Below, piece after piece: positions 1 to 64,000 of a stretch of DNA of 64,000 nt. Source of the DNA: Dyadobacter alkalitolerans DSM 23607 (GTDB lineage Bacteria > Bacteroidota > Bacteroidia > Cytophagales > Spirosomataceae); contig NZ_AUAS01000001.1 in assembly GCF_000428845.1 (NCBI RefSeq), positions 1 through 64,000 on the forward strand. Direction: 5' to 3'. The number at the start of each line of letters is the position of its first letter. The stretch's first letter is position 1. Under the pieces are notes generated by a model. It made no database searches. It was given only the letters and a program-made list of their open reading frames with translations, and was not told the DNA's origin. Made by a program: the position numbers and the translations under genes.

Positions 1-63
1 GAATTGCTTATACCTAAAGATAATCAATTCAGAAAAACTTTACAACCGATAAAAACGAAAAAA

Positions 64-95
64 GACTGCCTCTTTTGAGACAGCCTCTTTTTTTT
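64..95. terminator. Intrinsic terminator hairpin at window start
   Basis: GACTGCCTC at 64-72 and GAGACAGCC at 77-85 form a hairpin with a TTTT loop. Seven of nine pairs are canonical on the plus strand; read on the minus strand all nine pair, two of them as G-U. A run of eight T follows at 88-95 and an A-rich stretch precedes it, so it could serve either strand. It probably ends the gene left of the window. Confidence 0.6.
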
Positions 96-228
96 ATAAC
101 TTGTTTAAGTCTGTTCTTTGTAAAATAAAACAATAAAATTTTGTTATTTCAATAATCCACCAAAGAGAATTTTATATGTTGATGTCAATGCCTATTTTTG
201 AATAGATCCGTATTTTGACTTCAATCAA

Positions 229-834
229 TTGGCTCAGTTTTCCAAACATACAGATGATGCTACGCTTTGGAACTACTTCCGCAGCGGGGACGAAGACGCT
301 TACACCGAACTTGCCAACCGCTATTACCGCACGCTGATTCAATACGGACAACGATTCACAATGAATATGCAGGTGATCGAAGACACGCTGCAGGATCTGC
401 TGATCCATCTTTGGCTCCACCGCAAATCTATTAACGACACGCCTTCTGTCAGGTTTTATCTGATCAAATCCTTTCGCCACCGCATGCTGAAATCCATCAA
501 GTCCTTGTCCGGCAATGTAGAGCTAACAGACCGTTTCGATGAGATTTATGCGGACTTTTCTGGTGAAGATGTATTGATTGAAAGTGAAACTGCGCATGCG
601 CTGGAAAAGCAGCTGAAAACTGTTGTTGAGCAACTGCCTACGCGCCAGCAGGAAGTAATTTACCTCCGTTTTTTCCAAAATCTTCAACCCGAAGAAATCG
701 GTGGATTGCTTTCCATTAGTCCTCAATCTGTGAGTAATATCATTCAGCGTGCGCTACAAAACCTGCGCAAAAAGTGGATTGCGCCACATCCATATTTAGC
801 TTTCTTATATTCATTTCTCCAAATTTTATGCTAA
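229..834 (+). CDS. ECF RNA polymerase sigma factor (SigW/RpoE-like, FecI type)
   Basis: This protein of 201 residues is a group IV sigma factor. Region 2 covers about residues 10-90, with the usual aromatic and acidic core. Region 4 covers about 120-185, with a helix-turn-helix around LRFFQNLQPEEIGGLLSIS. It begins at TTG 229; no in-frame ATG lies upstream of the conserved region, and the next ATG (361) would cut into region 2, so TTG or a nearby non-ATG start is preferred. The FecR-type gene starts 84 bases downstream, followed by susC and susD. This is the standard Bacteroidota arrangement in which a substrate-loaded SusC signals through FecR to free the sigma factor, which then transcribes its own susCD. 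That role is known for the family and inferred here. Confidence 0.9.
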   Translation: MAQFSKHTDDATLWNYFRSGDEDAYTELANRYYRTLIQYGQRFTMNMQVIEDTLQDLLIHLWLHRKSINDTPSVRFYLIKSFRHRMLKSIKSLSGNVELTDRFDEIYADFSGEDVLIESETAHALEKQLKTVVEQLPTRQQEVIYLRFFQNLQPEEIGGLLSISPQSVSNIIQRALQNLRKKWIAPHPYLAFLYSFLQILC

Positions 835-918
835 TCTCAAATTGAAACAAAAAATATTCTATTACAAGTGAGTATTTGGACAGCATAATCAGATAATATA
901 GAAAATTGCATTCCTTGT

Positions 919-2040
919 ATGAGTTCCAATCCGTCCGCAGAGCTGCGAAACTTGCTTGATAACCCCGAATTTGTCGCATGGGCAAAAGGAGGCCGTCCGC
1001 AAGCGGATGATGTATGGGCGGAGTGGGCAGCTGGCAACGAAGAGCGGCAGGAAGCGCTTGCAACGGCGAAAGATCTGGTAAACTCGATGGACTTCCCGGA
1101 ATATCAGCTGACAGACGAGCACATTTCGATGCGCATCGCACACGCTTTACACACAGCCAAACAGATTGAAGCAGAACGGGCAGCCCGGCCGACCCGCTTC
1201 ATCGGCGGCGTCCAGGTTTCAGTATGGAACATTGCAGCTACAGCGGTCATTCTGCTCGGGTTCGGGCTGGCGTTATTTGGAATTTATAAGCGCAGATATC
1301 TCGGCTCAGATTTGAAAAGCGATCTTGCCGTAACAGAGCATTCAGACGATTTCACGGAGATTATCAATAAAAACCAGACAGTAAAATACGTGAGCTTATC
1401 GGACGGAAGCGCCATTGTGCTGCACAAAAACAGCAGCATTCGCTTCCCAAAGCAGTTCAGGGCGTCGGAACGGGAAGTTTTCCTGACAGGTGATGCGTTT
1501 TTTGAAGTGACTAAAAATCCGGATCAGCCATTTTTTGTATATGCCAATGAACTGGTTGCGAAAGTGCATGGAACGAGTTTCAGCATTAAAGCCGGCGCAG
1601 GCGATGCTAAGGTGATCATAGCTGTCAAATCCGGACAAGTTTCTGTGTATACCAAAGATGACGCAAAGGCAGCGCAATATAAAAAGGACAAAAGCCTTCA
1701 AGCGCTTTTGCTTATGCCCAATCAGCAGGCAACATTTGAACGCAGTCGGTTGAAGTTAACCCGCCTTGCTACAAAAAGCTCGGTCTTACTGAATATTCCC
1801 ATTGAAAATCAGGTTTTCACTTACACAGAAACACCGGTGAAAGAAGTGTTTTCAGCATTGGAAACAGCTTATGGCATCCGCATCGAGTATAATCAGGACA
1901 CTATGGCGCAATGCAGTATTACCGCAACGCTCGGAGATGAACCTTTGGAAAATAAATTGAAATGGATCTGCACGATTCTGGAAGCAGAATATACATTCAG
2001 TGAAGACAAAATAACCATTAAAGGCAATGCTTGTAACTAA
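919..2040 (+). CDS. FecR-type anti-sigma factor
   Basis: This inner-membrane anti-sigma factor has 373 residues. A cytoplasmic N-terminal part (1-100) would bind the sigma factor. One membrane helix lies at about 102-123 (IAATAVILLGFGLALFGIY). The periplasmic FecR domain at about 150-265 contains VSLSDGSAIVLHKNSS and GDAFFEV. A C-terminal DUF4974/STN-like domain at about 300-370 would contact the N-terminal domain of the SusC transducer. The start ATG 919 has the stop of the sigma gene 84 bases upstream and the protein begins directly with sigma-binding-type sequence. The partner transducer is expected to be the SusC at 2222, which alone among the three SusCs here has an STN domain. That pairing supports a working cell-surface signalling circuit. 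Confidence 0.92.
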   Translation: MSSNPSAELRNLLDNPEFVAWAKGGRPQADDVWAEWAAGNEERQEALATAKDLVNSMDFPEYQLTDEHISMRIAHALHTAKQIEAERAARPTRFIGGVQVSVWNIAATAVILLGFGLALFGIYKRRYLGSDLKSDLAVTEHSDDFTEIINKNQTVKYVSLSDGSAIVLHKNSSIRFPKQFRASEREVFLTGDAFFEVTKNPDQPFFVYANELVAKVHGTSFSIKAGAGDAKVIIAVKSGQVSVYTKDDAKAAQYKKDKSLQALLLMPNQQATFERSRLKLTRLATKSSVLLNIPIENQVFTYTETPVKEVFSALETAYGIRIEYNQDTMAQCSITATLGDEPLENKLKWICTILEAEYTFSEDKITIKGNACN

Positions 2041-2079
2041 TTATTCACCTATACCTGACCATTTGATCTAAACCAAAAA

Positions 2080-2107
2080 GGTGAACGATGCGTCAACATC
2101 GTTCACC
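2080..2107. other. Perfect 11-bp hairpin between fecR and susC
   Basis: GGTGAACGATG (2080-2090) and CATCGTTCACC (2097-2107) pair perfectly around a 6-nt loop. There is no T tract on the plus strand; an A-run before it would give a short U tract on the minus strand. It could lower read-through from the sigma/FecR genes into susC, or stabilise the processed susC transcript. Function is not established. Confidence 0.5.
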
Positions 2108-2221
2108 CTGCACAAACCCCCTCTCTATGCTGGCGCTAAGAACTAATCCCGTGGGAAAAATCCCTATGGGACCAGGGAATTATTTTGCTGATTTTTTATG
2201 ACCACCAAAACAAACAAAAGT

Positions 2222-5200
2222 ATGAAAAAAACCTTTTACTGGCAGAAACCCCTGCTCAAAATTATGAGAATCAGCCTCATACAAATGTTGATCGTTACAA
2301 TGTTCTCCGGACTTTCGTTCGCCTTCGACAGCTTCGGCCAGGAGGTTCTGAACCGCAGATTGACGATCAGCATTAAGGAACAAAAAATCGGAGCAGCACT
2401 TAATCAGATCGGAAAGTTGTCGGGCGTTAACTTTATGTACAGCCCTGAACTGATCCGTTCGCAGCGCAAGGTTACTTTCAGCGCCAAAGAGGAAAAACTG
2501 GAAGCGATTCTTGACAATTTCTTGACACCACTTCAAGTCACTTACGAAGTGTCTGGTAAGCAAATCTTATTAAAGAGGGCCTCGGCAAAACCACAAACAC
2601 AGCTTGAAGGAACCGGCTCCTCTATTAAAATGACCCAGTCCGTTGACGTACCCGTTAAAGGCCAGGTGAAAGATGCAACCGGCGCCACAGTGCCGGGAGC
2701 GACGGTGGTTTTGAAAGGGAGCTCGTCCGTGGGAACAACATCAGACGCAGATGGCGCTTTTACGCTGAATGTGCCGGAAGGCAGCACAACATTGGTGGTT
2801 TCCTCAATCGGGTTTTTGACGATGGAAGTGAACATTACCAACAAATCAATGGTAGAAATCACTTTGCAGTCGGACGTGAAAGCATTGAGCGAAGTGGTTG
2901 TGACCGGATATTCTTCTCAATCAAAAAGAGACATTACCGGAGCGGTTTCCACGGTGGATGCAACAGAATTAACCAAAGTTGCGGCGCCTAACGTTGCCCA
3001 GCAATTGCAGGGACGGGTGGCAGGTGTAACGGTTACATCCAACAACAGCCCGGGCGGCGAAGCGACAGTTCGCATCCGTGGTTTTGGAACGATTAACAAC
3101 AACGACCCATTGTACGTAATCGACGGTGTGCCAACAAAAGGCGGTTTGAATAGCATTAACCCAAATAACATTGAGTCGATGCAAGTTTTGAAGGATGCTT
3201 CGTCAGCATCAATTTATGGTTCAAGAGCCGCAAACGGTGTTATCATCATAACGACTAAAAAAGGCAAAGCGGGTGCGCCGCGTTTCACATTCAATTCAAG
3301 GGCTGGTTTGCAAACCGGTAAAATAGACCTTGACCTGATCAAAGACCCACAGCAATTTGGGAATCTGCTTTGGACACAGCGCAGAAATGCAGGCGTTTTG
3401 ACAAACGACAATCCTTCACATCAGCAATATGGCAATGGCGTAAGTCCTGTTGTTCCTGACTACATTCTGGCGGGATCAAGCTACGGGCTTCCCGAGGGTG
3501 ACCCAAGGGTTAACCCATCATTGTACAATTACAACCGAGCAGGTTTTTACCAGATTGTAAAAGCGAACAAAGAAGGAACAGACTGGCATGAAGAAATTCT
3601 TCGTCCGGCTGCAATCCAGGAGTATAATGTAGGTGCAACGGGAGGAAGTGAAACAGGTCGCTATGCAGTTGCATTCAACTATTTTAAGCAAGACGGTGTC
3701 TTGATCCATACTTCTTTCAATCGTTATTCTTTGCGTTCCAATACAGAGTTTACTTTCAAAAAACGCATTCGTATTGGCGAAAACCTGGAAGTGAGCTACA
3801 CTGAGAACAAAGGATACTATAACAACAACGGAACAGTAAGCTCGGCGAACAACCAGGATGGAAACCCGATCGGAAACGGATATCGCATTCCTTCAATCAT
3901 TCCGGTCTACGACATTATGGGAAATTTCGCTGCTACAAGAGCGGCTGGTCTGGGACCTGCTACCAACCCGGTTGCGCAGCTTTGGCGGACACGGAATAAC
4001 CAGACGAACAATTTCCGCGCATTTGGTAACGCCTATCTGGAAGCAGACATTCTGAAAGATCTGACCTTTAAATCGAGCATTGGTATTGACATTACAGCGG
4101 CAAATCGCGTGGGCTACACTTTATTGGATTTGGAAGAAGCTGAAATTGAAGCTGCGAATGCATTGACCAATGCCAATGCATACGATATCAACTGGACGTG
4201 GTCTAACACACTGAACTACAACCGAAATATTGGTACCAATCACAAATTGGGCGTTTTGGTGGGAACGGAAGCCATCAAAGGAACGGGACGTGATTTCAAT
4301 GCGACGCGTACAACATTCTTTTCGGAAGATCCTCAGTACATGTTCCTTAGCTCAGGAACAGCCGGCATTAACAATGCAGGCGGTGCCTATGAATGGGCTC
4401 TTTTCTCTATTTTCGGGAAAGTCAACTATGCTTTAAAGGACCGATATCTGCTTGAAGCAACTGTGCGTCGCGATGGTTCATCGCGCTTCGGACAAAACAA
4501 CCGCTATGGAACATTCCCTGCGTTCAGTGCGGGATGGAGACTTTCCGAAGAAGCATTCCTGAAACCATTGACTTGGCTGGATGATTTGAAAATCAGAGGA
4601 GGATGGGGACAGACCGGAAACCAGGAAATTGGTAACTACAACGGTTTCAGCACCTACAGGTCAAGCTTGAACCTATCGTCCTATGCCATTGGCGGCGGTA
4701 ATAATGCCGTGGAGCCAGGTTTCGATACTGAGGCATTTGGCAATCCCGATGCAAAGTGGGAAACGACAACACAGACGAACATTGGTTTGGATGCGACGTT
4801 CCTGAAAGGCATGTTTAATTTCAATCTGGATCTGTATAACCGGACAACTTCCGATATGCTGTATCAGGTGGCTCTGCCGGCGACACAAGGTTCCGCAACA
4901 ATCCCTTTTGTGAACGTGGGTGAAATGAACAACAAAGGAATTGACATTGCTCTGGACTTTAATAACAAGGCCCTGAACGGCGACCTGACTTACTCTGTGG
5001 GTGTCAATTTCTCCACTTACAAAAATGAAGTGACCAAGCTTAACAACAGCGCATCGGCGGTATTGCTGGGACCTGCGATCCGCAGCTACACCTGGACGCG
5101 ATCAGTGCCCGGAATGCCTCTTTATTCGTTCTATGGTTTGCAGATTGACGGCATTTACCAAAATCAGGGAGAAGTGGATGCTGGCCCGTTATATCCTGGC

Positions 5201-5797
5201 TATGCGGCAGTGGGTAAATACAAATACCACGACACAGACGGCAACGGAACCATTACGGACAACGACCGCCAGTTCCTGGGCAACCCGCATCCGGACTTTA
5301 CTTATGGTATCAACCTGAATGTTGGTTACAAAAACTTTGACCTGTCTGCATTCTTCCAGGGCGTTAAAGGCAACGAGATCATCAACATGGTAAAAAGATG
5401 GGTTGACTTTAACAACCAAGCTGGTAACAGAAGCCTTCGCATGCTGAACGACTCCTGGACTCCTGAAAATCCTGATGCAGTCCTTCCTATTCTGGACGCC
5501 AACGACAGCCGCAGCCAGCAGCCTTCCAGCTACTTTATCGAGGACGGTTCTTACTTCCGCATGAAAAACCTGACACTTGGCTACACATTGCCATCGGGAG
5601 TTTTGTCAAAAATTGGCTTTGAAAGTGCGCGTATTTATCTGCAAGCTCAGAACCTTTTCACAATCACCAAATACAGCGGCATCGATCCAGAGGTTACGTC
5701 GGTCGGTTCGTCACCTGGAACTACGGTGCTGGGTGTTGACCAAGGCAACTATCCTAATTCGAAAATGTATCAGGTGGGTATCAATTTCGGATTTTAA
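2222..5797 (+). CDS. SusC/RagA TonB-dependent receptor with STN signalling domain
   Basis: This outer-membrane importer has about 1191 residues. It carries out TonB-driven uptake of a glycan bound by its SusD lid. From ATG 2222 it has a long signal peptide ending near FDSFGQ. An STN domain (secretin/TonB short N-terminal domain) follows at about residues 45-115, then a carboxypeptidase-regulatory-like beta domain at about 145-225 (GQVKDATGATVPGATVVLKG). The SusC box SEVVVTGY is next, followed by a plug with GSRAANGVIIITTKKG and a beta barrel ending in YQVGINFGF with terminal Phe. ATG 2198 is also in frame but adds eight polar residues ahead of the basic signal-peptide start MKKTFYW, so 2222 is preferred. 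The STN domain matches the sigma/FecR pair upstream. Confidence 0.95.
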   Translation: MKKTFYWQKPLLKIMRISLIQMLIVTMFSGLSFAFDSFGQEVLNRRLTISIKEQKIGAALNQIGKLSGVNFMYSPELIRSQRKVTFSAKEEKLEAILDNFLTPLQVTYEVSGKQILLKRASAKPQTQLEGTGSSIKMTQSVDVPVKGQVKDATGATVPGATVVLKGSSSVGTTSDADGAFTLNVPEGSTTLVVSSIGFLTMEVNITNKSMVEITLQSDVKALSEVVVTGYSSQSKRDITGAVSTVDATELTKVAAPNVAQQLQGRVAGVTVTSNNSPGGEATVRIRGFGTINNNDPLYVIDGVPTKGGLNSINPNNIESMQVLKDASSASIYGSRAANGVIIITTKKGKAGAPRFTFNSRAGLQTGKIDLDLIKDPQQFGNLLWTQRRNAGVLTNDNPSHQQYGNGVSPVVPDYILAGSSYGLPEGDPRVNPSLYNYNRAGFYQIVKANKEGTDWHEEILRPAAIQEYNVGATGGSETGRYAVAFNYFKQDGVLIHTSFNRYSLRSNTEFTFKKRIRIGENLEVSYTENKGYYNNNGTVSSANNQDGNPIGNGYRIPSIIPVYDIMGNFAATRAAGLGPATNPVAQLWRTRNNQTNNFRAFGNAYLEADILKDLTFKSSIGIDITAANRVGYTLLDLEEAEIEAANALTNANAYDINWTWSNTLNYNRNIGTNHKLGVLVGTEAIKGTGRDFNATRTTFFSEDPQYMFLSSGTAGINNAGGAYEWALFSIFGKVNYALKDRYLLEATVRRDGSSRFGQNNRYGTFPAFSAGWRLSEEAFLKPLTWLDDLKIRGGWGQTGNQEIGNYNGFSTYRSSLNLSSYAIGGGNNAVEPGFDTEAFGNPDAKWETTTQTNIGLDATFLKGMFNFNLDLYNRTTSDMLYQVALPATQGSATIPFVNVGEMNNKGIDIALDFNNKALNGDLTYSVGVNFSTYKNEVTKLNNSASAVLLGPAIRSYTWTRSVPGMPLYSFYGLQIDGIYQNQGEVDAGPLYPGYAAVGKYKYHDTDGNGTITDNDRQFLGNPHPDFTYGINLNVGYKNFDLSAFFQGVKGNEIINMVKRWVDFNNQAGNRSLRMLNDSWTPENPDAVLPILDANDSRSQQPSSYFIEDGSYFRMKNLTLGYTLPSGVLSKIGFESARIYLQAQNLFTITKYSGIDPEVTSVGSSPGTTVLGVDQGNYPNSKMYQVGINFGF

Positions 5798-5833
5798 TTG
5801 AAGTCAAATCTTATCTGTGATAATAAAACACAT

Positions 5834-7492
5834 ATGAAAAAGAGCATATTAACAGCAATGGTCTGCGCGGGATTATTGACATCCTGCGGCAAGGACTTTC
5901 TCGAAACCACGCCATTGGGAGTCGGCAATCAACAATCACTTTCCAACAAATCCGGGGTCAATGCGGTTTTGATCGGTGCATACAGTCTCCTCGACGGGGT
6001 TGGCTCGGGCTTTAACTTTTCCTCTTCGGTCAGCAACTGGATCTACGGATCGGTGGCCTCAGACGACGCTTATAAAGGCAGCGACGTAGGTGATCAGTCG
6101 CAGATCACCACAATCGAGCGGTATATCTCCCAGGCAGACATTGGCGCCTTCAATGACAAATGGGTAACCGTTTACGACGGCGTTTCCAGAACCAATGACG
6201 CCCTCAGGCTTATCGCCTCTGCTACCGATATGACCGATGCCGAAAAGGCGCAGGCGTCCGGAGAAGCCCGTTTTCTTCGCGGCTGGTACCATTTTGAAGC
6301 AAAGAAAATGTGGAACATGGTCCCTTATGTGGATGAAACCGTTACGGACTATATCAATCTCCCGAATGATAAAGACATCTGGCCGCAGATTGAAGCTGAC
6401 TTCCAGTACGCGATTGATAACCTGGCCGTTACAAAAGCGCAGGCTGGACGTGCCAGCAAATGGACCGCAAAGGCCATGCTCGCCAAATCCAAAATGTACC
6501 AGCAGGATTACGCCGGAGCGAAGCCGCTGTTAGATGATATCGTTACCAATGGACCTTTCGCACTTGTAAACAGCTTTCACGAAAATTTCCGGATCACCAC
6601 TGAGAATAATTCAGAGTCTATCTTCGAAGTACAAATGTCGGTCGGAGATGGCGGACTTGGTCAAAACGGAAGCTGGGGTGACAACCTGAACTTCCCGTAC
6701 GGATCTGCACCTGGTGGCTGCTGCGGATTTTTTCAGCCATCCCAAAATTTAGTCAATGCATTTAAAACGGATGCAAATGGCTTGCCTTTGCTGGATACAT
6801 TCAATGATGTGGATGTAACCAATGACGAAAGTCTTTCCTCGGCAGATCCTTTCACACCTTACACGGGAACATTGGATCCCCGTTTGGACTGGACGGTGGG
6901 CAGAAGAGGCTTGCCATTTCTGAATTGGGGCGTGCATCCGGGCAGAAACTGGATCCGTGACCAGGCTTTTGGAGGGCCTTACACATTCAAGAAATTTTTT
7001 GCTTACAGCGGTGAAAATGCGGGTGCAGAATCGCCTCGTGCGAACGCTAACAACTATCGCGCAATCCGTTTCGCGGATATTCTATTAATGCGTGCCGAAG
7101 TTGCAGTGGAGGAGAATGATCTTGCCACTGCTTTGAAACTGGTTAACCAAGTGCGTACACGCGCTGCCAATGTGGTCGTGACGGATGCTTCGGGCAAGCC
7201 TGCGGCTAACTATCTCGTAAAACCTTACACCGCATTTGCCAATCAGGAATACGCCAGAAAAGCTGTGCGTTTCGAGCGTCGCGTGGAGCTTGCTATGGAA
7301 GGCCACAGACACTTTGACCTAGTTCGCTGGGGCGTTGCCGATGTAGTTCTGAATGCATATCTGGCAAAGGAGAGCAAGAAAAGGACTTACCTTGCCGGAG
7401 CAACATTCGTGAAAGGCAAAAGCGAGTATTTCCCAATTCCTCAGGCCCAGATCGATATCATGGGATCTGGCGTGCTGCAACAAAATCCATGA
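5834..7492 (+). CDS. SusD/RagB nutrient-binding outer-membrane lipoprotein
   Basis: This surface lipoprotein of 552 residues forms the hinged lid of the SusC pore and binds the substrate. The start is set at ATG 5834, giving the lipoprotein signal MKKSILTAMVCAGLLTSCGK with lipobox LTSC and the modified Cys at residue 18. The longer reading frame from TTG 5798 would place 12 polar residues before the signal and begins directly at the susC stop. TPR-like SusD helices include SGEARFLRGWYHFEAKKMWN. The C-terminal region has RFADILLMRAEVAVEEND and a final FPIPQAQIDI motif, all typical of the family. It lies 36 bases after susC and is surely cotranscribed. The real substrate cannot be read from the sequence. 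Confidence 0.94.
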   Translation: MKKSILTAMVCAGLLTSCGKDFLETTPLGVGNQQSLSNKSGVNAVLIGAYSLLDGVGSGFNFSSSVSNWIYGSVASDDAYKGSDVGDQSQITTIERYISQADIGAFNDKWVTVYDGVSRTNDALRLIASATDMTDAEKAQASGEARFLRGWYHFEAKKMWNMVPYVDETVTDYINLPNDKDIWPQIEADFQYAIDNLAVTKAQAGRASKWTAKAMLAKSKMYQQDYAGAKPLLDDIVTNGPFALVNSFHENFRITTENNSESIFEVQMSVGDGGLGQNGSWGDNLNFPYGSAPGGCCGFFQPSQNLVNAFKTDANGLPLLDTFNDVDVTNDESLSSADPFTPYTGTLDPRLDWTVGRRGLPFLNWGVHPGRNWIRDQAFGGPYTFKKFFAYSGENAGAESPRANANNYRAIRFADILLMRAEVAVEENDLATALKLVNQVRTRAANVVVTDASGKPAANYLVKPYTAFANQEYARKAVRFERRVELAMEGHRHFDLVRWGVADVVLNAYLAKESKKRTYLAGATFVKGKSEYFPIPQAQIDIMGSGVLQQNP

Positions 7493-7496
7493 CGGA

Positions 7497-7543
7497 TTTG
7501 GACGAAGCGGGTTATTCGATTAACTTGCTTCGTCCAAATTTTT
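7497..7543 (+). terminator. Intrinsic terminator after susD
   Basis: TTTGGACGAAGC (7497-7508) and GCTTCGTCCAAA (7527-7538) form a perfect 12-bp stem, followed by TTTTT. It lies just after the susD stop at 7492. The sugar isomerase gene downstream may therefore be a separate transcript or depend on read-through. Confidence 0.85.
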
Positions 7544-7583
7544 CACATTTAATTTATATAAACTATTCCTAAACCTTTATATA

Positions 7584-8546
7584 ATGTCTTTCAATTTGAA
7601 CCCAAACAATGAGGCCGAATCCCGCCGGGCCTGGTTAAAAACCGCTGCCCTGGCCGGAGTGGCAACGTGGGCTGGGACATCAGCCGAAGCTCAGGCTACT
7701 CCCGCAGCACCAGCTGCAAGACGAATTCCGCTCGCCGTTTCAACCTATTCTTACTGGCATTTTGGTCAGGAAAAATATCCTGTTGAGAAAGTGATCGAAG
7801 ATGCAGCCAGATTAGGCTTTGACGGCGTTGAGATTCTCCACCGCCAGATGGAAAACGAAACGGTTCCTTATATGAACAAGCTGAAAAGACTTGCTTTCGA
7901 TAATGGGTTATCGCTTCCGCTGCTTTCTATTCACCAGAGTTTTGTGCAGCCCAAGGCCGAAGACCGTAAAAAAGACATCGAGCATACGCTCAAATGTATC
8001 AATATGGCTGTTCAAATGGGAATCCCGGCGATCCGGATGAACACAGGCAGCTGGCGGACTGCAAAGCGGGACGCCAATTATTATAAAGACGGCAAAGAAC
8101 CACCGATTGAAGGTTACACCGACCAGGACGCTATTAAATGGTGCATCGATGCGATGGGCGAATGTCTCGTTGCCGCCGAAAAGGCTGGTGTAGTGCTCGC
8201 TATCGAAAATCACTGGGGCTTATCTTCCAACATTGATTATCTGCTCGAAATTTATAAACCACTTGCTTCATCGCCCGCCATGGGTATGAATGTGGATACG
8301 GGAAATTTTGTCGGCGATCCCTATCCGCAGTTTGAGCGGTTGGCACCATACGCAACAATCGTTCAGGCAAAAACTTATTACGGAGGTGGTCACTATTACG
8401 ACCTGGATCTGGACTATAAGCGCATTGCAGACATCCTGCGTAAAGCCAATTTTAAAGGTTACATCTCCTTGGAAATGGAAGGAAAAGAAGATGCCGCCAC
8501 AGCCGTCCCTAAAAGCCTAAAGTTATTCAGGGAAGTGTTCAGCTAA
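7584..8546 (+). CDS. Sugar phosphate isomerase/epimerase-like TIM-barrel protein with Tat-like leader
   Basis: This protein of 320 residues belongs to the xylose isomerase-like/AP endonuclease 2 TIM-barrel superfamily. The N-terminus has [19 protein letters not shown] followed by an Ala-rich stretch ending SAEAQA, which resembles a twin-arginine leader, so export is likely. Barrel signatures are [11 protein letters not shown] (about 70-80), AIENHWGL (about 208-215), GMNVDTGNF (about 234-242), with the usual E, H, D and E metal ligands, and [13 protein letters not shown] near the end. In Bacteroidota such exported isomerase-like proteins occur in glycan loci and some relatives act on keto-sugars; the substrate here is unknown. 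It follows the susCD pair and is probably part of the same locus despite the intervening terminator. Confidence 0.85.
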
Positions 8547-8585
8547 TTCCTGCAAGACAATCATAATTATATTCTGTAGTTAATA

Positions 8586-8618
8586 AAGTGCGGCTTCCTT
8601 GGATTCGCACTTTTTTTG
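8586..8618 (+). terminator. Intrinsic terminator after the sugar isomerase
   Basis: AAAGTGCG (8586-8593) and CGCACTTT (8607-8614) form an 8-bp stem followed by a T run to 8618. It closes the first susCD locus and faces the convergent toxin-antitoxin genes. Confidence 0.8.
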
Positions 8619-8665
8619 TGTTGCCACGGATACACGAATGTTCACGAATGCAATTAGGGCAAAGC

Positions 8666-8926
8666 TTAATCTACATAGTGCTTCTTGCAACGCATGATGT
8701 ACAAAACATCTCCTTCAACCCTGTAAACCAGCCTATACTCCTCGGTTATCCGCCTGGACCAGCAGCCTGCAAGATTGGCCCGCAGCATTTCGGGTTTGCC
8801 CTTTCCTTCAAAAGGAGTTCGTAAACATTCCTTGACAAGTTCATTAATACGCTTAACGATATGCTTGTCAACCGTTTGCCATTCAATATATTGTTCCCAG
8901 GCAACAGGGTGCCAGGAAAGCGTCAA
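8666..8926 (-). CDS. Txe/YoeB-family mRNA interferase toxin
   Basis: This 86-residue toxin is of the YoeB/RelE fold, which cleaves mRNA on the translating ribosome. It has the family signatures AWEQYIEWQ near the start, the segment PFEGKGKPEMLR in the middle, GCWSRRITEEYRLVY after it, and KKHYVD at the C-terminus with the catalytic His-Tyr pair. Length matches YoeB (about 84). The start codon is TTG, and its first bases overlap the TGA stop of the upstream antitoxin (TTGA, 8923-8926), so translation is coupled. The partner is the small gene directly upstream on the same strand. The sequence looks intact, so the toxin is probably functional. Confidence 0.9.
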   Translation of the reverse strand: MTLSWHPVAWEQYIEWQTVDKHIVKRINELVKECLRTPFEGKGKPEMLRANLAGCWSRRITEEYRLVYRVEGDVLYIMRCKKHYVD

Positions 8927-9135
8927 AGCTCAATAAGATTTCTTTGAATAAAGACGTCACGGTTGTTTTCGAAGTCATCCATGGCTTTCAAAAGCCCTTC
9001 TCTATCGGTAGGACTGCTCATGAGATATTCCGTCGTATCCATCTTAGGCGCGAGCTTAGTTTGAGATTTAAGAACTCTCAAAAAACCTAAAATCGTTCGT
9101 TTTCCTTTACTGGATGACACCGCTAATCGTAACAT
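8923..9135 (-). CDS. Antitoxin partner of the YoeB-like toxin, atypical N-terminus
   Basis: This protein of 70 residues starts at ATG 9135. The C-terminal half (TEYLMSSPTDREGLLKAMDD, about 35-54) resembles the toxin-binding tail of YefM-type antitoxins. The N-terminal half (about 1-33) is short, basic and Ser/Lys-rich and lacks the recognisable Phd/YefM DNA-binding fold. It could be a different DNA-binding module, a shortened antitoxin or the product of a past frame change. Its position immediately before the toxin with a 4-base overlap supports the antitoxin role. Autoregulation, usual for YefM, is uncertain here because the operator-binding half is not recognisable. Confidence 0.75.
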   Translation of the reverse strand: MLRLAVSSSKGKRTILGFLRVLKSQTKLAPKMDTTEYLMSSPTDREGLLKAMDDFENNRDVFIQRNLIEL

Positions 9136-9203
9136 AAGTGAAGATTTTTAAGGTTAGTATGTGTCATGAATTGAGTAATGTATTTCAAATATAAAGAAAA
9201 ATC

Positions 9204-10373
9204 TCAAACCCCACACCGCCGCGAGGAGCCTCTTACGATCAGCTCAGTTTTCAGGACTTTCTTATCTGGCAATATAACATCCTCATCGTCAACAAGCTGT
9301 AAAATCCAGTCTGCTGTGGTGCGGCCGATTTCGTGGGTCGGCTGGCGGATGGTCGTGAGGCCTGGGCCGATATATGCGGATTCCGGGTTGTCGCTGAAAC
9401 CCACCACGCCGAGCTCATCGGGAATGCTGATCCCCTTTTCTTTTGCTATCAGCATAATTTCAATGGCCGCAGAGTCATTCACTGCGAAAATGGCGTCCGG
9501 GCGATTGGTCAGATCGAGCAGATATTGTCCGTAAATCCTCGCCTTCTGCTGCGTCAGCATGCCCTGGATGATCATATGGTCTTCAATGATTTTGCCATGC
9601 TTTTCCATTGCGGCCCGGTAACCTCGCAACCGCTCCTGGCTGACCAGCAAATTAAGCGGCCCGCCCAAGTGCGCGATCCTTTCATAACCATTCACGATCA
9701 AATGCTCCACAGCCAGAAAAGACGCTTCAAAATCATTCACAACTACTTTGGGCACGTTGATATGCTCACAAACCCGGTTAAAAAGCACGAGCGGAATGCC
9801 CCGCTTTTCGAAAACACGCAAATGTTCAAAATTATTGGTTTCCTGTGTAAGTGATATCAACAATCCATCAATGCGGTTGGCGAGCATTGCTTTTGTATTG
9901 GATATTTCAACCTGGTATGATTCGTTGCTCTGCATGATCGTCAGGTTATAACCCGCCTTGGTAAGCACTTCATGCGCGCCTATGATCACATTAGGGAAGA
10001 ACGGATTATGGAATTCCGGAACGATCATTCCAATTGTATTGGTCTTGCTTTTTACCAGGTTATAGGCCAGCTGATTGGGCTGGTAATCCAGCTGCAAGGC
10101 CTTATCCAGCACAGCCTGCCGGGTTTCCGGATTAATGTCTGCATGCCCGTGTAAGGCGCGCGAAACGGTGGAGTTCGAAACTCCCAGCGATTTTGCAATG
10201 TCGATGATCGTGGTCTGATGCCGCTTGCGCTTGACAGCAGAAGGCAGAGACAAGTCCTTTTCCGAATGCGTAAAATAGTAATTACAGGTTTTGCACAGAT
10301 AGCGCTGTTTGCCCCTGACGTAACCTGCCTTCATAATGCTATCCACCTGTTCACACTTCACACATTTGACCAT
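9204..10373 (-). CDS. LacI-family regulator with N-terminal zinc ribbon
   Basis: The start is set at ATG 10373 (389 residues); an upstream in-frame start would add 18 residues before the first Cys without obvious purpose. Residues 1-35 form a CxxC-X19-CxxC zinc ribbon (C4, C7, C27, C30) containing GKQRYLCKTCNYYFT, which resembles the N-terminal zinc domain of IS1 InsA-like transposases. A LacI helix-turn-helix follows at about 55-75 (IIDIAKSLGVSNSTVSRAL), then a periplasmic-binding-protein-like ligand domain to the end (TIGMIVPEFHNPFFPNVI, GVVGFSDN, LTTIRQP). It is divergent from the second susCD operon, with a 12-bp inverted repeat in between, so it probably controls that operon in response to a sugar. 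The ligand cannot be told from the sequence. Confidence 0.9.
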   Translation of the reverse strand: MVKCVKCEQVDSIMKAGYVRGKQRYLCKTCNYYFTHSEKDLSLPSAVKRKRHQTTIIDIAKSLGVSNSTVSRALHGHADINPETRQAVLDKALQLDYQPNQLAYNLVKSKTNTIGMIVPEFHNPFFPNVIIGAHEVLTKAGYNLTIMQSNESYQVEISNTKAMLANRIDGLLISLTQETNNFEHLRVFEKRGIPLVLFNRVCEHINVPKVVVNDFEASFLAVEHLIVNGYERIAHLGGPLNLLVSQERLRGYRAAMEKHGKIIEDHMIIQGMLTQQKARIYGQYLLDLTNRPDAIFAVNDSAAIEIMLIAKEKGISIPDELGVVGFSDNPESAYIGPGLTTIRQPTHEIGRTTADWILQLVDDEDVILPDKKVLKTELIVRGSSRRCGV

Positions 10374-10483
10374 AAATATTGCACTTTTTTGATAATAAGA
10401 CCTTTTGAACAACGACCTGCCCCACACATCAAGCCCACCTACAAAAATATAAAATTCTTATATTAAAAAGTCATAAAACCATA

Positions 10484-10515
10484 TATCGGCAACGTATTCG
10501 CAAACGTTGCCGATA
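10484..10515. promoter_or_regulatory. Inverted repeat in the lacI-susC divergent region, candidate operator
   Basis: TATCGGCAACGT (10484-10495) and ACGTTGCCGATA (10504-10515) are a perfect 12-bp inverted repeat around 8 nt. The inner part GCAAACGTTGCC resembles LacI/PurR-type operators, which are palindromes with a central CG. It lies 111 bases upstream of the lacI start and about 207 bases before susC. The plus strand continues with CTTTTTG, so a role as a hairpin in a transcript is also possible. Confidence 0.5.
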
Positions 10516-10722
10516 CTTTTTGTTTAATTCCTACATTTATTTGGGTCCTGAATGGCTTGATTTCACTTCCAGGCGCATCTATATTTATGTAAAACCTCCA
10601 ATTAAAACGCAGAATGAAGAAGTTTTTCAACTGCCATAATTAGCGTTTCTATATATCACCTGCATTTTGAATTGCATTATTTCTATTTGAACAACATTGC
10701 CTTTAACCCTAATAATTAGTAT

Positions 10723-13700
10723 ATGAAGAGAAGAATACTTGAATCAATTTTGCTGATGGTCCTGCAATTGGGCTTGACGCATGCATTGCTGGCGCAGTCC
10801 GGCATGGTGACGGGAAAAGTTACAGATGACAAAGGAGAAGGAATTCCCGGTGCCAGTGTAACAGTAAAAGGGACGCAGCAGGGAACATTAACAACCGTAG
10901 AAGGCACCTATGCCATTGAAGCTGCGGCAAATGCTACACTCGTCTTTTCATTTGTCGGGTATTTAAAGGAAGAAATTGCCATCAATAACCGCACGAGCAT
11001 TGACATTAATCTAAAAACCGACACAAAGGCACTCGAAGAAGTGGTTGTGGTAGGTTACGGAACGCAGCGACGTGTAGAAACAACCGGTTCAATTGCATCC
11101 GTGAAGGCTGAAGATCTGGTGCAAACGCCCGTTGCAAACATTGCGCAAGGTTTACAAGCAAGAGTTTCAGGAATGCAGATCAACCAAAATTCCGGTGCTC
11201 CGGGTGGGAACATCAGCGTGCGTATCCGGGGAACCAATTCTATCAATGGCTCCTCCGAACCGCTTTATGTGATCGACGGGATCCAGATTTCCAATGGCGG
11301 CGGCATCACGGATGTAAGCCCGCTTTCTACCATTAACCCGAATGATATCGAGTCCGTTGAAGTCCTGAAAGATGCTTCTGCATCCGCTATATATGGTGCC
11401 AGGGCTGCAAATGGTGTTGTCCTGATCACAACAAAACGCGGTAAAAGCGGCAAAACCAATGTCACATTCGACAGCTATTACGGCACCCAGAAGGTAAACA
11501 AACAACTCGATGTGTTGAATGCGACCGAGTTTGCGCAGCTCGAAAATGAAGTATTCAAAAATAACTATTATCCCGATCCTGCTTCCCTGGGCGAAGGCGT
11601 GAATTGGCAGAACTACATCTTCCGTAAAGCACCGATACAGAACCACCAGCTTTCGATCAATGGGGGAAATGAAAAAACACAACTGGCATTGTCACTTAAC
11701 TATTTCGACCAGCAGGGAACATTCATCGGCTCATCATTCAAGCGATATTCGTATCGTTTGAACCTGGATCACAGGCTGAGCAAAAAGGTAAAGATCGGAA
11801 CGAGCATTCTAGGAAGTTATTCTATTAATGATGGCATCCAGACGGGTGGTGAGAACATCGGGGACGGTGGCGCAGTGCTGTCTTCTGTTCTGGGCGCGGC
11901 AATTGGCGCACCGCCTACGCTGAAACCCTATCGCGAAGACGGCTCCATTTTCCCGTTTGGCGAGCAAGCCGGCGGTCAGTATCGCGAGGTTGTGAATCCG
12001 TTGAATTTTGCGTCAATGGTGTTAAACAGGGACATTAAAAGAACGCTGGCCAATCTTTATGCCGAAGTGAATTTTGTTAAAGGCCTTACCTATCGCGCTT
12101 CTTTCAACATTGACCAGCGCGGCGAATTGTTCAATGCTTACTCGCCCAGGTCGATCGTTAATAAAAGTGACCTGAATGACAATTCCGGGTCAGGCTCCAA
12201 AGGCAATGGCAATTTCCTGGCTTTGCTGCACGAAAGCATTTTAACCTACAATACGAATTTTGGTAAAAACCATTCATTCAAAGCTACGGCCGTTTTTGGA
12301 ACGCAGCTCGAACAATCGAATTCCAACAATTTGAATGCAACCGGTTTCCCAAACGATGCCACGCAAAACGAAGCCTTACAGCTTGCATTAACGCGGACAG
12401 TTAGCAGCAGCCGGAGCAGCCAGCGACTCGATTCTTATCTCGCCCGGATCAATTATGGTTTTAAAGACAAAATTTTCCTTGACCTCACAGCACGCGTGGA
12501 CGGTTCGAGCAAGTTTGGGGCTAATCACAAATACGGAGTTTTCCCAGCCATTTCAGCAGCCTACCGTGTGATTGAAGAGCCATTTATCAAAGATTTAACC
12601 TGGTTATCAGACCTGAAACTGCGTGGAAGCTTTGGGATTACCGGAAATGCAGGCGGCATAAGCCCTTACCAATCACTTTCAACGGCCGCTTCAACGGGCA
12701 GTGATTATCTGATCAACCATACTTACGTGACCGGCATCAATCCGACCGGCATTGCGAATCCGGATCTGCGTTGGGAACGTTCGAAGCAAGCGAATTTGGG
12801 GATTGACGTGAGTTTGCTGAACAACCGCGTGAGCTTCATTGCCGATGTGTATCACAAAAAAACCGACGATCTGCTCTACATCAAAGGCTTGCCGTTAAGC
12901 GCCGGATATGGCTCCATAACGGGCAATTTTGCATCACTTGAAAATAAAGGGCTTGAACTCGCCGTAAATGCGCGGATCCTGGACGGAAAATTGAAATGGG
13001 ACGTTTCGGCCAACACCACATTCAACCGCAACAAAGTGCTGAACCTGGACGGCGGTGTTACCAATGAGCGCTTTGTGACCACTTACACGATTTTGTCTGT
13101 GGGACAGCCGCTTGGGATGTTCAAAACATATGTTTTTGATGGTGTGAATCAAACAGGCGAAGCGATTCTTCCGGGTTACGACGGGCGTTTGGGTGGCCAT
13201 AAGATCAAAGACGTGACGGGTGACAACCAGATCACGGCCGCCGATCAGGTTATTGTGGGTAATCCCAATCCGAAATTCATCTATGGTTTTTCAACCAACC
13301 TTGCCTTCAAAGGCTTTGACCTGGGCGTGTTTATCTCCGGATCGCAGGGCAACGATATCTACAATGCCAGCCGCTTATCTTTCGAAAACCCGCTGGGTCA
13401 GCGCAACTTGCTGAAAGGCGTTGTGGACCGCTGGTCGCCTACAAATCCGAGCAATCAGTATGTGAGCGGTGCGCAGGGCGGAAGGCTTCCGATTTCAAAT
13501 TATGTGGTTGAAGACGGCTCTTATATGCGCTGCAAAAACCTGACGCTGGGTTACACATTACCACGTTTCAAGGGTGTGCAGGGCATTCGCCTGTATGTAA
13601 GCGCCAATAACCTGTTCACGATCACCGATTACAGCGGATATGATCCGGAGGTGAATACTTATGCAGGTTCCAACACGATCATCGGCGTTGACAACTTCGT

Positions 13701-13749
13701 TTATCCGCAATCCAGATCATTCCTGGGCGGTATTCAGGTAACATTCTAA
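10723..13749 (+). CDS. SusC/RagA TonB-dependent receptor (no STN domain)
   Basis: This outer-membrane importer of 1008 residues has a signal peptide from ATG 10723 (MKRRILESILLMVLQLGLTH, cleavage after ALLAQ). The carboxypeptidase-regulatory-like domain at about 28-105 includes GKVTDDKGEGIPGASVTVKG. The TonB/SusC box is EEVVVVGYGTQRR at about 105-117. The plug contains YVIDGIQIS and GARAANGVVLITTKRG, and the barrel ends LGGIQVTF with terminal Phe. There is no STN domain, so it is a pure transporter regulated in trans, most likely by the divergent LacI-type gene. It heads an operon with SusD, a flavinylation-motif protein and a FAD oxidoreductase, with tight spacing throughout. Confidence 0.95.
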   Translation: MKRRILESILLMVLQLGLTHALLAQSGMVTGKVTDDKGEGIPGASVTVKGTQQGTLTTVEGTYAIEAAANATLVFSFVGYLKEEIAINNRTSIDINLKTDTKALEEVVVVGYGTQRRVETTGSIASVKAEDLVQTPVANIAQGLQARVSGMQINQNSGAPGGNISVRIRGTNSINGSSEPLYVIDGIQISNGGGITDVSPLSTINPNDIESVEVLKDASASAIYGARAANGVVLITTKRGKSGKTNVTFDSYYGTQKVNKQLDVLNATEFAQLENEVFKNNYYPDPASLGEGVNWQNYIFRKAPIQNHQLSINGGNEKTQLALSLNYFDQQGTFIGSSFKRYSYRLNLDHRLSKKVKIGTSILGSYSINDGIQTGGENIGDGGAVLSSVLGAAIGAPPTLKPYREDGSIFPFGEQAGGQYREVVNPLNFASMVLNRDIKRTLANLYAEVNFVKGLTYRASFNIDQRGELFNAYSPRSIVNKSDLNDNSGSGSKGNGNFLALLHESILTYNTNFGKNHSFKATAVFGTQLEQSNSNNLNATGFPNDATQNEALQLALTRTVSSSRSSQRLDSYLARINYGFKDKIFLDLTARVDGSSKFGANHKYGVFPAISAAYRVIEEPFIKDLTWLSDLKLRGSFGITGNAGGISPYQSLSTAASTGSDYLINHTYVTGINPTGIANPDLRWERSKQANLGIDVSLLNNRVSFIADVYHKKTDDLLYIKGLPLSAGYGSITGNFASLENKGLELAVNARILDGKLKWDVSANTTFNRNKVLNLDGGVTNERFVTTYTILSVGQPLGMFKTYVFDGVNQTGEAILPGYDGRLGGHKIKDVTGDNQITAADQVIVGNPNPKFIYGFSTNLAFKGFDLGVFISGSQGNDIYNASRLSFENPLGQRNLLKGVVDRWSPTNPSNQYVSGAQGGRLPISNYVVEDGSYMRCKNLTLGYTLPRFKGVQGIRLYVSANNLFTITDYSGYDPEVNTYAGSNTIIGVDNFVYPQSRSFLGGIQVTF

Positions 13750-13778
13750 TCCTCATCACTGATCTTAATTTTTGAAAC

Positions 13779-15272
13779 ATGAGAAAAGCATTAAAATTAA
13801 GCGCTACGCTGAGCATACTGGGAGCCTCCCTCCTGCTGCCATCCTGCGAGCTGAACGAAACCATATATTCGTCTATTTATACCGAAGATTTTTACAAAAC
13901 CGCAGCCGACGCTGAAAAAGGACTCGTAGCCGTTTACGGCGCATTGGGCGGCCTCGGCGGCGCACCGGCACTCACATTAGTTGCCGATTTCAGCGATGAC
14001 CAAACTTACCCCCGCGGTGTGGTAGGTCGTAACACGTTGACAATGTTCACTTACGACGTCAACTACACGACCCAAAAAAGCAACAGCCGGGTTAACGAAT
14101 CGCCTCAGCAGATCTGGCAGTCGTGTTACAGCGGCATTGAAAAGGCCAACTGGGTGATCGCCAAAGTGCCGGGCGCAACGATGGACGAAGCTCGTAAAAA
14201 ACAAGTTTTGGGCGAAGCATATTTCCTGCGCGCATTCTACCATTGGGTCCTGACCAAAAATTTCGGAGACGTGCCGGTGAAAATTACGCCCAGCTACACC
14301 GAAGAGGAAGCATTGACTGCTAAAAGCCCGAAAGCTGATGTATACAAGCAAATTTACAGCGACCTTGACCAGGCCACGTCGGCGGGACTTCCATCTTTCC
14401 CGGCAGTTGTAAAAGGTCGTGCGTCGAACGAAGCTGCGCTTGCACTTTATGCAAAGGCTGCCCTATATAATGATGACTATGCCACCGCGTTGGCGAAGGC
14501 GAAGCTGCTCATCGCATCTAATAAACATGCGTTGTTGCCTAATGTTCAGGACGTATATCGCTATGATAATGAGGATGCTGCGCGTTTGGAAAACATTTTT
14601 TCATATGAAGTTGATCCTGTTTCCCCTGGATTGAGCCATCAGTTGGTAGGCCTTTGCGGCCCTCCCGGAAGCGCCGGACCCGAGTATGCCCGGACTTCGT
14701 TCGGATCCATGTTTGCTTACCAGTCTTTTTTCAATTCATTTGATCCAAAAGACAAACGCAGAACGCTTTTAGACACCAATTATATTGACAAAGCCGGAAA
14801 AACGGTGCCGCAAAGAAGCATTACACCCATCACAACAGAAGGTGTTTTGATCAAAAAATACCAAGATCCCGTGTCGACCATTGGCCTGATTCCAAACATT
14901 CCGATCCTGCGTATGCCGGATGTTTACCTGATCGCCGCCGAGGCCGAAGCGCGGTTGAATGGTGCTACTGCTGCCGCCTATGAGTCGATTAATGTTGTGC
15001 GCCAGCGCGCTGGCTTACCTGTTTTGAAAACTGGCTTGACCAAAGATGCATTTATAGAAGCCGTTTTGCAGGAACGCGCGTGGGAATTCTTTGCCGAAGG
15101 CGACCGCTGGTATGACCTTACCCGCACCGGAAAGTTTTTGACTGTTATTCCAAAAGCGGTAAACAGCGTATATCCGGTAAGAAATGTAACTGCAAAAAAT
15201 CGCTATTTCCCGATTCCGCAGGATGAGATCAATGCGAATGCGAAGATTGAACAGAACCCGGACTGGAAATAA
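13779..15272 (+). CDS. SusD/RagB nutrient-binding lipoprotein
   Basis: This lipoprotein of 497 residues begins at ATG 13779 with a signal peptide ending in the lipobox LLPSC (Cys at about residue 23), followed by acidic ELNE, typical of surface-exported lipoproteins. SusD features include LGEAYFLRAFYHWVLTKNFG, TPR-like helices, ILRMPDVYLIAAEAEARLNG and the C-terminal YFPIPQDEIN segment. It begins 29 bases after susC. Its stop overlaps the start of the next gene by one base (15272), indicating translational coupling with the flavinylation-motif protein. It would form the substrate-binding lid of the SusC encoded just upstream. Confidence 0.94.
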   Translation: MRKALKLSATLSILGASLLLPSCELNETIYSSIYTEDFYKTAADAEKGLVAVYGALGGLGGAPALTLVADFSDDQTYPRGVVGRNTLTMFTYDVNYTTQKSNSRVNESPQQIWQSCYSGIEKANWVIAKVPGATMDEARKKQVLGEAYFLRAFYHWVLTKNFGDVPVKITPSYTEEEALTAKSPKADVYKQIYSDLDQATSAGLPSFPAVVKGRASNEAALALYAKAALYNDDYATALAKAKLLIASNKHALLPNVQDVYRYDNEDAARLENIFSYEVDPVSPGLSHQLVGLCGPPGSAGPEYARTSFGSMFAYQSFFNSFDPKDKRRTLLDTNYIDKAGKTVPQRSITPITTEGVLIKKYQDPVSTIGLIPNIPILRMPDVYLIAAEAEARLNGATAAAYESINVVRQRAGLPVLKTGLTKDAFIEAVLQERAWEFFAEGDRWYDLTRTGKFLTVIPKAVNSVYPVRNVTAKNRYFPIPQDEINANAKIEQNPDWK

Positions 15273-16204
15273 TGAAAAGCATATTGATCATTTTCCTGGT
15301 TGCCACGATCCATCATTTTTCTGCAAAAGGAAATGACAGGATCCGTGAATTTACGATTGTGGAAAATGACACGCTGACTTACACATTGAAACTTGCGCTC
15401 GATGAGAAGGGGCAACCGCAGTATTTTTTCAGAAACATTTTTACGCCGGTTTGCTATACAAATGAATGCAAACCGGTTCATATCAACTTTTACTGGGATT
15501 TACTAGGTAATTATGAACGCTTTGATCTGCCCAAAAACAAAGTGCTGACCAAAGTGGATCACGACGAATTTAAGCAGGAAGATTATGACAAGTTGCAGGA
15601 TATTCTGGCTCAGCCCAATTCCATTTTCGCCGATCTGAAAATGGAAGATCTGATCACAAAAGGCACCGATGACCTGTCCGATTCGGTAGATGCCAAGACT
15701 GGCGCAACATTGAAAACGATCAAAAACCATGTAATCGATGGCGCTGTCTACACCTGTTACACGCTTTGGCACATTGCATATGGAACGATCGTTCCAGAAA
15801 TGAAAAAGATCATTGAAACCTACCAGAGCGGCGCCTTACTGCATCGCTTTCTGACGAGCAACAATTACCACTATCAATATTGGGCAATGGAAAAAGTGAT
15901 GGATGCAAAAGGGAATGTTAAGAAAACTTTTGAGCCTGATATTGAGAAAGTGATTGATGGAAAAAATGTCTTTATCGCAAAAAATACATTGCAGCGGCTG
16001 AACAGCGATTTTTTCTCAGGACAAAAAAGACAGGACTGGATTTGGCAAACCTATGAAAGGTCACCATATGCCCTGCAAATAGCGATTCTGAAAAAGCTGA
16101 ACACCATTGCTCTCAATGAATCCCTAAAAAACAACCTGAAATCGGCCCTGGCCAAATCAAACGACGAACAAACATCCCTCATTAACAAAATCCTGAACCC
16201 ATGA
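15272..16204 (+). CDS. Secreted protein with DxxTGAT covalent-flavinylation-like motif
   Basis: This 310-residue protein has a signal peptide (MKSILIIFLVATIHHFSAKG) and no membrane segment. I do not recognise a characterised full-length family. Its centre reads SVDAKTGATLKTIK (about 138-151), with D140, T143, G144, A145 and T146. This fits the DxxS/T-G-A-T/S motif at which the flavin transferase ApbE attaches FMN to extracytoplasmic FMN-binding proteins such as RnfG and NqrC. Other conserved-looking parts are a Cys pair in VCYTNECKPV (about 60-69), YWDLLGNYERFDLP, and VYTCYTLWH. It sits between susD and a secreted FAD oxidoreductase, overlapping the latter by four bases (ATGA). A role as electron acceptor for sugar oxidation is inferred, not shown. 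No ApbE gene is in the window. Confidence 0.75.
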   Translation: MKSILIIFLVATIHHFSAKGNDRIREFTIVENDTLTYTLKLALDEKGQPQYFFRNIFTPVCYTNECKPVHINFYWDLLGNYERFDLPKNKVLTKVDHDEFKQEDYDKLQDILAQPNSIFADLKMEDLITKGTDDLSDSVDAKTGATLKTIKNHVIDGAVYTCYTLWHIAYGTIVPEMKKIIETYQSGALLHRFLTSNNYHYQYWAMEKVMDAKGNVKKTFEPDIEKVIDGKNVFIAKNTLQRLNSDFFSGQKRQDWIWQTYERSPYALQIAILKKLNTIALNESLKNNLKSALAKSNDEQTSLINKILNP

Positions 16205-18147
16205 AAAACCCATATTTCGTCGGGTTGAAACCCGACGCTAGTAGTATTGGTCGTGCCGATGGCACTCTTTGCCTGTTTTCCGGATGGAAGTTGCCAGCCA
16301 GTGCCGTAGGCACCCTTTTTCATAACCCCGGATTTCAATCCGGGGTAGCCGCACCCATCTTCACGCTGCTGCTCACGCTCCTAGCCTTCTGCGCCTCCGC
16401 GCAAAACTATGTTTTCGTAGAAACAGAATCGTTTGAAGACAAAGGCGGATGGGTGATTGACCAGCAGTCTTTTGTGGTGATGGGCTCGTCTTATATTATG
16501 GCGCACGGAATGGGCAGGCCGGTCAAAGATGCAACTACAACCGTCAAATTCCCGAAACCTGGAAAATACAAAGTGTGGGTCCGTACCAAAGACTGGGCGC
16601 CGTTTCCGAAAGGGCCGGGGAAATTTGAGATCAGCATTGATGGCAAGCAAGTTGGTCCGGTTTTCGGTTCGAGCGGATCGGATGCCTGGAAATGGTATGA
16701 CGGTGGCGAAACGGACATTAAATCTGGCTCGGCGACGTTATCCATCAAAGATTTAACCGGCTTCAATGGCCGCTGCGACGCGATCCTGTTTACCGACGAT
16801 TTAAAATTTACGCCTCCAAACGAATTTCAAGCATTAACCACATTCCGCAAGAAACTGCTGAACCTTATCGAAAAACCAGCCGAGGCAGGCCGATTTGATA
16901 TGGTGGTCGTTGGTGGAGGAATTGCCGGAACCTGCGCGGCCATTTCAGCTGCGAGGATGGGACTAAAAGTTGCGCTGATCCAGGACAGGCCGGTTCTGGG
17001 CGGAAATAACAGCTCCGAAATCCGGGTGCACTTGATGGGCGATGTCGATAAAAACCATTATCCCAAACTTGGAAGAATTGTACGAGAAATGGACAATGGC
17101 GATCCCGGAAACGGAAATCCGGATGCGAAAGAATATGGCGATGCACGTAAAATTTCGATTGTAAAAGCAGAACCAAACATTTCCCTATTCCTGAACACCC
17201 ACGTTTATAAAGTTGAAAAAGAGAACGATATCATTACCGCAGTTGTAGGCCGTGACATTGCTACAAACAAGGAAATGCGCTTCACCGGCTCCTTCTTCTC
17301 AGACTGCACCGGCGATGGCACGATTGGCTATCTGGCAGGCGCAGAGTTTAGAATGGGACGCGAAAGCAAGGCAGAAACAGGCGAATCGCTCGCTGCCGAA
17401 AAGGCCGATGATTTCACATTAGGAACATCCAACTTATGGGCCTCACTGGAACGTGACACCGTTTCGTCATTCCCCGAAACGCCCTGGGCCATCCAATTTT
17501 CCGATGAATACCACATTGACGAACCCAAGGCTGACTGGCAGTGGGAAACGGGTTTTGGCAACTTCAACACCATTACCGACGCGGAGAAAATCCGTGATCA
17601 TAACCTGCGTGCAATCTATGGAAACTGGTCCTATCTGAAAAAGAACAAAGCCGCTAAATATGCCAAACGGGAGCTTGCGTGGGTAGCCTACATTGGCGGA
17701 AAACGCGAATCGCGCCGCATTATCGGTGACCACATTCTGAATCAGATGGACATTCAGGAGGGCAAGTTCTATCCGGACGGCTCCGTAACGGCAACGTGGA
17801 CCATTGATCTGCATTTCCCCGACGCTAAAAACAGCAAATACTTTGAAGGTCAGGAGTTTTTCGCCGGAACCAAACACATTAAAGTAGCGCCATACACCAT
17901 TCCCTATCGCTGCCTTTATTCCAAAAACATTCAAAATCTATTCGTCGCCGGCAGGAACATCAGCACCACGCACGTGGCATTTGGGAGCACGCGGGTCATG
18001 CGCACCTGTGGAATGATGGGAGAAGTGGTAGGTTTTGCTGCCTATTTAACTACAAAATATAAAACAACGCCCAGAGGAGTTTACCAGGACCATTTACCTG
18101 AACTAATGGCCATTCTCAAAGGTGAAACCACTGCGCCTCAGCCTTGA
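16201..18147 (+). CDS. Secreted FAD-dependent oxidoreductase with N-terminal beta-sandwich
   Basis: This protein of 648 residues belongs to the FAD_oxidored-type family. The GxGxxG FAD site is at about 237-250 (MVVVGGGIAGTCAAISAAR), followed by VALIQDRPVLGGNNSSEIR. Later signatures are GDGTIGYLAG, GGKRESRRIIGDHIL, IPYRCLYSKNIQNLFVAGRN and STTHVAFGSTRVM. A beta-sandwich of about 120 residues (about 72-200) lies before the FAD domain and looks like a carbohydrate-binding or NPCBM-like module, function inferred. The N-terminus is odd: about 45 residues encoded by a hairpin repeat separate MKNPYF from the hydrophobic core IFTLLLTLLAFCASAQ of the signal peptide. A paralogue without signal peptide is at 25680. 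It overlaps the preceding gene by ATGA. Substrate unknown; sugar oxidation is inferred. Confidence 0.88.
   Translation: MKNPYFVGLKPDASSIGRADGTLCLFSGWKLPASAVGTLFHNPGFQSGVAAPIFTLLLTLLAFCASAQNYVFVETESFEDKGGWVIDQQSFVVMGSSYIMAHGMGRPVKDATTTVKFPKPGKYKVWVRTKDWAPFPKGPGKFEISIDGKQVGPVFGSSGSDAWKWYDGGETDIKSGSATLSIKDLTGFNGRCDAILFTDDLKFTPPNEFQALTTFRKKLLNLIEKPAEAGRFDMVVVGGGIAGTCAAISAARMGLKVALIQDRPVLGGNNSSEIRVHLMGDVDKNHYPKLGRIVREMDNGDPGNGNPDAKEYGDARKISIVKAEPNISLFLNTHVYKVEKENDIITAVVGRDIATNKEMRFTGSFFSDCTGDGTIGYLAGAEFRMGRESKAETGESLAAEKADDFTLGTSNLWASLERDTVSSFPETPWAIQFSDEYHIDEPKADWQWETGFGNFNTITDAEKIRDHNLRAIYGNWSYLKKNKAAKYAKRELAWVAYIGGKRESRRIIGDHILNQMDIQEGKFYPDGSVTATWTIDLHFPDAKNSKYFEGQEFFAGTKHIKVAPYTIPYRCLYSKNIQNLFVAGRNISTTHVAFGSTRVMRTCGMMGEVVGFAAYLTTKYKTTPRGVYQDHLPELMAILKGETTAPQP
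16218..16345. repeat. Multi-hairpin repeat element inside a coding region
   Basis: Four palindromes lie in 128 bases: CGTCGGGTT/AACCCGACG (16218-16237), GTGCC/GGCAC (16253-16265), GTGCC/GGCAC again (16301-16313) and CCCCGGATT/AATCCGGGG (16326-16345). The outer two have the same plan (9-bp arms, 2-nt loop) as the hairpins at 52142-52161 and 52235-52254. It is read in frame as part of the signal-peptide region of the FAD oxidoreductase. Confidence 0.8.
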
Positions 18148-18297
18148 TAAGAAAACTAGCTTGCTGTTTCTTTTCGGTTAAAAAAATGAAGAAAGTATAT
18201 GAAGCTGCAAACGGCGCTTTTGACCCAACAAAATGGGCAGTCAAAGCCTTGTTATCAGTGCAGGAATCAAAGATTTTATTAATGAAATAAAGTAACA

Positions 18298-20868
18298 ATG
18301 AAATTATACTTTGCCATTTTTCTGTGTTTAGGATCAATCAATTATGTTTTAGGTCAGGGTAAAACGCCTGTCAGACTTGCGAATGATCACATTTGCATTC
18401 AGTTTAAAAACGACAGCAAAAACTGGTCGATTAATAAAATACTGGTAAAAAAAGATGGCAAATGGATTGAAGGGCTGACGCCCTCCGGAGAATACACGCT
18501 GCTTTACGCGGAGACGAAACCCTCCGATGAGCCGGCCGAAACGTTTGAAAAAACGACCGGCGGAACATTCCCCGAAGACAACTACCATTATCAGGAACGC
18601 CAATGGAAAGAAAGCACCACGGCAGTTTCATTGAACAAAGCCGGGCAGGTTTTCAGTTTTTTGCCAGCGGATCTTTTGACTAAAAAAAACGAGCTTGAAT
18701 TCACGAAAGAAACCGAGGTAGCGACGGTTAAAGCGACCTGGAAATTAGATCCTGATTATCCCACGGACATTCAGGTTACCATGCGGCTTATCCCAAAAAA
18801 GAAGGGTTATTTTTCACTGGCAACGCCCACCCTGGCTTCTGTCGCTACAAATCAAATGTCCTGGGCATCTGTACCGGGCTATTTTCAAGGTAATTTTATA
18901 CAAAGTAATTTCGCGCTCGCCTACGCTTATGGACACGGAATTCCGGATCGTCCGGTGGTTTATCGTGAACGCTGCGCCACGACATTAAACCCGTTGATCA
19001 GCAACAAAAACGGCATCACATTGTCGGTCATCCCCAATCCGGGGCTCGCGCGCGATCCCTGGGCCAACGACAAAGTCTCACAAACGGACTGGCACCTCGG
19101 GCTGTCGCACATGAACCGGAAATCGCAGCTCTCACCTACATTATACTATCCGGTTTTGGGCGAACCAAAATCAGAACTAAATGCTGGTGAGGAGATTACC
19201 TACTCATTCCGTTACAGCCTCATCGCCGGCGACTGGTTCCAGGCGATCAAGCATGCCGCCAACGACATTTACAAATTTCACGAAACATTAAGCCTCCGCC
19301 AAAGCAAGCAGGCCCTCACCGACCGCATCGAGAAAATGCACCGTTATCTCACTGATCCGAAAACGTCGCTTTGGAACATTGAGGAATACGAAGGCAAGCA
19401 GATCGGCGCGCAATCTTACCTTGGCGGCGTAGTCGGCTCCAACAAAGACGCCATGAAAAACGCCGATTACGGCGCTATGTGGATGCTGGCCAATGCGACC
19501 AACGATCCTGAATTGAAGGAAAAGGTTTTGCCGCCTGCATTGAATTTCAAATTAGTACAGCAAGAGACCAATAAAGGCTTCTTTGAAGGAGCGATTGAAG
19601 GGCAATATTATTTAGCCAAAAGCAAAAAATTCGTCGAAGAATGGGGTGAAGTCGTGGAACCTATCGCACTGACTTACTACGTTTTACTGGACATGGGTAA
19701 TATGCTTTTGTTTGAGCCGGAGAATGTTGAATTAAGGGAAAAATTGCGCTTAGGAGCTGATAAATTACTCAAATGGCAAAACACAGACGGCAGCTGGGCC
19801 GTAGCCTACGACCGGAAAAATGAGCAGGAATTGTTCAAAGACATTCAAGATGTAAGACCCACATTCTACGGACTGATCGTGGCTTACCGCATTTTAAAAG
19901 ATGAAAAATATCTGAAAGCTGCACAAAAAGGCGCGGATTGGTTTGTCAAAAATGCCGTCGAAACCGGCTCGTTCCTGGGTGTGTGCGGCGATGCGCGCTA
20001 TGCACCCGATTTTGCTACGGGACAATCGGCTCAGGCATTACTGGATCTTTATGATTTGACCAAAACTAAAAAATACCAGGATGCAGCAATTACCTGTACA
20101 AAAATCTATACTGCTTCAATTTATACGCATCCCATTGCCAATAGGAACATTAAGCAAGTCAATGGGAACACCAAGGAAGACTGGGAAATCAGTCAGACCG
20201 GTTTGAGCTTCGAACATGGCGGCATTTTCGGTTCGGCAACACGCCTTGGCCCTATCCAGCTGGCCAGTCACGCCGGGCTTTTTATCCGGATGCATCAATT
20301 AACCGGCGAGCAAATTTTCGCCGACATGGCCCGGTCCGCCGCCATCGGACGCGACGCATTCGTAGACAGCAAAACCAGCGTCGCATCCTACTACTGGCAA
20401 GCGATGAACAAAGGCGCGGGGCCTTATCCCCACCACGCTTGGTGGCAAATCGGTTGGATCACGGATTATTTGCTATCCGAAGTAGCATTGAGGTCCAAAG
20501 GAAAAATTGAATTTCCAAGAGGCTTCGTCGCTCCAAAAGTAGGCCCGCACCAAACATATGGCTTCGAACCAGGTACAGTTCATGGCGATAAAGCCAGGCT
20601 TGTAATCCTGGAAGGATTCGCTGTGGCAGACAAACCGGCAATTGACGTGATTACGGCAAGGTCGACTTCGAAAAATAGCATTTACGTAACATTGCTGAAT
20701 AATAGTGCATCAACGACCACATGTACATTGAAACTGGACCAAAGCAAACTCAGAGAATCTAAAAAAATACAGGAAGAAAAATGGCTGGAAAACAACCAGC
20801 CCGCAAAAACAGACCAAATCACTATCAGCCCTTTTGGCCTAAAAACCCTAAAAATCGAACTTCTTTAA
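18298..20868 (+). CDS. Secreted six-hairpin-glycosidase-like protein
   Basis: This protein of 856 residues has a signal peptide (MKLYFAIFLCLGSINYVLGQ). The N-terminal third (about 25-320) looks like a beta-sandwich. The middle to C-terminal part (about 330-750) has repeated alpha-helical hairpins with short conserved loops, such as WQNTDGSWAVAYDR, DWFVKNAVETGSFLGVCGDA, FATGQSAQALLDLYDLTKTK and HHAWWQIGWITDYLLSEVAL. This is the pattern of (alpha/alpha)6 toroid enzymes such as GH88/GH105/GH127-like glycosidases and lyases, with a C-terminal beta domain. I cannot assign a family number or identify the catalytic acid with confidence. It lies 150 bases after the FAD oxidoreductase and is followed by the 31-bp array and a symporter, so it probably belongs to the same saccharide locus. 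Confidence 0.75.
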   Translation: MKLYFAIFLCLGSINYVLGQGKTPVRLANDHICIQFKNDSKNWSINKILVKKDGKWIEGLTPSGEYTLLYAETKPSDEPAETFEKTTGGTFPEDNYHYQERQWKESTTAVSLNKAGQVFSFLPADLLTKKNELEFTKETEVATVKATWKLDPDYPTDIQVTMRLIPKKKGYFSLATPTLASVATNQMSWASVPGYFQGNFIQSNFALAYAYGHGIPDRPVVYRERCATTLNPLISNKNGITLSVIPNPGLARDPWANDKVSQTDWHLGLSHMNRKSQLSPTLYYPVLGEPKSELNAGEEITYSFRYSLIAGDWFQAIKHAANDIYKFHETLSLRQSKQALTDRIEKMHRYLTDPKTSLWNIEEYEGKQIGAQSYLGGVVGSNKDAMKNADYGAMWMLANATNDPELKEKVLPPALNFKLVQQETNKGFFEGAIEGQYYLAKSKKFVEEWGEVVEPIALTYYVLLDMGNMLLFEPENVELREKLRLGADKLLKWQNTDGSWAVAYDRKNEQELFKDIQDVRPTFYGLIVAYRILKDEKYLKAAQKGADWFVKNAVETGSFLGVCGDARYAPDFATGQSAQALLDLYDLTKTKKYQDAAITCTKIYTASIYTHPIANRNIKQVNGNTKEDWEISQTGLSFEHGGIFGSATRLGPIQLASHAGLFIRMHQLTGEQIFADMARSAAIGRDAFVDSKTSVASYYWQAMNKGAGPYPHHAWWQIGWITDYLLSEVALRSKGKIEFPRGFVAPKVGPHQTYGFEPGTVHGDKARLVILEGFAVADKPAIDVITARSTSKNSIYVTLLNNSASTTTCTLKLDQSKLRESKKIQEEKWLENNQPAKTDQITISPFGLKTLKIELL

Positions 20869-20880
20869 CCGTCAGCTTAA

Positions 20881-21155
20881 GCTGACGGCTAGAGCCGATG
20901 CTCAGCTGGAGGCTGACGCCTAGAGCCGATGCTCGGCTGGAGGCTGACGCCTAGAGCCGATGCTCGGCTGGAGGCTGACGCCTAGAGCCGATGCTCGGCT
21001 GGAGGCTGACTGCTAGAGCCGATGCTCAGCTGGAGGCTGACGCCTAGAGCCGATGCTCGGCTGGAGGCTGACGCCTAGCCGATGCTCAGCTGGAGGCTGA
21101 CGGCTAGAGCCGGTGCTCAGCTGGATGCTGACGCCTAGCCGATGCTCGGCTTAGG
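20881..21155. repeat. 31-bp tandem hairpin array, nine units
   Basis: Units begin with GCTGACG or GCTGAC at 20881, 20912, 20943, 20974, 21005, 21036, 21067, 21096 and 21127. The period is exactly 31 except the seventh unit, which is 29 because AG is missing; the last unit is incomplete and carries the same AG loss. Each unit contains AGCCGA-TGC-TCGGCT (in some copies TCAGCT), and adjoining units create AGGC-TGAC-GCCT, so transcripts would form a chain of small hairpins. Units differ by single bases. There are no spacers, so it is not CRISPR. It fills nearly all of the 329-base gap between two genes. Confidence 0.95.
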
Positions 21156-21197
21156 GCAACTTGCGAAACGGAATGCGAAAATGCTAACAACCAAATA

Positions 21198-22919
21198 ATG
21201 AACAACACCATTGATACTGCCGTCATCCTAGTCTTTTCCGCATTCGTGATGGGCATTGGAATGTTATTTGCGCGAACGGGACGGAATTTGAAATCTTTTT
21301 TTGCCGGAGGAGAGGCGGTTCCCTGGTTTATCGGGGGGCTGTCCTTATTCATGAGTTTTTTCTCGGCCGGGACATTCGTGGCCTGGGGTTCCATCGCCTA
21401 CAAACACGGCTGGGTCGCCATCACCATCCAATGGACCATGTGCATAGGCGCATTGATCACCGCTCTTTACCTGGCGCCACGCTGGAAAAGAACCGGCGCA
21501 TTAACCGCCGCCGAATTCATCCGTGAGCGCCTGGGCTTGCCCGTGCAAAAAACTTACATTTTCATCTTCACATTGGTTTCGGTATTTATCAAAGGCTCTG
21601 TTTTGTATCCCGTTGCCAAACTTGTTAGCGCTTCGCTGGACTTGCCTTTGGTGCCTTGTACGATTGGACTGGGTCTTTTTATGATTGCCTACACCGCAGT
21701 CGGCGGGCTTTGGGCGGTGATGGTGACAGACATTCTGCAATTTGTAGTTCTATCCGCGGCGGTCTTCATTTTGCTTCCCCTATCCTTCGATAAAGTCGGT
21801 GGCTGGGAAGGTTTCAGCAAGGCCGTTCCGGATAATTTTTTCAATCTTTTAAATGGAGAATACACCATTGGTTTCGTCGCTGCATTTGTCATTTACCATA
21901 TTTGCTACATCGGCGGAAACTGGACCATGGTGCAACGCTACACGAGCGTCGACAGTGAGAAATCGGCTAAAAAAGTCGCTTTTCTGTTTGCCGGATTGTA
22001 TTTGATCAGCCCGGTGATCTGGATGTTGCCACCCATGATTTACAAGGCCATTAACCCAACATTAACAGGCCTGGATACCGAAAATGCTTATTTGATGATT
22101 TGCAAAATGGTGTTGCCACCCGGCTTGCTGGGCTTGATGCTCACCGGCATGTATTTCTCTACATCCGCGAGTGCTAACACCGCATTGAACGTCGTCTCGG
22201 CCGTTTTCACTAACGACATTTACAAAGGAATGGTCAACCCGAAGGCGTCCGACAAGCAGCTGATCCGGGTTGCACGCGGCTCTTCCTGGTTTTTTGGTTT
22301 GGGAATGATCGGCATCGCCTTACTTGTTCCTGCGGCTGGCGGTATCGTGGAAGTGGTTTTAAGCATTTCCGCTATCTCTGGCGGCCCGCTTCTAGCACCG
22401 CCGCTATGGGCCTTATTTTCCAAAAGACTCAACAGCACAGTTACTTTATGGGTCACGGGCATCGGCCTTTCGGTCAATCTCTTCTTTAAAATCCTCGCAC
22501 CCATCTTACTGGATTTCAAACTATCCAGAGGCATGGAAACGATCGTCGGCGTCGGACTTCCCTTGCTGCTTTTACTGGCCTACGAACTCTGGGCAAGCTC
22601 CAAAGACAGCATCGCCAAAGAATATCTGACTTACCTGGAAACGAAAGAACAAAAGCGCATCGACGCACTGGAAATCAACGAAGAAGAAGCCATAGAAATC
22701 AAACGCCAAAACCGCTTCGGCCTGCAAGTAATCGCGGGAGCGCTACTATTTACGGCGGTAATGCTCTTTATATTAAGTGTAATGACCACTTCCGGGACGT
22801 TGATAACCGTGGTTGTAGCAACGGTAGTGCTGTTTTCATCGGCAATTCCGTTTGTGGCTTCTCGGAAGGTTAAGGTTATTGAGGTTTCAACAATTCAAGA
22901 AAATCATCCGCACGAATGA
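21198..22919 (+). CDS. Sodium/solute symporter (SSS family)
   Basis: This integral membrane protein of 573 residues has about 13 predicted membrane helices. It belongs to the sodium:solute symporter family (SGLT/PutP fold), which imports sugars, sialic acid, amino acids or pantothenate with Na+. Family traits include a first helix from about residue 7, FAGGEAVPWFIGGLSLFMSF with the broken TM1 pattern, GGLWAVMVTDILQFVVL (about 165-185), and SANTALNVVSAVFTNDIYK (about 315-335). A charged stretch around 480-515 precedes the last two helices. It lies downstream of the six-hairpin protein and the repeat array, so it is likely the inner-membrane importer for the product released in the periplasm. 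Its last 44 bases overlap the convergent PIN toxin gene. Confidence 0.9.
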   Translation: MNNTIDTAVILVFSAFVMGIGMLFARTGRNLKSFFAGGEAVPWFIGGLSLFMSFFSAGTFVAWGSIAYKHGWVAITIQWTMCIGALITALYLAPRWKRTGALTAAEFIRERLGLPVQKTYIFIFTLVSVFIKGSVLYPVAKLVSASLDLPLVPCTIGLGLFMIAYTAVGGLWAVMVTDILQFVVLSAAVFILLPLSFDKVGGWEGFSKAVPDNFFNLLNGEYTIGFVAAFVIYHICYIGGNWTMVQRYTSVDSEKSAKKVAFLFAGLYLISPVIWMLPPMIYKAINPTLTGLDTENAYLMICKMVLPPGLLGLMLTGMYFSTSASANTALNVVSAVFTNDIYKGMVNPKASDKQLIRVARGSSWFFGLGMIGIALLVPAAGGIVEVVLSISAISGGPLLAPPLWALFSKRLNSTVTLWVTGIGLSVNLFFKILAPILLDFKLSRGMETIVGVGLPLLLLLAYELWASSKDSIAKEYLTYLETKEQKRIDALEINEEEAIEIKRQNRFGLQVIAGALLFTAVMLFILSVMTTSGTLITVVVATVVLFSSAIPFVASRKVKVIEVSTIQENHPHE

Positions 22920-23286
22920 CCGATAACTTAGGGAAATCTATTTTTTTGAGAATGTTAAAATGGCGGTCTTCCGAAACCAGATGGTCAGCACCGGCAACTA
23001 ATGCACAGTCAACATATTTGTTGTCGTCCTCATCATTATGCATTAATCCCCATTCAAAAAATGTGGTTTGTAATGTGCAATTGTCGAGCGACAAGATGAG
23101 CTTGATAACATTGTCAGCTATGTCGTGTGAAGTTTTTTCAGCAATTTTTTCGTGGTATTCAAGCAGAATATCATTGCTCACCACAATTTCAAAATCACCG
23201 ATTTTTAAGGCGTCAAAAATAGGCCGGTATCTAGATTTAACAAGAAGGGAAATCAGCAGAACATTCGTATCGAGAATTACTTTCAT
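22876..23286 (-). CDS. PIN-domain toxin (PIN_3 type)
   Basis: This 136-residue PIN-fold ribonuclease starts at ATG 23286. The N-terminal KVILDTNVLL carries the first conserved Asp. The internal SNDILLEYHEKIAEK supplies the conserved Glu, and the C-terminal region DDNKYVDCALVAGADHLVSEDRHF supplies the remaining acidic residues. Family knowledge: such proteins cleave RNA and are held by a cognate antitoxin. The start overlaps the stop of the antitoxin gene by four bases. The 3' end overlaps the convergent symporter gene by 44 bases. All catalytic acids seem present, so the gene is probably active. Confidence 0.85.
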   Translation of the reverse strand: MKVILDTNVLLISLLVKSRYRPIFDALKIGDFEIVVSNDILLEYHEKIAEKTSHDIADNVIKLILSLDNCTLQTTFFEWGLMHNDEDDNKYVDCALVAGADHLVSEDRHFNILKKIDFPKLSVIRADDFLELLKPQ

Positions 23287-23519
23287 TTGGAAATCTTACT
23301 GCGAAGATGCTCTGATTTCCAGGTTTCGACGGTCTGCTCATTCCAGTTATTTTGCTCCCAAAGCTGATCCATTTCCATATCAATTTTTTGCGCGAAATAA
23401 TCAGCCAGCATTTTTCGGATGTCGCCCAGCTCCTTTTCAGAAACACTATAAGGATAGAGCTTCAAAAGTTCGATTTGAATATTGCTTAATCGGCTCGGAA
23501 CGATCTGTGTTGCTGCCAT
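23283..23519 (-). CDS. Antitoxin partner of the PIN toxin
   Basis: This 78-residue protein starts at ATG 23519; a longer frame from 23567 adds 16 residues without improving anything. The N-terminal two-thirds (QIVPSRLSNIQIELLKLYPY, ADYFAQKIDMEMDQLWEQ) is helical and acidic, and the tail KSEHLRSKISK is basic. It has no strong family signature that I can name. Its size, acidic helices and four-base overlap (ATGA) with the PIN gene are typical of type II antitoxins. Only 56 bases separate it from the divergent GH2 gene, so their promoters must overlap. Confidence 0.75.
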   Translation of the reverse strand: MAATQIVPSRLSNIQIELLKLYPYSVSEKELGDIRKMLADYFAQKIDMEMDQLWEQNNWNEQTVETWKSEHLRSKISK

Positions 23520-23575
23520 GGGTGATCTGTTTTTACAAAAATAACCTATTCTCTTGAATTCTTTCAACGCTCATT

Positions 23576-25603
23576 ATGAACTATAAATTTCAAAAACTCC
23601 TCATCATCATTACCTGCCTCATCTGGCAATCTGCTTCTGCACAATTCAAAATCCGGGAGCCAAATGCGATTCCTTTGCATGGGGAGTGGCTTTTTGCAAT
23701 GGATCCTGCTGAGATGGGATTGAAGGGGAAATGGTATATGGACAAGCTGGCGGAGAGTAACCGGCTGGACAAGGTGACGGTGCCGCATTGCTTTTCTTCG
23801 GACCCGCGCTTTGAACATTATACCGGAACGGCCTGGTATAGAAAGACTTTTGCCTGGAAACCAGTTGCCAGAAAGCGCGTGATCCTGCACTTTGATGCTG
23901 CTTATTATAAGACGAATGTTTGGCTTAATAATGAGAAAGTCGGTGCGCATGAGGGTGGTTATACGCCGTTCAGCTTCGATGTGACGGATTTGCTGAAAGA
24001 TGGCGATAACCTGCTGGCGGTTTCGGTCAATAATGATACGTGGAAACCGGGCACGATTCCAGGTGCGAAGGACAATGGCAACATCAATGATTCTTTCATG
24101 GGCTGGCTAAACTACGGTGGTCTGGTCCGTCCCGTCTACCTGACCATTGAACCCGAAGTATATGCCGAAAACCTGAAAATAGATGCCCTCCCCGACCTGG
24201 CAAAGGGCACTGCGACATTGAAAAGCAGGATCAGAATCCGCAATGCTTCTAAGGCTGCCGCCTCGCCGAAGGTCAGTTATAAAGTTTTGTTTGATGGGAA
24301 AGTGATTCCGGTCAATGTGAAAGGCAAGTCGGAAAGCATTCCGGCTGGGCAAACGGGTTTTATAGAAGCCGAAGCCACATTAACGGCTGTGCAGGTGAAG
24401 TTGTGGGATCTGGATGAGCCGAATCTATATCAGCTTAAAGTGGCTGTGGGCGAAGATTCGATCGCTTCGCATTTTGGAATAAGAAAAGTAGAAGTAAAGA
24501 ATGCACAGCTGCTTCTGAATGGCAAATCCATTCGCGTTGGCGGTGGTAACCGGGTTGTGGATTATCCGGGACTCGGCTCCGTGGAGCCCGATTGGCTGAT
24601 TGAAAGAGACTTTAAATTGATGAAGGAAGCAGGCATGGAATTCCAGCGCTTGACGCACTACACGCCTTCCGAATATTTCTACGACCTGGCCGACAAACAT
24701 GGCATGCTCATCATTACCGAGGCCGGAAACTGGCAGCTTACGCCCAATCAAATGGACAATGATTCGATGCGGGCGAAGTTCAAATCACAGTTTACCGAAA
24801 TGGCGGAAAGAGACTGGAATCACCCGAGCGTAATCGCTTATAGTGTTGGGAATGAATATCTTTCCGAGCAGCCTGCGGGACAAAAGTGGACGAAGGATAT
24901 GATCGAATTTGCCAAATCCCTTGATCCGACACGGCTCTACACATTCGCCTCCATGCGCCTCAATATTTTACCCAAAAAACCGGAAGATGAGGCCAGTCAA
25001 TACGTGGATTTCATCTCAACCAACACCTACGGAAACCACGCCAAAGTCCTGGACCACATTCATTCGCTCTATCCCGACAAGCCTATTTTGGTAAGCGAAT
25101 GGGGCGTGCGGGCGGATGCGAAAGACGAAGCATTTCAGGCGCAACACATTACGGATCTGATGGTTGAGTTCCGCAAGCGACCTTATGTTGTGGGCACTTC
25201 CTGGTGGACTTATAATGATTACCAAAGCCGCCATCATGGGACGAATGCAAACGGCTATCGCCCCTGGGGCATCGTCGGCCCCGACCGCTCATTCCGCGTT
25301 GCCTACCGCGTTCATCAAAAGGAATATTCACCGGTTACCATTGAAAATGTAGGTTTCAAAGCAGGCGGACAAGGTCAGCATTTGCTAACCGTTCGTTTGA
25401 CAGCCCGCGGCGATTTTCCGGCAAGAACGATCAAAGGTTATAAGCTGAAAGCAAACGGCCTAACCATTGATTTACCTGAAATGAAGCCGGGCGAAGCAAA
25501 GGAAATCGACATTCCGGTCGCTGGTTTTGAAAAGAAACTGCACATTAATATCTCGAAACCAACCGGTTTCACCAGCATCAAAACAGACATTGAATTGAAA
25601 TAA
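23576..25603 (+). CDS. Secreted glycoside hydrolase family 2 enzyme
   Basis: This 675-residue enzyme is of the beta-galactosidase/beta-glucuronidase/beta-mannosidase type. A signal peptide (MNYKFQKLLIIITCLIW, cleavage after SASA) is followed by the GH2 sugar-binding domain at about 40-200 (GTAWYRKTF, DAAYYKTNVWLNNEKVG, HEGGYTPFSFDVT). An immunoglobulin-like domain follows, then the TIM barrel from about 315. The acid/base is E427 in SVGNEYLSE and the nucleophile is E508 in ILVSEWG. FGIRKVEVKNAQLLLNGKSI marks the domain junction. The segment YVVGTSWWTYNDY is close to that of beta-glucuronidases, but the exact specificity is not certain. It is followed 76 bases later by a FAD oxidoreductase, so the two may act on the same glycan. 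Confidence 0.9.
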   Translation: MNYKFQKLLIIITCLIWQSASAQFKIREPNAIPLHGEWLFAMDPAEMGLKGKWYMDKLAESNRLDKVTVPHCFSSDPRFEHYTGTAWYRKTFAWKPVARKRVILHFDAAYYKTNVWLNNEKVGAHEGGYTPFSFDVTDLLKDGDNLLAVSVNNDTWKPGTIPGAKDNGNINDSFMGWLNYGGLVRPVYLTIEPEVYAENLKIDALPDLAKGTATLKSRIRIRNASKAAASPKVSYKVLFDGKVIPVNVKGKSESIPAGQTGFIEAEATLTAVQVKLWDLDEPNLYQLKVAVGEDSIASHFGIRKVEVKNAQLLLNGKSIRVGGGNRVVDYPGLGSVEPDWLIERDFKLMKEAGMEFQRLTHYTPSEYFYDLADKHGMLIITEAGNWQLTPNQMDNDSMRAKFKSQFTEMAERDWNHPSVIAYSVGNEYLSEQPAGQKWTKDMIEFAKSLDPTRLYTFASMRLNILPKKPEDEASQYVDFISTNTYGNHAKVLDHIHSLYPDKPILVSEWGVRADAKDEAFQAQHITDLMVEFRKRPYVVGTSWWTYNDYQSRHHGTNANGYRPWGIVGPDRSFRVAYRVHQKEYSPVTIENVGFKAGGQGQHLLTVRLTARGDFPARTIKGYKLKANGLTIDLPEMKPGEAKEIDIPVAGFEKKLHINISKPTGFTSIKTDIELK

Positions 25604-25679
25604 TTATAAAACGCGCGCTCGTTTTTGCAAAGGCTCTGGTTTTTGCAAAAATGCGGAGTGGAGCTAATGACCTTACAAA

Positions 25680-27956
25680 ATGATACGCGAAGAAGCATCT
25701 GAGAAAAGAGCACCCAAAACCATTGCATCGGCGGCAGATCTGGTGATTGTAGGAGGAGGATTAACGGGCACTTGTGCAGCGATTACGGCGGCGAGGGCTG
25801 GCATGAAGGTGACATTGATCCAGGACAGGCCGGTTTTGGGCGGCAATTGTTCGAGCGAAGTGCGGCTCTGGATCCTCGGCGCAACCTCGCACATGGGCAA
25901 CAACAACCGCTGGGCCCGCGAAGGCGGCCTGATCGACGAGATCATGCTCGAAAATATTTATCGAAATCCGGATGGTAACCCGCTGATTTTCGACACAGTT
26001 TTGCTGGAAAAAGTTATTAAAGAAACGAACATTACATTGCTGCTGAACACCGCAGTGTATGATTTGGACAAAAATGCAGAGACCGAAACCATCACGGCCG
26101 TCCACGCCTTTTGCTCTCAAAATAGCACTAAATACACAGTTACAGCCCCGCTTTTCTGCGATGCCTCCGGGGATGGAATTGTTGGGTTTCTTTCAGGTGC
26201 GGCATTTAGGATGGGCGCCGAATCGATGGATGAATTTGGCGAAAAATTTGCGCCAGACAAGGCTTATGGCGAATTGCTGGGGCATTCTATGTATTTCTAT
26301 TCCAAGGACATAGGCCGTCCGGTGAAGTTCATTCCGCCTTCGTATGCATTGCAGGACATAACGGAGATCCCGCGTTACAAAACATTTAATCCGAAAGATT
26401 TTGGCTGTCGGTTATGGTGGCTGGAATATGGCGGAAGACTTGATACTGTGCATGATACGGAGAAAATCAAGTGGGAATTATGGAAGGTCGTTTATGGTGC
26501 CTGGAATTACATTAAGAATTCGGGTGCATTTCCGGAATCGGAAAACATGACGTTGGAATGGGTCGGCACGATTCCGGGGAAACGCGAAAGCCGTCGTTTT
26601 GAAGGGGATTATTTGTTGAAACAGCAAGACATTGTGGAGCAAACTGCCTTTCCTGACACGGTCGGTTTTGGCGGTTGGAGCCTGGACCTGCATCCCGCCG
26701 ATGGCGTTTATAGTGATCAATCGGGTTGTAATCAATGGCATAGCAAGGGCGTTTACAGCATTCCCTATCGTTGTTTTTATAGCAAAAACATCAATAATCT
26801 CTTCATCGCAGGCCGCATTATCAGCGCGACGCACGTAGCATTTGCGTCCACCCGCGTGATGGCCACCAGCGCAATGGGTGGACAAGCGGTCGCGGTCGCT
26901 GCTGCGCTTGCCAAAAAATATAATTGCACGCCACGTGAGGTGGGTAAACAGCATTTGCAAGAATTGCAATTGGAATTATGGCGTGCAGGCCAATATTTGC
27001 CACAAACTGACATTGCTGATGCAGAAAACCTGGTCGAGAAAGCAGTTGAGATAAGTGCTTCTTCGAGTTTGAAATTAAAAGATCTTCCCGGCTCAGATTA
27101 TTGGGCGGTTATCGAGCAGTCGGTTGCGCAAATGTTGCCTGTTCAGGGGAAAATGCCTTCCGTAATCGTTTGGGTGGAAGCATTGGCCGACACTGAACTG
27201 GTGGTTGAATTAAGAAAAAGCAGCAAGGCATTTAACCACACACCGAATGTTACGCTCGAAACAAAGTCTTTTGAATTGAATGTTGGAAAACATGAAATTC
27301 AACTCGACTGGTCGGCTGCTTTTGAAGATGCTGGTTATGCTTTTGTTTCATTTATCAAAAACCCAAATATTAAAATTCAGTATAGCGAAAAACGCGTAAC
27401 GGGCTTGCTAACCGTCTTTAATGCGACCAATCCGGCTGTTTCAAACTACGGAAAACAAGAGCCGATGGAAGACATTGGCGTGGATACATTTGAATTCTGG
27501 TGCCCCCAGCGGAGGCCAGAAGGACGCAATCTGGCATTCAGTCTTAGCAAACCGATTGCACTTTTTGAGGCTGAAAATTTAAAAAATAACCACAACCGCC
27601 CCATCGCCAGTCCGAATGCATGGGTTGCCGACTTTAATGATGCCGAACCGGTGGTCACCATTCGCTGGGAAGCGCCGGTGAAAATTCAAAAAATCGACAT
27701 TTGTTTCGACACTGATTTTGATCATCCCATGGAAAACGTCATTTATGTGCATCCCGAAACGGTTATGCCCTTTTGCGCAACAGATATTGAAATTTGCAAT
27801 GATCAGGATGAAATCGTGGGCGAAATCCATGATAATCACCTTTCCCGTCGGACCATTTCCTTCAACCAGCCTATCCAGACCCAGTTTTTAAGAATAAAAG
27901 TGACGAATCCCAACCCGCAAATGCCCGCCGCTTTATTCCAGATCCGCTGCTATTGA
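25680..27956 (+). CDS. FAD-dependent oxidoreductase with C-terminal discoidin-like module
   Basis: This protein of 758 residues has no signal peptide, so a cytoplasmic location is likely. The FAD site is at about 20-35 (DLVIVGGGLTGTCAAITAAR), followed by TLIQDRPVLGGNCSSEVR. Shared family signatures are GDGIVGFLSG, PGKRESRRFEGDYLL, IPYRCFYSKNINNLFIAGRI and SATHVAFASTRVM. These make it a clear paralogue of the secreted enzyme at 16201. After about residue 455 comes a long extension of beta domains; the last (about 635-758) has VTIRWEAPVKIQKIDICFDT and the ending FLRIKVTNPN, like F5/8 type C (discoidin) modules. Substrate unknown; with the GH2 gene upstream a sugar or glycoside is likely. The ATG 25680 start directly precedes the FAD-binding strand. 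Confidence 0.87.
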   Translation: MIREEASEKRAPKTIASAADLVIVGGGLTGTCAAITAARAGMKVTLIQDRPVLGGNCSSEVRLWILGATSHMGNNNRWAREGGLIDEIMLENIYRNPDGNPLIFDTVLLEKVIKETNITLLLNTAVYDLDKNAETETITAVHAFCSQNSTKYTVTAPLFCDASGDGIVGFLSGAAFRMGAESMDEFGEKFAPDKAYGELLGHSMYFYSKDIGRPVKFIPPSYALQDITEIPRYKTFNPKDFGCRLWWLEYGGRLDTVHDTEKIKWELWKVVYGAWNYIKNSGAFPESENMTLEWVGTIPGKRESRRFEGDYLLKQQDIVEQTAFPDTVGFGGWSLDLHPADGVYSDQSGCNQWHSKGVYSIPYRCFYSKNINNLFIAGRIISATHVAFASTRVMATSAMGGQAVAVAAALAKKYNCTPREVGKQHLQELQLELWRAGQYLPQTDIADAENLVEKAVEISASSSLKLKDLPGSDYWAVIEQSVAQMLPVQGKMPSVIVWVEALADTELVVELRKSSKAFNHTPNVTLETKSFELNVGKHEIQLDWSAAFEDAGYAFVSFIKNPNIKIQYSEKRVTGLLTVFNATNPAVSNYGKQEPMEDIGVDTFEFWCPQRRPEGRNLAFSLSKPIALFEAENLKNNHNRPIASPNAWVADFNDAEPVVTIRWEAPVKIQKIDICFDTDFDHPMENVIYVHPETVMPFCATDIEICNDQDEIVGEIHDNHLSRRTISFNQPIQTQFLRIKVTNPNPQMPAALFQIRCY

Positions 27957-27979
27957 TCGCCGCCGGAAGATTTTTATTC

Positions 27980-28010
27980 TTTGAAAACTAATAATTTGAT
28001 CTTAAATTTG
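27980..28010 (+). promoter_or_regulatory. Consensus Bacteroidota promoter of the sulfur operon
   Basis: TTTG at 27980-27983, a 19-base spacer and TAAATTTG at 28003-28010 match the TTTG/TAnnTTTG consensus completely. Transcription would start near 28017, just before the palindrome at 28018-28043. Confidence 0.75.
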
Positions 28011-28017
28011 GCACCCG

Positions 28018-28043
28018 AAATAGCAAACATTTGTTTGCTATTT
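28018..28043 (+). promoter_or_regulatory. 26-bp palindrome at the predicted transcript start
   Basis: AAATAGCAAACA (28018-28029) and TGTTTGCTATTT (28032-28043) are perfect 12-bp arms around two T. It begins at the predicted start of the sulfur-operon transcript. It may be a repressor operator or, as RNA, a 5' stabilising hairpin; the following TTTT also allows weak termination. Confidence 0.6.
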
Positions 28044-28085
28044 TATTGCTTGATTACTCTACAATAATAGTATACTACATAGACT

Positions 28086-29255
28086 TTGAAGGAAGCGGCG
28101 GATTTTACACCCTCATCGGATAAAAATTGGGAATCTCTGGATGTAGCCTACATCGCAAGTGGTGATCCTGAGGAAGATCGGCGCCTGGCGGCACTCGCCC
28201 GGGAAAAGGGTCAGGTGGTTTTCCTGCGCGATCTTCCTGATGAATCCGACGTTCGCTTTGTTGCTTCAACCGCTAGCGCTTCACCGATTGAAGCCGACCA
28301 TAAGCCCACAAGGAATAGTACAAAAACGCCGCTGACCTGGGAAACCATTCAGCAGAAAATCTGGGCGGCCACCATTCGAAAGAGAACACGCACCGAAGTT
28401 GCGGTTAACATCTTCTCCGCGATTGCGTTAATGGTCCTCGGCCACCTGCTTTTCACCTTCTTCACTTACGACCGCCTGACGGTTCTCTGGAACGAACTCG
28501 AATTGAGTGAAGGTTTCTTTTATTATGTTTTGGGCGGTTTCGTGGCGCAGATGATCGATGGCGCATTGGGCATGGCCTATGGCGTTACGGCGGCCACTTT
28601 TCTATTAACATTGGGCGTTCCGCCTTCGGCTGTTAGCGCGAGCGTGCACACTTCTGAAATATTTACCAGCGGGGTTTCGGGTTACATGCACTTGAAATTC
28701 GGCAATGTCAATAGTAAGCTTTTCAAAAAAATCCTGTTTCCGGGCGTTTTAGGCGCTATTACGGGTGCTTACCTCTTATCTTCTTTTGAAAAATATATTT
28801 ACATTATCAAGCCTTTAGTGGCTGTTTATACATTGATTCTGGGAATTCTTATCATCCAGAAAGCGTTAAAGAAGCGAGTTGAAAAGAAGCCAATGACCAA
28901 GATCGGCTGGCTGGCGATGGCAGGCGGAACGCTCGATTCGATCGGTGGCGGCGGTTGGGGACCCATTGTAACATCTACATTGATCGCCCGCGGACGTCAC
29001 CCGAAATACACCATCGGATCGGTCAACCTGGCGGAGTTTTTTGTTTCACTCGCTAGTTCAGTTACCTTCATCAGCCTCATCGGATTTTCACATTGGCAGG
29101 TCGTTCTCGGGCTTATACTCGGTGGTATGGCCGCCGCGCCGATTGCCGCAAACTTATCCAGAAAACTACCGATCAAAACCATGATGATTATGGTTGGAAC
29201 CGTGATTATCATTGTGAGTTTGAGGATTATTTATATGGTGCTGAGCAGTTTATAA
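28086..29255 (+). CDS. TauE/SafE-family sulfite/sulfonate exporter with siroheme-synthase-like remnant
   Basis: This protein of 389 residues begins at TTG 28086, six bases after an in-frame TAG. Residues about 18-60 (DVAYIASGDPEEDRRLAALA, then VVFLRDLPDESDVRFVAST) resemble the end of the precorrin-2 dehydrogenase (CysG N-terminal) domain. The nucleotide-binding first half of that domain is absent. From about 115 follow eight or so membrane helices typical of the TSUP/TauE family, including GALGMAYGVTAATFLLTLGV and GGTLDSIGGGGWGPI. Family members export sulfite or related sulfur anions. It is first in the sulfate-assimilation operon, which fits. The gene for the complete precorrin-2 dehydrogenase/ferrochelatase must be elsewhere or its role is filled differently. 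A frameshifted upstream part cannot fit in the 130-base gap. Confidence 0.85.
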   Translation: MKEAADFTPSSDKNWESLDVAYIASGDPEEDRRLAALAREKGQVVFLRDLPDESDVRFVASTASASPIEADHKPTRNSTKTPLTWETIQQKIWAATIRKRTRTEVAVNIFSAIALMVLGHLLFTFFTYDRLTVLWNELELSEGFFYYVLGGFVAQMIDGALGMAYGVTAATFLLTLGVPPSAVSASVHTSEIFTSGVSGYMHLKFGNVNSKLFKKILFPGVLGAITGAYLLSSFEKYIYIIKPLVAVYTLILGILIIQKALKKRVEKKPMTKIGWLAMAGGTLDSIGGGGWGPIVTSTLIARGRHPKYTIGSVNLAEFFVSLASSVTFISLIGFSHWQVVLGLILGGMAAAPIAANLSRKLPIKTMMIMVGTVIIIVSLRIIYMVLSSL

Positions 29256-29265
29256 AAGACATTTT

Positions 29266-29288
29266 CTAAGTCAGCGCACTTAGTTTTT
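29266..29288 (+). terminator. Weak intrinsic terminator after the exporter gene
   Basis: CTAAGT (29266-29271) and ACTTAG (29278-29283) form a 6-bp stem, followed by TTTTT. The stem is short and AT-rich, so partial read-through into the sulfhydrylase gene is likely. Confidence 0.5.
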
Positions 29289-29335
29289 ATATTAAACAAA
29301 AAAGGCTGAAAGCAAACAGCCAATGAATTCGAATC

Positions 29336-30523
29336 ATGAAAAAGCAAACCAAAGCGATACGCACGCAAACGCCGAAAACCAAGTATCGCGAGCATTCAAC
29401 ACCATTGTTCCTGACCAGCAGCTTCACATTTGAAAGCGCGGAACAGGGAAAAGCACTTTTTGAGGAGACCGAAGAAGGCAACATTTACAGCCGTTTTTCC
29501 AATCCAACTGTGCAGGAATTTGTTGATAAAGTTTGTCTTTTAGAGGATTGTGAAGATGGCGTTGCCACGGCAACCGGTATGGCAGCAGTTTTTGCTAGTA
29601 TGGCTGCGCTGTTAAAAACAGGCGACCACATAATCGCCAGCCGTGCCTTATTCGGCTCTGCACACCAGGTGATTACGCAGATTTTGAGCAAATGGGGCAT
29701 CACATACACGTATCTGGATGCGGACGCAAGCGAAGCGGATTGGGAAGCTGCGGTTCAGCCGAATTCGAAAATGGTGTACCTGGAAACGCCTTCAAACCCA
29801 GGCCTTGACCTTGTGGATTTGGCAATGGTTGGAAGACTTTGCAAAAAACATAACCTGATATTTAACGTTGACAATTGCTTTGCGTCACCAGCATTGCAAA
29901 ATCCTGCGGAATACGGCGCCGATCTGATCGTGCATTCTGCGACCAAATATATGGACGGCCAAGGCCGTGTTTTAGGCGGTGTCGTTGTTGGCAAAAAAGA
30001 ATATATCAAGGAGTTACGATTTTTCTGTCGTCAGACTGGACCATCCATGTCGCCATTCAACGCCTGGGTTTTAACCAAAAGCCTTGAAACATTAGGATTG
30101 AGAATGGACAGACATTGTTCGAATGCATTGGCGCTTGCAGAAGCTTTGGAAAAGCATCCGGATGTAAAATCGGTAAGATATCCATTCCTGGAATCGCATC
30201 CGCAGCACGAACTAGCTAAACAACAAATGTCAGCCGGTGGGGCAATTGTTACGATTGATCTGGAAGGTGGCTTTGAAAGAGTTTCCGCATTTATGGATGC
30301 ACTGGAAATCGCTTCCCTATCTTCCAACCTCGGCGACACGAGAACCATCGTAACCAACCCGAACACAACCACCCACGCCAAACTGAAACCAGAAGAGAAA
30401 AAAGCACTCGGCATCACCGAAGGCCTCATCCGCATTTCAGTCGGCCTGGAAGACATCGAAGATTTGATAGACGACTTCACCAACGCCGTGGAGGTGTCGG
30501 TGAAAAGTGATATATTAGATTGA
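29336..30523 (+). CDS. PLP-dependent O-succinyl/O-acetylhomoserine sulfhydrylase (trans-sulfuration family)
   Basis: This 395-residue enzyme belongs to the Cys/Met metabolism PLP family. It would join sulfide with an activated homoserine to give homocysteine. Signatures include YSRFSNPTVQEF (about 51-62), ATATGMAAVFASMAALL, YLETPSNPGLDLVDL and the PLP lysine in VHSATKYMDGQGRVLGG (about 200-216). The C-terminal part contains RISVGLEDIEDLIDDF. MetZ-type specificity for O-succinylhomoserine is the usual annotation of its close relatives, but the acyl group cannot be decided from sequence alone. The location within the sulfate-assimilation operon supports sulfide fixation. A toxin-antitoxin pair follows directly. 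Confidence 0.9.
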   Translation: MKKQTKAIRTQTPKTKYREHSTPLFLTSSFTFESAEQGKALFEETEEGNIYSRFSNPTVQEFVDKVCLLEDCEDGVATATGMAAVFASMAALLKTGDHIIASRALFGSAHQVITQILSKWGITYTYLDADASEADWEAAVQPNSKMVYLETPSNPGLDLVDLAMVGRLCKKHNLIFNVDNCFASPALQNPAEYGADLIVHSATKYMDGQGRVLGGVVVGKKEYIKELRFFCRQTGPSMSPFNAWVLTKSLETLGLRMDRHCSNALALAEALEKHPDVKSVRYPFLESHPQHELAKQQMSAGGAIVTIDLEGGFERVSAFMDALEIASLSSNLGDTRTIVTNPNTTTHAKLKPEEKKALGITEGLIRISVGLEDIEDLIDDFTNAVEVSVKSDILD

Positions 30524-30547
30524 TAAACACTTAAACATATTCATATC

Positions 30548-30892
30548 ATGCACACATTAACGATTGAAATTCCGGAGCAGTTTGAAAAGGATAAAGTTTT
30601 GCTTTCCATCGCTGTGCAAATTTATCAAAAGGGCGTACTTACGGCAAAGCAGGCGGCAGATCTGGCAGAAGTTCCGATGAATGATATGGTATATTATGCA
30701 ATGCCCGACAGTGATCCTGCAAAGGAATTGATGAAGCCAACAAAAGAATATGATTCAACCGAAGAATGGATTGAGGGCTTGAAAAAAGAGCAAAATTATA
30801 AGGGTTTTGATAAGGAGAGAATGAGAAAGCTTGCCGATGAAATGGACATCCAGGAACCATTGGAGCTTTTACTTTCTCAACTTACTAAATGA
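30548..30892 (+). CDS. UPF0175-like antitoxin
   Basis: This 114-residue protein has an N-terminal strand TLTIEIPEQF followed by IYQKGVLTAKQAADLAEV (about 26-43), which resembles the small helix-turn-helix module of UPF0175 proteins, often paired with PIN toxins. The C-terminal half is acidic and helical (EEWIEGLKKEQNYKGFDKE, EMDIQEPLELLLSQL), as expected for a toxin-binding tail. The stop overlaps the start of the PIN gene in ATGA (30889-30892). Together with the PIN gene it interrupts the sulfur-assimilation genes. Confidence 0.75.
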   Translation: MHTLTIEIPEQFEKDKVLLSIAVQIYQKGVLTAKQAADLAEVPMNDMVYYAMPDSDPAKELMKPTKEYDSTEEWIEGLKKEQNYKGFDKERMRKLADEMDIQEPLELLLSQLTK

Positions 30893-31335
30893 GATATTTT
30901 CTTGACACCAATATTTTACTGGCGTACCTAAGAAAACACCATTTGATAAACACTTTACAGACATACTTTGAAGACGAAGAAGGCGATAGCCAAATGTTTA
31001 CTTCGGCAATTTGTATAGGAGAATTGACATCGATAGGGATTCGAAATCGCTGGGGTAAGCAAAAGATGGCAGCACTTGATTCTCTTGCAGATCTTGTACT
31101 GATCATCCGAACACTGGAAGAACCGATTATTAAGCGTTACGCAGAAATTGACGCATATAGCCAAGGCAGATTGCATGAAAAACAGTTGAAGGATTCAGCG
31201 AGAAACATGGGTAAAAATGACTTGTGGATTGCGGCGACGGCGAGTGTTTTAAATGCAACATTAATAACAACGGACAAGGACTTTGATCATTTGGATAAGG
31301 AATTTTTGAATGTCGCCCGTTTTGAATTGATATAA
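30889..31335 (+). CDS. VapC-like PIN-domain toxin
   Basis: This 148-residue PIN ribonuclease starts at ATG 30889. The first catalytic Asp is in RYFLDTNILLAYL, the conserved Glu in AICIGELTSIG (about 41-51), and the last acidic residues lie in NMGKNDLWIAATASVLNATL and TTDKDFDHL. The catalytic set looks complete. VapC relatives cut tRNA or rRNA; the target here is unknown. It forms a pair with the overlapping upstream antitoxin. The next gene (cysH) begins nine bases later, so it may be transcribed together with the sulfur genes. Confidence 0.88.
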   Translation: MRYFLDTNILLAYLRKHHLINTLQTYFEDEEGDSQMFTSAICIGELTSIGIRNRWGKQKMAALDSLADLVLIIRTLEEPIIKRYAEIDAYSQGRLHEKQLKDSARNMGKNDLWIAATASVLNATLITTDKDFDHLDKEFLNVARFELI

Positions 31336-31343
31336 TATTCACC

Positions 31344-32048
31344 GTGAACGAAACAATAATATCTTCTTTAAACGCTGCCATTGAGGGCAAGAGTGAGACG
31401 GAATCGCTGGCGGTTCTGGCCGATCTTTTTCCTGGCGAGGTTGTGTTTTCGACTAGTTTGGGGTATGAAGATCAGGTTATTACAGATTTTATTTTAAAAA
31501 ATAATCTGAACGTAACGATCTTCACGCTTGATACGGGACGGCTTTTCAGCGAGACTTATATGACGCTGCAAAAGACAAATAATCGTTACGATACGAAGAT
31601 CAAGGTTTACTATCCGCAGACGGATTCTGTGGAAACATTGGTCAGTACGAAAGGGCCTTTGAGCTTTTACGACTCGGTTGAAAACAGGAAGGAATGCTGC
31701 TTTATCCGTAAAGTGGAACCCCTTAACCGGGCTTTGAAGGGCGCGAAGATCTGGGTTACGGGCATCCGGGCGGAGCAATCGGGTAACCGGCATGATATGC
31801 CGCAGCTGGAATGGGATGAGGCGCATCAGCTGGTGAAGTTTCATCCGATTTTGCACTGGTCGTTTGAAGAAGTGAAAACGTATGTGAAATCCAATGGCAT
31901 ACCTTATAATCCGTTGCACGACAAGGGCTTTGTGAGCATTGGCTGCGCGCCTTGCACCCGGGCGATCCAGGAAGGCGAAGATTTCCGCGCCGGACGCTGG
32001 TGGTGGGAAGACGAATCGAAAAAAGAATGTGGCTTGCACGCTAAGTAA
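31344..32048 (+). CDS. cysH: Phosphoadenylyl/adenylyl-sulfate reductase (Fe-S, APS-reductase type)
   Basis: This 234-residue enzyme reduces activated sulfate to sulfite with thioredoxin. It starts with GTG 31344, nine bases after the PIN gene. The fold is PP-loop (FSTSLGYEDQVITDFIL). C118-C119 (KECCFIRK) and C201/C204 (GCAPCTR) make the CC-X81-CxxC motif that binds a [4Fe-4S] cluster in APS reductases, and the catalytic Cys is C229 in KKECGLH. PAPS reductases of the E. coli type lack this cluster. Reduction of APS rather than PAPS therefore follows from family knowledge, and agrees with the absence of an APS kinase gene nearby. cysD follows after 48 bases. Confidence 0.92.
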   Translation: MNETIISSLNAAIEGKSETESLAVLADLFPGEVVFSTSLGYEDQVITDFILKNNLNVTIFTLDTGRLFSETYMTLQKTNNRYDTKIKVYYPQTDSVETLVSTKGPLSFYDSVENRKECCFIRKVEPLNRALKGAKIWVTGIRAEQSGNRHDMPQLEWDEAHQLVKFHPILHWSFEEVKTYVKSNGIPYNPLHDKGFVSIGCAPCTRAIQEGEDFRAGRWWWEDESKKECGLHAK

Positions 32049-32096
32049 GCGAGCGCAGAAAGCCAATTAAAATCTTGTAAGAAAATTAAATTCAAT

Positions 32097-33050
32097 ATGT
32101 CAATTTCAATTAAAGAAGTGTCGGATATCAGCGATCAGGAAGCGAGACGCAAGTCGCCTGATTACCTGGACCAGTTGGAGGCCGAGGCGATTTACATTAT
32201 GCGCGAAGTGGCAGGCCAGTTCGAGCGTCCTGCGTTGTTGTTTTCGGGAGGAAAAGACTCTATTACATTGGTAAGACTTGCCCAAAAGGCATTTGCACCC
32301 GGAAAAATTCCTTTCCCACTCGTTCACGTTGATACCGGACACAATTTTATTGAAGCGATCAATTACCGCGATGAACTCGCCGAAAAGACTGGTTCGAAAC
32401 TGATCGTCCGCTATGTGGAAGACACAATCAAAGCGAAAGGTTTGAAAGAACAAACAGGGAAAAATGCGAGCCGCAACTGGTTGCAAACATTTACCCTTTT
32501 GGACACGATTGAAGAATTTGAATTTGACGCCTGCATCGGCGGTGCGCGTCGTGATGAAGAAAAAGCGCGTGCAAAAGAGCGCATTTTCTCTTTCCGTGAC
32601 GAGTTCGGTCAGTGGGATCCAAAACGTCAGCGTCCTGAACTTTGGAATTTGTTCAATGGACGGATTCACAAAGGCGAAAACGTGCGCGTGTTCCCGATTT
32701 CAAACTGGACGGAACTGGACGTTTGGGCTTATCTGAAAAGAGAAAACATCACGTTACCATCCATTTATTTCGCACACGAGCGTGAATTGATTTTGAGAGA
32801 TGGCAAATTGCTGAACAACACGCCGGTTATAGAGCCCGATGAGCACGATCAGATCGTAAAACGTCAGGTTCGTTTCAGAACTGTTGGAGATATGACCTGC
32901 ACGGCGGCTGTGGAATCGAGCGCAGCTACATTGGACGAGGTTATTGCTGAGATTACTGTTTCCAGGATTAGTGAGCGGGGCGAGACTCGGATTGATGACC
33001 AGCAGACGGAAGCGGCGATGGAGGATAGGAAAAAGGGGGGGTATTTCTGA
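32097..33050 (+). CDS. cysD: Sulfate adenylyltransferase subunit 2
   Basis: This 317-residue small subunit of ATP sulfurylase forms APS from ATP and sulfate, driven by GTP hydrolysis on CysN. The PP-loop is LLFSGGKDSITLVRLA (about 47-62). Other conserved parts are FPLVHVDTGHNF, GGARRDEEKARAKERIFSFR and VFPISNWTELDVW. The C-terminal TVGDMTCTAAVESSA and the tail MEDRKKGGYF are those of CysD. Length is normal (about 300). cysN follows after 27 bases. Confidence 0.96.
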   Translation: MSISIKEVSDISDQEARRKSPDYLDQLEAEAIYIMREVAGQFERPALLFSGGKDSITLVRLAQKAFAPGKIPFPLVHVDTGHNFIEAINYRDELAEKTGSKLIVRYVEDTIKAKGLKEQTGKNASRNWLQTFTLLDTIEEFEFDACIGGARRDEEKARAKERIFSFRDEFGQWDPKRQRPELWNLFNGRIHKGENVRVFPISNWTELDVWAYLKRENITLPSIYFAHERELILRDGKLLNNTPVIEPDEHDQIVKRQVRFRTVGDMTCTAAVESSAATLDEVIAEITVSRISERGETRIDDQQTEAAMEDRKKGGYF

Positions 33051-33077
33051 TCATTCAATCATTCAAAATTAAAAAAG

Positions 33078-34322
33078 GTGGATTTACTAAGATTTATAAC
33101 AGCAGGTTCCGTTGACGATGGGAAGAGTACGTTGATCGGACGCTTGCTTTTTGATACGAAAAATATTTTGGCGGATCAGATGGAGGCCATTGAGCGGGCT
33201 AGTAAGAGCCGCAATGTGGGGGAAATTGATCTGGCTTTGCTGACGGACGGCCTTCGTTCGGAGCGTGAGCAGGGGATTACGATTGACGTTGCTTACAAAT
33301 ATTTCCAGACGCCCAACCGCAAGTTTATCAGCATTGATGCGCCGGGACACATTCAGTATACCAGAAATATGGTTACGGGTGCTTCTAATGCGGATCTGGC
33401 GATTATCCTTGTTGATGCGCGTCATGGTGTGGTGGAGCAAACACGCCGCCATTCACTGATCGCTTCGATGCTGGGCATCCCGCATGTGATCGTGGCGATT
33501 AACAAAATGGACTTGGTAGGAAACTCGGAAGATGCGTTTTTAGAAATCGCAAAATCTTATCAGGAACTTGCTTCCAAGCTAAATATCAAAGATTTGACAT
33601 TAATCCCGGTGAGCGCCTTGAATGGCGATAACATTGTGGACAGATCGGCAAATATGCCCTGGTATACAGGCGAGACATTGCTTTCTGTTTTGGAAACGGT
33701 CAATGTGCTGAAAGATCAGAACCTGGAAGATGGCCGGTTTTCGGTTCAATATGTGATACGCCCTCAGACGGACGAATTGCACGATTACCGCGGATATGCA
33801 GGACGCGTGCAAAGCGGATCTTTCAAAAAAGGTGATCTGATCAAAGTTTTGCCTTCGGAAACAGAATCTAAAATCGCTAAAATTGAATTTGGCGGAAACG
33901 AAATAGAAGAAGCCTCTGTTTTAGAATCGGTTACGATCCTTTTGGAAGACGACATTGACATCAGCCGTGGCGACACGATTGTGTCGGTCAACAACTCGCC
34001 GATCGTAAGCCAGGACATTGAAGCATTGGTTTGCTGGATGGATGATAAAAAAACTTTGAAACCCGGCAACAAATACGTGTTACAGCATGGAACAGCCCGG
34101 TCGAGATGCTCTATCCGCGACATTGAATACCAAATTGACATTAATTCATACGAGAAGCTGGACGAAGTAGAGAGCCTGAAATTGAATGATGTTGCCCGAA
34201 TTGTACTTAGAACAGCCCAACCAATCGCCTACGATCCCTATCAGACCAACCGCGCAAACGGCGCAGCGATCCTGATCGACGAAACGTCGAATGTGACCGT
34301 AGGAGCTTGCATGATTGAATAA
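33078..34322 (+). CDS. cysN: Sulfate adenylyltransferase subunit 1 (GTPase)
   Basis: This 414-residue translation-factor-like GTPase is the large subunit of ATP sulfurylase. It starts with GTG 33078, which puts the P-loop GSVDDGKSTLIGRLLF immediately after the first beta strand (about 9-24). Further GTPase motifs are RSEREQGITIDVAY, DAPGHIQYTRN and NKMD. Beta-barrel domains 2 and 3 follow (GRVQSGSFKKGDLI, RCSIRDIEYQID). There is no fused APS kinase (CysC) domain, so it ends with the normal short CysN. It is followed 14 bases later by the sulfite reductase gene. Confidence 0.95.
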   Translation: MDLLRFITAGSVDDGKSTLIGRLLFDTKNILADQMEAIERASKSRNVGEIDLALLTDGLRSEREQGITIDVAYKYFQTPNRKFISIDAPGHIQYTRNMVTGASNADLAIILVDARHGVVEQTRRHSLIASMLGIPHVIVAINKMDLVGNSEDAFLEIAKSYQELASKLNIKDLTLIPVSALNGDNIVDRSANMPWYTGETLLSVLETVNVLKDQNLEDGRFSVQYVIRPQTDELHDYRGYAGRVQSGSFKKGDLIKVLPSETESKIAKIEFGGNEIEEASVLESVTILLEDDIDISRGDTIVSVNNSPIVSQDIEALVCWMDDKKTLKPGNKYVLQHGTARSRCSIRDIEYQIDINSYEKLDEVESLKLNDVARIVLRTAQPIAYDPYQTNRANGAAILIDETSNVTVGACMIE

Positions 34323-34336
34323 AAGAAATTATCACC

Positions 34337-36565
34337 ATGAGCGAAATATTGATTTCTGATAAAGTATCCGCTGTTGCGAAGCGCGATATCATTGATTTGA
34401 ACCAAAAAATCAATGCATTTAACACGGGCGAAACACCCGAGGAAGCATTCCGTAAGTTCAGGCTTACACGCGGAGTTTACGGCCAGCGCCAGCCGGGCGT
34501 TCAAATGATCCGTATCAAGCTGCCTTACGGACGCATTACGGCGGACCAGCTTGTCAGGATCGCGGACACTTCCGACAAATTTGCGACGGGTAACCTGCAC
34601 GCCACCACACGCCAGGACATTCAGCTGCACTTTGTGAAGCTTTCCGATTCGCCGCAATTGTGGGCCGATCTGGAAGATGCGGGCATTACATTAAAAGAAG
34701 CTTGCGGAAACACCATCCGGAACGTCACGGCTTCATCGATCGCCGGAATTGATCCGGACGAGCCATTCGATGTAACGCCGATCACGCATTCGATTTTTAC
34801 TTATTTCCTCCGCAACCCGATCAATCAGGATATGGGGCGGAAGTTTAAAATTGCTGTTTCTTCTTCTGAAAAAGACTCTGCGTTGGCATTTATCCATGAC
34901 GTTGGTCTGATCGCTAAAATGGGCGTGAATGAAGCTGGTGAAACGGTGAAGGGTTTCAAAGTGCTGATTGGCGGTGGATTGGGCGCGCAGCCTTTTTCTG
35001 CGCAAACAGCTTTTGAATTTCTTGAAGAAGACAAAGTAATTCCTTTCATAGAAGCATTGCTTCGCGTTTTTGACCGTTACGGAGAGCGCGTTCGTCGCCA
35101 TAAGGCGCGGATGAAGTTTCTTTTGAACGATATTGGCCTCGAAGAAATGATGGCGCGCGTGGAAGAACAACGCGTTGCGCTTAAAAATAAGGTTTTCACC
35201 ATTCCCGAAGATCTGTTTGGCACGAAGGAAGTGGAGTCTATCAACTACGCTTCCCGTCCGGCGTTGACAGAAGCTGAGATCCTGAACATCGCTGCTCAAA
35301 GCATTGAAGCGGATAAGCGGGATATTTTTACAAAATGGCTGAGAACCAACACTTTTGAACAAAAACAGAAAGGCTGGTATGCGATTCAGTTACGTGTGCT
35401 TTTGGGCGATATGCATTCAGATACGGCACGTCAGCTTGCGAATGTGGTTCGGCAATATGCTGCGGATGACATTCGTGTGACGGTGAACCAGGGCTACGTG
35501 CTTCGTTTTGTGAAAGGCGAAGATCTGGTTGCAATTTATCACGAATTGGCGAAATTGGGCCTTGCTGCGCCGGGCTTCGACAGCACCATGGATATTACAA
35601 CGTGCCCGGGAACAGACACTTGTAACCTGGCCATTTCCAGCAGCTACGGCATTACGCGCGTGCTGGAAGATGTGATGCGCGACGAATATCCTGAAATGAT
35701 TTACAATCAGGACATTAAGATCAAAATCAGCGGTTGCATGAATGGCTGCGGTCAGCATAATGCGTCTAACATTGGTTTTCACGGAAGCTCTATCAAAAAC
35801 GGCAAGCTGGTGCTCCCCGCATTGCAGGTTTTGCTGGGCGGCGGTTTCTCTGGCGATGGCATTGGTCTGATTGGCGATAAGGTGATCAAAGTCCCAACTA
35901 AACGCGGTCCGGAAGTGTTGCGCGCATTGTTTGATGATTTTGAGACCAATGCTTTTGATGGTGAATATTACAACCAATATTACCAGCGTCAGACCAAAAA
36001 TTACTTCTTCCAGTTACTGAAACCAATTGCCGACCTGACAACATTGCAGGACGATGATTACCGCGATTGGGACCACGATGAATTGTTCAAAACAGAAATC
36101 GGGGTTGGAGAATGTGCGAGTGTGCTGGTTGACCTTGTGGCGACGACCATCACGGAAGGACAGGAAAAATTGAATCTTGCCAAAGAAAACTATGAATCGG
36201 GAATCTGGGCGGATGCGATTTACCATGCTTATAATGTGCTGATCACAGGTGCAAAAGGGTTGTTAATGACCAAAGATGTGACTCTGAACACGCAGTATGG
36301 CATTGTTAATGACTTTGAGACATATTTCGGACAGGATTTTAAATATGAAACGCCTGCGGAATTCGCTCGTGAAGACAAAGCAGAAACGCCATTCCGTTCG
36401 CTGGCATTCAGCATCAATCATTTTGAGCCGACCCAGGAATTTGCGACTTATTTCCTGAGCACCGCAGAACAATTCCTGAATTTTGTACGCGAAACACGCG
36501 AAGCACAATTAGTGGAAACCGGCGAACCGGCTTTGCAAGAATTGTCATTCGGAAAAGATAGTTAA
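34337..36565 (+). CDS. Siroheme nitrite/sulfite reductase with C-terminal helical extension
   Basis: This enzyme of 742 residues reduces sulfite to sulfide; sulfite is inferred from the operon. Two ferrodoxin-like/siroheme repeats are present. The siroheme-[4Fe-4S] Cys ligands are C423 and C429 (TCPGTDTCNLA) and C467 and C471 (GCMNGCGQHN). The substrate loop includes KFATGNLHATTRQDIQLHF. Ferredoxin-dependent enzymes of this type normally end near residue 560-600. Here about 130 more residues follow, with an all-helical part (EKLNLAKENYESGIWADAIY) resembling a HEPN domain, as seen in many Bacteroidota relatives. It would receive electrons from a separate donor, as no flavin domain is present. 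Confidence 0.93.
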   Translation: MSEILISDKVSAVAKRDIIDLNQKINAFNTGETPEEAFRKFRLTRGVYGQRQPGVQMIRIKLPYGRITADQLVRIADTSDKFATGNLHATTRQDIQLHFVKLSDSPQLWADLEDAGITLKEACGNTIRNVTASSIAGIDPDEPFDVTPITHSIFTYFLRNPINQDMGRKFKIAVSSSEKDSALAFIHDVGLIAKMGVNEAGETVKGFKVLIGGGLGAQPFSAQTAFEFLEEDKVIPFIEALLRVFDRYGERVRRHKARMKFLLNDIGLEEMMARVEEQRVALKNKVFTIPEDLFGTKEVESINYASRPALTEAEILNIAAQSIEADKRDIFTKWLRTNTFEQKQKGWYAIQLRVLLGDMHSDTARQLANVVRQYAADDIRVTVNQGYVLRFVKGEDLVAIYHELAKLGLAAPGFDSTMDITTCPGTDTCNLAISSSYGITRVLEDVMRDEYPEMIYNQDIKIKISGCMNGCGQHNASNIGFHGSSIKNGKLVLPALQVLLGGGFSGDGIGLIGDKVIKVPTKRGPEVLRALFDDFETNAFDGEYYNQYYQRQTKNYFFQLLKPIADLTTLQDDDYRDWDHDELFKTEIGVGECASVLVDLVATTITEGQEKLNLAKENYESGIWADAIYHAYNVLITGAKGLLMTKDVTLNTQYGIVNDFETYFGQDFKYETPAEFAREDKAETPFRSLAFSINHFEPTQEFATYFLSTAEQFLNFVRETREAQLVETGEPALQELSFGKDS

Positions 36566-36580
36566 AAATGGCCGTTGGTC

Positions 36581-36626
36581 TTCGGCTTACAGGAATTGAA
36601 CATTAGTTTGATCACTGTAAGCCGAA
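36581..36626. other. Inverted repeat between sulfite reductase and cobA
   Basis: TTCGGCTTACAG (36581-36592) and CTGTAAGCCGAA (36615-36626) pair over 12 bp with a 22-nt loop. No T tract follows. It could be a processing or stability hairpin between the two cistrons, or an operator for cobA. Confidence 0.5.
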
Positions 36627-36644
36627 AGCCAAGTCATCCAAGAT

Positions 36645-37415
36645 ATGAAACTTACACTCATCGGTGCCGGGCCGGGCGATCCGGATCTGATCACCTTGAA
36701 AGGGGTTAAGGCCTTACAAACAGCAAAAGTGGTTTTGTATGACTCCCTCGCCCACCCTTCCCTGCTGGATTATTGTCCTGAAAACTGCGTTAAAATTCTT
36801 GTCGGTAAGCGTTTTGGTAAAACCAGCTGCTCACAGGACGACATTAATGCGCTGATCGTTGAAAACGCACGCATATATGGCGAAGTCGTGCGCTTGAAAG
36901 GCGGTGACTCCTTCATTTTCGGTCGGGGTTATGAAGAGGTTGTTTATGCTGCGCAATTCGGCATTGAATCAGAAATTATTCCCGGCATTTCCAGCAGTTA
37001 TGCAGCTCCTGCATTAGCTGGCATTCCATTGACTTCGAGAGGATTAAGCGAAAGTTTTTGGGTCATTACCGGCACTACAAAACAGCATGCGCTTTCCAAT
37101 GATGTGCATTTGGCTGCACAATCCACGGCAACCGTGGTTATCCTGATGGGCTTGCACAAATTGAATGAGATTGTTTCTATTTATTCAAATCTGAACAAAT
37201 CAGACGAAGCCATTTCCATCATTCAAAACGGCACATTAGCAAATCAGAAGGTCGTAACAGGCAAGATCAGCAACATTGCGGCATTGGCACAAGTGAGCGA
37301 AATTGCTTCTCCGGCTGTAATTGTGATTGGAAAAGTGGCTGCATTGCCCGATCTGAGCTATAAGCACATTGAACAACTGATGCAACAAGGTTCTGTTGCT
37401 AGTGAGGCGAATTAG
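36645..37415 (+). CDS. cobA: Uroporphyrinogen-III C-methyltransferase
   Basis: This 256-residue SAM-dependent enzyme makes precorrin-2 from uroporphyrinogen III, the first step to siroheme. It shows the family's LIGAGPGDPDLITLKG at the start, VLYDSLAHP, VVRLKGGDSFIFGRGYEE and IPLTSRGLSESFWVITGT. It has only the methyltransferase domain (the CysG C-terminal part); the dehydrogenase/ferrochelatase domain is not fused. It supplies siroheme for the sulfite reductase encoded 79 bases upstream. Its stop codon overlaps the end of the convergent membrane protein gene by four bases. Confidence 0.95.
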   Translation: MKLTLIGAGPGDPDLITLKGVKALQTAKVVLYDSLAHPSLLDYCPENCVKILVGKRFGKTSCSQDDINALIVENARIYGEVVRLKGGDSFIFGRGYEEVVYAAQFGIESEIIPGISSSYAAPALAGIPLTSRGLSESFWVITGTTKQHALSNDVHLAAQSTATVVILMGLHKLNEIVSIYSNLNKSDEAISIIQNGTLANQKVVTGKISNIAALAQVSEIASPAVIVIGKVAALPDLSYKHIEQLMQQGSVASEAN

Positions 37416-37792
37416 AGCAGGCTAAGAATCCAGTTGAAATCTATCCCATTGACCTTGCCTTTAAATTCCAGGAAGTAAATAATCCCAGCCAGCACGACAT
37501 AGCTGATAAACAGCCACTTCTTTTTCATCTCATACTGATCGTGATGATGAAAATAATCGTATACCATAGAAGCGGTGAAGCCGAAGATCATTAATGCGAA
37601 TGACAAAAGGCCGCAATCCTGGCGGTAATGTCCGTACGTATGTAACGCAGGCGCGCCGAGAACGAGATACATCAGCCACATCCCGAATCCCACCCGATAC
37701 AAATACATGCTCAGGCGACGATCATTCTTTATGTCAAATATTCCCTCCAAGACGTCGTTATTGAACTGGTTTTGAAACAGTGAATGTAACAA
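37412..37792 (-). CDS. Small membrane protein, unknown function
   Basis: This 126-residue protein has three likely membrane helices at about 30-50 (VGFGMWLMYLVLGAPAL), 62-80 (LLSFALMIFGFTASMVY) and 92-108 (KWLFISYVVLAGIIYF). A His-rich loop (YDYFHHHDQYEMKKK) lies between the last two. I do not recognise a family. It is convergent with cobA, overlapping its stop, and divergent from the acyltransferase gene. Function is unknown. Confidence 0.65.
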   Translation of the reverse strand: MLHSLFQNQFNNDVLEGIFDIKNDRRLSMYLYRVGFGMWLMYLVLGAPALHTYGHYRQDCGLLSFALMIFGFTASMVYDYFHHHDQYEMKKKWLFISYVVLAGIIYFLEFKGKVNGIDFNWILSLL

Positions 37793-37861
37793 ATTGCACG
37801 TACAAAAACCAGGATTTCATATAGATATAATATATACGTATTATTGCACTAAAATGTCTGC

Positions 37862-38764
37862 ATGCAATTATTTATCTCAAAATTTCTTTTTTTTATCCTA
37901 AATCAGGTTTCAAAACTTTCCTGGAAAAACGCTTTCCGGCTTTCCGATTTTCTGCGCTGGTCTATTTTTAACGTCGGCCGTTATCGCCGGGAAGTGATCC
38001 GCGAGAATTTAAGAAACAGTTTTCCAGACAAAACGGATGCAGAGTTATCGTGCATAGCAAAAGATTTTCAGCTCCATTTTACAGATTTAATTGTTGAAAC
38101 GCTCAAATTCCGCACGGCCAGCCCCGAATGTGTGCGCGAGCGGTTGCAAGGCGACATTAGCATTATGGATAAGTTTTATAATGATAAAACGAACATTATC
38201 TATCTGATGGGCCACCGCGGCAACTGGGAGCTCGCCAATCTGTTTTCCTCGCTTTGCTTTACGCACGAATGCATTGTGGTTTACCGGCCATTGCAGAATG
38301 AGGCTTCGGATCAATGGTTTATGGATCTGAGGACGCGGTTTGGTGCTAAATTGGTGCCTATGGACAATATTTTTAAAGAATTACAGAAGCCAAGAGACAA
38401 ACCTTACGTCGTTGTGCTTGCTAATGATCAGTCTCCAAATCCCAAAACGGCATTCTGGACGGAATTTTTGCATCAGGACACAGGCGTTTTCAGGGGTGTT
38501 GAAACGATCGCGCGGCGCTATAACCTGACTGTTTTATATGCCGATTTCAGCAAAGTGCCCGGGAAAAGAGGTTATTACCAAGTTGCGATTTCCACAATTA
38601 CTGAATGTCCAAAGGAAGTAGAGAATAATGCAATTCTCCAAAAACAGCTGTGCATTTTGGAAGAAGACATCAAAAAACAGCCTCATAACTGGCTTTGGAG
38701 CCACAGACGCTGGAAGCACAGGCGTCCGGAATGCCTGAAACCGGAGCAGACATTGCCTAAATAA
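37862..38764 (+). CDS. LpxL/HtrB-family lipid A acyltransferase, copy 1
   Basis: This 300-residue inner-membrane acyltransferase adds a secondary acyl chain to lipid A precursors or acts on related lysolipids. The catalytic HX4E motif is GHRGNWEL (about 118-125). Other conserved parts are VVYRPLQNEASDQWFMDLR, VVLANDQSPNP and the C-terminal WLWSHRRWKHRRPE. The N-terminus has a short hydrophobic anchor (FISKFLFFILNQVSKL). A closely related copy follows 97 bases later. Neighbours are another acyltransferase and a GT9 heptosyltransferase-like gene, which indicates envelope lipid biosynthesis. Confidence 0.92.
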   Translation: MQLFISKFLFFILNQVSKLSWKNAFRLSDFLRWSIFNVGRYRREVIRENLRNSFPDKTDAELSCIAKDFQLHFTDLIVETLKFRTASPECVRERLQGDISIMDKFYNDKTNIIYLMGHRGNWELANLFSSLCFTHECIVVYRPLQNEASDQWFMDLRTRFGAKLVPMDNIFKELQKPRDKPYVVVLANDQSPNPKTAFWTEFLHQDTGVFRGVETIARRYNLTVLYADFSKVPGKRGYYQVAISTITECPKEVENNAILQKQLCILEEDIKKQPHNWLWSHRRWKHRRPECLKPEQTLPK

Positions 38765-38860
38765 CACCTTTATTTAGATCCGAAAGACTTGGGAAAGTGC
38801 CAATAGAGGAACTAATTCGCTCGCGGAATTGCTTCTTTTATTGCAATTCGAGTCAACGCA

Positions 38861-39775
38861 ATGAAAACACTTTCCACCCGGCTATTACTGTTCATTCTTA
38901 CAGCAATTTCAAGGCTTTCGTGGAAAAAAATTTATAAGCTTTCCGATATTTTCCGCTTCCTCATTTTCGACATTGGCCATTACAGAAAGCAGGTTATTTT
39001 CTCCAATCTCAAAAACAGTTTCCCTGCTTACAGCGACGACACCATTGCCTGCATCGCGCGCCGGTATTACCGGAATTTCACCGACATTGTTTTTGAAACC
39101 ATCAAATTAAGGTCCATTTCTAAGAATGATTTGCTCGGCCGGTTTGAGTTGGAGACCGAATTGCTGGATCATTATTATGCGCAGCAAAAGAGTCTGGTCG
39201 TCGTTTCAGGACACCTGGGCAACTGGGAAATGCTTAACTTATTTGCTTCTGCCAAATTATCCTACCAAATTGTGGTCGTTTACCACGAGCTGGCCAACGA
39301 TATCTTTGAGGATTGGTTTAAAAAAGTCAGGACCAAGTTCGGGACGGAAATGGTGCCGATGAAAGAAGCGATGGTCCGGGCGATGGCGCCAAGGGAAAAA
39401 CCGTTTCTCTTTGTGCTGGTCAACGATCAGTCGCCAAGTCCGGATAAGGCTTACTGGACCAATTTCCTGAACCAGGACACAGGGATTTTCCGGGGCGGCG
39501 AGCTGATTGCCAAGCGCCTTAATGCGCCGGTTTTATACATGGGCATCCTGCGCGACGAGCAGAAAAGAGGACACTACCGCTCCTATTTCAGGCTCATCAC
39601 CGAAAATCCAAAGAAAGAACCGACGAATAACATTTTGCAAAGCCAGATCGAATATCTAGAAGAAGACATTAAGCGCCAGCCCGATAACTGGCTTTGGAGC
39701 CACAGACGGTGGAAGCATGCGAGGCCTCAAAATCTGTTGCCATTTCAATTACGACAAGAAATAAAAAGTGAATAA
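38861..39775 (+). CDS. LpxL/HtrB-family lipid A acyltransferase, copy 2
   Basis: This 304-residue enzyme is a tandem paralogue of the preceding gene along its whole length. The HX4E motif is GHLGNWEM (about 117-124). VLVNDQSPSPDKAYW, GIFRGGELIAKRLNAPVLY and WLWSHRRWKHARPQ match copy 1. The two may place different acyl chains on lipid A, as LpxL and LpxM do in enterics, but which is which cannot be said. Its end overlaps the GT9 gene by eight bases. Confidence 0.92.
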   Translation: MKTLSTRLLLFILTAISRLSWKKIYKLSDIFRFLIFDIGHYRKQVIFSNLKNSFPAYSDDTIACIARRYYRNFTDIVFETIKLRSISKNDLLGRFELETELLDHYYAQQKSLVVVSGHLGNWEMLNLFASAKLSYQIVVVYHELANDIFEDWFKKVRTKFGTEMVPMKEAMVRAMAPREKPFLFVLVNDQSPSPDKAYWTNFLNQDTGIFRGGELIAKRLNAPVLYMGILRDEQKRGHYRSYFRLITENPKKEPTNNILQSQIEYLEEDIKRQPDNWLWSHRRWKHARPQNLLPFQLRQEIKSE

Positions 39776-40751
39776 ACCTGTTAAAGTCCTTATCCTGCGT
39801 TTTTCTTCCATTGGTGACATTGTGCTCACCACGCCGGTGATAAGGTGTTTGAAACAACAGGCCAATGTTGAGGTTCATTATTTTACCAAATCAAAATTCG
39901 AATTCCTGCTTGCCGACAATCCCTATGTCGATAAAATCTGGCTGCTGGATAAGGACATTACCCCGCTCCTGAAACAGCTTAAAGCAGAACATTTCGATTA
40001 CATCATTGATCTTCATGCAAACCTCCGGACGCTGCGCATTAAGCTCGCGCTGGGCGTTAAGGCATTTAGTTTTGATAAACTGAATGTTCAAAAATGGCTC
40101 CTAACCCAGTTTAAAATCAACTATCTGCCCGACGTGCACATTGTGGACCGCTATCTAGACACCGTGAAAACGCTGAACATTCAAAATGATGGCAAAGGGC
40201 TGGATTATTTCATTCCTTATAAAGACAATGTGGAAACCGGCTGGCTTCCGGCAACGCACCAACAAACATTTGTTGCATATGCCATTGGCGGACAGCACAA
40301 TACAAAGAAGCTGCCGGTCCCGAGAATGATCGAGCTTTGCAGGAAAATTAATTTTCCGATTGTGCTTTTGGGAGGGAAAGAAGATTTTGAAGCAGGCGAA
40401 GCAATCCGACAAGCCATTGGCGATGAGTTAATTGTGAACACTTGCGGAAAATATAATTTCAATCAATCGGCTTCCCTTATCCAGAAATCGCTGATCGTGT
40501 TTTCTCACGACACAGGGTTAATGCACGTGGCGGCCGCATTTAAGAAGAAAGTGTATTCGATTTGGGGAAATACGATTCCGGGTTTTGGGATGTATCCATA
40601 TAAAACGGCTTTTGAAGTTTTGGAAAATAATAACCTCAATTGCAGGCCCTGCTCCAAGATCGGTTATAAAGCTTGTCCGCAAAAACACTTTAAATGCATG
40701 AACGAGCTGTCCTTCAACTTCCCGATCAAAGAACTACCCGGGGATAATTAA
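39768..40751 (+). CDS. Glycosyltransferase family 9 (heptosyltransferase-like)
   Basis: This 327-residue GT9 protein starts with GTG 39768 inside the end of the acyltransferase gene. The N-terminal strand VKVLILRFSSIGDIVLTTPV is the family hallmark. The C-terminal sugar-nucleotide half has PIVLLGGKEDFEAG and VFSHDTGLMHVAAAFKKKVYSIWG (about 243-266). The tail has a Cys cluster (NCRPCSKIGYKACPQKHFKC). It would transfer a heptose or other sugar to LPS core. The coupling with lipid A acyltransferases supports an LPS role. Confidence 0.9.
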   Translation: MNKPVKVLILRFSSIGDIVLTTPVIRCLKQQANVEVHYFTKSKFEFLLADNPYVDKIWLLDKDITPLLKQLKAEHFDYIIDLHANLRTLRIKLALGVKAFSFDKLNVQKWLLTQFKINYLPDVHIVDRYLDTVKTLNIQNDGKGLDYFIPYKDNVETGWLPATHQQTFVAYAIGGQHNTKKLPVPRMIELCRKINFPIVLLGGKEDFEAGEAIRQAIGDELIVNTCGKYNFNQSASLIQKSLIVFSHDTGLMHVAAAFKKKVYSIWGNTIPGFGMYPYKTAFEVLENNNLNCRPCSKIGYKACPQKHFKCMNELSFNFPIKELPGDN

Positions 40752-40791
40752 TGTTAAAATAGCTGAACCTTCAGATCACAAACGACCATTC

Positions 40792-41700
40792 ATGAATAAA
40801 AAGGTAAACATTGGCATCGTCCAAATGAGCTGCACGGAGGACGTGGAGGCAAATTTCCAGAAAGCTGTGCAGGGCATCCGGGATGCCGCGGCGAAGGGCG
40901 CCAACATTGTATGTCTTCAAGAACTTTTCCGCTCGCTGTATTTCTGCGATGTGGAAGATCACAAAAATTTCCTCCTGGCCGAGCCGATTCCTGGTCCTTC
41001 CACGGAGTCGTTAAGCGCACTGGCGAAGGAACTCGGCGTGGTGATTATTGCCTCCCTTTTCGAAAAACGGGCGCACGGATTGTATCATAACACCACGGCG
41101 GTTCTGGATGCGGATGGATCCTATCTGGGCAAATACCGGAAAATGCACATTCCGGATGATCCGGGTTATTACGAGAAATTTTATTTCACACCCGGTGATG
41201 CTGCCTTGGGCGAGTCCGTGGGTGAAGCGGGTGACAAAGATGGTTACCGCGTTTTTGATACAAAATTTGCAAAGATCGGTGTACTCATTTGCTGGGATCA
41301 ATGGTATCCTGAAGCGGCCCGCATTACGAGCTTGATGGGCGCTGAAATTTTGTTTTATCCAACTGCCATCGGCTGGGACACCAATGAAACCGATCCAATT
41401 ATTAATGAAGAGCAATACGGCGCGTGGCAAACGATCCAGCGCGGACATGCCGTTGCAAATGGCGTTTACGTCGTTGCTGTAAACCGGACAGGCCGCGAAG
41501 TAGACCAGCAGTTCTGGGGCGGATCGTTCATCGCTAACCCGCAAGGACGGTTGCTGTATCTCGCGCCGCACGAAGAGGAAGTAACGCATGTAGAAGAACT
41601 CGACTTGCAAAAGCTGGATTTTTACAGAACAACCTGGCCATTCCTGCGAGACCGCCGCATTGATTCCTACAAGCCAATTCTGAAACGCTATATCGACTAG
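40792..41700 (+). CDS. aguB: N-carbamoylputrescine amidase (carbon-nitrogen hydrolase)
   Basis: This 302-residue nitrilase-superfamily enzyme hydrolyses N-carbamoylputrescine to putrescine. The catalytic triad is visible as E44 (CLQELF), K117 (YRKMHIPDD) and C167 (LICWDQWYPE). HIPDDPGYYEKFYF and GWDTNETDPI are typical of AguB. Length is normal for AguB (about 295). The agmatine deiminase that makes its substrate is encoded at 50990, on the same strand but separated by the third susCD locus. A strong terminator follows. Confidence 0.9.
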   Translation: MNKKVNIGIVQMSCTEDVEANFQKAVQGIRDAAAKGANIVCLQELFRSLYFCDVEDHKNFLLAEPIPGPSTESLSALAKELGVVIIASLFEKRAHGLYHNTTAVLDADGSYLGKYRKMHIPDDPGYYEKFYFTPGDAALGESVGEAGDKDGYRVFDTKFAKIGVLICWDQWYPEAARITSLMGAEILFYPTAIGWDTNETDPIINEEQYGAWQTIQRGHAVANGVYVVAVNRTGREVDQQFWGGSFIANPQGRLLYLAPHEEEVTHVEELDLQKLDFYRTTWPFLRDRRIDSYKPILKRYID

Positions 41701-41735
41701 CAATTACCAATTAATATAATTATTCTTAGATAAAT

Positions 41736-41770
41736 AAAAAGAGGACTTCCTAACGGGAGCCCTCTTTTTG
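41736..41770 (+). terminator. Intrinsic terminator after aguB
   Basis: AGAGGACTTCC (41740-41750) and GGGAGCCCTCT (41755-41765) form an 11-position stem with one mismatch and one G-U, extended by flanking A and T runs, and followed by TTTTTG. Confidence 0.85.
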
Positions 41771-42034
41771 CGTTTTTGCTATTTCTATGAAACTAAGTTC
41801 TAAAACCAACTTTTGTAACCGTAATTTTATTTAAATTAATAATATCAGGTTCATAATAATCTCAATTATAGACAATTATTTGTCGGAATTTAAAATTTAA
41901 GTCTAGCTTACAAATAGAGATTCTGTGGAAACGGGAAATTTAAACTTAATATAAAATTATTACCAAAACATTTTATAACCGTTTTAAACGACCAATTTTT
42001 ATTGCAAAAAACTTCAATAAATAAGTTTATTCTC
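41771..42034. other. AT-rich gap without recognised gene
   Basis: No plausible reading frame, tRNA or strong hairpin is seen in this AT-rich stretch. It separates the aguB terminator from the promoter of the structured RNA. Confidence 0.6.
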
Positions 42035-42064
42035 TTGCATTATTTCACATTGTCAGTATATTTG
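42035..42064 (+). promoter_or_regulatory. Consensus Bacteroidota promoter for the structured RNA/susC leader
   Basis: TTG at 42035-42037, a 19-base spacer and TATATTTG at 42057-42064 fit the -33 TTG and -7 TAnnTTTG boxes. The predicted start is near 42070. It is about 410 bases before the third susC and no other good promoter is seen between them. Confidence 0.75.
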
Positions 42065-42069
42065 AGAAG

Positions 42070-42434
42070 TCGTTAAACGAATGACTGAACTTCTTAAAAG
42101 CAGATGTATTCCAGCCGCACATGAATATATCTGTCTGTATCAGGAGAAAGATTGAATAAATCCGGCTGCGATAACCAAACGCATCCGGCAGGTTCTATCC
42201 AGGTACAATATAATTTTTTCAATAACAGGTTTACCAGGAACACCGTGGACAGGCAAATGTCTGCGCTAGGATTGCTTTGTTTTTGCCTAAGCGCGAAATG
42301 CTGTCTGTCCTCGATTTAAGAGGGTATTGCTTTCCGGAAAAGCAGTTTTGCAAGCTTATGGCTGTGTTGTTCTGTCCACGCGAAAGTGTGTGCGGCGCAC
42401 GGCAACGTGGACACCACACAGCCATAACTTTTTT
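42070..42434 (+). ncRNA. Structured RNA (leader or independent ncRNA) of about 365 nt
   Basis: This region between a consensus promoter and a strong terminator can fold into consecutive hairpins. They are CAGATGTATTC/GAATATATCTG (42101-42111 with 42123-42133, one mismatch), CCGGCTGCG/CGCATCCGG (42162-42170 with 42180-42188, one mismatch), GCGCTAGG/CCTAAGCGC (42263-42270 with 42286-42294, one bulge), TGCTTT/AAAGCA (42328-42333 with 42339-42344) and the terminator stem. It holds no convincing protein-coding frame. No tmRNA, RNase P, TPP or cobalamin signature is seen (no GCCACTG box, no CCA tRNA end). It is either a cis-regulatory leader of susC or a separate small RNA. Confidence 0.6.
42357..42434 (+). 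terminator. Large intrinsic terminator or attenuator before susC
   Basis: TATGGCTGTGT (42357-42367) pairs with ACACAGCCATA (42416-42426) and TGTCCACG (42373-42380) pairs with CGTGGACA (42406-42413). This gives 19 bp with an internal loop, and TTTTTT follows at 42429-42434. It ends 47 bases before the susC start with no visible promoter in between, so susC expression needs read-through. Confidence 0.8.
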
Positions 42435-42481
42435 CTACTCCGATTACTGATACCTAACAACAATTTAAATCATCTTCTCCC

Positions 42482-45400
42482 ATGCGTAAAGTTCTACTCT
42501 TATTATTATGGGCCTCTCTTACTGCTCCGCTTGCCTACGCTCAGGTGCGCCAGATCAGCGGGAAAATTACAGCAGCAGACGATGGCCTCGGACTTGCAGG
42601 CGCCTCTATCATATTCAAAGGAACCAATGTGGGTTCAAATGCAGATGCAGACGGAAAATTCAGCTTTTCTGTCCCGGGTGATGGTATTCTTGTGGTTTCT
42701 TATGTTGGTTTCTTAATTAAAGAATTGCCCATCGGCAACCAGACCCAATTTGACATAAAACTTGACGCCGATACACGCCAGCTTGCCGAAGTGGTGGTTA
42801 CCGCTTTTGGTATAGAACGTGAGAAAAAAGCATTGGGCTACACAGTCCAGGAAGTAAAAGGAAGCTCATTAACAGAATCGCGCTCTACGAACGTGGCCAA
42901 CGCATTATCAGGTAAAATTGCCGGTGTGCGTGTGCAATCCAATGGCGGCCCGGGCAGCAGCTCGACCATCCAAATCCGCGGATCTTCTTCGGTTTCAGGA
43001 AATAACCAGCCGCTGATCGTTATCGATGGTGTGCCTATGGAGCAAACGGCCAATAAAACGTTGGGAGGCGGAATTTCGGAGGTTAACCCCGACAACATTA
43101 AAGAAATGTCTGTTTTGAAAGGCCCTAATGCAGCCGCATTATATGGTTCACGTGCAGCAAACGGAGTTATTTTGATTACAACTAAAAACGGACAGGGCAC
43201 AAAAGGATTGGGTGTGGAAGTAAACTCAAACATTACATTCGAACGTCCCTGGATCAAGCCTGACTTTCAGAATACATATGGCGGCGGAAGCGGTTACCGG
43301 ACCTGGTATAACGATGGATGGAGCTCTTCTATCACGGATCCTGCGCAAATCGCACAATACAGAGCTGTTTATGACGCAAGATATCCTCTCGCTGGTTCAG
43401 AGGGAACGGATGAAAGCTGGGGAGCGCCTATGGATGGTCGTATGGTGAGACAGTGGTGGACTGGTGACGATGTTGCACCACTGACTCCTCAGCCTAATAA
43501 CTGGGAAGAATACTGGCAGACAGGCCGCACGATTACAAACTCAGTGGCACTTTCCGGCGGTAACGACAAAGGCTATTTCCGTTTGGGACTGAGCCGGGTG
43601 GATCAGAAAGGGATTATGTATTACAATGATTTCCACAGAAACAACTTTCGCATTAATTCCGGATACAACCTGACCAAAAATATCAGCGTAACATTATCAG
43701 GAGAGTATATCAAATCAGGCTCCGACAACCGCAGCTATGCAGCTGGTCAGGAGTTTATCTGGTCGCACCGCAGCGTTTCATGGGATCAGCTCCGCAATTA
43801 CGAACAATATGCTGATGTGCATAACCAGAAAGCCGGCGACACAAATCCACCAAACTGGCAGCATACATTCTTTACAAACCCTTATTTTTCTCAACTTAAA
43901 ATGCCATCCGGCAATGAGAAAGACAGGTTGTTAGGAAACATCGCATTGAATTACAAAATCCTGCCTTCGCTTTCCTTAATGCTTCGCTCGGGAACGGATT
44001 ACTGGTCGGATACGCGTATCAATGTGACCAACTTCCTCCGCGTTCGTAACGGAACAAGAACACCGGGACGATTCAACGAAGAAGTGCTGCGCAGCCAGGA
44101 AACAAATACGGATTTCATGCTGACTTACAATAAAAACATTACAAGTGATTTTGGCGTGAATGTTCAGCTTGGCGGAATCCAGCGTAAGAATTATTACAAA
44201 AGAAATTACTTCGCTGTGGGTGAAATGGTTGTGGACGGCCTTTATAACGCAGGAAACTCAGTGCCGAGCGCCAACACGATTGAAAGTAAAATCGAAGAAT
44301 CAGAAACACAAAGCCTGTTCGGAACGGCGAACTTCTCGTGGAGAGACGGCCTGTTCCTTGACCTTACTGCGCGAAACGACTGGTCAAGCACATTGCCTTC
44401 CAATGCACGCTCTTACTTCTATCCCTCTGCTTCTTTGAGTGCTGTGGTTACTGAGTTGTTTGATGTGAAAAGCAGTGTTTTGTCATTTGGTAAAATCCGT
44501 GCGAGTTATGCACAGGTTGGCAACGATGCACTTCCTTATCAGCTTGCGCAAACATTCACAGCGAGCGGTTCATGGAATGGTGCTGTACCAAAATTTGCCG
44601 AAAACATTCAAATCGCAAACTCTGAGCTGAAACCTGAAATCACAACCGGTCTTGAACTCGGTGCTGACGTGCGTTTTTTCAAAGGAAAAGTGGGATTAGA
44701 TGTCACTTACTATGAGCAGACTACAAAAGATCAGATCCTGGGTGTTGAAATTTCAAAAGCAAGTGGTTATGACAAAAGAATCCTGAATGCAGGAAAGATC
44801 ACCAACAAAGGCGTTGAAGTAACATTGTCCGGAACGCCTGTAAAATTGTCGAATGGTTTCAGCTGGGAAGTTTCTTTAAACTATGCCCGCAACCGCAATA
44901 AAGTGGTTGAGCTGGCAGAAGGACTGACGACTTACACATTGGCCACACAACGCGGCATGACCTCAGAAGCACGTGTTGGGGAGTCTTATGGAACATTCTA
45001 CGGTGTGGGATTCCAGAAATCACCGGACGGACAAACTGTTTACGGAGCAAACGGCTTACCGGTTACGGCTTCCAATCAAAAACTGGGTAATGTTCAACCC
45101 GACTGGATCGGTGGAATGCTGAACACATTCTACTATAAAGGTTTCTCTTTAAGTGCATTGGTTGATGTGCGCATCGGCGGTGACATTTATGACGAAGGAA
45201 CAGGAACAGCGCGCTGGACAGGTCAATATGCAGAAACGGCATTGGGACGCGAAGAAGGTGTGATCGGCAAAGGCGTTCGGGAAGTTACAGGAGCGGATGG
45301 TTCTAAATCCTACATTCCTAATGACATCATCGTAACAGCAAACCAATTGTACGGTTACAGCAATCCACGTAACTATCACGAATCAGCGATTTTTGATGCG

Positions 45401-45640
45401 AGTTATGTAAAGCTGCGCGAGGTCTCCCTGGGTTACAGCATCAGCCCTTCATTTCTGAAAAAAATCAAAATTCAGTCTGCAAAGCTTTCAGTAGTAGGAC
45501 GTAACGTGTGGATGATTTTCAAGAACACGCCGCACATCGATCCTGAAATTGACGCAAAAGGAGCCAACGGACAAGGTTTCGGTTACGGCGAGCTGCCTAG
45601 CTCACGCAGCGTGGGTATGAACCTGTCATTGTCATTCTGA
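42482..45640 (+). CDS. SusC/RagA TonB-dependent receptor (no STN domain)
   Basis: This outer-membrane importer of 1052 residues has a signal peptide at MRKVLLLLLWASLTAPLAYA, followed by the carboxypeptidase-regulatory-like domain (about 22-100; GKITAADDGLGLAGASIIFKG). The SusC box LAEVVVTAFGIEREKKALGY is at about 101-120. The plug has VIDGVPMEQ and GSRAANGVILITTKNG, and the barrel ends SVGMNLSLSF with terminal Phe. The AFGIEREKKALGY form is a subgroup that often pairs with the SusD-like_2 family, as it does here. The leader contains a large structured RNA ending in a terminator. Its substrate may not be a glycan, because the operon holds an aminotransferase and an AEC permease. Confidence 0.95.
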   Translation: MRKVLLLLLWASLTAPLAYAQVRQISGKITAADDGLGLAGASIIFKGTNVGSNADADGKFSFSVPGDGILVVSYVGFLIKELPIGNQTQFDIKLDADTRQLAEVVVTAFGIEREKKALGYTVQEVKGSSLTESRSTNVANALSGKIAGVRVQSNGGPGSSSTIQIRGSSSVSGNNQPLIVIDGVPMEQTANKTLGGGISEVNPDNIKEMSVLKGPNAAALYGSRAANGVILITTKNGQGTKGLGVEVNSNITFERPWIKPDFQNTYGGGSGYRTWYNDGWSSSITDPAQIAQYRAVYDARYPLAGSEGTDESWGAPMDGRMVRQWWTGDDVAPLTPQPNNWEEYWQTGRTITNSVALSGGNDKGYFRLGLSRVDQKGIMYYNDFHRNNFRINSGYNLTKNISVTLSGEYIKSGSDNRSYAAGQEFIWSHRSVSWDQLRNYEQYADVHNQKAGDTNPPNWQHTFFTNPYFSQLKMPSGNEKDRLLGNIALNYKILPSLSLMLRSGTDYWSDTRINVTNFLRVRNGTRTPGRFNEEVLRSQETNTDFMLTYNKNITSDFGVNVQLGGIQRKNYYKRNYFAVGEMVVDGLYNAGNSVPSANTIESKIEESETQSLFGTANFSWRDGLFLDLTARNDWSSTLPSNARSYFYPSASLSAVVTELFDVKSSVLSFGKIRASYAQVGNDALPYQLAQTFTASGSWNGAVPKFAENIQIANSELKPEITTGLELGADVRFFKGKVGLDVTYYEQTTKDQILGVEISKASGYDKRILNAGKITNKGVEVTLSGTPVKLSNGFSWEVSLNYARNRNKVVELAEGLTTYTLATQRGMTSEARVGESYGTFYGVGFQKSPDGQTVYGANGLPVTASNQKLGNVQPDWIGGMLNTFYYKGFSLSALVDVRIGGDIYDEGTGTARWTGQYAETALGREEGVIGKGVREVTGADGSKSYIPNDIIVTANQLYGYSNPRNYHESAIFDASYVKLREVSLGYSISPSFLKKIKIQSAKLSVVGRNVWMIFKNTPHIDPEIDAKGANGQGFGYGELPSSRSVGMNLSLSF

Positions 45641-45669
45641 TCCAGTTACTGACCTTAAAGAATCTGAAA

Positions 45670-47148
45670 ATGAGAAATATATTAAATCATAAAACCATTT
45701 GGATGACGGCACTTGCAGGGATTCTTACTGCATCAAGCTGCACCAAAGATTTTGATGAAATGAATACAAGTCCGAACAGCCCTACGGCCATTGGACCACA
45801 GTATTTGCTTCCTACCGGCATTGAAACCGCCATCGACCGTTACTGGGGACACCGCACCCGTTTCGAACGGATCAACATTGATGCAGCCGAACTTTATGTG
45901 CAGCATTTGACCCGTAATATTTATTCCAATGAAGGCGATGATTACACGGTTTCGCCTGCATTGGTTGCCAACAACTGGAAAGGATTTTACAACGATTCGC
46001 AACTCAATTTCCAACGCATCATTACGATGAGCGGCGAAGGATCGGCCAATCCACACTCGAACTATGAAGGCGTCGCATTAGTAATGCGCACCTGGGTATT
46101 CTCCTTGCTAACAGACCTTTATGGAGCCATTCCCTACACCGACGCGATCAATGGAACAGCGGATTCGCCTGTTTACACACCTAAATACGACGCTATGGAA
46201 GTGGTTTACGCAGGAATGCTGAACGACCTGAAAATGGCCAACGAAAAACTGGTTGTAGGCGGCCCGGCCGTTGCGGGTGACATTATGTATGGAGGTGATA
46301 TCCTGAAATGGAAAAAATTCGCGAATTCGTTGCGCCTTCGCCTTGCGAACCGTCAGGCTGCGAAAAAACCTGCTGAGTCCAAAGCCATTATGACCGAGAT
46401 CGTAAGCGACGCCAAAAAATTCCCGATTTTCACCAGCAACGCAGACAATGCTCAGCTGAACTGCACAGCGGTTCTGCCTAGTAACAACGAGTGGAACCAG
46501 GTGATGAAGCAGGATGGCCGCACCGACTGGAACATCAGCAAAACGCTGGCTGACAAGATGAATGCACTGGACGACAGCCGCATCAAGGTGTATGCCAACC
46601 CAAACAAAGACGGCAAATACGAAGGCCACCCAAACGGCCTGCCTGACGCTATCGCCACCACTTACCTGGCAACAAGCTCCACCATTGGCGATGCATTTAC
46701 CAAAATGGATGCCCCGGAGGTAATCATGACATTTGCCGAATTGAATTTTATCCTGGCCGAAGCAGCATTGGACGGCGAGATCACTGGCAGCCCTAAGACA
46801 TATTTTGATGCCGGCATCGCCGCCTCATTTGCACAATATGGCTTAACACCTCCTGCATCATTCATTACCAAACTCGGCGCCGTGACGCGGGAAAAAGTAT
46901 TGGAGCAAAAATGGGTAGCATTGTTTGCACAGGGTGTTGAAGCCTGGGCAGAATGGCGCAGAACCGGAATCCCGGTGTTTCCGGCACCAGACCCGCGCGC
47001 AGTGTTGCAAAACGGAGGCATCCTGCCCACCCGCTTCCCCTATCCCAACTCAGAATATTCACTGAATGCTGAGTCTGTAAAAGCAGGAGAAGGCCTGAAC
47101 GGCGGCCCTAATGACATGAAAACCAAGCTTTGGTGGGTAGAAAAGTAA
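45670..47148 (+). CDS. SusD-like lipoprotein (SusD-like_2 family)
   Basis: This 492-residue surface lipoprotein has its lipobox at TASSC (Cys about residue 24), followed by TKDFDEMN. The segment MNTSPNSPTAIGPQYLLPTG and the arrangement LLTDLYGAIPYTDA, KWKKFANSLRLRLANRQ and WVALFAQGVEAWAEWRRTG are those of the SusD/RagB-like_2 group rather than the classical SusD. It lies 29 bases after susC and forms the ligand lid. A small lipoprotein gene follows after 40 bases. Confidence 0.93.
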   Translation: MRNILNHKTIWMTALAGILTASSCTKDFDEMNTSPNSPTAIGPQYLLPTGIETAIDRYWGHRTRFERINIDAAELYVQHLTRNIYSNEGDDYTVSPALVANNWKGFYNDSQLNFQRIITMSGEGSANPHSNYEGVALVMRTWVFSLLTDLYGAIPYTDAINGTADSPVYTPKYDAMEVVYAGMLNDLKMANEKLVVGGPAVAGDIMYGGDILKWKKFANSLRLRLANRQAAKKPAESKAIMTEIVSDAKKFPIFTSNADNAQLNCTAVLPSNNEWNQVMKQDGRTDWNISKTLADKMNALDDSRIKVYANPNKDGKYEGHPNGLPDAIATTYLATSSTIGDAFTKMDAPEVIMTFAELNFILAEAALDGEITGSPKTYFDAGIAASFAQYGLTPPASFITKLGAVTREKVLEQKWVALFAQGVEAWAEWRRTGIPVFPAPDPRAVLQNGGILPTRFPYPNSEYSLNAESVKAGEGLNGGPNDMKTKLWWVEK

Positions 47149-47188
47149 TCGGGTTATCATTCCAAAAAACGCATTTAGAATCGAGACT

Positions 47189-47671
47189 ATGAAAAATTTC
47201 AAGACATACATTCCCGCTCTTTGCCTCGCGCTTACGCTATCGTTGGGGATGACCTCGTGCAAAGAAGAAGATCCGTTCCTGGATGTAGATGTTGCACCCG
47301 TGCTGGTAGACATTGTAGGCGCAGCATTCGGCGCGCCCATTGCGAGCGAGCCAACCGTGGGTTACCAGTCAACTGCACCCAAGCTTACCCTTTCGGCCAG
47401 GTTACTGGAACTCGACAAGACCAACATTCTCGACCATACCAAAGGCATTGATTCCATTCCCGTTCCAAATGTCGCGATCAAAATAACATTGCGCTCGGGA
47501 GCCGTTTTAGGCGAGGTTACTTCCAATGCACAAGGCCTTGTAACGATCGATAAAACCTGGGCTGAACTGGGCGTACCAACACCCAAGGCAGGCGCGGTTA
47601 CCAAAATTTCCTGGACGGGATCTTATAAGGGAATTGCGTTCACGCGGTTTTCTCAAATACAAGCTAACTAA
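47189..47671 (+). CDS. Small lipoprotein of unknown function in the third susCD locus
   Basis: This 160-residue lipoprotein has a signal peptide ending in the lipobox GMTSC (Cys about residue 24), then an acidic stretch KEEDPFLDVD that favours surface export. The rest is predicted beta-rich, with an Ig-like or carboxypeptidase-regulatory-like look (VAIKITLRSGAVLGEVTSNA, GLVTIDKTWAELG). I do not recognise a family. Being third after susC and susD, it may be an accessory surface binding protein. Confidence 0.75.
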   Translation: MKNFKTYIPALCLALTLSLGMTSCKEEDPFLDVDVAPVLVDIVGAAFGAPIASEPTVGYQSTAPKLTLSARLLELDKTNILDHTKGIDSIPVPNVAIKITLRSGAVLGEVTSNAQGLVTIDKTWAELGVPTPKAGAVTKISWTGSYKGIAFTRFSQIQAN

Positions 47672-47777
47672 CTCAAAACAAGCACAGTGTACAGGTAATT
47701 TTTTTATTATTCCGTATATTGTATCAAGAAATTTACTGCAAATATTTATCGTCACATCTTTTCTAACCAATACAACA

Positions 47778-48968
47778 ATGACTCAAAAAATGGACCGTCG
47801 AAATCTGTTAAAATCCGGTTTAATGGCAATCGGAGGAATGACTTTGGCACCGCATCTGAGCATGGGTGCATTCTCAAACACGCCGCTTAGTCTGGATCCT
47901 GAAAACCGCATTTTCCGCAGCCCAATGGTAAGAGAACATTTCTTACCAAACGACTTCAAAGCACCGAAGATCATTGCGAAACTGAACTCCAATGAGAACC
48001 CATACGGGCCTCCTATGTCGGCGCAAAAAGCGGTTGCTGATTCTGTGAAGAACGGAAATCGTTACGCTTGGAAAGAAATGTATGATCTGATTGATAAAAT
48101 TGCCAAAAAGGAAGGCGTTCCGGCGGACCACATTATGATGGGACCGGGATCATCTGATCTTTTGGAAAAAGTGGCTTTAGTAACTTTTATGAACGGAAAA
48201 GGAAACATTGTTTCTGCCGATCCTTGCTATATGTCGCTCGTTCAGGTTGCGAAATCCGTAGGCGCAACCTGGAAACCCGTTCCCTGCACAGCCGACTGGT
48301 CACACGACCTGAAAGCCATGGAAGCGGCGATCGACAGCGAAACAAAACTGGTTTACGTTTGTAACCCAAACAACCCGACCGGCGCGATCACAAAAGGTCA
48401 GGATCTGGTTGATTTCTGCTCACGTGTTTCGGAAAAAGTGCCTGTATTTGTAGATGAGGCTTACATTGAGCTTGCTGTTGGTGCGGATACGAAAAGCATG
48501 GTTTCGCTTTTATCGCAAAAGAAAAATGTAATCGTAGCCCGCACGTTCTCCAAAATCATGGGAATGGCCGGAATCCGGGTAGGTTATATGGTGGCGCTGC
48601 CTACTTACCTGGCGACGATTAATAAGATCACGCGTGGTGGAATGGGCATTTCTTACACGTCCATTTTCGCAGCATCGGCAAGCATGGACGACAGCGCATT
48701 CCAGGACAACACCCGCAAACTGAACCACGAAGCGAAACTTTACCTATACGAAAACCTGGATAAACTGGGATACAAATACATTCCTTCTTATACCAACTTC
48801 GTACTCTTCCCGATCAGCATCACCGGTAAGGAACTCCTCACCAAGATGAGCGAAAAAGGCGTTGCCGTAAGATCATTCGACATTCAAAACAAGCCCTGGT
48901 GCCGCGTCAGCATCGGAACCATGGACGAAATGAAATCCTTCGTCGGCGCGCTGAACCAGCTGAGCTGA
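47778..48968 (+). CDS. PLP-dependent aminotransferase (HisC-like) with Tat-like leader
   Basis: This fold-type I aminotransferase of 396 residues starts at ATG 47778; the longer frame from 47634 runs into the preceding gene and has no leader logic. The N-terminus MDRRNLLKSGLMAIGGMTLA is a twin-arginine-like signal, so export to the periplasm is predicted. Catalytic parts are AKLNSNENPYGPP, MMGPGSSDLLEKVAL, YVCNPNNPTGAITKG, FVDEAYIEL and the PLP lysine in ARTFSKIMGMAGIRVGY. Relatives include histidinol-phosphate aminotransferases, but the reaction here is unknown. Family enzymes of this subset with leader peptides are common in Bacteroidota. It follows the susCD/lipoprotein genes and precedes an AEC permease, suggesting that an imported amino compound is processed. 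Confidence 0.85.
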   Translation: MTQKMDRRNLLKSGLMAIGGMTLAPHLSMGAFSNTPLSLDPENRIFRSPMVREHFLPNDFKAPKIIAKLNSNENPYGPPMSAQKAVADSVKNGNRYAWKEMYDLIDKIAKKEGVPADHIMMGPGSSDLLEKVALVTFMNGKGNIVSADPCYMSLVQVAKSVGATWKPVPCTADWSHDLKAMEAAIDSETKLVYVCNPNNPTGAITKGQDLVDFCSRVSEKVPVFVDEAYIELAVGADTKSMVSLLSQKKNVIVARTFSKIMGMAGIRVGYMVALPTYLATINKITRGGMGISYTSIFAASASMDDSAFQDNTRKLNHEAKLYLYENLDKLGYKYIPSYTNFVLFPISITGKELLTKMSEKGVAVRSFDIQNKPWCRVSIGTMDEMKSFVGALNQLS

Positions 48969-48971
48969 CAT

Positions 48972-49142
48972 CACTTCGGCTACGCTCAGTGTGACAGAGC
49001 GTGTCACACTGAGCGTATCGGCCGCCGAGCGGTCGAATTGCTGTCGCGCTTAGCGTAGCTGAAGTGCCATTGACCATTCAAATTAAGGCTAACAAAGCTT
49101 GTCACACTGAGCGTAGCCGAAGTGCCATTGACCATTCAAAAT
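48972..49142. repeat. Inverted and direct repeats in the aminotransferase-permease gap
   Basis: CACTTCGGCTACGCTCAGTG (48972-48991) continues with TGACA, and the inverted TGTCACACTGAGCGTA follows at 49002-49017. Two direct copies of about 32 bases beginning AGCGTAGC lie at 49052-49083 and 49110-49142; they share GAAGTGCCATTGACCATTCA. The motif is like the dispersed GTCACACTGAGCGTAGCCGA repeat of many Bacteroidota genomes. It may hold a bidirectional terminator. Confidence 0.8.
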
Positions 49143-49152
49143 TCTTTTGATC

Positions 49153-50247
49153 ATGAGTGATGCATTGCAAAAAACTATAACACTCTTATTATTAATTGGT
49201 TTGGGCCTTCTTTTGAAGTCCAAATTCAAAAACAAAGACCAGACAAATGGGATTAAGGAGATCATTTTGTCCGTTGCATTGCCGTCGACGATCTTTATTT
49301 CTTTGATGAAGATTGATATTGATTCATCCATGATCATCATTCCGGTGGTGACGCTGGTTTTCAATTTCTTAATGTTTTTCTCAGCACCGCTCGCGTTCTC
49401 ATTGTTTGGAATAGAAAAAAACAGCCCGACGGGCAGGACCATGATGATGCTAATCCCATCGCTGGCTCCGGGCCTGTCGTGTTTTCCGTTTATTGCGGAG
49501 TTTCTGGGCGAAAAAAGTCTTGCTATTGCTGCGCTTGCGGATGTGGGAAATAAGTTTTTCGTGCTGATATCCCTGTACATTCTCGCGATGAACATGTTTC
49601 TGAAAAACAGTGATGATAAGGAGACAAAAATGGGTGGAAAGCTGAAAAGCCTGTTTGTTAGCATGTTTCAGGAGCCGATCAATATTCTCATTTTCCTGGC
49701 CATTATCCTTTTGAGCCTGGGTATTAATTACAGCAGCCTGCCATTTGTGGTAACTGAAATTTTTGACAAAACCAGCGCAATGATGACGCCATTGGTTTTG
49801 CTGTTCATTGGTCTGGCTGTACAGCTTAAAGAAGGCAAAAAACGCATTGTAGCAAGCATTTTGTTCTTCCGCGCAGGCATTACCATGATCATCAGCGCGG
49901 GAATGATCTATGTGCTGCACATTACGGACCTTTCCCTGATCCTGCTTGCCATCGTTATTCCTTTGAGCGCGGCTAGTTTCTGGCCGCTGGCGCATATTTC
50001 AGCGTTCAATTTGAGGGAAGATGCGAAAGGTTTACCGAAAGAAAAAAGAACATTTGACCTGGAACTGGCCGTGTTGCTGCTCGCATTCTCCCTGCCATTT
50101 TCCACCATTCTGATCCTCGCTATTCTTTCGTCCGGCTCTTTCTTTGCGCATACATCTACGCTGCTTACCTCCGGGATGATCTTTATTGTTCTGGGCGCAC
50201 TGCCTAATGCTTTGAGTAAAGTTTTCGTCAAAGTTTCCAAAGCCTGA
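49153..50247 (+). CDS. AEC-family transporter (auxin efflux carrier type permease)
   Basis: This integral membrane protein of about 364 residues starts at ATG 49153 (TTG 49147 is in frame but less likely). It has ten or so membrane helices, split by a polar loop around NSDDKETKMGG. The family contains malate, lactate and amino-acid or auxin-like permeases. Helix-break motifs typical of the fold are LSVALPSTIFISLM (helix 2) and PLSAASFWPLAHISAF in the second half. It lies after the aminotransferase and repeat block, and the product may carry the transaminated compound, an inference. Confidence 0.82.
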   Translation: MSDALQKTITLLLLIGLGLLLKSKFKNKDQTNGIKEIILSVALPSTIFISLMKIDIDSSMIIIPVVTLVFNFLMFFSAPLAFSLFGIEKNSPTGRTMMMLIPSLAPGLSCFPFIAEFLGEKSLAIAALADVGNKFFVLISLYILAMNMFLKNSDDKETKMGGKLKSLFVSMFQEPINILIFLAIILLSLGINYSSLPFVVTEIFDKTSAMMTPLVLLFIGLAVQLKEGKKRIVASILFFRAGITMIISAGMIYVLHITDLSLILLAIVIPLSAASFWPLAHISAFNLREDAKGLPKEKRTFDLELAVLLLAFSLPFSTILILAILSSGSFFAHTSTLLTSGMIFIVLGALPNALSKVFVKVSKA

Positions 50248-50269
50248 TTTTCAATTGAAACTTACATTT

Positions 50270-50857
50270 ATGCATAAGTTCGTCATTACGTCTGTCCTTG
50301 CCATCTTATCATTGAACCTGGCTGCCCAAACCGACATGCCAACCGCTGACAATGTCAAGTCAGAAGTGACCATTAAAGTATCTAAAAAGAGCAAAAGACA
50401 TAAATACTTTTCGGACAATGCGCCGGTTACAATGGCTGACGGAAGTGTGAAATCGATTGCGGATGTAAAGGTGGGTGAGCATGTTAAAACCTGCAAGGGA
50501 GGAAAAAGCATGGCTACGCAGGTGCGGCAGATTTATGTGTATAACAAACCTGACTTTTCGTTAACGGCCATTTACCTGCGCCCTGCCGAAGGAATTGCGA
50601 ACTATGACCCTAAAATGATCCCTGCCCTGCTGCTGGAAGCAACGCCTAACCACCGCGTTCAGACCAGCAAAGGGAAGAAGCGGTTAAAACAACTTAGCAA
50701 GAATGACATTCTTTACCATTACGAGCCTTCCACAGGCATTGTATCATCCTGGAAAGTGGGTGCTGTAAAGCAAAATGCGCGCATTGTTTCAAAGGCGTAT
50801 AACCTGGAAACAGAAGACGGCACTTACCTGGTAGACAATGTAATGGTTGCACAGTAA
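50270..50857 (+). CDS. Secreted protein with degenerate Hint (hedgehog/intein-like) domain
   Basis: This 195-residue protein starts at ATG 50270 (an earlier in-frame start at 50255 puts five residues in front of the signal). The signal peptide MHKFVITSVLAILSLNLAAQ is followed by a Hint-like domain at about 45-195. Block A reads FSDNAPVTMADGSVKSIADV, block B reads ATPNHRVQTSKGKKRLKQL with T125 and H128, and the end reads YNLETEDGTYLVDNVMVAQ. The usual nucleophilic Cys is replaced by Tyr (Y46) and the terminal His-Asn by Ala-Gln, so self-splicing or cleavage is unlikely. Function is unknown; binding or a structural role is possible. A terminator follows. Confidence 0.72.
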   Translation: MHKFVITSVLAILSLNLAAQTDMPTADNVKSEVTIKVSKKSKRHKYFSDNAPVTMADGSVKSIADVKVGEHVKTCKGGKSMATQVRQIYVYNKPDFSLTAIYLRPAEGIANYDPKMIPALLLEATPNHRVQTSKGKKRLKQLSKNDILYHYEPSTGIVSSWKVGAVKQNARIVSKAYNLETEDGTYLVDNVMVAQ

Positions 50858-50879
50858 CGTTTATTTACTCGGCGATCTG

Positions 50880-50911
50880 AGCGGGATGCAGGCAACTGCG
50901 TCCCGCTTTTT
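50880..50911 (+). terminator. Intrinsic terminator after the Hint-like gene
   Basis: AGCGGGATGCAG (50880-50891) and CTGCGTCCCGCT (50896-50907) form a 12-bp stem with one G-U pair and a GCAA loop, followed by a T run to 50911. Confidence 0.9.
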
Positions 50912-50933
50912 GTTATACATTATCGCTTTGCAA

Positions 50934-50964
50934 TTGCCAGTCACCAAAACCTTTCCGACCTTTG
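50934..50964 (+). promoter_or_regulatory. Probable promoter of aguA
   Basis: TTG at 50934-50936, a 20-base spacer and GACCTTTG at 50957-50964 match the Bacteroidota promoter except for the first base of the -7 box. The start would be near 50971, just before the GTG start codon of aguA at 50990. Confidence 0.45.
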
Positions 50965-50989
50965 CACTCTAAAATGACTTCATATTATT

Positions 50990-52051
50990 GTGCCTGATAT
51001 AAACACTTCATCGACGCCAGGGGAACTTGGTTTTACATTTCCAGCCGAATGGTTTCCGCACCGCGCCACCTGGCTTACATTTCCGCATAATGAGGCTTCC
51101 TGGCAAGGTGAAAGGCTTGCTCAGATGCGTCCGCAATATCTGGCGTTCATCAAGGCCATCAGCCAGGGTGAAAATGTGGGGATCATTGCCAATGATGAAA
51201 ACCTGAAAGCATTCATTTCTGAAGAGCTGGATTGGACCGGTGTTGACCTTTCTAAAATTGAATTTATAATAAAGCCTACCAATGATGCCTGGTGCCGGGA
51301 TCACGGGCCATCATTCGTTATCAACGAGCAAACAAAACAGAAGGCGATCGTAGACTGGGGACATAATGCATGGGGAGGCAAATATCCGCCCTATGACGAT
51401 GATAACCGCACGCCGAAAGCCATCGCCGACTATTTAAATCTGCCGGTTTTCAATCCCGGCATCATTATGGAAGGCGGTGCCGTGGAATTTAACGGAGCAG
51501 GAAGTTTGCTGACCAGTAAGTCGTGCTTGCTAAACCTGAATAGAAATCCGCACTTAAATCGAAGCCAGATCGAGGAAACGTTGTGCCAATATTACGGCGT
51601 CCAGCAGATTCTGTGGGTCGAAGGCGGCATTGTAGGCGACGACACCGACGGGCACATTGACGACACCACGCGTTTCATCAATGAAGACACCGTCATTGCC
51701 TGCGTTGAGCATGATCCCAATGATGAGAACTTCGAAATACTGCAAACCAACCTGCAAATGCTGAAAAACATGCGCCTGGTGAGTGGTAAGCAACTGAATA
51801 TTATTGAAATCCCAATGCCCAAAGCCGTCATCATCGACGATTTCCGGACGCCTGGTTCCTATGCCAACTTCCTGATCTGCAACGCCGGCGTTATCACACC
51901 GGTTTTCAACAATCCCAATGACCAGGTTGCCATAGATATTCTTGAAAAAGCATTTCCCGAACGCAAGATCATCCCGCTGGAAGCCACTGAGATCATTTGG
52001 GGACAAGGGAGCTTCCACTGTCTAAGCCAGCAGGAGCCGCTGTTGAACTAG
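50990..52051 (+). CDS. aguA: Agmatine deiminase
   Basis: This 353-residue peptidyl-arginine-deiminase-like enzyme converts agmatine to N-carbamoylputrescine and ammonia. It starts with GTG 50990; an upstream ATG at 50974 is out of frame. Family motifs are PHRATWLTFPHNEASW, NDAWCRDHGPSFV, IIMEGGAVEFNGAG, GDDTDGHIDDTTRF and the catalytic Cys C344 in GQGSFHCLSQQEP. The next enzyme of the pathway, aguB, is about 9 kb upstream on the same strand. Confidence 0.93.
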   Translation: MPDINTSSTPGELGFTFPAEWFPHRATWLTFPHNEASWQGERLAQMRPQYLAFIKAISQGENVGIIANDENLKAFISEELDWTGVDLSKIEFIIKPTNDAWCRDHGPSFVINEQTKQKAIVDWGHNAWGGKYPPYDDDNRTPKAIADYLNLPVFNPGIIMEGGAVEFNGAGSLLTSKSCLLNLNRNPHLNRSQIEETLCQYYGVQQILWVEGGIVGDDTDGHIDDTTRFINEDTVIACVEHDPNDENFEILQTNLQMLKNMRLVSGKQLNIIEIPMPKAVIIDDFRTPGSYANFLICNAGVITPVFNNPNDQVAIDILEKAFPERKIIPLEATEIIWGQGSFHCLSQQEPLLN

Positions 52052-52080
52052 CATCCTGTCACCCTGAGCCGAGCCGCAGG

Positions 52081-52254
52081 GCGCTCCTCCCGACTGAGCG
52101 CTCCTCCCCGACTGAGCGCTCCTCCCTGCCTGAGTGCTCCTCCTCGGACTAAAGTCCGAGGTTACAAACCCGGCCGCCGCTGACGCGGCTCACCAGCAAG
52201 TCGCCCAGCCGCGTCAGCGGCGACTCATCCCTATCCCCAGATTTTAATCTGGGG
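52081..52254. repeat. Short tandem repeats plus three perfect hairpins
   Basis: Four imperfect copies of a 17-18 base unit (GCGCTCCTCCCGACTGA type) run from 52081 to about 52151. They are followed by CCTCGGACT/AGTCCGAGG (52142-52161), GCCGCTGACGCGGCT/AGCCGCGTCAGCGGC (52176-52190 with 52207-52221) and CCCCAGATT/AATCTGGGG (52235-52254). It lies between the convergent aguA and lysozyme genes and may terminate both. Confidence 0.88.
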
Positions 52255-52260
52255 AGGAAG

Positions 52261-53070
52261 TCACGGCGAAGCATTCGCAAGATCCGCCCACTCCTCAGGC
52301 TCGTGCAGGAACACATTATAATCCACAAAACCGCGGATGCCATCGGCCCAGCCTTTTTCGCTGTGCTGCCAGAAAAGCACGTGCGCATCGGAAGCCAGAT
52401 CGTCCAGGTGCGTGCGGGAATAACCGGCCAGCCAGAGCGGATAATCGTCGAAGTTTCCGGCAATGTATTTTTTGTAAAAATATTCATTGACGTATATGAT
52501 CGGTTTCACGCCGTAATGCGCTTCAATTTGTTGCAGCCAGTTTTTTACACCTTTGATAATGATATCATCCGGCTTTCGGGCGTGTGTTTCCAGGTCCAGG
52601 ACAGGCGGGAGATCCCCAGGCTCCATCCGCACCTGCCCGATAAAGTTCTGAACCTGCCGGTCTGACATTACCCTTGGATTATAGAAATGATAAGCGCCCC
52701 GGCGCATCCCTACCCGCTTTGCTTCGGCCCAGTTGCGCTTGAATTGCCGGTCTAAATGCGTGGCGCCTTCCGTGGCCTTAATGTACACGAAATCAATCCC
52801 TACATTTTCAGAACGCGTTTTTTTCAGCTTATCCCAATTGATCTTTGCATTGTGGTGCGAGACGTCGATGCCGTGAATGGCGTAGCGGAGCGGCAGCTTG
52901 ATCCCAAACTTGGCAACGAACTCCCATTGATTAACATCCTTCTTATCTTTCCACCAGATGAGGGCGCCAATCAGAATAATCACCCCGGCAATAATCGCCC
53001 AGCCCTTAGCAGGCAACGGTTTCAAATAATTTACTTTGGCCGCCGAAGCCTTAACTTTCCTTTTCGCCAT
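52261..53070 (-). CDS. Membrane-anchored GH25 lysozyme-like muramidase
   Basis: This 269-residue protein starts at ATG 53070. A Lys-rich N-terminus is followed by one membrane helix at about 23-42 (WAIIAGVIILIGALIWW). The GH25 barrel from about 65 has GIDVSHHNAKINW (catalytic Asp region), FVYIKATEGATHLDRQFKRN, RRGAYHFYNP and the DxE pair in PPVLDLETHA. Later come KPIIYVNEYFYKKYI and the Trp-rich end. It would cleave the glycan strands of peptidoglycan from the outer face of the inner membrane. It is a single gene between a repeat block and a divergent secreted-protein gene. Confidence 0.92.
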   Translation of the reverse strand: MAKRKVKASAAKVNYLKPLPAKGWAIIAGVIILIGALIWWKDKKDVNQWEFVAKFGIKLPLRYAIHGIDVSHHNAKINWDKLKKTRSENVGIDFVYIKATEGATHLDRQFKRNWAEAKRVGMRRGAYHFYNPRVMSDRQVQNFIGQVRMEPGDLPPVLDLETHARKPDDIIIKGVKNWLQQIEAHYGVKPIIYVNEYFYKKYIAGNFDDYPLWLAGYSRTHLDDLASDAHVLFWQHSEKGWADGIRGFVDYNVFLHEPEEWADLANASP

Positions 53071-53139
53071 AAGCCGCAAAAGTACGAAAGATCATTGTTT
53101 GACCTATCCTACCGCTCACTTTCCTATTCAACCACTCAT

Positions 53140-53160
53140 GTACTATGCTATGCATAGTAC
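53140..53160. promoter_or_regulatory. 21-bp palindrome upstream of a small secreted protein
   Basis: GTACTATG (53140-53147) and CATAGTAC (53153-53160) are perfect 8-bp arms around five bases. The centre lies about 37 bases before the start predicted from the -7 box at 53173-53180, the position of an activator site replacing a -33 box. Confidence 0.5.
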
Positions 53161-53172
53161 CTGCCATCGCCG

Positions 53173-53180
53173 TATGTTTG
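53173..53180 (+). promoter_or_regulatory. TAnnTTTG -7 box of the small secreted protein gene
   Basis: TATGTTTG at 53173-53180 is a full match to TAnnTTTG. No TTG is found at -33; the palindrome at 53140-53160 lies there instead. Confidence 0.45.
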
Positions 53181-53228
53181 TTATGTTCAAATGGGACAAC
53201 AAGAGCCAAACTTTAAATACTATTAGCC

Positions 53229-53609
53229 ATGAAAACTTCATTCAGAACCTTCGCATTAGCCATTGCTTTCACTGCTTCCTTCGCTTTCAGTGCTTTTGCA
53301 GAGGATAAGGAGACCAAAAAAGTTACCGGATTTGGAACAGGCATATTCGTTGCCAAAAATCACAAGTTGTTCGTAAGCGTCGATAAATACAATGATGCAA
53401 ACGCAATCATCCTGGTGACAGACAAAAAAGGAAAAACCATTTACCGCGAGCAAGTGGGTAAGAAAGTTGACAAAATCAGAAAAGCATATGATTTGAACGA
53501 CCTGCCTGCCGGAGATTATAACATTGAAATTTTCAGCGATGGCGAAAAGGTAACCAAAACCATTTCAGTGAGCGAGCCACAAATTCAACGATCGATCAGC
53601 CTTCGCTAA
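53229..53609 (+). CDS. Small secreted beta-rich protein (DUF3244-like)
   Basis: This 126-residue protein has a clean signal peptide (MKTSFRTFALAIAFTASFAF, cleavage after AFA). The mature part is a small beta-sandwich, with LFVSVDKYNDANAIILVTDK, GKTIYREQVG, LNDLPAGDYNIEIFSDGEKV and VTKTISVSE. This pattern, with PAGDYxIEI, is typical of short Bacteroidota domains such as DUF3244. Its function is not known. It is monocistronic: a palindrome and -7 box lie upstream and a strong terminator follows. Confidence 0.75.
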   Translation: MKTSFRTFALAIAFTASFAFSAFAEDKETKKVTGFGTGIFVAKNHKLFVSVDKYNDANAIILVTDKKGKTIYREQVGKKVDKIRKAYDLNDLPAGDYNIEIFSDGEKVTKTISVSEPQIQRSISLR

Positions 53610-53636
53610 GCATAAAATTTAGCCAGAAAAATAAGA

Positions 53637-53670
53637 GAAAGGGCCGCTGTTACGAAACAGCGGCCCTTTC
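53637..53670. terminator. Bidirectional terminator between secreted protein and leuS
   Basis: GAAAGGGCCGCTGTT (53637-53651) and AACAGCGGCCCTTTC (53656-53670) are a perfect 15-bp stem with an ACGA loop. The T tract is moderate on the minus strand and weak on the plus strand. It lies between the convergent genes. Confidence 0.85.
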
Positions 53671-53718
53671 GCATTTATAATCTGTCAACCTTTTTCAGGA
53701 CGACTCATAAACTGAATA

Positions 53719-56526
53719 TTAAATCACAACATTCACAATCCGCTTTGGAACCACGATCACCTTTTTCGGAGCCTTACCTTCCATCCAGCGCTGAACCGTT
53801 TCGTCTGCCAAAACCTCCCGCTCAATGTCGGAGACCGGCGTATCCAATGCGAATGTAAGTGAAGCCCTCACTTTGCCATTGATCTGGATCGGATACTCGA
53901 ATACAGAGTCGGTAACGTGCTGCAATTCCCATTTCGGAAATGTTGCTTTTGAAACCATTCCCTTCTCATTGCCAAGCAGATCCCACAATTCTTCACTAAT
54001 GTGCGGCGCATAAGGAGAAAGTAAAACAACAAGCTCCTGCAAAACCGCTTTGCTCTGACATTTAATCGCTCCCAGTTCATTAACACAAACCATAAAAGCA
54101 CTCACGGCAGTGTTGAATGAGAAGTTTTCAATGTCCTCTTCTATTTTCTTGATCGTCTTATGCAGGATTTTCAGTTCCTCCGGTTTGGCCGGAATGTCTT
54201 TTACCATCCACTGCCCTGCATCATTATAGAACAATCGCCAAAGCTTGCGGATAAAGCGATAGGTTCCGTCTATTCCATTGGTATTCCAGGGCTTAGCCTG
54301 CTCCAATGGCCCTAAAAACATTTCATACAAACGCAATGTATCCGCGCCGTAACGCTCCACAATGTCATCGGGATTCACGACATTAAACTTGGATTTGGAC
54401 ATTTTCTCCACTTCCACGCCACACACATATTTGCCATCTTCCAGGATGAATGTTGGATTTTCACCTACGATATCTTTACGCGTTGCTTTGAATTTTTCAA
54501 CATCCAAAACATCATTTTCCACGATATTGACATCCACATGCAATGCAGAAACCTCATATTCCGAGCGCAAACCTGCGCTTACAAAAACAGGACTGCTGTA
54601 ATCATCGCCTTTTACCCGATACACGAAGTTGCTGCGTCCCTGGATCATTCCCTGGTTGATCAGCTTTTTAAACGGCTCTTCCTCTGGCACAAATCCACGG
54701 TCTTTCATGAATTTGTTCCAAAAGCGGCTGTATAGCAAATGTCCGGTTGCATGCTCGGTGCCGCCAATGTACAAATCCACATCGCGCCAGTATTCGATAG
54801 CTTCTTTGGAGGCGAATTCCTCCTGGTTCTTCGGGTCCATATAGCGATACCAATACCAGCTGCTTCCAGCCCAGCCCGGCATGGTGCTTAATTCGTAACC
54901 ACTGCCCGAGCCATGCGCCCAATCCTGTGCGCGGCCCAAAGGCGGCTCGCCGTTTTCTGTTGGCAGATATTTGTCAACTTCCGGCAGGTTCAATGGCAAT
55001 TCGCCATTTTCTAATAAGTAAGGAAGCGGTTGTCCGGTGCTGTCATTTTTATAAAAAACAGGCACAGGCTCGCCCCAGTAACGCTGACGGCTGAAAACCG
55101 CGTCGCGCAGACGATAATTGATCTTCCCTTTTCCAACTCCCTTTTCTTCAAGCCAATTGATCAAAACTTTGTTGGCTTCGTGAAAAGTAAGGCCGTTAAT
55201 AATGTCTGAATTGATATAATGTCCTTCCTTGGTTGAATCTGCCTGCGTTTCGATTTCTTTTTGCGAATCCAGAATCGGAATGATCGGCAAATTAAAATGC
55301 TGTGCAAAGTTCCAGTCGCGCTGGTCGCCGGATGGAACTGCCATGACAGCGCCCGTTCCGTAACCTGCCAGCACGTAATCGGCTATATAAACAGGGATTT
55401 TTTCATCATTAAAAGGATTCAGTGCATAAGCGCCTGTGAATGCACCTGAAACCGTCTTCACATCAGACATTCTATCACGCTCGGACTTCTTTTTAGTCGA
55501 AGCAATGTATGCATCAATGTCACCGCGCTGTTCGGGCGTAGTAATAATGTCAACAAGCTCATGCTCAGGCGCGAGCACCATGAACGTTACGCCATAAATG
55601 GTGTCAACGCGGGTGGTGAAAACTTCAATATTCTGCTCATGACCATCGACGCCGAACTTTACAAGCGCTCCTACCGACCTTCCAATCCAGTTGCGCTGCT
55701 GCTCTTTCAGCGATTCGGTCCAGTCAACCGTGTCCAAACCGTCGATTAGCCGTTGTGCATAGGCAGTAATGCGCATCATCCACTGGCGCATTAGTTTCTG
55801 AACCACAGGAAATCCGCCTCTTTCAGAAACGCCGTCCTTCACTTCATCATTGGAAAGCACCGAACCAAGTCCTGCACACCAGTTTACCGTTGCATCCGCA
55901 ACATAGGTTAGCCTGTATTTCAATGTTAATTTATACTGATCTTCTTCTGACCAGCTATTCCATTCTTCGGCTGTAAAAATGGGCGTATCCTCATCGCAAG
56001 GCGCATTAACGCCTTTGTTTCCACTTTTTTCAAAAACAGAAATCAATGACTCGATGGGCTCTGCCTTACCGGAATTGTTGTTATACCAGCTTTTGAAAAG
56101 CTCGGTGAAGATCCATTGCGTCCATTTGTAATAATCGGGTTCGGAAGTACGCACTTCGCGTTTCCAGTCGTAGCTGAAACCCAGATTTTTTAACTGCTCA
56201 ATATAGCGCGTAATGTTCTGCTCCGTTGTGATGGCGGGATGCTGGCCCGTTTGGATCGCATATTGCTCGGCCGGAAGGCCAAAGCTGTCGAAACCCATCG
56301 GATGCAGCACGTTGAAGCCTTTCAGCCTTTTATAACGGGAATAAATATCCGACGCAATGTATCCCAGCGGATGCCCCACGTGCAATCCGGCTCCCGAAGG
56401 ATAAGGGAACATATCCAAAACATAATATTTGGGAAGCTCCGATTGGTTTTCAACCTGAAATGTGCCGTGGCTCTCCCAATATTGCTGCCACTTTTGTTCT
56501 ATTTCCCGATGACTGTAATCACTCAT
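53719..56526 (-). CDS. leuS: Leucyl-tRNA synthetase
   Basis: This 935-residue class I enzyme charges tRNA-Leu. The HIGH-type motif is [19 protein letters not shown] (about 42-60). The CP1 editing domain with its conserved Thr-rich and GTGAVMAVP segment follows ([20 protein letters not shown]). KMSKS is in [18 protein letters not shown] (about 715-732). The C-terminal anticodon domain ends [16 protein letters not shown]-like ([12 protein letters not shown]). Length is normal for Bacteroidota. The start is ATG 56526. It is single on the minus strand with a -7 box at 56596-56603. Confidence 0.97.
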
Positions 56527-56595
56527 AACTGTCTCTGTATTTCCTTATTACGATAGAGGCTGACTTTCTGCCTTGCCAAATTTCCAAACTGAGCG

Positions 56596-56603
56596 CAAAA
56601 ATA
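56596..56603 (-). promoter_or_regulatory. TAnnTTTG -7 box upstream of leuS
   Basis: On the minus strand the bases read TATTTTTG, a full match to TAnnTTTG, giving a start near 56589 and a leader of about 63 bases. No TTG occurs at -33. Confidence 0.4.
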
Positions 56604-56778
56604 GCGTTTTTGATTGTAATAAGGTTTACACAGCACCACATTACGTTACTGACTGCCCGCTGATCCGGTTCTTGTAGAAACTAATGCCCATTTCAAGTGA
56701 AATTTCAGATCAAGGTTCCGGGCACAGGTTTTTAAGATTTTTTATTAAGTCAATTATATCTACTAACCAGAAATCAAC

Positions 56779-57447
56779 ATGAAAAATTTTATGATTGCGC
56801 TGTGCTTGATGACGATAAGCTACGCAGCGACAGCTCAATACGACCCGGCTTTCAGGTTCGGGGTTAAGGCAGGAGCTAACCTATCGAACATCAATGGAAG
56901 CAATGACCTGACACTTGCATCGGGCAATAATCCATTCAATTTTAAAGACAACGACAACCGTTCACTGGGTTTTGTGGGAGGTGTATTTTTCCGTTTTGGT
57001 AAATCATTTTATATCCAGCCTGAGATTTTGCTATCACAGAAAGGAGGCCGCTTTAATGTATATGAAGACGGTGTGCAGGATTCAAATGGAAAGGTTGATG
57101 TTCGTTTTTCAAACCTGGATGTGCCTATTTTATTTGGTGTGAGAGTGGCAAAGTTCTTCCGCATTAATGTTGGCCCGATGGCTTCTTTGAGATTATCCAA
57201 TAATGGTAAAATCGGCGATTCATTTGATGTGATCACGGGCGAAAACTCGGCTGAATTCAAGAACAGACTAGCGTATGGCTATCAGGCGGGTGTAGGATTT
57301 GATTTTGGCAGATTAAGCCTGGATGTGCGTTACGAAGGAAATTTCACAGACATTGTGAAGGTTGAATTTGATAATGCTACAACCGCTTCGCAATTTGGCA
57401 AGAAGAGCAACTTGTTCCAGGCAACGCTTGGCTTTGCAATTTTCTGA
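56779..57447 (+). CDS. Outer-membrane beta-barrel protein (PorT-like)
   Basis: This 222-residue protein has a signal peptide (MKNFMIALCLMTISYAATAQ). The mature part is an eight-stranded-type barrel with alternating hydrophobic strands: FRFGVKAGANLSNING at the first strand, SLGFVGGVFFRFGKSFYIQP, DVPILFGVRVAKFFRINVGP and the last strand ATLGFAIF ending in Phe. It belongs to the PorT/outer-membrane protein beta-barrel family (PF13568 type). Its role is unknown, perhaps structural. A terminator follows. Confidence 0.9.
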   Translation: MKNFMIALCLMTISYAATAQYDPAFRFGVKAGANLSNINGSNDLTLASGNNPFNFKDNDNRSLGFVGGVFFRFGKSFYIQPEILLSQKGGRFNVYEDGVQDSNGKVDVRFSNLDVPILFGVRVAKFFRINVGPMASLRLSNNGKIGDSFDVITGENSAEFKNRLAYGYQAGVGFDFGRLSLDVRYEGNFTDIVKVEFDNATTASQFGKKSNLFQATLGFAIF

Positions 57448-57468
57448 TCCAAAACAACAAAGCATAAC

Positions 57469-57505
57469 AAACGGGACCGTCGCTACGATGTGTCCCGTTT
57501 TTTGT
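57469..57505 (+). terminator. Intrinsic terminator after the beta-barrel gene
   Basis: AAACGGGAC (57469-57477) and GTCCCGTTT (57492-57500) form a 9-bp stem with an inner CGTCG/CGATG stem, followed by a T run. Confidence 0.88.
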
Positions 57506-57611
57506 TTTAATATATTACCACTGAATCTTGCAGCTATTTCTACTTTTACATTTCTTTAATTAAATTGCCTGTAAACGAAATCGTACATTACAGGCCGATT
57601 CTATCAGCGCA

Positions 57612-59102
57612 GTGGCAATAAATACAGATAATGTAAGGTTGGTTTTCGGGTTGAAGCTTAAACAGCTCCGATTGGATAAAGGATTGTCACTGAATGAGCT
57701 GTCTCAAAAATCGGGGTTATCGATTTCGTACATTAACGAAATTGAAAAAGGCAAGAAATACCCGAAGTCCGACAAGATCATTGCCCTGGCGTCCGCTATG
57801 GATGTGGATTATGACACGCTCGTTTCTCTCAAACTCACCAAACGCCTCGAACCCATTTCGGACCTGCTGAGCTCGAATGTGCTCACCGAGCTCCCGCTCG
57901 AACTTTTCGGCATTGATCCCGCTAACCTGCTTGAAATTCTTTCCGATGCCCCGGCCAAAATCAGCGCATTTGTAGGCACACTGATCGAGATTGCGCGGAA
58001 TTATAATATGTCGATTGAGAAATTCTATTTCTCGGCTTTGCGGACTTACCAGGAAATGCACGACAATTATTTTGAGGACATTGAGCTGGAATCAGAGCGC
58101 TTTTTGATTGAAAACAATGTCAACCCAGAGCAAATCCTGAATGAAAATGATTTGGCCGAAATCCTAAAATCGCGCTTCAATTATTCGATCGAAAATATTA
58201 ATGAAAAGGCCAATCCTGAGTTTGCCAGCGTTCGTTCCCTGACCATTACAAATCCAAACGGCAATCGCTTGCTGATCAATAATCACCTTACGTCAGTGCA
58301 GCGGGCATTTATTTTCGGTCGGGAGATTGGTTATTTGTATTTAAATCTGAAAAACAGATTGCATACCACGGCTTTGGTGGAAGCGGAATCGTTTGAGCAG
58401 TTGCTGAATAACTTCAAAGCATCCTACTTTTCAAGCGCGATCATTATTAAGAGAAGCCTGCTTGTGCCAGCCGTCGCAGCGGTTTTTGAACAAAAAAAGT
58501 GGCAGCCGCAACAGCTTATTGACCTCATTCACAGGTTCAATACCACGCCGGAATCATTTTGTTACAGGTTAAGCAACATTATGCCGCGCTATTTTGGCAT
58601 TAACCAGATATTTTTCTCCCGTTTCAACAATTTCGTCGGTCAGAATATTTTCGATATGACCAAGGAAATGCACATTTCCCGGAAGCATTATCCGCACACC
58701 GTGAAAGACGAACATTATTGCCGGCGCTGGGTTGCATTGACGATTCTGAATGATTTGGGAGACATTATCAAGCGAAAAGAGCAGCCCCGAATCCTTTGCA
58801 AAGCACAAAAATCGACTTACCTGGACACGCGGGATGAATATCTGGTGATCAGTTTCGCATTGCCCATGTCCCCTACTCCGGGCCTCAATGTGAGCGTTTC
58901 CATGGGCATTTACCTGGATGAGCCGACCAGGGAAAAATTACAATTCCTGGACGATCCCTATTTGGTTGCCAGAGAAGTAAACCAAACCTGCGAACGCTGC
59001 TCGCTCTTCGACTGCCGCGAAAGGATCGCCGCACCAACTATTCTCCAAAAACGGCATAAAAACGAAGAATTAAGGAAAGCATTGAAGCGGATGATCAACT
59101 AA
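57612..59102 (+). CDS. XRE/ScfR-type regulator with degenerate IrrE-like domain
   Basis: This 496-residue transcription factor starts with GTG 57612. The HTH at about 10-65 is LKQLRLDKGLSLNELSQKSG, then LSISYINEIEKGKKYPKSDK. Long helical parts and an ImmA/IrrE-like domain occupy about 170-310. The metalloprotease HExxH is not present; the place reads FIFGREIGYLYLNLK. The C-terminal DUF2083-like region (about 370-480) ends with Cys-rich CERCSLFDCRERIAAP (about 460-475). This architecture is that of short-chain fatty acyl-CoA-responsive regulators (RamB/ScfR). A ligand such as acyl-CoA is inferred. Its neighbours are a sterol-desaturase protein and the remnant of an acyl-CoA dehydrogenase, which fits lipid or acyl-CoA metabolism. 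Confidence 0.88.
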   Translation: MAINTDNVRLVFGLKLKQLRLDKGLSLNELSQKSGLSISYINEIEKGKKYPKSDKIIALASAMDVDYDTLVSLKLTKRLEPISDLLSSNVLTELPLELFGIDPANLLEILSDAPAKISAFVGTLIEIARNYNMSIEKFYFSALRTYQEMHDNYFEDIELESERFLIENNVNPEQILNENDLAEILKSRFNYSIENINEKANPEFASVRSLTITNPNGNRLLINNHLTSVQRAFIFGREIGYLYLNLKNRLHTTALVEAESFEQLLNNFKASYFSSAIIIKRSLLVPAVAAVFEQKKWQPQQLIDLIHRFNTTPESFCYRLSNIMPRYFGINQIFFSRFNNFVGQNIFDMTKEMHISRKHYPHTVKDEHYCRRWVALTILNDLGDIIKRKEQPRILCKAQKSTYLDTRDEYLVISFALPMSPTPGLNVSVSMGIYLDEPTREKLQFLDDPYLVAREVNQTCERCSLFDCRERIAAPTILQKRHKNEELRKALKRMIN

Positions 59103-59231
59103 AATCGAGACGATATAGGGGTTTAGGCGCAGTTGAATGTCTTATCAGGGAGGTGATTAAAAGTTGATTAAATGCTGGATTAGAAATATCTTAGAATTTA
59201 TCTTCGCAAACCTTACCACCACGTTCCGAAT

Positions 59232-59239
59232 TATCTTTG
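59232..59239 (+). promoter_or_regulatory. TAnnTTTG -7 box upstream of the sterol-desaturase gene
   Basis: TATCTTTG is a full match to the -7 box; the start would be near 59246, 15 bases before the ATG at 59261. No -33 TTG is present. Confidence 0.45.
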
Positions 59240-59260
59240 TGAATATTTGACACCAATGCT

Positions 59261-60220
59261 ATGCCTGGCACATATGAGTTTGAAGATTTTCTTTTAAAAG
59301 TCTCCACTCCGTTTTATCTGTTGCTGATCTGCATCGAAATTTTCCTGACTTACCGTCCCGCGCACCACCACGACAGCCCTCGAGCTTCCTATAATTTTAA
59401 AGATTCTCTTACCAATGCATCCTTAATGCTCCTGAACGGAGGCATTGACCTTTTATTCAGAACGGCCTATGTGAGCGTGCTGATCTGGTTTTACAACATA
59501 GGCGCGGTAACGACCATTACCAATCCGTTTTTTTACTGGTTTAGCCTTTTCCTGCTGGAAGACCTCGCGTTCTACACATTGCATTATGTGGATCATCACA
59601 GCCGGTTGTTTTGGGCCGTGCACGTAACGCACCATTCCTCAGAGCATTTCAACCTGACGACCGGTTTCCGCTCTTCTGTTTTCCAGCCGCTTTACCGCTT
59701 CGTGTATTACATCCCGCTGGCGCTAATCGGCTTTAATCCCGCCGACATCATCATTATGTACTCGCTCACGCAGATTTACGGCATCATTGTGCACACGGAA
59801 TATGTGGGCAAACTGGGCTGGCTTGAATACATTTTCGTAACCCCTTCCCATCATCGTGTTCACCACGCGAGTAATGTGCAGTATTTAGATAAAAACATGG
59901 GCATGTGCCTCATTATCTGGGACCGCATTTTCGGCACATTCCAAGAAGAGTTGGAAACCGTCCCGCCCGTTTACGGATTGACCAAACCCATTGAAAACAC
60001 AACGCTGGCCCACACCGTTTTGCACGAATGGAAGGAAATAGGAAATGATTTTAAGCAGCAAACAAACCTGTGGACGAAGCTCAATTACCTGATCAAAGCG
60101 CCAGGCTGGTCTCACGACGGTTCAAGACAAACCACAAAGGACCTGCAAACACATCTCTCAGAACAAATTACACCAAAACAATTTATAAGAACTGACGGCC
60201 AGCAACCAACGGCTATTTAA
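59261..60220 (+). CDS. Sterol desaturase / fatty acid hydroxylase family protein
   Basis: This 319-residue membrane di-iron protein has several hydrophobic segments and three His boxes: [11 protein letters not shown] (about 108-118), [11 protein letters not shown] (about 120-130) and HRVHHASN (about 198-205). Together these coordinate the di-iron site of the fatty acid hydroxylase superfamily. Members hydroxylate or desaturate sterols, carotenoids or fatty acids, and the real substrate is unknown. The C-terminal about 90 residues are soluble. It overlaps the end of the convergent acyl-CoA dehydrogenase pseudogene by eight bases. Confidence 0.9.
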
Positions 60221-61063
60221 ACGCTGGAATTCCGGTTATTTCGGCACCCAGGATCAACAAGTGAATGTCATGCGTGCCTTCATAAGTGATTACTGATTCC
60301 AGGTTCATCATATGTCGCATGACGGGATATTCACCGGAAATCCCCATTGCACCCAAGATCTGCCGACATTCCCGGGCCACATTCAGCGCCATAGCCACAT
60401 TGTTACGCTTCGCCATGGAGATCTGGGTTGTTGTGGCTCTGCCGTCATTCACCTGTTATGAATTTCGGGAGTGGTAAAGCCCGCCATTCCGCGCTCCACG
60501 ATCAGTCCACGCACCTTTCCTTCCTCATCCCTCGCCCAAACGACCGCTATATCAGCAAACGGAGCATTGGAAATCCACATTTTGGAACCATTAAGGAGAT
60601 AACCATTTTCCGTTTTAGAAATCCGGGTCTTCATTCCAGCCGGGTTGGAGCCATGATCCGGCTCGGTCAATCCGAAGCAACCAACCAGTTCGCCCCCGGC
60701 GAGTCCAGAAAGATATTTTTGTTTTTGTTCCTCAGATCCAAATTCATGAATAGGCCACATAACGAGCGAACTCTGCACCGAAATCGTCGACCGCATGCCC
60801 GAATCGCCTCTTTCAATCTCCTGGCACATTAAACCATAACTAATGTAATCCAGTCCCCCGCCGCCGTATTCAAGCGGAATTGTCGGGCCAAAAACCCCAA
60901 GCTCTCCAAACATTTTGATCAGATGCAACGGAAATTCCGCCCTTTGCGCATAGTCTTCAATGATGGGTTTGATTTCCCTGTCGGAAAAGTTTCTGACAGT
61001 GCTCGCAATCAGTTGCTGCTCAGTAGTTAGCAGATCAGCGATGTTATAAAAGTCGGTGTTCAT
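60213..61063 (-). pseudogene. Acyl-CoA dehydrogenase (glutaryl-CoA dehydrogenase-like) with internal deletion
   Basis: The N-terminal part (60449-61063, 204 residues) has FGPTIPLEYGGGGLDY, QEIERGDSGMRSTISVQSSL, FGLTEPDHGSNPAGM and [14 protein letters not shown], matching glutaryl-CoA dehydrogenases. The C-terminal part (60213-60452) has [40 protein letters not shown] and the catalytic Glu in [14 protein letters not shown]. About 110 residues between (the end of the beta domain and the start of the C-terminal helical domain) are missing, and the two parts are in different frames at a GTGA junction (60449-60452). An intact enzyme has about 390 residues. The flanks look undamaged, so this is a recent deletion or an assembly fault. 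Confidence 0.9.
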
Positions 61064-61163
61064 GATGAAATGCTTATAAAATTTCTACGCACAATATATA
61101 ACAGTTACAACCATTCTTTTAAAAATCGCATCTTTCCTGTCGAATCATTAATGTTAAGAAACC

Positions 61164-61583
61164 ATGAAAATCTATAACTCAATATTTATAACGCTTCTAT
61201 TTGTCAGCATGTTCTCCTGCAAAGACAAAGACATTCATGTTGAAAATAGCGGTCTTGTAGGGAAGTGGAAAATGGTTGAGTTTTTATTTGATCCGGGCGA
61301 TGGCAGCGGCAAATTCCAGAAAGCCTCAGAAGGGGAATCCAGCATCGTAGAATTCAAAGCAAATGGTGATTTCAAAGAAACCAAAGGTTTGCTGTACTCA
61401 TCCATTAATCCATATACCAAATATAAAATCATCGACAGTCGCCGCATCGAACTCAGCGGCGCACCCGACAGCAGCGTTTACCCTGCGATTATCTGGACAT
61501 ATAAAGATCTGAAAAGCGATTCAGTAACACTCGGTTTCAGCTGTTACGAAGCTTGTCTCGGAAAATTTGTAGCCATAAAATAA
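61164..61583 (+). CDS. Lipocalin-like lipoprotein
   Basis: This 139-residue protein has a signal peptide with the lipobox MFSC (Cys about residue 19), then KDKDIHVENSG. The first beta strand is GLVGKWKMVEFLFDPGDGSG, followed by FKANGDFKETKG and later YKIIDSRRIELSG, the arrangement of small lipocalin-like Bacteroidota lipoproteins. The ligand is unknown. A single gene; the convergent isomerase ends four bases later. Confidence 0.75.
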   Translation: MKIYNSIFITLLFVSMFSCKDKDIHVENSGLVGKWKMVEFLFDPGDGSGKFQKASEGESSIVEFKANGDFKETKGLLYSSINPYTKYKIIDSRRIELSGAPDSSVYPAIIWTYKDLKSDSVTLGFSCYEACLGKFVAIK

Positions 61584-61587
61584 AGCA

Positions 61588-62511
61588 TTATCTCAGCCAA
61601 TTTTTGAATAGCTCCCTACTGTAAACCAAATTTTGCTTATGCGCCTCAACAGCATCCATTGTTTTCGGCGACGTTTTTTCAAGACATTGTTCCAAAACCA
61701 AATGAGGCGTCACATTCATTGACTGTAAAGTGCTGACCAGGCGGCGGTAATCAATGTCGCCATCGCTGAATGCTTCCTGCCAGATTCCGTCTTTGGATTG
61801 GCGCAGATGTAGCTCGACAATTCGTTTTCCATACAATTTTACAATATCAAAAAGTGCAATCTGCGAATTGCCGGAGCCGCGGTAAACCCAATGCACATCC
61901 AGGCAGAGGGAAACATTTTTAGGGTCTGTAGCTAGCAGCATATGATGAAATTCCCGCGCAGCCGCACGCAGCTCCACATCATGCGTATGGTAAGCGAGCG
62001 TCATACCGCGTTTTTTCAGTTCGGCACCTAGTTTATCGAGGTTTCTTGCCTGTTCAGCGAGTTCAGCGTCATTCTTATTTTCGGACCCGCCCCATTGAAG
62101 CGGGTTGGGATTGGTGACAATGATCTTTGTATCAGCTGGTTTCAAAGCATCCGCAATTGCGAGCACAGATTCAATGGACTTGGTCGCCTCGTCAGCTTTA
62201 TGTAAGGAACTGTTCACGTAAACCGATGGCATAGCAAGATGATTTTTTTTCAAAACCGGCAACAATTTGCCTACTTCATCTGCCTGGGTAAATGCGGGTT
62301 CGTAGGCTTTGAGGCCGGTTGAAGAAAACTCTTTTAGCGAAGCATCCAGGTCGGCGCCCCATTCTTTTCCTTCACGGGCGTAAAATGTAATCCATGAATA
62401 TTGGTTGCACGAAATGGGAAAAGTGGATGCCGGATTTTCAATTTCCGGCAAAAAAGTAGCTCCGACCGAGACAGCCAGCGAATTCATAAATGTTCTTCGA
62501 TCGATGGTCAT
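61588..62511 (-). CDS. Sugar phosphate isomerase/epimerase-like protein with Tat-like leader
   Basis: This 307-residue TIM barrel starts at ATG 62511. The leader is MTIDRRTFMNSLAVSVGATF, Tat-like, so export is likely. Barrel motifs include GLKAYEPAFTQADEV (about 52-66), AYHTHDVELRAAAREFHHML (about 172-191), CLDVHWVYRGS, VELHLRQSKDG and LVLEQCLEKTSP with metal-ligand Glu, His and Asp. It is only distantly similar to the one at 7584. Substrate unknown. It stands alone, divergent from the FAD dehydrogenase gene. Confidence 0.85.
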   Translation of the reverse strand: MTIDRRTFMNSLAVSVGATFLPEIENPASTFPISCNQYSWITFYAREGKEWGADLDASLKEFSSTGLKAYEPAFTQADEVGKLLPVLKKNHLAMPSVYVNSSLHKADEATKSIESVLAIADALKPADTKIIVTNPNPLQWGGSENKNDAELAEQARNLDKLGAELKKRGMTLAYHTHDVELRAAAREFHHMLLATDPKNVSLCLDVHWVYRGSGNSQIALFDIVKLYGKRIVELHLRQSKDGIWQEAFSDGDIDYRRLVSTLQSMNVTPHLVLEQCLEKTSPKTMDAVEAHKQNLVYSRELFKNWLR

Positions 62512-62584
62512 GACGTGAGGCTGTTTTGGAAAAGTCAGGTAATTTTAATCAAAGATGAAAACAGAAGAATATTACCGTCTTGCT

Positions 62585-62592
62585 TACCTTTG
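62585..62592 (+). promoter_or_regulatory. TAnnTTTG -7 box of the terminal FAD gene
   Basis: TACCTTTG is a full match to the -7 box and is followed by GCA, common in this phylum. The start would lie near 62599, 22 bases before the ATG at 62621. No clear TTG at -33. Confidence 0.5.
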
Positions 62593-62620
62593 CAGCATTA
62601 AAGGATAAATCCCTTTCCCA

Positions 62621-64000
62621 ATGCACCAAACGCTTCAACTGACATTAGCGCCCGAAATCGCGCTGGACGACGAGAATTTTCGTCAGCATATCATTAAAAA
62701 ATTGCGGCTGCGTCACAACGACACGCCCATTATCCGCAAAACCCGCCAATCCATTGATGCCCGCAGCCGGCAAGTGAAGGTGAATGTGCAGGCAGAAGTT
62801 TATGTCAACGAAACCCCGCCTTCGCTCATCGGTTTCCAACTGGATTATCCCGACGTGAGTAAAAAGCCCCAGGCATTGATCATTGGCTGCGGTCCGGCAG
62901 GCATGTTCGCCGCATTGCGGTTGATTGAGCTGGGCATTAAGCCGGTGATTTTTGAAAGAGGCAAAGATGTGCGCGCCAGACGCCGTGATCTGGCTGCTAT
63001 TAATAAGGAGCACATTGTTAATCCTGAATCCAATTATTGCTTTGGCGAAGGCGGTGCCGGGACTTATTCGGATGGAAAGCTATATACGCGCTCTAACAAG
63101 CGCGGTGACATTCGCCGGGTGCTGGAAATTTTCGTAGGCCACGGAGCCAGCGAGCAGATCCTCATCGACACACACCCGCACATCGGCACCAACAAGCTTC
63201 CGGTCGTGGTTTCCGAAATGCGCGAAAGCATATTGAAAGCGGGCGGCGAAATTCATTTTGACACAAAAGTAACCGACTTCATCATTGCCGAAGGTGAGTT
63301 AAAGGGAGTTATTACCGATGATAGTAAGGAACATCTGGGCATTGGCGTGATCCTGGCAACGGGACATTCGGCCAGGGACATTTACGAGCTGCTGGATGCG
63401 AAAAAGATCCTCATCGAGAGCAAATCATTTGCGATGGGCGTTCGTATTGAGCACCCGCAAAACACCATTGATAAGATCCAGTATCATTGCGAGACGGACC
63501 GTGGGCCTTACTTGCCCGCTGCTTCATATAGCCTGGTAACCCAAACGCGCTACAAAGGCATTCAGCGTGGCGTTTTCTCCTTTTGCATGTGTCCGGGTGG
63601 GTTCATTGTGCCTGCGGCGACGGCTTCCGGAGAAGTGGTCGTAAATGGCATGTCGCCTTCCCGCCGTGATTCGCCATATGCCAATTCGGGCATTGTGGTT
63701 TCGATTGAAGAGCATGATCTTTTGCCTTATAGAGAATTCGGTGCATTGGCTGGCTTGCAATATCAGAAGGAGATTGAACAGGCAGCTTGCCAGTTTGCCG
63801 GTGCCACGCAAACTGCTCCGGCTCAGCTGGCCGTGGATTTTGTAAAAGGAAAAGTTTCTTCGCAATTGCGCGACACATCTTACCAGCCGGGCTTGCAGTC
63901 TGTTGACCTGCGGGAGATTTTGCCAGCTGAAATTGCCTTTCCACTTAGCGAAGCACTTTCTGATTTTGGACAAAAAATGAGGGGTTATATGTCTGGAGAC
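62621..64000 (+). CDS. FAD-dependent dehydrogenase (COG2509 type), 3' end beyond the window
   Basis: The reading frame is open from ATG 62621 to the last base (460 codons), so the C-terminus is missing. After an N-terminal domain of about 85 residues (LTLAPEIALDDENFRQHIIK) follows the FAD site ALIIGCGPAGMFAALRLIEL (about 88-107) and VIFERGKDVRARR. Further conserved parts are YCFGEGGAGTYSDGKLYTRS, VILATGHSARDIYELL, MGVRIEHPQ, FCMCPGGFIVPAATASGEVV and NGMSPSRRDSPYAN. These identify the uncharacterised FAD-dependent dehydrogenase family (NAD(P)/FAD-dependent, COG2509-like). The reaction is unknown. Its -7 box is at 62585. Confidence 0.88.
   Translation, partial: MHQTLQLTLAPEIALDDENFRQHIIKKLRLRHNDTPIIRKTRQSIDARSRQVKVNVQAEVYVNETPPSLIGFQLDYPDVSKKPQALIIGCGPAGMFAALRLIELGIKPVIFERGKDVRARRRDLAAINKEHIVNPESNYCFGEGGAGTYSDGKLYTRSNKRGDIRRVLEIFVGHGASEQILIDTHPHIGTNKLPVVVSEMRESILKAGGEIHFDTKVTDFIIAEGELKGVITDDSKEHLGIGVILATGHSARDIYELLDAKKILIESKSFAMGVRIEHPQNTIDKIQYHCETDRGPYLPAASYSLVTQTRYKGIQRGVFSFCMCPGGFIVPAATASGEVVVNGMSPSRRDSPYANSGIVVSIEEHDLLPYREFGALAGLQYQKEIEQAACQFAGATQTAPAQLAVDFVKGKVSSQLRDTSYQPGLQSVDLREILPAEIAFPLSEALSDFGQKMRGYMSGD

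Follow-up and report, generated by a model that had tools for sequence, protein, structure and literature searches.

A conserved structured RNA with two complementary hairpin loops, probably the 5' leader of a SusC operon, in Dyadobacter and its relatives

The region in front of a susC gene of Dyadobacter alkalitolerans contains an RNA of about 365 nt (42065-42434, + strand, the same strand as susC), which we regard as probably the 5' leader of a SusC-SusD-lipoprotein-aminotransferase mRNA and as a new class of cis-acting structured RNA. Its most characteristic feature is the complementarity between the loops of two hairpins, one near each end, which appear to form a kissing loop. The window, that is, the whole stretch of DNA analysed, is 64,000 nucleotides long and belongs to a genome of 6.29 Mb. 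In it, the RNA is located between a carbon-nitrogen hydrolase gene (40792-41700, PF00795), its 5' neighbour, and susC (42482-45640). The gene upstream of the RNA differs among loci (for example, L045). A terminator-like hairpin (41746-41759) lies 3' of the hydrolase gene; its surroundings (41735-41770) are A-rich before and T-rich after the hairpin, which is possibly bidirectional.

The region 42065-42434 is a conserved structured RNA and not a product of chance. DNA searches found it as a single copy in its own genome and in all of the 48 genomes of the genus, the own genome included. The predicted fold of 42066-42434 (-123.1 kcal/mol) was more stable than those of shuffled sequences (mean -97.3; z -4.8), none of the 100 shuffles being as good. 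In the 48-row alignment, the most conserved parts are the promoter core, 42114-42120, and the block 42306-42433, whereas 42140-42244 and 42256-42300 drift within the genus; the middle of the RNA is poorly conserved in other groups as well. The genus model, 62 pairs drawn from the window sequence, was paired in 97.7% of the cells of the alignment. Changes on both sides of a pair, named in the first-pass annotation as the observation that would support the stems, were found in 22 of the 62 pairs (6.4 in shuffled alignments, 8-13 in slid versions of the model) and in 67 cells (14.7 and 12-28, respectively); the relatedness of the sequences inflates the shuffle tests, but the slid control retains this relatedness and agrees.

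The RNA is non-coding and matches none of the families searched. The absence of a convincing coding frame, noted earlier, was borne out: an early ATG frame varies from 4 to 43 codons and differs in frame between species (in 3 of 48 rows, the pattern missed its start), and a leader peptide was ruled out because this frame shifts and breaks between species. Rfam 15 covariance models gave no match at gathering cut-offs in the whole window, and each of the nine matches obtained around the RNA at E<=10 was under its cut-off, in agreement with the previous failure to assign it to a known family. No tRNA or tmRNA gene was detected in the window by ARAGORN. 6S RNA was excluded, since RF00013 had no match in the own genome and the same search was positive in 5 of 14 control genomes.

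The 5' end of the RNA is preceded by a promoter-like element (42035-42064, + strand) consisting of TTG (42035-42037), 19 nucleotides, and TATATTTG (42057-42064), exactly as the first-pass annotation had described it. We take TTG-N19-TATATTTG to be the Bacteroidetes promoter type, and a transcript start near 42069 would be expected. In the alignment, TCAGTATATTTGA showed no variation in 48 of 48 genus rows. The pattern TAnnTTTG was present 38-72 nt before the loop core described below in all 48 genus loci and in 17 of 38 loci of other genera, as compared with 17 of 514 background windows. In leaders of genera other than Dyadobacter (L101, L104, L105, L109, L110, L112-L114, L116, and L119), the word GTACAA occurs after the promoter region, upstream of the first hairpin.

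P1, P2, P3, and P5, all on the + strand, precede the last hairpin. P1 (42069-42085) is a short hairpin of 6 bp (42069-42074 with 42080-42085); 99.0% of its cells were paired and three of its six pairs had both-side changes. P2 (42101-42133) has 11 bp and an 11-nt loop that holds the first kissing segment. In the comparison that included 32 of 54 sequences, 10 of the 11 pairs of P2 had both-side changes, the number of cells with such changes was 59 (13.5 in shuffles), and none of the five measures was reached by any of 500 shuffles. P3 (42247-42310), a genus-level stem of 9 bp (42247-42255 with 42302-42310) around a variable stretch, was paired in 98.1% of cells, with both-side changes in five of nine pairs. 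P5 (42327-42345, TTGCTTTCCGGAAAAGCAG) is highly conserved in sequence; 99.1% of its cells were paired and no pair had changes on both sides, so that this predicted pairing is unproven by covariation. Four additional hairpins had been proposed previously, of which 42101-42133 and 42328-42344 are conserved, whereas 42162-42188 and 42263-42294 are not clearly so. The latter two sit in fast-evolving stretches, and the mean fold z around them was -1.07 and -1.35, respectively, against -2.99 for 42098-42136; because of this weak fold signal, they were set aside. An alternative pairing of 42244-42252 (CGTGGACAG) with 42372-42380 (CTGTCCACG) is the best complement in some genus members (for example, L149), but by eye it is lost in L046 and L048, and P3 provides a better conserved partner than CTGTCCACG for the 42244-42252 region.

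The last hairpin, P6 (42356-42427, + strand), is long and consists of three stems (42356-42366/42417-42427, 42373-42380/42406-42413, and 42386-42388/42398-42400), in which 98.4-100% of cells were paired and 5 of 22 pairs had both-side changes. In other genera, its stems are replaced, as judged by eye, by different complementary sequences. In the window, P6 is followed by a run of six T (42429-42434), and within the genus the run has at least four T in 46 of 48 sequences and three T in the other two. The terminator proposed by the first-pass annotation is present as a terminator-like hairpin with T6 but is lineage-specific: by automatic folding, at least five T within 8 nt after the last hairpin were found in only 5 of 38 loci of other genera. 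Since most of these last hairpins have no T-run, transcription would be expected to run on there. In 29 of the 38 automatic folds, the last hairpin ended 27-64 nt before the SusC match; thus, it is not obvious that this hairpin could block the start site directly. In Dyadobacter, the T6 run suggests that most transcripts, if nothing interferes with termination, end before susC, like a free RNA.

The distribution of the RNA was analysed by two routes. A covariance model of its 3' part (R1) matched, under strict filters, 54 of 222 genomes of the family, namely the 48 genus genomes and six in five other genera; in all of the six, the RNA stands just 5' of the same SusC orthologue and on the same strand. 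Applied with strict filters to 390 genomes of the order, a second model (R2), built from 16 of the 22 P6 sequences that had been aligned, gave matches in 23, none of them outside the family. As the matches of R2 were confined to the family, further members were sought through SusC. Orthologues of 63-79% identity were found in 55 of the 80 non-genus family genomes searched (out of 174), and the upstream regions of 40 of them were taken, six others being already in the sample. One record among the loci, titled Thalassovita (L207), carries a Bacteroidota-type SusC; we take Thalassovita to be an alphaproteobacterium, and this contig is probably mis-binned.

In most of the regions beyond the genus, the resemblance to the Dyadobacter RNA was lost, yet two hairpin loops stayed complementary to each other, the second hairpin standing just before SusC. 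In the window, the first segment is GCCGCAC in the loop of P2 (42114-42120, + strand; 42121 could form an eighth pair) and the second is its partner GTGCGGC in the apical loop of P6 (42390-42396, + strand). This loop-loop pairing of the first and last hairpins had been missed by the first-pass annotation. Both segments are without variation in the 48 genus rows, and across genera they change together. The combination GCCGCAC/GTGCGGC occurs in Dyadobacter, Rhabdobacter, Telluribacter, Arundinibacter, and Persicitalea; CTGGCCGC/GCGGCCAG, or longer, in loci of four genera (g10, g21, g28, and g33); TTCCGACCGC/GCGGTCGGAA, or close variants, in Emticicia, Lacihabitans, Arcicella aurantiaca, and Jiulongibacter; GCCGCAT/ATGCGGC in L108; and no more than GCCGCA/TGCGGC in Runella. 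On the basis of these sequences, the P2 loop and the P6 apical loop appear to form a kissing loop.

To locate the two segments, two anchors were defined by rules that make no use of complementarity: CCGCA in an upstream hairpin loop and, of the GCGGC and GCGGT words in hairpin loops before SusC, the last one. Both anchors were present in 48 of 48 genus regions, which had been picked for having the RNA, in 38 of 42 non-genus family regions fetched through SusC, and in 62 of 65 named family regions fetched in the same way; the two latter sets overlap in many genomes, and that of 65 includes Dyadobacter. Together, both motifs were found in 100 of these 107 SusC-fetched regions, and an unbroken Watson-Crick run of at least 6 bp through the core in 95, five of the 100 two-motif regions pairing over less than 6 bp under the rule used. 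The distance from core to core was 164-330 nt, save in two cases (402 and 498 nt) whose anchors are doubtful (L202 and L213); in L102, L104, and L105, which were kept in the counts, the rule probably took the wrong GCGG. The pair of motifs was absent in seven regions (L095, L121, L171, L192, L123, L106, and L175), two of which (L106 and L175) are contig ends and one of which (L123) has an 8-bp pairing without the CCGC core. A strict automatic search for hairpin pairs, which missed several of the pairs and gave weak chance pairs in other families, serves only as a gauge of noise.

As the anchor rule itself imposes the CCGC/GCGG core, the covariation figures concern the flanking columns. The pair adjoining the core was standard in all of the 52 distinct rows (G-C in 34, A-U in 16, and G-U in 2). 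Pairing was found in 289 of the 520 cells of ten flanking columns, as compared with 258.3 +/- 6.9 in 2000 shuffles (maximum 280), and 47 cells had both-side changes, as compared with 28.9 +/- 3.8 (maximum 42). The number of flanking columns with both-side changes, eight, was no better than that in shuffles (mean 7.9). When the partner was slid by 1-3 columns, the proportion of paired cells fell from 55.6% to 29-40% and both-side changes fell from 47 to 4-23. Among the three main sequence classes, the pairing is lengthened at opposite flanks of the core. The switch from G-C to A-U maps to one fully supported change on a tree of 44 SusC proteins, and thus the covariation of the kissing loop rests on few independent events, namely this switch, the changes in neighbouring columns, and L108. 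It could also be considered that each segment is conserved for contact with a protein or another RNA and that their mutual complementarity is secondary. The invariance of both segments within the genus, which leaves no covariation there, and the fixing of the core by the anchor rule are compatible with such contacts, but the concerted change of the flanking pairs across genera in three main sequence classes and the drop in the slid control argue against them, and we consider this explanation highly improbable.

In the upstream regions of SusC genes from other families, both motifs were found in only 1 of 26 (L128, which is G+C-rich); as the motif words were chosen after the family had been seen, this contrast is descriptive and not a test. 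There, the operon can be present without the RNA motifs (G225 and G384). On present evidence, the RNA seems to be confined to the GTDB family of Dyadobacter, the members of which are spread over several NCBI families.

The genes behind the RNA, all on the + strand, are susC (TIGR04056, OMP_RagA_SusC), the first gene after the leader; susD (45670-47148; SusD-like_2, PF12771); an open reading frame for a putative lipoprotein of 160 aa (47189-47671), with a lipobox recognized by eye and a bMG3 match under the Pfam cut-off; and a HisC-like PLP aminotransferase gene (47778-48968, PF00155), for which we chose the ATG at 47778 as the start, the frame in the list of open reading frames beginning at 47634. 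An RR motif (MDRRNLLKSG) near the N-terminus of the aminotransferase makes Tat export of this protein possible. The pyoverdine transaminase PtaA is among its NCBIfam matches; of the matches listed, all were below the cut-offs. SusD and, near it, a relative of the lipoprotein were found in 20 of 20 downstream regions (for five of these, the source is another family or the relocated G015 copy described below), and a HisC-like match in 14; identity was above 60% in only 6 of the 14, and some of these may be other aminotransferases. In L231, L232, and L233, where the RNA motifs are present, a HisC-like gene was not found in the 9 kb that follow SusC; thus, no single gene is the constant partner of the RNA.

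The converse is also observed. Eight of the 48 genus members (L035, L036, L037, L038, L042, L044, L045, and L047; one of the eight contigs is only 9 kb long) have neither SusC nor SusD at this locus, and there the aminotransferase gene is the first gene after the RNA, with a gap of 126-235 nt in seven; in the eighth (L045), the start of the gene is unclear. TAnnTTTG was found between P6 and the aminotransferase gene in none of the eight. In G015, the SusC-SusD-lipoprotein part has been relocated (L142) without the RNA, neither anchor being present in its upstream region, and the RNA stayed before the aminotransferase gene (L045). A pure SusC leader was therefore rejected as the sole description.

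These loci bear on the two alternatives left by the first-pass annotation, namely that the RNA regulates a SusC operon in cis as its leader or that it is a small RNA in its own right. As a free, trans-acting RNA of about 365 nt, it would have its own promoter and a terminator at 42434, and its position would be inherited rather than functional. The invariant promoter, the strong hairpin with the T-run in the genus, the retention of the RNA in the eight species without SusC/SusD at that place, and its absence beside the SusC copy elsewhere in G015 are in line with this idea. However, each of the 54 loci to which the RNA itself led has this SusC operon, whole or as a remnant, behind the RNA on the same strand, beginning with either SusC or the aminotransferase gene; the T-run is absent in most loci of other genera; and searches of the own genome gave no second copy, so we think that an independent small RNA is unlikely. 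The cis-acting leader is favoured by the position before the operon (54 of 54 RNA-found loci, and loop motifs before SusC in 100 of 107 regions) and by the missing T-run in most other genera; of the earlier proposal, the leader is thus retained, and SusC as its only partner is not.

A possible mechanism for such a leader is as follows. The promoter at 42035-42064 would start a transcript shared by the leader and the genes, in which P1 and P2 would form at once. P6 would follow some 275 nt beyond the P2 loop, shortly before the first gene. Pairing of the P6 apical loop with the P2 loop, over 7-8 bp here and as many as 11 bp in relatives, would then draw the leader together into a compact loop-loop fold. 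The RNA would determine the level of expression of the operon. Attenuation by P6 and T6 in Dyadobacter would end many of the transcripts at 42434, leaving the 365-nt RNA, and susC would be expressed by read-through past 42434. Where relatives lack the T-run, this fold may act on the mRNA itself, through its stability or translation. The leader may also sense a signal. A large riboswitch, or a leader sensing a protein, would have its binding site between P2 and P6, with the kissing loop locking one state. Transporters and enzymes are usual targets of riboswitches, loop-loop contacts are common in ligand-binding RNAs, and the partner genes here are a transporter and an enzyme. Against this, the core of an aptamer is usually the most conserved part, whereas the middle of this RNA is poorly conserved in the genus and in other groups, and there was no match to an Rfam riboswitch; such a sensor is very unlikely, in our view.

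More specifically, and tentatively, the leader may represent an undescribed class of riboregulator of the GTDB family of Dyadobacter, in which a loop-loop clamp joins the first hairpin of the leader to the hairpin before the gene. If this somewhat doubtful proposal is true, compensatory change would preserve the clamp despite the free drift of the 165-330 nt that separate its halves. The clamp would hold the ends of the leader together and decide between early termination and read-through of a nutrient-transporter operon; alternatively, its direct target would be RNA polymerase. In Bacteroidota, SusC/SusD transporters have a central role in nutrient uptake, and the RNA would then be a conserved class of leader RNA in an environmental family. 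It would also have a testable feature, as the pairing of two short loop segments can be broken and restored. Furthermore, a clamp over up to 330 nt of drifting RNA would be a clean natural system for long-range loop contacts, and could inform how such contacts control transcription or translation.

Among the titles and beginnings of abstracts listed as matches in literature searches on RNAs of Dyadobacter or Cytophagales, SusC leaders, and kissing-loop leaders, this RNA was not described. Riboswitches and attenuators with loop-loop contacts are 5' leaders with a compact fold through loop pairing and an optional terminator; the Dyadobacter RNA differs from them in having no Rfam match, loops mostly 165-330 nt apart, and a variable middle. 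Like 6S RNA (RF00013), it is a single-copy structured RNA with its own promoter, but the fold of 6S RNA is a single bubbled rod and the predicted fold of the Dyadobacter RNA is not. The RNA-level control of SusC loci or of leaders that we found in print is from gut Bacteroides (PMC7366714 and PMC10294740). At SusC loci of Bacteroides, DonS-type RNAs of 78-128 nt are reported to be divergently encoded and cis-antisense (PMC7366714). They are likewise small RNAs adjoining a susC homologue in Bacteroidota; in contrast, the Dyadobacter RNA is on the strand of susC, upstream of it, about 365 nt long, and has a long-range loop pairing (compare PMC7366714). Identity with a DonS-type cis-antisense RNA was rejected, as the promoter and hairpins are on the susC strand and the RNA is about 365 nt long. 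The roc mRNA leader of Bacteroides thetaiotaomicron, 54 nt in length, controls its gene independently of the promoter by a route described as unresolved (PMC10294740). Both are 5' mRNA leaders of a Bacteroidota gene if our reading of the Dyadobacter RNA is correct; however, the latter is about 365 nt long, as opposed to the 54 nt of roc, and has covarying helices (compare PMC10294740).
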